Shown: positions 1 to 22,580 of the stretch, piece by piece
How positions within the stretch are numbered: the first letter of the stretch is position 1
Layout: each line of letters starts with the position of its first letter
IMG/VR virus record: IMGVR_UViG_3300009149_000313
Span: 1-22,580 of that record
Strand: one strand, 5' to 3'
Length of the DNA: 22,580 bases
DNA from: a virus
Notes under the pieces: model-generated
What the model was told of the DNA's origin: nothing
Seen by the model: the letters and a program-made list of their open reading frames with translations, nothing else
The model's database searches: none
Made by a program: the position numbers and the translations under genes

Positions 1-3000
1 AGTGACTTGGATGTTTGGTGTTGTACCTGGTCCAGCAAAATTTGGATCATATACAACACTATATCCTGCTATCGGCGCAACAATGTTATCAAAGCTAATG
101 GTTCTATCGGGCATATCCGCTTTGATAACTCCGTCAAATACTCTAGGGGTAACACTTGGAAGGTTTGATACAAGTCTTAATCGGAATTGAAAAATTCGTC
201 CCGTGAAATCACCGATAGTAAATTTTCTCCAAGCGGTCCACTGGTCCGGCGATCCCTCAGAGATAGGATCAATCACGTCAAGACTTACCCAATCTGCCAT
301 TACGTTAAATGTTTCGGTTGAACGATACTGTGTTTCAACATCCCACTCACTGACTCGCGCTGTTGTCATGAATGTGACCGCATCAAGAGTTAACCAATTG
401 GCCATTACATCATCTTCAGAGTATCCTTCAGCATCTATTAAAGAGGAAAGTCTAACCTCATATATCTCACCAACATCTAGGAAGTTTGCGTAGTAGTAAT
501 ACCCATCGGAGTAGTATTGACTAGCAACTTCTTCTTGAAGGATAAGGGCATCGCCAATCTTTATTACTTGATCTTTTACCCCCGTTACTGTGGGGAAGTC
601 GTTCGTTTCCTCAATAACATTTAAGTTAACGAGATTAGGAATTGATGTTACAATACTCGCCGCTATTTCAGATTCATTACCGTTCCAATCAACTGCTTTA
701 ATATAATAAGATCCTGTCCTTGCCTGGACACTACAAAGGGATGTGTTTCTATCGACGACTTGGAGGGGGATTGAGTTCTCCCACGTTGCGGATAGTTTAG
801 GTGAGTAACGAATTAAGTAGTAATCAATGTCACAATCGCTCACCAACCGCCAATCAAGCTGTAATGTTTCATTCAAAATATTAGCGAATAGGCCATCAAC
901 ATTTGTAGGGTAAGCGGTTTTCAATAATGGTGTTGCGTTTACAAATCCTACTTCACCAAGAGTTAACTTCGTCCCTGTTGATGCCACACCAATTACTTTA
1001 AAGCTGTGTTCGATATCAAGGTAATCTTCATTAGCAAAATAACGGTAGGAAGTAACGGTACTGTAATCAGTCAACTCATAACCGTTACCTTTGTTCACAT
1101 AAATTTCATAGCTTTCAACCACACCACCTTCTGGCGAACCCCAATCGAGATCAACGAAATACGAGTAAGCACCGTTACGACACATCCAAGTATTATCGTC
1201 TACCAGTAGGTTAGTAACTTCACTCGGCGGGGCAACTTCTGTATCGATGGATGTAGATATCTGCGGATCATAGTCGGGAAGTGTATCCGTAGATTCCGCC
1301 GTATAGATGGCGTCGGCCTTCTCCACTAACGTAATCTGTGCGCTTAGATCAGCGTTTGGCATGATGGACTTAACAATGCAATCAATCGTGATGGCATCGA
1401 CCTCGCCCCAGATAAGTAAGTCACCTACTCCAGGTACAACACCATCAACTGTCATATTTGTGGTCGAAGTTATCGTCATAGTGTCGGTAACTATCGCCCC
1501 GGTGTTTGAATTTCTAAAAGTATAACCATAACTCCCACCACCATCTACTAGGCCGTCATCAACTTCAACATTACTACCAGCTACGGACTTAACCCTGGCG
1601 GGACGCCCACCAGCTTTCATCACATCGTACTGAAGTAAAACGTAATCTCCACGAGTACAAACAAGGTTTTCAAAATCTACAGTTAACGTAGTATTTTCTT
1701 GTCTCAGTTTCGCCTGTGCCAACATATAGCGACCGTATCTCCAAGCTTGCTCCTCGTTGGAACAGGCGAAGGTGTTGAACTCCTCAAAGGTTGTTGCCGT
1801 AACAGCGTCATACCCGTCGGCGTAAACTATCGCTTCTCTGATACTCCAATCATCATTTCCGTCGATATATTTAACTTTAAAAGCGTGAGGTAATTCAGAA
1901 TAAGTTCTCGAAGATGTAAACGATACGCAATTCCTGGGAGAGAATATTTGAACGGGAACGGTTTTCAGTTTATCAACTAAAACCCCATAACGTCCGTTTA
2001 TTACGTTTAACGATGCTTGAGCGGAAGTTGTTACCTGACCTATAACTGTTTGCAAAGTAGCATTGTAATCTAAGACGAAATTACATTCGAATCGTGATCG
2101 TTCAAATGTTGCCCCTGGGGGAGGTGTGGGGACTTCCTCACAAAACGTCGCCCAATCAAGAATAGAATCTGTATCCAATCTTGTTTTGGAAAGAGCACGT
2201 TTGTTAGGAGAACCTGTTAGTAGATCGGCAAAAACCCATGCGGGATTCGTAGTTGCTTCCAGTATCCATTCGGTCCCATTGAAAACAGGGATAATGGATT
2301 CACAAACCGCCGATAAATTACTAACAGATCCATTGAGTTGATCCGTTGCTTTGATTTTAACTTCCAAAAAGCAATGTCGGTTTTCGGTTACAATTGGTTC
2401 ACGGTCAAAACGTGTTGTGATCGATCCCCATACCATCTTGTCACGGATAGTAAACGTGTGGCCGTTATAAGATCGCGTTCTAGTTACTCGTATCTTTATT
2501 TGATTAGTCGATAACGGTGTGAACTTGACGGAACCATAAACCACTTCTGCGGAGTTACCTGTTATAGTTACTACACCACTTGTGGAATTTTCAATATCAA
2601 AGATGTCTGGGATGCTAACGGTGTCGTTGTGGTAGCTTGTAAGATTTGGCAAACCATCTCTTGTTTTAAAATAATCAGAAAACATCGTGATGGCGTAAGG
2701 TAGTCCTGTGTTTAATGTATATCTAAAATATGTTGCATCTATGACATCTCTTGTTTGTATCTTTCCAACGATGTTACCGCCGTGAGATATGTGGTCATTT
2801 ACATTTATATATCGTGAAGAGACAAACTGTGTCGCCCCCTTGGCCAGACCGTAAGTTACATAATAAAAAATAGGTACGTAGTCCCCCCAAGATATCTTCT
2901 CTGCGAAAAGCACCCCCAACGTACCATAAGCTTCATTTGGGGGGATCTCTTTACTAGAAAGTGTTGAGTAATTATTGTACGTGGTGTTTGTATTAGCGTT

Positions 3001-4377
3001 TCTAACTGAAGGATACATAGGAACGGTCTTAGAACTAACACCCGTTATATCCCCAACCGCTGACCAAGATTCACTATCTGTTTCACTATTAAAAGCTTTC
3101 CAATCTTCTGTGCCTACATCTGCGTATTGGATATCAAGTTCGACTGTCCTATCCGCACGATTACCGTTTGTAGCGAAAGTAGTTAGACCTTCAGGAAATG
3201 CCAGAAGTAAAGTTATATCTTGTTTATCCCCATTACCACTATCATCTGCGGATCGGGTTGCTTCGTACTCAGAAGGTAAAGCACCTGGATCGTTTTGATT
3301 AACATTCAATGCTACGGAAACATCCGCTTGGTTTACGTCACCTTTATAATAAACGAACTCTTTATTGAGTGCTTGGTCCCAAGGGTATATTCCTTGGTAA
3401 GAAGTCCCTACACCAGTTTCATCTACTAGAACCGAATCTACATCGCTGTAGGTGACTTGAGTTGCGTTGTCAACCGTTACTACTCTTACTAGTTTATTAT
3501 TTTCTGTCGTTGCGAAACCACCAAGCTGTAAATAATATCCGTCTTTTAGATTTTCTGTGAAGTCACCTGTGGACCTGGTTATCGTTTTTGCTGTGGCGTC
3601 GATGGTTAAATTAGTTGTGACGTTAATAACTGGATCAGGTTTATTAGGATCGACTAATCTGTAGTACGCATTGAAATACTCATTAAAAGATGTATCACCT
3701 ATTTTCAACTCTTCCACATTGAGAGGTCCGTAACCGAAATCATATATCGCATGGAAGTTTTGAATTATTTCCCCGTTCTCGTCAGCGATTAATTCTGTAT
3801 AAGCATTAGCGGCCACGACAGGAAAGATTTGATGACGTCCATAAAGCCTTGGAACGGTCCCGTATTTTTTAACTCGATTCGATTGACCAGTAATGGAGTA
3901 CATTTGTGAGTCAGCGTAATCGTATGTAGCACCTGTTCCGCCAATACCTGTATCAGGTGGGGGGATTAAAGCACTTACTAGTAGTTGCGTACCAATGGCC
4001 GCACCAACACGAACACCAAACGCTGACCAAAACCCCCATTCCGCACCAACGGCCCCCGCAGATGCTCCTCCCGTGGCGGCCGTGGCGATCATGACCGCAG
4101 CGATAACCGCTATCTGACCTAGTATCCTACCAAAATCTCCGCCCTTGGGAGTTATAGCAATAAGAACAGAAGATGAATCGTGAGGAATGGTAAACTCCCA
4201 CAACTCTCTTTCAATGATATAACCATCAACTAATATCTCAAAGTATTCACGTAACTTAGAATCGTCTTTACCAGATTCAGTTAGAATCCTATCAAATACC
4301 TCATTAAGATTTTCACCAGCTATTCGTGGGTAATCAATCTCATGAGAGTTTAATGCATTAGGTCTGAATTTTATCAT
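1..4377 (-). CDS. I-J-type central tail hub / tip attachment protein, C-terminus beyond window
   Basis: The frame from ATG at 4377 to base 1 is open for exactly 1459 codons; I checked it line by line and found no stop, so the gene runs off the left edge. Residues 1-75 resemble a lambda gpI-like small domain. Residues 80-140 are a Gly/Ala-rich hydrophobic stretch ending in LIPPP, then YSITG, YGTVPRLYGRH and an FGYGPL-type motif (about 155-225), an arrangement I recall from J-like (TipJ) hub proteins of Gram-negative siphophages. Two fibronectin-III-like segments follow at about 1050-1150 and 1153-1243. The family forms the hub at the tail tip and binds the host receptor, usually through its C-terminus, which is not visible. 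It overlaps the NlpC/P60 gene by 20 bases. No separate gpI gene is present, so an I-J fusion is inferred. Confidence 0.9.
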   Translation of the reverse strand, partial: MIKFRPNALNSHEIDYPRIAGENLNEVFDRILTESGKDDSKLREYFEILVDGYIIERELWEFTIPHDSSSVLIAITPKGGDFGRILGQIAVIAAVMIATAATGGASAGAVGAEWGFWSAFGVRVGAAIGTQLLVSALIPPPDTGIGGTGATYDYADSQMYSITGQSNRVKKYGTVPRLYGRHQIFPVVAANAYTELIADENGEIIQNFHAIYDFGYGPLNVEELKIGDTSFNEYFNAYYRLVDPNKPDPVINVTTNLTIDATAKTITRSTGDFTENLKDGYYLQLGGFATTENNKLVRVVTVDNATQVTYSDVDSVLVDETGVGTSYQGIYPWDQALNKEFVYYKGDVNQADVSVALNVNQNDPGALPSEYEATRSADDSGNGDKQDITLLLAFPEGLTTFATNGNRADRTVELDIQYADVGTEDWKAFNSETDSESWSAVGDITGVSSKTVPMYPSVRNANTNTTYNNYSTLSSKEIPPNEAYGTLGVLFAEKISWGDYVPIFYYVTYGLAKGATQFVSSRYINVNDHISHGGNIVGKIQTRDVIDATYFRYTLNTGLPYAITMFSDYFKTRDGLPNLTSYHNDTVSIPDIFDIENSTSGVVTITGNSAEVVYGSVKFTPLSTNQIKIRVTRTRSYNGHTFTIRDKMVWGSITTRFDREPIVTENRHCFLEVKIKATDQLNGSVSNLSAVCESIIPVFNGTEWILEATTNPAWVFADLLTGSPNKRALSKTRLDTDSILDWATFCEEVPTPPPGATFERSRFECNFVLDYNATLQTVIGQVTTSAQASLNVINGRYGVLVDKLKTVPVQIFSPRNCVSFTSSRTYSELPHAFKVKYIDGNDDWSIREAIVYADGYDAVTATTFEEFNTFACSNEEQAWRYGRYMLAQAKLRQENTTLTVDFENLVCTRGDYVLLQYDVMKAGGRPARVKSVAGSNVEVDDGLVDGGGSYGYTFRNSNTGAIVTDTMTITSTTNMTVDGVVPGVGDLLIWGEVDAITIDCIVKSIMPNADLSAQITLVEKADAIYTAESTDTLPDYDPQISTSIDTEVAPPSEVTNLLVDDNTWMCRNGAYSYFVDLDWGSPEGGVVESYEIYVNKGNGYELTDYSTVTSYRYFANEDYLDIEHSFKVIGVASTGTKLTLGEVGFVNATPLLKTAYPTNVDGLFANILNETLQLDWRLVSDCDIDYYLIRYSPKLSATWENSIPLQVVDRNTSLCSVQARTGSYYIKAVDWNGNESEIAASIVTSIPNLVNLNVIEETNDFPTVTGVKDQVIKIGDALILQEEVASQYYSDGYYYYANFLDVGEIYEVRLSSLIDAEGYSEDDVMANWLTLDAVTFMTTARVSEWDVETQYRSTETFNVMADWVSLDVIDPISEGSPDQWTAWRKFTIGDFTGRIFQFRLRLVSNLPSVTPRVFDGVIKADMPDRTISFDNIVAPIAGYSVVYDPNFAGPGTTPNIQVT

Positions 4378-4753
4378 GTCTGAAAAATCCTTCTATTCGT
4401 TTTTCCCATTTTGCCAGTTTGTCTATGACACATCCAGTTTTTTCCATCGTATGAAGAAAAGAACCTTCACCAACAAAAATTCCAATATGGGAAGCTATTC
4501 CATTAACCCTAAATACAATTATATCACCGAACTCAGGAGAGTTCACTTGTCTAAACTTTTGCTTCTCTATCTCAATTAATCTTGAAACATTTTGCTTATC
4601 ACTAGGATCATCATACGCAATAACATCAAGATCAAGAAACATGATCTTTCGATAAAATAGTTTTGTAATCTCCCAACAATCAAACGACCTATAAGGTAGA
4701 CCAATAAGGTCAGTTAAATATGTCTGGGAAATTTGAGGGTGTGTATTTCTCAC
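4358..4753 (-). CDS. NlpC/P60 family tail-tip peptidoglycan peptidase (lambda K-like)
   Basis: A 131-residue NlpC/P60 cysteine peptidase domain, the family that cuts peptide cross-links in peptidoglycan; in tail tips it helps assembly and cell-wall penetration. Visible catalytic signature: FDCWE with Cys26 as nucleophile, GDIIVF at 76-81, His89 in SHIGIFVG and His101 in FLHT. The 12-residue spacing between the two histidines matches the Cys-His-His triad of E. coli Spr. The start is GTG, inside the end of the DUF1833 gene (44-base overlap), with only a weak GAGA-type binding site; a shorter start cannot be excluded, but this one leaves the usual 20-25 residues before the Cys. No Mov34/JAB metallopeptidase domain is present, unlike lambda K, so only the C-terminal half of K is represented. 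Confidence 0.9.
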   Translation of the reverse strand: MRNTHPQISQTYLTDLIGLPYRSFDCWEITKLFYRKIMFLDLDVIAYDDPSDKQNVSRLIEIEKQKFRQVNSPEFGDIIVFRVNGIASHIGIFVGEGSFLHTMEKTGCVIDKLAKWEKRIEGFFRHDKIQT

Positions 4754-5180
4754 CTGTCATCTCTGTGTTTAAGAAGTCATCCATAAACAACCGCGCTCTA
4801 ACCTCCGATTGATTGTAGCTGACATCTTTTATTTTTAACTCTCCAAGTTCTATCTCTACATCGTCAGGAGCGGATGCCAACACCATCTCTATCGTGACAT
4901 CAATATAGTCTGTGACCGTTCGCATTTCTTCGATAAGTTCAAGAGATACGTTATCAAATTCCATCGTTACTTCTCTAAGTGATTCACCATCGTCAGTGGG
5001 GAGAGTCATCTTCATAGGGAAAGGAAGATAGACGTTTCCTCTTGAAGTGATCTGTTCCATGTTGTTTACGAAATACAACACACCAAAGGAAGAGTGGGTG
5101 AGAGTGACGAGCATTAGAAACGGATCGTCAGATTCCTGAAAGTATAGTTGTGAAAGAAGATTGTTAGATAAGTTTCTCAT
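4710..5180 (-). CDS. DUF1833-family phage tail protein
   Basis: 156 residues. The N-terminal pattern (QESDDPFLMLVTLTH, then ITSRGNVYLPFPMKMTLPTDD) matches the DUF1833 family of phage tail proteins as I recall it; members lie between the tape measure and the NlpC/P60 gene in lambda-like tail modules and are thought to belong to the baseplate or tail tip. The start overlaps the upstream stop as ATGA, implying translational coupling. No enzymatic motif is seen. A role as a tip ring protein, replacing lambda L in position, is inference from gene order. Confidence 0.85.
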   Translation of the reverse strand: MRNLSNNLLSQLYFQESDDPFLMLVTLTHSSFGVLYFVNNMEQITSRGNVYLPFPMKMTLPTDDGESLREVTMEFDNVSLELIEEMRTVTDYIDVTIEMVLASAPDDVEIELGELKIKDVSYNQSEVRARLFMDDFLNTEMTGEKYTPSNFPDIFN

Positions 5181-5398
5181 TCCATTTCACCAAACATCCA
5201 TTGAGCAAGTGCGGCGATGTATGATCCTTCATAAAGCATAATTTTAAATTCAGATACAAACATCGCTTCAATAGGAGCGATCACCCATAGGTAAGGATAG
5301 GACCAGAAGCCGCGAAGGATTCCTCCTCCGTTTTTCGCTTCCCTAAATTCCATAGGAAGTCCACAAACGATACATTTTCTCCACTCGCTTTGTGTCAT
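5177..5398 (-). CDS. Small CxxC protein of the tail-tip operon, function unknown
   Basis: 73 residues from the ATG at 5398, chosen because it forms an ATGA overlap with the upstream stop and has a GGAAGA ribosome binding site just before it; an ATG at 5413 overlaps that binding site and is unlikely. The protein has one CIVC pair near the N-terminus (CxxC) and then an aromatic, moderately hydrophobic segment rich in W, Y and F (about residues 30-68). A single CxxC could bind a metal only as half of a four-Cys site or in a dimer. It lies between the M-like and DUF1833 genes, coupled at both ends, so a tail-tip role is likely. I do not recognise the family. Confidence 0.7.
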   Translation of the reverse strand: MTQSEWRKCIVCGLPMEFREAKNGGGILRGFWSYPYLWVIAPIEAMFVSEFKIMLYEGSYIAALAQWMFGEME

Positions 5399-5748
5399 GG
5401 CATTTCTTCCCATTGAAAATTAAGACGAAATATTCTACCACCTAAAGGTGTTATTGACGGTTCTTTTACGAAACGGAACTCACTTTCAACCCCTGTCATG
5501 GGGTGGTCGTAGTTGAAGGTTTTTACTCCGCCCGATAGTGTGGTTTTGAAGAAGGTGCTGAATGTGATGTAATCGTCGTAATCCATGTCGATGGTACAAG
5601 AAAACTTGTCGATTCCTTTGGTGAATCGTTGGCGAACTTTTTCAGGGCCTACGTCCATTTTTGATCTGATAATTACTGATCCAAACTCTTGAGTGAAACC
5701 CGCTTGGTTTAATAAATCTTGTAACGCGGCGGGGAATACTTGTGCCAT
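5395..5748 (-). CDS. Minor tail protein, lambda gpM-like
   Basis: 117 residues, immediately after the tape measure gene (1-base overlap). It shows the pattern of a short tail-tip family: FPAALQDLL at the start, IIRSKMDVGPEKVRQRFT in the first third, FSTFFKTTLSGGVKTFNYDHP in the middle and a closing strand RLNFQWEEMP. Proteins of this shape in the M position form the ring linking tube and tip in lambda-like tails. Assignment rests on gene order plus the recalled pattern; there is no catalytic motif. Confidence 0.75.
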   Translation of the reverse strand: MAQVFPAALQDLLNQAGFTQEFGSVIIRSKMDVGPEKVRQRFTKGIDKFSCTIDMDYDDYITFSTFFKTTLSGGVKTFNYDHPMTGVESEFRFVKEPSITPLGGRIFRLNFQWEEMP

Positions 5749-7919
5749 TACCGTCCTCTCCTACTTATTCCATATACTTCTTTAAAGGTTCTATCCATAC
5801 GGCCATCACCGATTGCCGTTTTTACTTTATCTACAATTAATACGTCGATTCGTGTTTCCCCGGAAGGCCCGACGGTTTCTTGAGTTTCCGTTTCGGTTCC
5901 GCTAGAGTTGTTTATCACGTTGACAACTGTGCCTCCGCCTTGGGATTGGACACCGAGTTTGCCGTTCGCTCCTCTAGTTAAAGGAAGAATAGCTTCTGGC
6001 CCTGCTTCACCCATAAGCCCCGCACCGTTGGCCATAGGAAATAGGGTGGGGTTACTGACAACCCCACCCCGAGCAAAAGGAAGTATATTTCCTCCATGAA
6101 GCACACCACCTTTCGCAAGCGGTTGTGTTAGTGGACCTAATAATTGTGGAGAAGAAGAATCAAACAAACCACCTACCGCGCCGGCGAGAGGTCTTATGAT
6201 TGCTTGGCGTATAGCTATTTTGGCCATGTCATCTAAGATGGCATTTGTTAGTTCTCTAAAACTGAATTTACCTTTTCTGACAAAACTAACCATCTGATCT
6301 TCTAAAGAACTAAACGCGCTACCCACACCTTTAGCGATATCCCCCGCCATAGTTCCAAACTGGTTTCTTAAAGATTGAACCCCTGCTTTTAGACCGAACA
6401 TGATTTCTTTACCCATTGACATCTGTTCAAAGGCCGCAGGGATTTTAAGTAATGCCTGGTTATATTCTATGAGAGACATTTTACCTTCATTAACTTTTTT
6501 AGTTAGTTCGTTAATTTTGGATCTCTCAATTGCAGATTGATATTCCGCCAGTGTTATTTTTCCTAATCTGAATTGGGCGTTAAGTAGAATCATTCCTTCT
6601 AATAGCCCGCCTTTCTTTTTCCAATCTATTTTCTTCCGAATCTCATCCGCTATCTCTTTCATTATATCCGCTGGGGATTTTCCTTTTTTCTCAGGTTCAA
6701 CTGTAATGCCTTTAGCAATTAAGCCTTTCAACCGTTCCACTTCGACATTAGCTTCATATATGGCCTTAGCGGATTTAGCTATTTTATCAGGATTAAGCCA
6801 TTTCTGTATTAAACCGCCCCCCTCTAAAGCCTTTACATCTTGAAGCATTGTCTTTTTTAAATTCTTTATAGATCCTTCAACCTCGGCAAGTTTTTCAGTT
6901 AAAGGACGAAGGTGCCGTTCTTCAGCTATCTGCTCTCCCATCGCTTTTGCTGCCAACACGATCGCTGTCATTGCTGTGGCGATAATGTTTAACTTAGACG
7001 CCAAAGAAAGCGCAGTTATTCCTTTAGACAAGGTAGCTAGTTGAACTGCCAGAGTGACAATAACTTTGGAACCAACCAAAGTGGCCACCGCGAAAAATAT
7101 TTCTTTCATATTATCAATTAACAATACCGCAAAAGTTTTGAATTTTGACGAAAGCTCAAACTCAGTATTAAGTTCGTGTAACTTTACCCTAAGAGTATCA
7201 AGGACAATGATCGTTGATTGCTCAAAAGTCGTCCCTAGTTTTCCGGCATCCGCTTCTAAGGTTTGAAAGTTCTTAGAGAGGGAATTAATCATTACTTCAC
7301 TGGTTATTTTTCCTTGCTCCCCAAGCTGCTTCAATTCCCCTTTTTGTACCTTTAGCGTATCCGCCAATAGCCCAGAATATTTGGCGTTAGATAGCATAAC
7401 TGCCCGTAATTCTTGACCTTGTAGCCTTCCAAGACTTAATGCTTGCGTAAACTGAAGAAATGTGGAAGTTGCTTCCTGGGCACCCGCACCGGACAATCTC
7501 AAGGTTTGTTGAAGTGCTTGCGTAACACCCAACATTTGCTCCATAGAAAGTCCGGTTCCTTGAGTCGCGATAGCAACACGGTTGAAACCTTCAGCGATTG
7601 TACTTATTGGGGAGTTAGTATGCCTCGCGACAACCGCAATCTTCCCCATTATGTCCGTTGCTCTTTCGGTTGAACCGGCGAAAACTGAGATACGGTCACG
7701 AAGTAGCTGGAAGGTGTCCGCGGTTTTTGCCAATTCTCGAACACCAATTGCACCCAGAAAACCCCTGAAGGCCAAACTTGCATTACCTAAGTTATTAGAT
7801 ATTTTCTTGGTTTCCTTATTCAGAGTACCCATGCTTCTGGCTACTTTCTTTAACTGAGCATCGCCTTGAACATCTACCTTAATCTTTATGGTTCTAACTT
7901 GGGTTTGGTTTGGTGGCAT
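5748..7919 (-). CDS. Tape measure protein
   Basis: 723 residues. About residues 60-230 match the tape-measure domain (TIGR02675-type): DTFQLLRDRISVFAGS, TIAEGFNRVAIATQG, LSLGRLQGQELRAVM and LKQLGEQGKITSE. A strongly hydrophobic region follows at about 263-326, then charged helical sequence. About residues 537-587 (LEDQMVSFVRKGKFSFRELT, then IAIRQAIIRPLAG) resemble the lambda tape measure C-terminal domain (PF09718). It sets tail length, fills the tube lumen and is ejected with the DNA. At roughly 1.5 angstroms per residue the tail would be about 100 nm, if uncleaved. The start overlaps the end of the T frame by 26 bases and has a purine-rich GGAAGAG site before it. Gly/Pro-rich sequence near residues 590-670 may be a flexible linker. 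Confidence 0.95.
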   Translation of the reverse strand: MPPNQTQVRTIKIKVDVQGDAQLKKVARSMGTLNKETKKISNNLGNASLAFRGFLGAIGVRELAKTADTFQLLRDRISVFAGSTERATDIMGKIAVVARHTNSPISTIAEGFNRVAIATQGTGLSMEQMLGVTQALQQTLRLSGAGAQEATSTFLQFTQALSLGRLQGQELRAVMLSNAKYSGLLADTLKVQKGELKQLGEQGKITSEVMINSLSKNFQTLEADAGKLGTTFEQSTIIVLDTLRVKLHELNTEFELSSKFKTFAVLLIDNMKEIFFAVATLVGSKVIVTLAVQLATLSKGITALSLASKLNIIATAMTAIVLAAKAMGEQIAEERHLRPLTEKLAEVEGSIKNLKKTMLQDVKALEGGGLIQKWLNPDKIAKSAKAIYEANVEVERLKGLIAKGITVEPEKKGKSPADIMKEIADEIRKKIDWKKKGGLLEGMILLNAQFRLGKITLAEYQSAIERSKINELTKKVNEGKMSLIEYNQALLKIPAAFEQMSMGKEIMFGLKAGVQSLRNQFGTMAGDIAKGVGSAFSSLEDQMVSFVRKGKFSFRELTNAILDDMAKIAIRQAIIRPLAGAVGGLFDSSSPQLLGPLTQPLAKGGVLHGGNILPFARGGVVSNPTLFPMANGAGLMGEAGPEAILPLTRGANGKLGVQSQGGGTVVNVINNSSGTETETQETVGPSGETRIDVLIVDKVKTAIGDGRMDRTFKEVYGISRRGR

Positions 7920-8229
7920 TTTTCTTCTCTTCCTTGTCGTGGTGTTCTATGAACACACTATCAAGCCTTCGCATCAAATATAGAAATTCTTCAAAATCAT
8001 CTACATTATAAATTGTAGCAAACTCCGCGATAGAAGTGAAAGGAATTGGTGATATAGACATCGAACTGCGGCATGTACTTAACTCGAAAAAGCAATCAAT
8101 ATAATACATGAACGGGGAAATATCAGGTTCAAGATCCGCCTCTTTTAGTTGATCTTTCAACTGTAGTATTCCGTAGAAGTCCTGCTTATCTTGCCATTTG
8201 TAGTACCAAGTCAACCATGCCGCTAAGAG
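7894..8229 (-). CDS. Tail assembly chaperone T segment, made as G-T fusion by -1 frameshift
   Basis: This frame continues gene G after a -1 slip. From base 8229 it reads LLAAWLTWYYKWQDKQD and is open to 7894 (111 codons). The only internal start is a TTG at 8214 with no convincing binding site, so independent translation is unlikely. The acidic, aromatic sequence fits the T part of lambda gpGT, which binds the tape measure protein and recruits tube protein during assembly. It lies between G and the tape measure gene and overlaps the latter. The predicted fusion is 131 residues of G plus 111 of T, 242 in all. Confidence 0.85.
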   Translation of the reverse strand, partial: LLAAWLTWYYKWQDKQDFYGILQLKDQLKEADLEPDISPFMYYIDCFFELSTCRSSMSISPIPFTSIAEFATIYNVDDFEEFLYLMRRLDSVFIEHHDKEEKKNATKPNPS

Positions 8230-8621
8230 TTTCCCAAATCTTCTTTGTAAGATTCCTGGGCGGAGGCGTATTCTACCACAACATCTAATAAATCGGGGAG
8301 ACTTAGAAAGAACTCAACAGCTTTTTCTTTTGAAAAAGGTGTCAACTCTCCATCGATCTCGATCCCTTCCCAATCCAACACACATGAATCGACAAAAGCT
8401 TTTGCCATTACTTCACGTTCTTTCTCTTCTGCCAACAAACCCTTCTCAATCGCCCTAGCGTAAGGTTTATAATATTTGGCCATAGCTTTTTTGACCGCCG
8501 AGGAATTACCCCCACCAAAACGTGCTACGCGGAACTTAACGCCCTCTGAAAGTTCTAACCAAATACCCTCGGTTTCCATCTTCTTGTCTGACTTAAATGC
8601 CTTGTCTAAATTTGTTTTCAT
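8223..8621 (-). CDS. Tail assembly chaperone G (frame 0 product)
   Basis: 132 residues from ATG at 8621, which has an AAAGGAG ribosome binding site six bases upstream; an in-frame ATG at 8645 has none and would contain that site. The sequence has WLELSEGVKFRVARFGGGNS and a helical C-terminal half ending LLDVVVEYASAQESYKEDLGNS, typical of a gpG-type chaperone. It lies directly before the tape measure region, as in lambda. Its last codons form a slippery heptamer, so most ribosomes should make G and a minority G-T. A terminator and a stem that can hide its binding site lie just upstream, so its dose is probably kept low. Confidence 0.88.
   Translation of the reverse strand: MKTNLDKAFKSDKKMETEGIWLELSEGVKFRVARFGGGNSSAVKKAMAKYYKPYARAIEKGLLAEEKEREVMAKAFVDSCVLDWEGIEIDGELTPFSKEKAVEFFLSLPDLLDVVVEYASAQESYKEDLGNS
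8229..8235 (-). promoter_or_regulatory. Programmed -1 frameshift site, slippery heptamer GGGAAAC
   Basis: Read on the minus strand, the frame-0 codons are TTG GGA AAC TCT TAG, so G GGA AAC is an X XXY YYZ heptamer in the correct phase. Slipping back one base gives GGG AAA and then the open T frame, bypassing the TAG at 8225-8223. Lambda uses GGGAAAG at the same place between G and T. No clear stimulatory hairpin is seen downstream. Confidence 0.9.
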
Positions 8622-8622
8622 A

Positions 8623-8702
8623 AATGACTCCTTTGAAACTTCCATTCTAGCTCAACGAAAAACCCCCCGTCAAAAGACAGGGGGCTTCACATAGGAGTCA
8701 CC
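8623..8702 (-). promoter_or_regulatory. Long-range stem able to hide the gene G ribosome binding site
   Basis: On the minus strand TGACTCCT (8700-8693) is the exact reverse complement of AGGAGTCA (8632-8625), which contains the AGGAG binding site of gene G. Two G-U pairs extend the stem to ten base pairs. The stem encloses the terminator hairpin at 8658-8684. Sequestration in read-through mRNA is inferred; pairing is visible in the bases. Confidence 0.6.
8658..8684 (-). terminator. Rho-independent terminator after the tail tube gene
   Basis: On the minus strand a nine-pair stem (CCCCCTGTC against GACGGGGGG, with one U-G wobble) with a TTTT loop is followed directly by TTTTT. It starts about 40 bases after the tube gene stop and ends 36 bases before the gene G start, too close for a full promoter between, so it probably attenuates rather than ends late transcription. 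Confidence 0.88.
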
Positions 8703-8723
8703 AACCGCCGTGTATGAAAGCGA

Positions 8724-9908
8724 TTAAGACCTGAAGATTTTTAAAGCAGATTCACCGTTTGCTCCGACTTTAGCTGTGCCGCTCATAGTCAAGATGACGT
8801 CTTGATTAATTCCAGCACTTACTGGATCGTCAAAGCTGACCTGTACTGCGGGCATATAGAAGGCGTAATACCCGTCATCGTTCTTTAGAAGAAAACCGAT
8901 GGCAAAAGGTGTTTGTGTTAATTTCTTGGCAATGACTGACCAGTTATCATCTGAGAGATACGCAGAAATGGAAACTTCTATTTGTGCTGTTCCTTCAGAA
9001 TAGTCCAAAGGACTTGTCCTGCCTATGCAGTTAGTCGGTGTCAAATTATTATTGAGAGAGATATCAACGGACTGAATACAAAACCCAGCTTCTTGGAAAG
9101 TACCTGTGGCACTTGAAGCGATGAAAGGCATATCAACGGAACCGTTTAAAGAGTTGGTTGTCGCCGCAACATTGATGGTTCTTCCATCAGTGATGAAATC
9201 GCCGGAAGCTTCTACATCGTCGTAACCGTTACCCATTAGGTTAAAGTTACCTGTGATAATTGCTCCGTAAGCTGCGGAGATAGAAAAACCTGAAGAGATC
9301 ATGCCGTTATATATGATGGCCTTATCTGTTAGATCAAGAAAAGCTTTTTCCATTGAAAAAGATGTCTTAGTTGTTCCGATAGAAAGTTCATCTGCTATCT
9401 CATAAGATGTTCCACTTCCAACTTCATCAACCATCCCTGTAGGGCCTACGTAAGTGATCTGAGTGGTGCTATCAATTGAAGCTACCATAACCTCAACATT
9501 GTTCACGCTATTTGCAAAAGCAGTAAGTTTAATAAGATCACCAACTTCGATATCCGCGTTCCAATCACCCAATGCTCTAACAAGTACACTCGTTGCCGCG
9601 GTGATTGTTAAATCAACTGCGACCGCAGCACTCACCGCCCAAGTGTTATACATGGAAGATTTGAAAAGTAGATCCGCGGCATCTTCTTTAGCGAGTTCGA
9701 AGTTCAAGTCTCCGCCTACAGACAATCCTGTGACGACTTGGCCACTAGACATTCTATCCGTCCTGATCTGTTGTGACTCAGTTGTATCAGGTGTGCCCGA
9801 TAATGAATCAGAAGTGAAACGTGCTGTAGAAAAGTTCCCTGCTACCGGAACCTCACCATAGGTACTTTCCTCTATAAATGCTATTCTTACTTGATTTGAT
9901 GATGACAT
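8724..9908 (-). CDS. Major tail tube protein
   Basis: 394 residues. The N-terminal pattern (FIEESTYGEVPVAGNFST, FTSDSLSGTPDTTES, IRTDRMSSGQVVTGLSVGG) matches the phage tail tube family I know as Phage_tube_2; the rest is beta-rich, as expected for the tube fold, and long enough to carry one or more decoration domains. It polymerises as stacked rings around the tape measure. It has an AAGGAG site before the ATG and sits between the tail terminator gene and the chaperones, as in other siphophages. It is followed by a strong terminator, consistent with its need for many more copies than downstream products. Confidence 0.9.
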   Translation of the reverse strand: MSSSNQVRIAFIEESTYGEVPVAGNFSTARFTSDSLSGTPDTTESQQIRTDRMSSGQVVTGLSVGGDLNFELAKEDAADLLFKSSMYNTWAVSAAVAVDLTITAATSVLVRALGDWNADIEVGDLIKLTAFANSVNNVEVMVASIDSTTQITYVGPTGMVDEVGSGTSYEIADELSIGTTKTSFSMEKAFLDLTDKAIIYNGMISSGFSISAAYGAIITGNFNLMGNGYDDVEASGDFITDGRTINVAATTNSLNGSVDMPFIASSATGTFQEAGFCIQSVDISLNNNLTPTNCIGRTSPLDYSEGTAQIEVSISAYLSDDNWSVIAKKLTQTPFAIGFLLKNDDGYYAFYMPAVQVSFDDPVSAGINQDVILTMSGTAKVGANGESALKIFRS

Positions 9909-9926
9909 GGTGTGTTACTCCTTAAC

Positions 9927-10385
9927 TTAAATATTTAGATCCCTGTAAAAGTTTATCACTATTGATGCCGACGAAAACCCAGCGTCAAATTGAAGTGTTG
10001 CTCCCGCCTCAAAGTTTGGAGGGGTAACGCTCTCAATTATTATATCATTAATTCTTTGTCCTCGAAAAGCATTACGGATAACTTCTGTTCTGGCAAGAAC
10101 ATCCGCTGCGTTTGTAGGTGTTGTGGGCGCGACTACGTGGAGAAAAACGGCACCAAGTTCACGGTAACAACCTTGAGTGTTATCCGCCCCAACATTGATG
10201 GCAACTTCGGATGAACCAATATATTGAATCCCTAACCAACTATCTGTGTAAGTCAATGGCGGCGCATGTGAAGCGAGTATGTCCTGAATCTCGTCGTACT
10301 GGTTGGTAAGGTCAATAACATTTTCCGTGGCCAGATTAGTACCAATAAACGTCGCTATCTGTGTCCTAACGTATGCACTACTCAT
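9927..10385 (-). CDS. Tail terminator-like protein (lambda U position)
   Basis: 152 residues. The order of elements, an N-terminal helix (TQIATFIGTNLA), a strand with a loop around EVAINVGADNTQGCYRE, then VFLHVVAPT and VIRNAFRGQRIND, is that of tail terminators, which cap the tube and join it to the head; related phage proteins are often annotated DUF4128. The start overlaps the upstream stop as ATGA and has AAGGAG about ten bases before it. The function follows from position directly before the tube gene and a recalled fold pattern, with no diagnostic motif. Confidence 0.72.
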   Translation of the reverse strand: MSSAYVRTQIATFIGTNLATENVIDLTNQYDEIQDILASHAPPLTYTDSWLGIQYIGSSEVAINVGADNTQGCYRELGAVFLHVVAPTTPTNAADVLARTEVIRNAFRGQRINDIIIESVTPPNFEAGATLQFDAGFSSASIVINFYRDLNI

Positions 10386-11236
10386 GTGTAAACAACTCCT
10401 TCAGATACTCCCTTCTCAGAAAAGTCTAACACGATGCTCGGATAAACGTAAGGCTGTCCCGCCCTTTTTGTGCGATTTCCTTTGCGATCTACCTCTTTAT
10501 AAGAAGTTCTAAACACACCATTCCCACTAATATTTATCCCATCAAAACCGTTGGGTATAAACGTAAATTTAATAAAGTTGGCGATGGATTTATATTTGCT
10601 TCTCGCTATTCTATGCGCAAGGACGTAAGTACCGTTAGGTTTTGCCGCTCGCCCCCCAGGTGCTTTCTTGGCCGCTCGTGTTTTTCGTGAACCAATTCGT
10701 TTACCCTTACTTCCCCCACGCACTCCTTTGGAGTACCCAGCAAATTCTAATCTAGCAGCATAAGGTGTGACGTTAACAAATCGTACAATGGTGTTCGAAG
10801 GCAATCCTGTTTTAGCTGTGGTAAACATCCATGCCTTTAATTCCGCCAGATTGGTAGCTACAACTTTCCTGTTAACTATGACGTAATTGGAATCTCTATA
10901 TTGTCCTGTATCAACTAAAGATCGTTTTGAGATTTCATTATAAATTTGTCCAATTGCTTCAATGGCATTTTGACGAGCGAAATATTCTATTTTACCAAAA
11001 GGCTTTACACCTTCAATAGGTCTATCCCATTGGTTGTCAACACGTACTCTAGGTTTCTTATCAAAACCTCTGGCCTGTTCTTCTCTTAGTGCTTGAGGAG
11101 CTATTTGGATTAGTGCTGTTCTTAGAAAGGTTTGCATCTCGGCTTCAGTAGCTTTTCCATTTAAGTCAGATTCAAGGTTCCACGCCTTTTGGCCCTTACC
11201 TGATTCACTGACTGAAATATCAAGCGATAAACCCAT
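10382..11236 (-). CDS. Tail completion / neck protein, HK97 gp10-like
   Basis: 284 residues. The middle (SLVDTGQYRDSNYVIVN, about 136-152, and NVTPYAARLEFAGYSKG, about 173-190) carries the signature of HK97 gp10-like or minor-tail proteins that finish the head-tail joint. It is longer than the usual 110-150 residues: there is an N-terminal helical extension and an insert at about 190-220 extremely rich in Arg, Lys and Gly (GKRIGSRKTRAAKKAPGG). That basic loop might contact DNA or the acidic portal/adaptor surface; this is inference. The start overlaps the preceding stop as TAATG, with a GAGGG site upstream. Confidence 0.75.
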   Translation of the reverse strand: MGLSLDISVSESGKGQKAWNLESDLNGKATEAEMQTFLRTALIQIAPQALREEQARGFDKKPRVRVDNQWDRPIEGVKPFGKIEYFARQNAIEAIGQIYNEISKRSLVDTGQYRDSNYVIVNRKVVATNLAELKAWMFTTAKTGLPSNTIVRFVNVTPYAARLEFAGYSKGVRGGSKGKRIGSRKTRAAKKAPGGRAAKPNGTYVLAHRIARSKYKSIANFIKFTFIPNGFDGINISGNGVFRTSYKEVDRKGNRTKRAGQPYVYPSIVLDFSEKGVSEGVVYT

Positions 11237-11562
11237 TACTCCGCCCTCACTCTGTACCCTGCGATCTCTCCTAAGATAACCATCTCTCTTATTTCGGTTA
11301 TGGTTAGATAACCAAAATCTGCATCAATTAATTTATGGCCTCTTTTAGGAGCCCCAAAACTAACTGCGTCTAAATCTCTTTTAGAGATAACGAACTCCCG
11401 ACCAATAGAGATAGATTCTTCCGGCCCCGCAAGGTTTCGGAAGTAATTAGCAGGGGCAGCGGTTATGTTTACTTGTAAAGCATTAGGGATATCGTGGAGA
11501 GTGATCGGTCTTGCTTGGACCGCCAATGCTCTATTAAATGCGGATACTAAATCAAACGACAT
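11236..11562 (-). CDS. Head-closure / head-tail joining protein
   Basis: 108 residues, mostly beta, with ISKRDLDAVSFGAPKRGHKL followed by FGYLTITEIREMV and a terminal GYRVRAE. This pattern is that of small head-tail joining proteins (stoppers) between the adaptor and the tail completion protein. The ATG overlaps the adaptor gene by 11 bases and has AAAGGA upstream. It probably seals the capsid after packaging. Identification rests on gene order plus a recalled motif. Confidence 0.72.
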   Translation of the reverse strand: MSFDLVSAFNRALAVQARPITLHDIPNALQVNITAAPANYFRNLAGPEESISIGREFVISKRDLDAVSFGAPKRGHKLIDADFGYLTITEIREMVILGEIAGYRVRAE

Positions 11563-12238
11563 AATTATCCTTTATCGCCCCTATAAGTGATCTCTCACTT
11601 CTGTAGAAATCGAGGACGTTGGCGTAGTTACCTATCAACATTCCAAACTTAGTTTTTCTCTCGTTGGTCTGTAAGCTGTAATCGTAATCAATCGCAATAG
11701 TCCCTGGAATAGAAACCCGTTGAACATCATTACCAAAGTTGAGTTCGACACCTGTGATCTTTTTGTTATATCTTTCCTCTACCAAAGAATAAGTAATTGA
11801 TTTCAATTCATAAGGGATGGCCGCGTAACCCGCATCAAAAGCTATTTCAATTCTTGAGTTTTGAGAAAGTCCATAAAACCATGTCCTGACCATTCCTTCA
11901 CACAACCTTCTAAACTCCCCCGACTCGTAATGTGCGCGGTAGTCCTCCGCTGTCAACACGGTCGAACTGTCAACCGCATCGGATCTTTCAATCTCTGTTA
12001 CGGATGTGATGGTGGTTAAAGGGTAATGGTAAAGGAAGAGGCTATCGAGAGAATACCCATCATAAAAATCAGAACGATAATAAGTTTGAGTGTATGATGC
12101 TTCATTGAATTTTCGCCCGCAATAGTTTTCAATTGCTGCGGAAATTATATTAATTTGTTCCGTTAAGAATGTATCGTAAGTCGTCGTCAATGTTGGGATA
12201 CCTAAATACGTTTTCATCTCATCAAGTGTAACTAACAT
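11552..12238 (-). CDS. Head-tail adaptor, HK97 gp6-like
   Basis: 228 residues. The N-terminus (TLDEMKTYLGI, ISAAIENYCGRKF, YPLTTITSV) is the standard opening of gp6-type connectors that bind as a ring under the portal. The middle has the IEIAFDAGYAAIPYELKSI motif of the same family, leading into helix SITYSLVEERYNKK. The ATG overlaps the preceding stop as TAATG. It opens the neck module, though here it is separated from the portal by the appendage island, whereas in HK97-like phages the two lie closer together. Confidence 0.87.
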   Translation of the reverse strand: MLVTLDEMKTYLGIPTLTTTYDTFLTEQINIISAAIENYCGRKFNEASYTQTYYRSDFYDGYSLDSLFLYHYPLTTITSVTEIERSDAVDSSTVLTAEDYRAHYESGEFRRLCEGMVRTWFYGLSQNSRIEIAFDAGYAAIPYELKSITYSLVEERYNKKITGVELNFGNDVQRVSIPGTIAIDYDYSLQTNERKTKFGMLIGNYANVLDFYRSERSLIGAIKDNYVV

Positions 12239-12804
12239 TACTCACCTCTTATTTGTTTCTTCGTTCCAAACGAAATGAAATGTTTTTCGTTTGATAGTTC
12301 GTCAGGATTAAGAACTTCCTGACATCCTTCACTTTTAGGTTCCACGGGAAAATCGTTGAGTATTATCATATAACCTATATAAATTAATTCACTACAATAG
12401 AAAGCGTCGTTGTCGCCGTCGTAAGACCAATCATATTCTTTTCCGATGTATTCTTCTATCTTGCTAGAAACAGCATCTTCCTCCACTTGCGATGTATTTT
12501 TAGGTCTAACGATTTTGTAGTTTGAGGATTTTCTAAGTCGTTCAAATACTGAGTTTCTAATAACTCCCCGGCCTGTTGCCTCCACGATAGTATTAAAATC
12601 GGTAATACGTGCGGCATGTTTCCAATATCCTTTTATAAACAAATTAGCAAAGGCCCAATTTCTTCTAGTAAGAAGTATCATCCCTTTATTATCTGAGAAA
12701 AATTGAATTTCCTTATCAGTAATATCTGAATCCTTTATAGGGAAATTAATCTTGGAAATTATCTTTCCAAAAGTTTTAGATAAAAATGCTCTATAACAAA
12801 CCAT
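12238..12804 (-). CDS. Permuted papain-fold enzyme, YiiX / Peptidase C92-like
   Basis: 188 residues. GMILLTRRN (41-49), WKHAARIT (61-68), VEATGRGV (74-81), FERLRKSSNYKIVRP (87-101), GKEYDW (121-126) and FYCSELIY (135-142) occur in the order typical of the circularly permuted NlpC/P60 clan, where the catalytic His comes before the Cys. Expected catalytic residues His63, Glu75 and Cys137 are all present. Known clan members cut amide, peptide or lipid-linked bonds; the substrate here is unknown. There is no signal peptide or membrane helix, so it would act inside the cell or as part of the virion. It is translated between the fibre genes and the adaptor, with an AAGGAAG site. It is the second NlpC-clan enzyme in this operon. 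Confidence 0.8.
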   Translation of the reverse strand: MVCYRAFLSKTFGKIISKINFPIKDSDITDKEIQFFSDNKGMILLTRRNWAFANLFIKGYWKHAARITDFNTIVEATGRGVIRNSVFERLRKSSNYKIVRPKNTSQVEEDAVSSKIEEYIGKEYDWSYDGDNDAFYCSELIYIGYMIILNDFPVEPKSEGCQEVLNPDELSNEKHFISFGTKKQIRGE

Positions 12805-12813
12805 AATTCTTCC

Positions 12814-13326
12814 TTAAACTAATCCGAGATATATCTCTAAGCGAAGTTTAAATTCATCAATTTCTTCTTGAGATATGTTCTCGTCAGCAACCATTGAACT
12901 TATGGTAGCGTACAATACGGTTAAACTCCCTGTGATACTGGCATGAATAAGATCAGGATATGTGTTAAGTAACGTGCCGATCTGTACAGGAGTTTTACCT
13001 AGGTAAATATTATTAGAAGCAAATTTCATTAAAAAGTCATTCCCGAATTTTACCGCAGGAGTCATTACGTTTTGTTCAATCCCATACCTAACCACATACT
13101 GGTTGGCGGGGCCGTAAGAGTTAACAATCGCAGTTAACTCATCTTCTTCTGCTGACAATAAAACCTCTGATATAATAACTTCAACATTATCTACTGGAGC
13201 AGTTCCGTCAGCGTTTATCTTTACATAAAGTCCTTCAAACTTAGGACGTAATGTTGAATTAAACGTAATCATCTCATGTAGTACATTAGCGATAACGTCT
13301 TTAGTATATTTATATGTATGGCTCAT
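12814..13326 (-). CDS. Unknown protein of the appendage island
   Basis: 170 residues from the ATG at 13326, which overlaps the upstream stop as ATGA and has GGAGG eight bases before it; an ATG at 13344 lies on that binding site and is unlikely. The N-terminal half is mixed alpha/beta (VEVIISEVLLSAEEDELTAI). The C-terminal half (FGNDFLMKFASNNI, TGSLTVLYATISSMVAD, EEIDEFKLRLEIYLGLV) is helical and may form a compact bundle. I do not recognise it. Its place after fibre genes and tight coupling to one suggest a fibre-assembly chaperone or a small virion protein; neither is shown. Confidence 0.75.
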   Translation of the reverse strand: MSHTYKYTKDVIANVLHEMITFNSTLRPKFEGLYVKINADGTAPVDNVEVIISEVLLSAEEDELTAIVNSYGPANQYVVRYGIEQNVMTPAVKFGNDFLMKFASNNIYLGKTPVQIGTLLNTYPDLIHASITGSLTVLYATISSMVADENISQEEIDEFKLRLEIYLGLV

Positions 13327-14240
13327 AACTCTGCCCTCCACCATTCTAGACCACCATAGTGAACGTAGGCAGTCTTAGTTCCCCCACCTCCACCAATGTC
13401 CGGTTTAAATTGCAATCGTAAATCAATAGATGTGCCTGTTGGAGTGAAATAGAAGAAACCGGAACTTACAATTTTCTGGTCGCTCCCTGCATCTTTCGCT
13501 TCTTGAATCAATTCCCCTACTGGGGTGTATCCACTGCCTTCATCAATTTGTATTTGAGCATGAAAGTTTGTAGAGGACGTATTCATTGCCCACACAATAA
13601 AAACACCAATGCGGTATTTCTTATTAGCTTCACATACTACGCTAGTATGCTCCAAGTATGTTTGGTATGTGGAGGTTGAGCTATTAGAGGCAAATGTATC
13701 GTCGTGCTCCTCTGTGGCCGAACAACCAAAGACATGAGCAGTACGCTTAGTCGCTTCCCACTGAGAAGTTGTTCCGTTATAAACTGCCAAATCTCCATCT
13801 ACTGGAGTACCACTTGGGGATAAAGCATTGTCCGCTTTAGTTTCCATATCATCAAGGTCAACTGCTTGAGTGACCGTTATGTGTCCTAATTTAGTTTCTT
13901 CTGCCGGAGTCTTCCACTTTCTAGTTGCTGTCTCTGCGATGTCATCAGCATCCGGCTTATTTAATAGATCATCAAAGTCTATCTGGGTAGAGTCAACATC
14001 AATTGTTAGGACATCTCCTGCATCGTTATAGTTAACTAATGCTTTAGAGGAACCTGCTTGAATTAAAGCTCCAACTATATCCTCAACGTCTTCTGCCGTT
14101 ACTCCAGTAGAGTAGGTATCTATCGTCCCATCTTGCCGAAGAACCTTCAAGGTGTTGTTGTGAACGAATACCTTAAAATACCCAACGTCTAAATCGTTGG
14201 TGGGTATTGCCGATTCGCCCTGTAATCTTACGACTCCCAT
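13323..14240 (-). CDS. Fibre-like structural protein
   Basis: 305 residues. The N-terminal part (GYFKVFVHNNTLKVLRQDG, 21-39) looks like a virion-attachment beta domain. The middle carries FDDLLNKPDADD and WKTPAEETKL, motifs common in phage tail-fibre linkers. The C-terminal 130 residues (HTSVVCEANKKYRIGVFIVW, AQIQIDEGSGYT, FYFTPTGTSIDLRLQFKP, ending GGLEWWRAEL) look like a beta-sandwich resembling a carbohydrate-binding or jelly-roll tip. It has AGGAG upstream and is translationally coupled to the next gene. It probably forms part of a head, neck or tail appendage; which one cannot be told. Confidence 0.78.
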   Translation of the reverse strand: MGVVRLQGESAIPTNDLDVGYFKVFVHNNTLKVLRQDGTIDTYSTGVTAEDVEDIVGALIQAGSSKALVNYNDAGDVLTIDVDSTQIDFDDLLNKPDADDIAETATRKWKTPAEETKLGHITVTQAVDLDDMETKADNALSPSGTPVDGDLAVYNGTTSQWEATKRTAHVFGCSATEEHDDTFASNSSTSTYQTYLEHTSVVCEANKKYRIGVFIVWAMNTSSTNFHAQIQIDEGSGYTPVGELIQEAKDAGSDQKIVSSGFFYFTPTGTSIDLRLQFKPDIGGGGGTKTAYVHYGGLEWWRAEL

Positions 14241-14248
14241 AACTTCTC

Positions 14249-14524
14249 CTAGATAATTGCTAGATCACCTTCTATATGAATCTCACTATCTGTTTCCATA
14301 AACAATTCCCCAACGAGAACCATTTGTCTGTTCAAAGGGATTGAAAGGGTTTCCCCTGAAAGTAATTTCTTCCAAGAGAAACCCGCTTCAATTCCATTAA
14401 TCTTTTGTTTAAGATCGGTGGCCTCATCGAATTTGATATCTTCGGCATAGGGAATATATTCAACCGGCTGATCGAACTCCTCCCCATCCTTTTCCCATAT
14501 CGCAAACTTCGGATTACCGACCAT
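14249..14524 (-). CDS. Small fibre-associated protein, unknown
   Basis: 91 residues between two fibre-like genes, with AGGAG upstream. It shows an N-terminal region of short strands (FAIWEKDGEEFDQPVEYIPY), DLKQKINGIEAG (typical of a short coil or linker) and a C-terminal beta segment that ends HIEGDLAII, a pattern I associate with the trimer-forming end of small phage appendage proteins. No Cys. The start context (ATCTAGGAG) is nearly the same as that of the following fibre gene. The function is not identified. Confidence 0.7.
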   Translation of the reverse strand: MVGNPKFAIWEKDGEEFDQPVEYIPYAEDIKFDEATDLKQKINGIEAGFSWKKLLSGETLSIPLNRQMVLVGELFMETDSEIHIEGDLAII

Positions 14525-14532
14525 TACTACTC

Positions 14533-15900
14533 CTAGATGTTCTTCTTGATTGGTCGAACTTCTACATACAAATCTGTAGCATTTATCGCCACCCCTGTTT
14601 GGATTACGTAACTTCCACTCCCTGAAGGGATTGAATTGACGTGATTAGTGCCGTCCCAATAATAAACATCGCCCGCAGTAGCAGCACTTAATATCCCATT
14701 AAGTCTTGTATCGTTTGATAACGACTTAACCGGGGAAGCCGCTGCGACGGTAGCATTAGCAAGCCCTACAGCTTTGTGATACGTAGTGATCGTATTGTAA
14801 GAAGCAAGAGTGTTGGCCGCGCTTACATACATCAAGTCACCTTTAGAAACACCGGCGGAAGTAAGTTCAACACCACGTTCGCCAAGTAGTCCGTAAAGTT
14901 CTTGTAAGCTTCCTTCAACATCGGTTTCAGAAGTATGTCCTCCGGCATCTGCAATCGGTACGTCACCAGCGGAAACCTGGTTAGCTCCAACACCCCAATC
15001 AACCATAAGAGCATTGATACCGTCAGCTTTAACATTTAAAGAACCACCGGCAAATTCAATAGAGATATCGTCAACTTCGGAAGTCTTGATGTAATCTTCT
15101 ACAAGTTTACCATCGGAAATACTTCCGGCGAGCATTGCATCGGTAATTCCAAGTGCTTTAACTTGAAGAGTGTCTGTCGCGATTTCAATTGAACTGTCGT
15201 CAACATTAACACTCATAACGCCAGTTGAATAAGCAAGTCCGTCTCCCGCTAGTGTAGGCGCAACTGAGATTTCATTCCCAGAAAGTTGAAGGCCGTCACC
15301 CGCAGTTGTACTTTCAAAAGTCTGCTCAATCCAGGCCGCGCCATCATAAGTAAACTGTGATCCTGCAACATCTTCAACGATAACTGTGTTACCCGCCGCA
15401 GGGATTGTGTAAGACCATGTGGCCCCATCGTAGTCAGCTATTTGATCTTCTTTACCTGCAAAGATACCAGTTGCAGTTGCGATAATCATGTAGCGTTCGC
15501 CACCGGTTTCACTTCCGGTAGGAGCGGTAACTCTTGTATCGACAGAAGGAAGCCAGTCAAATCCCAACGCGAGATCATCAACATACTTCTTATCAATCAA
15601 ATCAGTGTCAGCACTAAATGTAGGATGCGCATTATACTGAATGATTCCAGTAAAAGGTCGCGTTCCGTCTAGTAATGGAAAAGCGGTATGCGCGGTAGAG
15701 GCGGCAACACCGGAAGTGGAATCGTGCGCAACGTCAGAAGCATCAACCATGCTTCCGTCAATCTTTCCGCCCGAATCAAGTTTTACAGGTTTACCGGCAT
15801 CTCCGGCCCCTGCGGATGCATCTACGAACTCACTCGTTAGATAACCTAGGACTTCTTCGTATTCGCCTTCCGGCCCGACTTTTAAAAATTTCTCACTCAT
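14533..15900 (-). CDS. Long fibre protein with shared C-terminal module
   Basis: 455 residues. Contains LIDKKYVDDLALGFDWLPSV (near 101-120), a linker seen in phage fibres, then ATATGIFAGKEDQIADYDGA and FTYDGAAWIEQTF, of the kind seen in DUF2793-like surface proteins. Residues about 200-300 hold loosely repeated strands (LQLSGNEISVAPTLAGDGL, IEIATDTLQVKALGI, ISIEFAGGSLNVKADGI), probably a beta-helical shaft. The last 110 residues (GVSKGDLMYVSA ... KAVGLANATV ... GDVYYWDG ... SGSYVIQTGVAINATDLYVEV) resemble the module in the proteins at 16221-16652 and 16649-17305. The ATG overlaps nothing upstream but the next gene's stop forms ATGA with it; GAGAGG precedes the start. Probably a trimeric appendage. 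Confidence 0.82.
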   Translation of the reverse strand: MSEKFLKVGPEGEYEEVLGYLTSEFVDASAGAGDAGKPVKLDSGGKIDGSMVDASDVAHDSTSGVAASTAHTAFPLLDGTRPFTGIIQYNAHPTFSADTDLIDKKYVDDLALGFDWLPSVDTRVTAPTGSETGGERYMIIATATGIFAGKEDQIADYDGATWSYTIPAAGNTVIVEDVAGSQFTYDGAAWIEQTFESTTAGDGLQLSGNEISVAPTLAGDGLAYSTGVMSVNVDDSSIEIATDTLQVKALGITDAMLAGSISDGKLVEDYIKTSEVDDISIEFAGGSLNVKADGINALMVDWGVGANQVSAGDVPIADAGGHTSETDVEGSLQELYGLLGERGVELTSAGVSKGDLMYVSAANTLASYNTITTYHKAVGLANATVAAASPVKSLSNDTRLNGILSAATAGDVYYWDGTNHVNSIPSGSGSYVIQTGVAINATDLYVEVRPIKKNI

Positions 15901-16220
15901 ATCTTAACCTCTCCTGTTAACGGATCATAGCCCCATTTCTCAGAGGCAATCCCTAATTCTTCCTTGAGCATTTTATTATACTCTTTTCGTTCATCTCTTG
16001 CCCTGTTCAACTCTATCAGTTTATCACACATTTGTTTCTCAAGCAAAAGTATCTGAGCGGATTTGGTTCGCTTCAACTGCTCTAATTGTGACTCATACGC
16101 CATCACTTTGTAATTGTGATTGTCGAGAGTTAGCATCTCCGTTTCGGACAATTGCCTAAACTCCTCAACTACTTTTTCTTCTTTCTTTTTTGTTTTCTTT
16201 TTCGTTGCTTTCTTGGCCAT
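15897..16220 (-). CDS. Coiled-coil protein of the appendage island
   Basis: 107 residues. The first 17 are almost all Lys, Thr, Ala and Glu (KKATKKKTKKKEEK). Residues about 25-88 form one long predicted coiled coil (LSETEMLTLDNHNYKVMAYE ... LKRTKSAQILLLEKQMCDKL ... RDERKEYNKMLKEELGI), followed by a short conserved-looking end, WGYDPLTGEVKI. It is read immediately after the small module protein (adjacent stop/start) and coupled to the long fibre by ATGA. It may be a fibre-assembly chaperone, a shaft, or a connector; I do not recognise the family. Confidence 0.78.
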   Translation of the reverse strand: MAKKATKKKTKKKEEKVVEEFRQLSETEMLTLDNHNYKVMAYESQLEQLKRTKSAQILLLEKQMCDKLIELNRARDERKEYNKMLKEELGIASEKWGYDPLTGEVKI

Positions 16221-16652
16221 TTATAACCTCACTGTTCGTTGTCCTTTGGACATTAAAAATTCCGTTGCTGAATATGGTTGACCTAACTTTAGAACGACAT
16301 GCCCACTTGCGGTAGGAATTGTTGTCGTCACTAAACCAGGAGTTCCGTCACTTAAATAATACTCTTTTGACACGTCAAGTCCAGTGAAGATGCCCGGCGT
16401 GATACCTAGAACTCTTATGTTGCAAGTGTTCACTGTAGGTTTTGATTCCACGGTACCAATGACATTCGAGTTGGCCAGGGAATCCGCCAGGGCGTTTTTG
16501 GCCGTACCATTCGCTTGCATCACAACCGCCGCCGCGATGTAAACACTTCCTTCACATGGGACATTCGCTATAACAACATTCGCTCCGCCGACCGCAGAAG
16601 GATCAACCAAAACATCTTTATTCGAATCAAATCCTTTTAGCTTTAAACTCAT
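16221..16652 (-). CDS. Small virion protein consisting mostly of the shared fibre module
   Basis: 143 residues. Sequence order: VYIAAAVVMQANGTAKNALA, NVIGTVESKP, CNIRVLGITPGIFTGLDVSK, EYYLSDGTPGLVTTTIPTAS, GHVVLKLGQPYSATEFLMSK, then GQRTVRL. This parallels the C-terminal modules of the proteins at 14533-15900 and 16649-17305, so this one could be a single-domain version. Stand-alone forms could be fibre caps or capsid decoration. The ATG overlaps the upstream stop as ATGA, with GGAG before it. The function is inferred only from the shared module and position. Confidence 0.75.
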   Translation of the reverse strand: MSLKLKGFDSNKDVLVDPSAVGGANVVIANVPCEGSVYIAAAVVMQANGTAKNALADSLANSNVIGTVESKPTVNTCNIRVLGITPGIFTGLDVSKEYYLSDGTPGLVTTTIPTASGHVVLKLGQPYSATEFLMSKGQRTVRL

Positions 16653-17305
16653 ACGATCTCCATTGATTCTTCAACTCTCAGGTAAATCGCACCTGTTCCA
16701 AGTGACTCCCCAACCCGAACAACAAATTGCCCAGGAGCGGTTGGGGCGTTTACCCCGATAGAACTATCTGATTGGAGATAAAGTGGTTCGTTTACAGGGA
16801 AGCTATATCCTGCATCTTCATGGATTCCCGAAACTAATATACGAATAACATTTCCCGTGGTGATAGTATCAAGAGCGATACCAACAACTTTAGAATTGCC
16901 GTAAGTGTCTATGGTAGCAAGAGAAGCGGTTGTAGAAGAGTCGAGGCGAACTAACTCTCCCGCATCAATATCTTCCGAAGCGATTTTTTCCAGCACTAAT
17001 TTAGTTGCCTTGTCAACAACGCCAGAAGGGTAACTCCCTCCGCCGCTTACGAAGTAATTATTTATGGATTCTTTTATAGAGGGAATCGATATTTCATTTG
17101 TCTCTAAGGAAGTTCCATCACTGAAATAAAATACCAGATAAAAACTATCTTCCTTTTCCTCTATTTCAATGTTGGTTACGAATGGTGCGTCTTGACCATC
17201 TTTTCCGTTTAGGCCATTTATACCAGGAACCCCAGAAATACCTGGGGAACCTTTTAACCCCACACCAGGAGGGCCTTTTATGTTACCTACTGATATCCAA
17301 CCCAT
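16649..17305 (-). CDS. Collagen-like fibre protein 2 with shared C-terminal module
   Basis: 218 residues from ATG at 17305 (GGGGAAG just upstream); an in-frame GTG at 17344 adds 13 residues that lie wholly inside the opposite-strand HNH gene and has no binding site, so it is unlikely. After MGWISVGNIK come Gly-X-Y triplets from residue 11, with one phase break and then eight clean triplets (GLK to GQD). A short beta region (VTNIEIEEKEDSFYLVFYFS) and Gly-rich linker lead to the C-terminal module, about residues 105-218 (ELVRLDSS, SKVVGIALDT, NEPLYLQSDSSIGVNAPTA, GQFVVRVGESLGTGAIYLRV). Collagen-like triplets form trimeric rods in phage fibres. Its first 26 bases overlap the HNH gene head to head. 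Confidence 0.85.
   Translation of the reverse strand: MGWISVGNIKGPPGVGLKGSPGISGVPGINGLNGKDGQDAPFVTNIEIEEKEDSFYLVFYFSDGTSLETNEISIPSIKESINNYFVSGGGSYPSGVVDKATKLVLEKIASEDIDAGELVRLDSSTTASLATIDTYGNSKVVGIALDTITTGNVIRILVSGIHEDAGYSFPVNEPLYLQSDSSIGVNAPTAPGQFVVRVGESLGTGAIYLRVEESMEIV
17267..17272 (+). promoter_or_regulatory. HNH ribosome binding site inside the antisense of collagen codons
   Basis: AGGAGG on the plus strand, seven bases before the HNH ATG at 17280. It is the exact complement of the two CCT codons for Pro12-Pro13 in the Gly-Pro-Pro triplet of the minus-strand collagen-like gene. The match to the consensus binding site is complete and the spacing is ideal. Confidence 0.8.
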
Positions 17306-17708
17306 TGCTTCCCCGAAATGTGAGTTTGACCTTTGTGATGACACTGTAGTTAAAGGTCGTTATTGTAAAAAACATTTTAATATAGCTAAGGCCCAGCTTA
17401 AAGCCGACCAAGCACAAGACAATCTTAAAATACTTGAAAAGATATACACACATGTAACTGTGAAGAGTGTTAAAGGCTGTCATATATGGCAAGGGCAGCC
17501 TAACGAAAAAGGATATGGGAGATCCACAGTTAATGGTGTTAGGATGTATGTACATAGAATTGTCTACGAAAGAACTAGAGGCGTTGTGGATTTTGGCAAA
17601 ATGCTCCACCACAAATGCGGCAATCGACTTTGTGTTAACCCGGAACACATAGAAGTGGTTAGTCATCTTGAACACGGGAAAAAACATTTGTCGTGGAGAG
17701 GGAAATAA
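17280..17708 (+). CDS. HNH endonuclease (free-standing, homing-type), antisense to the late operon
   Basis: 142 residues and the only plus-strand gene. An N-terminal zinc knuckle (Cys14, Cys19, Cys29, His32; CEFDLCDDTVVKGRYCKKH) resembles that of many phage HNH proteins. The core follows: GCHIWQG (66-72), KGYGRSTVNG, HRIVYERTRG (92-101), then the metal-binding finger LHHKCGNRLCVNPEHIEVV with His110/111, Asn120 and His123 as HNH residues and Cys113/Cys118 as structural ligands. HNH enzymes nick or cut DNA and often spread as intergenic homing genes. It fills the space between two collagen-like genes: its stop is two bases from the end of one and its start overlaps the other by 26 bases. Late transcription is antisense to it, so its expression is uncertain. 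Confidence 0.92.
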   Translation: MLPTDIQPIASPKCEFDLCDDTVVKGRYCKKHFNIAKAQLKADQAQDNLKILEKIYTHVTVKSVKGCHIWQGQPNEKGYGRSTVNGVRMYVHRIVYERTRGVVDFGKMLHHKCGNRLCVNPEHIEVVSHLEHGKKHLSWRGK

Positions 17709-17710
17709 AT

Positions 17711-18652
17711 CTACACCCACTTATACACCTCCCCGGTAGAAATATCTAAATATAGCTGGTCATCCTCCCCTTCTTCTATAGGGGGAGTATCCCCACATAG
17801 AAAAATTGGAGCGGATTCCCCTTTTGCACCTTTTGCACCTTTATTCCCTCTAGGGCCTTTGACTTTCAAGCTGTCAATTTCTTCTTCAGTTAAATCAGTG
17901 AACTTCAATTTCAAGGAGCTCACTTCTTCATCTGACAAATCTGTGAAACGTAATTTAAAAGATTCTTTTGCTTCATTGAAAAACGTATCAAGAACGGAAG
18001 TTATCTCTTCTCGATGTTCATCAATGTTAAAGCCTTTGCCTCTCTGTCCTCTAGGGCCTTTTATCTTTAGGTCGTTTTTCTCATCCTCAGTTAAATCAGA
18101 GAATTTAAGTCTAAGAGATTCTTTTTGATTATTAACGGTTTCACTGAGGATATCTAAAATACGTTCTTCATGTTCGGAGAAAATAAAATCCCGACCACTT
18201 AATCCTCTAGGGCCTACAATTCTTAATTGTTCTAAATCTTCCTCAGTTAAATCAGAAAATTTAAGTTTTAAAGAATCTCTCTCACTATCAAAGATATCTG
18301 ATATCTCTTTAAATATATCGTCTTTATGTTCATCGAACTTAAAACCACGGCCTCTCTGACCTCTAGCACCTTTCAACCCCAATCGTTCTTCAACGGTCAG
18401 GTTTTCAAATTTCAGTTTTAAGGATTCTTTCTCATCTTCCGTTAAATCGGAAAACTTCAGTTTTAAATCTGATTGAATATCTTCAATTTCATTGGATATA
18501 ATTTCAAGGATATCTAAACGGTGCTTATCAAAATCAAAATCTTCCCCGTCTAACCCTTTAGGGCCACGCAAACCGCGCCGGGATTCAATTGGAATATCTT
18601 CAATTCGTTTCTCAATGAGTGCGTTGATTAACGCAAGTAATTTTGAATCCAT
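17711..18652 (-). CDS. Collagen-like repeat fibre protein 1
   Basis: 313 residues built from a long repeat. Collagen-like starts lie at residues 30, 95, 147, 199 and 266 (spacings 65, 52, 52, 67), each Gly-Pro/Ala-Arg/Lys-Gly followed by an acidic [F/I]-[D/S]-x-H block (DFDFDKH, GFKFDEH, DFIFSEH, GFNIDEH), a helical segment and an LKLKFSDLTEDE-type motif. The F-x-x-L-[T/S] motif occurs six times (67, 82, 132, 184, 236, 251), doubled with 15-residue spacing in the two longer units. The end (GDTPPIEEGEDDQLYLDIST then GEVYKWV) is a typical phage-fibre cap. Likely a trimeric, alternately collagen and coiled-coil rod. The gene follows the portal by 33 bases, with only a weak binding site (AGG). 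Confidence 0.88.
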   Translation of the reverse strand: MDSKLLALINALIEKRIEDIPIESRRGLRGPKGLDGEDFDFDKHRLDILEIISNEIEDIQSDLKLKFSDLTEDEKESLKLKFENLTVEERLGLKGARGQRGRGFKFDEHKDDIFKEISDIFDSERDSLKLKFSDLTEEDLEQLRIVGPRGLSGRDFIFSEHEERILDILSETVNNQKESLRLKFSDLTEDEKNDLKIKGPRGQRGKGFNIDEHREEITSVLDTFFNEAKESFKLRFTDLSDEEVSSLKLKFTDLTEEEIDSLKVKGPRGNKGAKGAKGESAPIFLCGDTPPIEEGEDDQLYLDISTGEVYKWV

Positions 18653-18685
18653 TAAAAACCTACTGCGTGTGTAACGAGTTTAGTT

Positions 18686-19972
18686 TTATATTCTTTTCTC
18701 TAGATAGCTTACCACAGCTTCATCTACTTTTTTCTCTTCTTCAGACTTCTCTACAGGCTTGGGGGTTTCTTTCGATTTTATCTGCGCGTCCAACACCTCA
18801 TCCATCCGGTCAATTGGTGTGAAATTATTTGTAGCGATATAGTAACGATCACCTTTTTCATAAGGTGCCATTCCCTCTTTCAACCTAATTTCATTTGGCG
18901 TGATCGATCCCGCTTGCATCATTCGAGAAAAATATTGTGAACGGGTGTCCATGTCACCTCGGAAGATGGCGTAAAGATCCATCTCACTTCGTCGCCCGTC
19001 AAACTGATTAGCTAACAATTTAATGTCAGCTTCCATTTCAAAGTTTCTCGCCCAGGCATCAAGAGTGTCTACTGCGACTTCAAGGTTAGCGTGTTCAACA
19101 TTGTTATAGCTTGATGTTTCGGCGTCATATAATTTAGTTGGGGGAAGTCGTAAGAATCTAGCAACTTCAAGTACGGAAAATTTACGACTCTCAAGAAATT
19201 GCATTACATCTGGTTGGAAAGAAATTGGAGAGTATTTTACACCCTCTTCCAATACCGCAGTACCTCCCACTTTTCGGCCATCGTGAGATGTATTCCAAGA
19301 TTCTTTTAATCTCTTGGCCGCTTCTGAGCTTAATGCGCCGTCAACTGAAAGGACGCCGGAAGGCATCCCGCCATTAGCAAATAAGGAATTAGCAAATTGA
19401 TCCGCTCCAAGAGCTATACCAAGTGTTTCGGCGGCATAGTGCGCCAACCCCTGGCCAACCAAACCGTCGGTTGTATAAAAGTTTTTGATATGGAACATAT
19501 CGCTTGCGGGAATGATTGCATCACTACCAGGATAAGAAACTGATCCCTCAGTTATCCGGTAGTACAACTCTCCATCGATACGCGTAGGTTGAACGTATTC
19601 AGGCTTAATAGGATAAAGTGCTCTTACTCTCCCTGCGGTGTCTCTAACTATTTCAGCGTAACCGTTTCCTTTTGCTAAAGCGCATTGGATTAGAAACAGT
19701 CTGAAAGAGAAAGAGTTCATTTCAGGATTAGGACGAAGGCGTAACAATTCGGCCAAACGACCATCTTGCACGTTATTGTTCTTATCTTTAATCTCCCAAG
19801 GGAGTTTTGCTATCTGAGTGGAAATGTAAATAACACCCGAATAAAAAGCTGAAACCTTCATAGCAGATTCAGGGTTAACTGAAGTCCCTGCGTTCCATGT
19901 ATAAAGATTACGTGTTACCGCCGGTTCTTCCGCGACGGACTTCTTTTTAGCAAAAAATGATTTCCATCCCAT
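18686..19972 (-). CDS. Portal protein, HK97 family
   Basis: 428 residues, the usual length. The family pattern is clear: VSAFYSGVIYISTQIAKLPW (39-60), MNSFSFRLFLIQCALAKGNG near 85-105, LYPIKPEYVQPTR, FHIKNFYTTDGLVGQGLAHY, ALGADQFANSLFANGGMPSG, and FSVLEVARFLRLPPTKLYD near 268-287, then YAIFRGDMDTRSQYFSRMMQ. The last 50 residues are charged and variable. It forms the dodecameric DNA gate at one capsid vertex and binds terminase. The start overlaps the preceding stop by one base (TAATG). Its place downstream of the capsid gene is not the common HK97 order, in which the portal precedes the protease. Confidence 0.96.
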   Translation of the reverse strand: MGWKSFFAKKKSVAEEPAVTRNLYTWNAGTSVNPESAMKVSAFYSGVIYISTQIAKLPWEIKDKNNNVQDGRLAELLRLRPNPEMNSFSFRLFLIQCALAKGNGYAEIVRDTAGRVRALYPIKPEYVQPTRIDGELYYRITEGSVSYPGSDAIIPASDMFHIKNFYTTDGLVGQGLAHYAAETLGIALGADQFANSLFANGGMPSGVLSVDGALSSEAAKRLKESWNTSHDGRKVGGTAVLEEGVKYSPISFQPDVMQFLESRKFSVLEVARFLRLPPTKLYDAETSSYNNVEHANLEVAVDTLDAWARNFEMEADIKLLANQFDGRRSEMDLYAIFRGDMDTRSQYFSRMMQAGSITPNEIRLKEGMAPYEKGDRYYIATNNFTPIDRMDEVLDAQIKSKETPKPVEKSEEEKKVDEAVVSYLEKRI

Positions 19973-20307
19973 TATTTACCTGTCTTTTTATTTCTTTTCT
20001 TTTTCTTTTCAACTTTAACTTCTTCATCAATAACAGGTTCTTCGTCTTTTACTTCTTCGATAACTTCTTCAACGACAACTTCTTCTTCGACGACAGGTTC
20101 TTCAACTTTGATTTCTACTTTTTCTTCCACGACTTCCACAGGAAAGCGAGGATCAGGTAAGAACTCTTTAGCATCTTCAACGACTTCACAACCGCGCTTA
20201 ATCCATCTTTCAATGAAGCCTTCTGGTTCCTCTTTGAAGTCATAAACTTTGCCTTCGACAAATAAATACTCATTATATCTTTTGGTTTCTCTAAAAAGAA
20301 CTTTCAT
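19972..20307 (-). CDS. Small protein with Glu/Val/Lys-rich tail
   Basis: 111 residues. Residues 1-48 (MKVLFRETKRYNEYLFVEGK, then FIERWIKRGCEVVED) fold like the tiny phage proteins that start MKV.F, carry a V/F-xx-G turn and end in a RWIxRG helix; these are common near phage structural genes and of unknown function. Residues 58-100 repeat EE-V-V-V-EE-type blocks and are acidic and low-complexity, and the last 15 are strongly basic (KVEKKKKRNKKTGK). The tail is probably disordered. It starts ten bases after a terminator and ends in the portal start, so it is co-expressed with the portal. A role in packaging or portal assembly is possible, but not shown. Confidence 0.75.
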   Translation of the reverse strand: MKVLFRETKRYNEYLFVEGKVYDFKEEPEGFIERWIKRGCEVVEDAKEFLPDPRFPVEVVEEKVEIKVEEPVVEEEVVVEEVIEEVKDEEPVIDEEVKVEKKKKRNKKTGK

Positions 20308-20316
20308 ATAAACCTC

Positions 20317-20348
20317 AAAAGAAAAGGAGGAGGGCCTAACCCCTCCTC
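20317..20348 (-). terminator. Rho-independent terminator after the capsid genes
   Basis: On the minus strand GAGGAGGG pairs perfectly with CCCTCCTC over eight bases, loop GTTAGG, followed by CTTTTCTTTT. It lies 6 bases after the stop of the accessory capsid gene. Only about ten bases separate its end from the next ATG (20307), so there is no room for a promoter and it must be a partial terminator that lowers portal-gene dose. Confidence 0.85.
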
Positions 20349-20354
20349 ACAAAA

Positions 20355-20819
20355 TTAAACTACTGGTTTCTTTTTGAGATCCATTGCAAGATACTCAACA
20401 CCGATAACTTTAGCAGCGGCAGGATCGGTAACGTCAAGGCTAATCCAAGAAAAGCCGTTAGCGTTATCAAGTTGCTCAGGAAGAACTTCAAGTTCTAAAA
20501 TCCCGTATGCTCCGCCTGTTCCCGCAGGGGCATAGTTAGCAGCGGCAACACTTACTTCTGTTTTCGTGAAGGCAGCGCCATCAAGAGACAAGAAGTAATG
20601 GTTGTCAATACTAAGGTCTTTTGAGGTTCCAGCGGCGGCAGCATCGTGCTGTCGTAGAGTTACATCTACAACACCGGCACCAGCACCAAAATGAACAACA
20701 AATACCATTCTATATGATTCATCAAATTTAACACGGGCACCAGTTGCGCCAGCGGCGTTAAGATCAGCAGGCTGTACTCCACTAACTACTTTTACTTTTT
20801 CACCGAATAAAGATTCCAT
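20355..20819 (-). CDS. Capsid-accessory (decoration) candidate
   Basis: 154 residues, mostly beta strands with Gly/Ala-rich turns. Features such as FDESYRMVFVVHFGAG (near 32-47), VDVTLRQHDAAAAG, DLSIDNHYF and ILELEVLPEQLDNANGFSWI with SLDVTDPA match a family of small conserved phage structural proteins I recall next to capsid genes, never given a proven function. It follows the major capsid gene and has AAGGAG before ATG, and is closed by a terminator with it. This gives the pair a shared high-dose transcript, as expected for a decoration or cement protein. Role inferred from position and family memory. Confidence 0.72.
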   Translation of the reverse strand: MESLFGEKVKVVSGVQPADLNAAGATGARVKFDESYRMVFVVHFGAGAGVVDVTLRQHDAAAAGTSKDLSIDNHYFLSLDGAAFTKTEVSVAAANYAPAGTGGAYGILELEVLPEQLDNANGFSWISLDVTDPAAAKVIGVEYLAMDLKKKPVV

Positions 20820-20837
20820 TTTTTATCTCCTTAAATT

Positions 20838-20857
20838 GGGGAGAGTTTCCTCTCCCC
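20838..20857 (-). other. GNRA-tetraloop hairpin between capsid and accessory genes
   Basis: On the minus strand GGGGAGAG pairs perfectly with CTCTCCCC around a GAAA loop, a GNRA tetraloop. It begins eight bases after the capsid stop and lies just upstream of the AAGGAG site of the next gene. No U-run follows, so it is not a proper terminator; it may act as an mRNA stabiliser or processing site. Confidence 0.7.
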
Positions 20858-20864
20858 TAAAAAA

Positions 20865-22118
20865 TTATCTAGCTGCCAATGTTACGATACCACTCAATTT
20901 CTGAGCTCCAAACTCGGGAGAGATTGGCGCGCTGAAAGGACAATGGCCGTCAACTCTAATCATAAACTTGAACGCTGTGATGTCGCGATCAAAATACAAG
21001 TGAGTCGACATTGCTTGCTTCAATCCAGAAGTCTTGAGGATTGAATAGTAGTAGCTAAGGTCAGCGAAAATGATATCACCTTCGTCGCCGATTGCTTTCA
21101 TTCCACCGAGGAGAGGAATAACTGGTCGTCCAAGTAACATTCCATAAGGAGTTTGATTCATTTGTGAACCAGGTGCCATATAGATGTAGTTACCCGCGCC
21201 ATCCTGAAGCAATCTTAGTGCTGGTTCAACTTCTGGGTTGATGTACCATGCAGCACTTGATCGTGCAGAAGGAATCATAGAGGCATACATCTTAACGATG
21301 TTAGCAGCTACAACCGTGTCAGCGGTCTGTCCAGATTCTTTAGCAACGGTTACTCGGAAACCACTGTTAAGAATACCTGTTGGCTTTGCAACACCGTCAC
21401 CTGAGATGATCGCGCCGTTTAGCTTATGGTTGATAGCTTCAGGGGCTATCATCTTAACGTAACTCTCAAGAGCGGAAGCATCTTCAAGAAGTTCGTCAGT
21501 ACATTTTACAAGTACGCCAAGCTTATGAAGTCTCCAAGAAGCTTGCCCAAGCTGAATCTTAGATTCTGTGTACTGCCCGCCTTCTTCCATCCAATACGCC
21601 TGAAGCCCACCGTTCCAAGGCGTACTTTGGTCGATATTAATGGTAAGAGAGTTTCCACTTACTCTTAGTTGACGGGTTTTAGCGAGAAGTGACTCATCGC
21701 CATCTACTTTCTTATTGATTGCACTCATGAAATCTTCAGGTACTAGAAAACCACCGTCTTCCCCGTACTTCTCAAAATGAGTGTTCTTAAAACGCTTATC
21801 AAGATCACCTGTAGCGGCCTTCTTAACTGCCATGAAAAATTCACCACCGGACTTAAAACCGTGATTCTTTTGCTCACGAACTTCTACTTTAGCTACTGGA
21901 GTGCTTGCAACTTTTCTTTCGAATTTGTTGGCATCGGCGGTCATTGCAGCAATTTTTTCTTTTGCTTCAATGTTGCCTTTCAACGTGTCGTACTCTTCGC
22001 TAAGAGTGTTTACGGAGTCAATTTCTTCTTGCCCCATGTTTTCCATTCCTTCGTACTCGCCCAACTTAGCAACTATTTCGGCCAAACGAGCTCTCATTTC
22101 CTCAATTGTCTTATACAT
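20865..22118 (-). CDS. Major capsid protein, HK97 fold
   Basis: 417 residues. Residues 1-70 form a charged coiled-coil (scaffold-like delta domain), then a linker (KVASTPVAKVEV), then GFKSGGEFFMAV (87-98) and GGFLVPEDF (122-130), the standard entry into the mature HK97 shell domain. A typical ending PYGMLLGRPVIP, GDIIFADLSYYYSI, FDRDITAFKFMIRVDGHCP is present. The delta domain would be cut off by the protease encoded just upstream; the site is probably between residues 70 and 95, which I cannot fix. AAGGAG lies upstream of the ATG. It is expected at hundreds of copies per virion. No separate scaffold gene is seen, consistent with this N-terminal domain. Confidence 0.96.
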   Translation of the reverse strand: MYKTIEEMRARLAEIVAKLGEYEGMENMGQEEIDSVNTLSEEYDTLKGNIEAKEKIAAMTADANKFERKVASTPVAKVEVREQKNHGFKSGGEFFMAVKKAATGDLDKRFKNTHFEKYGEDGGFLVPEDFMSAINKKVDGDESLLAKTRQLRVSGNSLTINIDQSTPWNGGLQAYWMEEGGQYTESKIQLGQASWRLHKLGVLVKCTDELLEDASALESYVKMIAPEAINHKLNGAIISGDGVAKPTGILNSGFRVTVAKESGQTADTVVAANIVKMYASMIPSARSSAAWYINPEVEPALRLLQDGAGNYIYMAPGSQMNQTPYGMLLGRPVIPLLGGMKAIGDEGDIIFADLSYYYSILKTSGLKQAMSTHLYFDRDITAFKFMIRVDGHCPFSAPISPEFGAQKLSGIVTLAAR

Positions 22119-22160
22119 TTCTTTCTCCTTAAAGTTGTTAACCGAGGTTAAGCTGCGCGT

Positions 22161-22580
22161 TTAACGAGCTAAAAACTCCTCTACATTTTTCTTTAAATTA
22201 TTAACCTGTTTCTTTACAAAGTCATCTTTCGATTTAATGTCAGGCATCTTGTTAATCCATTTTGCACGTTTAAGACTTGCGGCGATGTCAATAGATTCAT
22301 CTTCTTCCATCTTTTTATCTACAAAACCAAATTCTAATGCTTGATCTGCATCTAGCCAAGTTTCCGCCGCTAACATGGTTTTAATCTCCGACCGATCTAA
22401 TCCAGTTTTACGTCTATAGATGTTCACAAGTTGTTCTTCTACATCGTCAAGACGATTAATTGTCTCTTCCAAATCAGAAGCGTTTCCAAATGCCATCGTT
22501 AACGGACGATGTATCATGAATAGCGAACCTTCACCCATAACCACTTCATCCCCTGCTAGAGCGATGATCGAAGCTATCGA
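22161..22580 (-). CDS. ClpP-like prohead protease, N-terminus beyond window
   Basis: 139 codons and a stop are visible; the frame is open to the right edge, so the start is outside. The visible sequence opens SIASIIALAGDEVVMGEG and continues LFMIHRP, the S14/ClpP signature. By alignment with E. coli ClpP (AAS-MGAF, MIHQP) the first visible codon encodes the catalytic Ser, and the His of MIHRP is the second catalytic residue. A later helix-turn ETWLDADQALEFGFVDK fits the end of the fold. The C-terminal 45 residues are a charged extension. In HK97-like phages this enzyme cuts the capsid delta domain during maturation. The capsid gene follows 42 bases later. A GTG at 22544 is only an internal codon. 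Confidence 0.92.
   Translation of the reverse strand, partial: SIASIIALAGDEVVMGEGSLFMIHRPLTMAFGNASDLEETINRLDDVEEQLVNIYRRKTGLDRSEIKTMLAAETWLDADQALEFGFVDKKMEEDESIDIAASLKRAKWINKMPDIKSKDDFVKKQVNNLKKNVEEFLAR

Follow-up and report, generated by a model that had tools for sequence, protein, structure and literature searches.

How two genes come to overlap at their starts, each with the start signal of the other on its opposite strand, is the question raised by a viral sequence of 22,580 nucleotides (IMG/VR record IMGVR_UViG_3300009149_000313), hereafter the window. An HNH gene on the plus strand (17280-17708) and a collagen-like gene on the minus strand (16649-17305) are arranged head-to-head and share 26 bp (17280-17305). 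The AGGAGG located 7 nt 5' of the HNH ATG is the exact complement of the CCT CCT codons for Pro-Pro in the GNIKG-PP-G stretch of the collagen-like protein. In turn, the ATG of the collagen-like gene is preceded, at a distance of 2 nt, by GGGGAAG, which lies opposite the HNH codons gcT TCC CCg (Ala-Ser-Pro). These bases bear out an earlier note on this DNA, according to which the Shine-Dalgarno (SD)-like site of each gene sits antisense within codons of the other.

The same note took the HNH gene for a homing gene settled in a collagen-like gene, and saw in Gly-Pro-Pro (GPP) repeats a general reason for such settling. The exchanged antisense start signals stand, and so does the homing gene in the collagen-like gene as the most likely reading; GPP supply as a general reason is not supported. 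The note had overlooked that the minus-strand ORF at 17711-18652 and the collagen-like gene are two halves of one fibre gene (Table 1). Since the HNH gene split one fibre gene, the reciprocal start signals can be read as a by-product, and a signature, of the insertion junction.

Table 1. Features of the split tail-fibre locus in the window
Feature	Position	Strand	Basis and remarks
N-terminal part of split collagen-like tail-fibre gene (P0003, 313 aa)	17711..18652	-	ORF; ends ..LYLDISTGEVYKWV (stop)
First half of interrupted fibre module (..GDTPPIEEGEDDQLYLDISTGEVYKWV)	17714..17791	-	alignment with L011 and seven named phages
Inserted segment	17304..17713	+	boundaries to about ±6 nt; module spacing
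HNH endonuclease gene, 142 aa, ATG start	17280..17708	+	ORF; zinc-finger-like N-terminus and HNH_3 domain (residues 90-133)
GGGGAAG, SD-like site of C-terminal fibre part	17308..17314	-	inside HNH insert; sequence; -5.7 kcal/mol, moderate
New start codon ATG of C-terminal fibre part	17303..17305	-	at/across insertion junction; sequence
HNH start codon and first eight codons (MLPTDIQP)	17280..17303	+	fibre-derived DNA antisense to GWISVGNI; fibre module alignment
AGGAGG, predicted SD site of HNH gene	17267..17272	+	antisense to fibre CCT CCT (Pro-Pro); -10.8 kcal/mol
Second half of interrupted fibre module (GWISVGNIKGPPGVG..)	17258..17302	-	alignment with L011 and seven named phages
C-terminal part of split fibre gene (P0002, 218 aa)	16649..17305	-	ORF; starts MGWISVGNIKGPPG..

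A tail-fibre gene divided by an HNH insertion

Comparison with relatives shows that one tail-fibre gene has been divided by the HNH insertion into the two parts listed in Table 1. In the best relative found, the IMG/VR contig L003 (47% identity), one 651-aa ORF spans both window halves; P0003 is 46-47% identical to its N-terminal portion, and P0002 aligns with the C-terminal portion of the single fibre ORFs of L003, L011, L014 and L022. The fibre is one continuous ORF at this place in L003, L011, L014-L017, L019, L020 and L022, and the contig-truncated ORFs of L018 and L021 are likewise uninterrupted through the region. As in other genes in pieces, an ancestral single gene is now represented by two intact ORFs flanking a nuclease gene and, as expected of a free-standing homing gene, the insertion is missing at the same place in relatives. 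P0003 and P0002 also lie in one frame. Two side observations concern the relatives themselves. A frameshift in L023:4188-5974, compared with the near-identical L022:3549-5336, produces two overlapping fibre ORFs, possibly through a sequencing error or a second fission. The L011 fibre (L011:2852-5299) ends in a domain that has its own small gene in the window (16221-16652) and in L003, which points to genes having been fused or split at the opposite end of this fibre.

The position of the break can be located within a short module of the pattern ..VYK-xNGx-W..GNIKGP. This module is uninterrupted in L011, where it reads CDVFKMENGEWIKQTNIRGAKG, and in seven named phages (Boilgate, Hena1, phiC31 (gp49), Atu_ph07, Francob, Shady and PVP-SE1); L003 is without the exact module that is interrupted in the window. 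Taken together, the single-ORF relatives and the uninterrupted module in L011 and the seven phages lead us to conclude that the HNH gene split one fibre gene. The spacing from Tyr/Phe to Trp is six residues in L011 and in six of the seven phages, and seven in Francob. The window module retains K-W-V and G, and therefore two host codons are missing. The 411 nt between the flanking host codons, less these 6 nt, give a net gain of 405 nt, which is the length of 17304-17708, i.e. HNH codon 9 (ATT) through its stop. The ends of the insert are uncertain by about 6 nt, because a near-identical empty allele was not found and the boundaries rest on protein spacing. AlphaFold2 modelling of the L011 module (residues 21-40 with a mean pLDDT of 84-86) gave strands at residues 30-35 and 38-44 joined by a turn at N36-G37, the position of the insert, so that the insertion point is predicted to fall in a beta-turn.

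The collagen-like fibres of phiC31 (gp49) and Erwinia phage Hena1 carry the same short beta-hairpin module (W-x3-GNIKG) between collagen-like segments, continuous there whereas it is interrupted in the window fibre. In the Hena1 tail fibre (L118) the W-x3-GNI(K/R)G module occurs at least four times between collagen-like stretches. Pfam and PHROG searches of the window fibre halves did not name it.

Closer relatives were looked for in several ways. No DNA-level relatives of the window were found in the phage collection, no prophage relatives were confirmed in genome contigs for either the fibre or the HNH gene, and P0002 led to no closer HNH-free relatives. A search with the neighbouring gene yielded the HNH-free relatives L022 and L023, both without the module, and the closest module-bearing relative is L011 at 35% identity.

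The inserted gene encodes a protein that matches PF13392 (HNH_3; E=6.8e-12, 45.3 bits against a curated cut-off of 24.8) and phrog_1872 (E=3.9e-27). It keeps the HNH_3 positions H92, H111, C113, R116, C118, N120 and H123, and its N-terminus has a zinc-finger-like C-x4-C-x9-C-x2-H arrangement that begins at 17319. The AlphaFold2 model has a pLDDT of 92.7; confidence is lower (73) for the first ten residues, which show no regular structure. Among PDB structures the model is closest to the homing endonuclease I-PpoI (E=0.016, probability 0.96); NFIC and Smad MH1 domains come next, and all of these E-values are weak. The predicted fold thus bears a weak resemblance to homing endonucleases. A sequence search of the PDB returned no match for the HNH protein or the fibre module.

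The same two insert junctions are found in IMGVR_UViG_3300024262_003347, a contig whose metagenome has a different identifier and which is 99.5% identical over 5315 bp. Since the split allele is present in a second, distinguishable strain, an assembly chimera is unlikely. The strains differ by 28 SNPs, 24 of which are synonymous; the HNH gene has none, and five fall in P0003 (four synonymous, one nonsynonymous). The presence in two strains and this SNP pattern weakly suggest that function has been maintained. The near-twin contig (L027:1-7) stops directly at the HNH SD with the five bases GATAT (GATATC with the next base), where the window has CACAC; this may reflect an artefact of the assembly at the contig end or a real difference between alleles. 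GATATC also occurs at window 17292-17297.

Start signals on the opposite strands

Among the 696 ATGs of the window, that of the HNH gene has the strongest predicted pairing between its SD site and the 16S tail (-10.8 kcal/mol), a value not attained at any of the 671 non-gene ATGs. The predicted pairing at the minus-gene site beats 94% of non-gene ATGs and is weaker than about 70% of other gene starts. The HNH gene is the only plus-strand gene in the window, and no sigma-70-like promoter was found on that strand within 640 bp upstream of it.

HNH relatives with the same zinc-finger-like N-terminus begin 2-4 residues before the first Cys (MTKKC, MNKC, MRFC, MKC, MIEIC, MTRC), i.e. with the pattern M-T/K/R-(K)-C; the HNH protein of Malisha (L032) is annotated longer, with an internal Met two residues before the Cys. 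In the window protein the first Cys does not appear until position 14, and the fibre-antisense stretch makes up residues 1-8. Considering where the related proteins begin, the original start of the window copy has apparently been lost. Initiation at the next in-frame start codon would delete the zinc finger, and ATT at 17304, the first codon of the insert, was rejected as a start because it lacks an SD. With these later starts ruled out, the ATG and AGGAGG of the HNH gene lie in host fibre DNA, on the opposite strand. For P0002, GTG at 17344 was tried as a start and rejected, also for want of an SD.

The anatomy of both starts can be read directly from the junction, whereas their use is our inference: the HNH gene would be translated from the ATG and AGGAGG on the fibre's antisense strand, and the C-terminal fibre half would use the junction ATG and the SD-like site from the opposite strand of the HNH gene. 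L011 has GAKG where the window fibre has GPPG, and AGGAGG could have evolved after the insertion instead of preceding it.

Alternative readings of the locus

If the fibre had already consisted of two adjacent genes, the HNH gene would merely have settled between them and nothing would have been split. Phage homing genes are usually intergenic, and several HNH relatives do lie antisense between structural genes (L064, L067, L097, L100). We nevertheless regard this history as very unlikely, since a single fibre ORF runs through the region in all relatives checked (frameshifted in L023), and the facing ends in the window are complementary halves of one known module with its middle turn missing. 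The possibility that the HNH gene resides within a self-splicing intron or another spliced element, so that the fibre is made whole, is hardly credible, even though many phage HNH genes are intron-borne and the insert is about 3n long. Of the roughly 411 nt of the insert, 405 encode the HNH protein on the other strand and ~6 nt are non-coding, so that a ribozyme would not fit. Frame analysis also found numerous stop codons in the minus frame across the insert. An Rfam search of 16500-18700 gave no intron match at E≤5. An intron or intein was rejected on these grounds; the HNH gene lies outside either element, as a free-standing gene does, and a group I intron ribozyme core is missing. A 145-codon minus-strand ORF (17283-17720) spans the entire HNH insert on the strand opposite the HNH gene and is probably a shadow ORF; a minus-strand frameshift joining P0003 to it was rejected, because the stop is reached out of frame with P0002.

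A recent or destructive insertion would leave the fibre inactivated and P0002 untranslated, with the antisense SD and ATG present by chance or unused. The lack of a visible plus-strand promoter, the moderate start of P0002 and a second strain just 28 SNPs away would agree with it, but we consider it unlikely: the ORFs of the two fibre parts and of the HNH gene are all intact, two distinguishable strains carry the allele, and the HNH SD is the strongest of all window ATGs, while for a random antisense start-less ORF an SD of -8 kcal/mol or better is in frame at only about 0.6% of position and frame combinations in other window genes and about 0.4% in the fibres of six relatives. That collagen-type GPP codons generally attract antisense homing genes by offering ready-made SD sites, as the earlier note suggested, seems to us highly improbable. 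The HNH SD here is truly antisense to Pro-Pro codons; however, GPP is rare, being found once in about 22 G-x-x triplets of the window fibre and never in about 205 across the fibres of six relatives. Antisense SD sites of -6 kcal/mol or better are capturable at 2.3% of insertion positions and frames in fibres and at 2.4% in other genes, so they are not enriched in fibres; the capture of a start by the HNH gene is therefore notable, yet fibre genes are not special. A database search for the antisense GNIKGPP motif with GGAGG returned six IMG/VR contigs, with an HNH gene at this place only in the near-twin, and a second case appeared neither in this pattern scan nor in a survey of 80 HNH loci.

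Known split genes and the proposed origin

The closest known kind of locus is the gene in pieces formed by a free-standing homing endonuclease; the antisense orientation and the exchanged start signals are new here. In a review (PMC2988022), nrdA of Aeromonas phage Aeh1 is described as split by the HNH homing endonuclease gene mobE ('genes in pieces') with its function retained. As in Aeh1, a free-standing HNH gene in the window divides a coding sequence into two ORFs, without intron or intein, and relatives are continuous. In Aeh1 the interrupted gene encodes an enzyme and mobE is equipped with a regulated RBS of its own (PMC2988022), whereas in the window a tail-fibre gene is interrupted and the HNH start signals are found on its other strand; the Aeh1 split product was shown to be functional, whereas the split in the window is known from sequence. 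The same review gives topoisomerase gene 60 of T4, split by mobA, and the split gene 43 of Aeromonas phage 25 with seg43. In both, as in the window, insertion or association of a homing gene divides a functional gene; both are enzymes rather than a structural fibre, and antisense sharing of starts is not described for them in the available part of the review (PMC2988022). The window HNH gene is antisense to its host gene, whereas the same orientation is usual, although not required, for genes in pieces.

The segD gene of T4 belongs to the GIY-YIG class. Like the window HNH gene, it is a free-standing homing endonuclease gene antisense to its neighbours with expression in doubt; unlike it, segD has transcription terminators up- and downstream and, in the available part of the source, is not described as splitting a gene (PMC2988022). 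The portion of a phage nuclease survey at hand lists many interrupted genes and describes no case like that of the window (PMC10448857).

Phage HNH_3 endonucleases of phrog_1872 and phrog_3593, for instance in Aeromonas phage AsXd-1 and Brevibacterium phage Rousseau, combine a zinc-finger-like N-terminus with HNH_3 as in the window. The window copy differs in that these proteins start 2-4 residues before the first Cys and are encoded co-directionally between genes. Among 80 HNH relatives, in loci with crude gene calling, none showed an HNH gene inside a split gene with its start on the host's other strand. Two loci, L055 and L061, resembled antisense HNH insertions inside genes and were rejected, since the DNA is GC-rich and the ORFs are shadow ORFs. 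Contigs of the relatives L003 and L014 carry further free-standing genes of the HNH_3 homing type, each running in the same direction as its neighbours: L125 (1336-1965) beside a large tail gene and L124 (1264-1842) beside a terminase gene. The lineage therefore seems prone to such genes.

We consider it likely that a free-standing HNH homing gene of ~405 nt was copied antisense into a single-copy gene for a collagen-like tail fibre, at the turn of a beta-hairpin module, an event that would have left two separately read ORFs with exchanged starts. A near-identical allele without the HNH gene would be expected to read ..VYKW-V-x-x-GWISVGNIKGPPG.. in one frame. The inserted gene, without a recognisable start of its own, would be read from the fibre-antisense ATG and AGGAGG (antisense to GNI and PP), adding eight fibre-antisense residues to its N-terminus, and the C-terminal fibre half would receive the junction ATG and an SD-like site from the opposite HNH strand. 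Like other phage homing endonucleases, the HNH protein would then cut uninterrupted alleles at this conserved site, and repair would spread its gene. With the break located in a surface turn that lies between collagen-like segments, assembly of the two fibre parts has probably been retained.

More generally, and only tentatively, a homing cassette consisting of coding sequence alone, without an RBS or usable start, might establish itself antisense behind a chance SD and ATG while donating a start to the severed half, so that both genes remain readable. If the locus works as proposed, a mobile nuclease gene could be expressed after landing backward inside another gene, by means of signals already present on the wrong strand. 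A phage structural gene could then be broken into two without loss, turning a tail fibre into a two-part protein, and the HNH protein would be a case of a protein whose new N-terminus came from the antisense strand of a gene unrelated to it.
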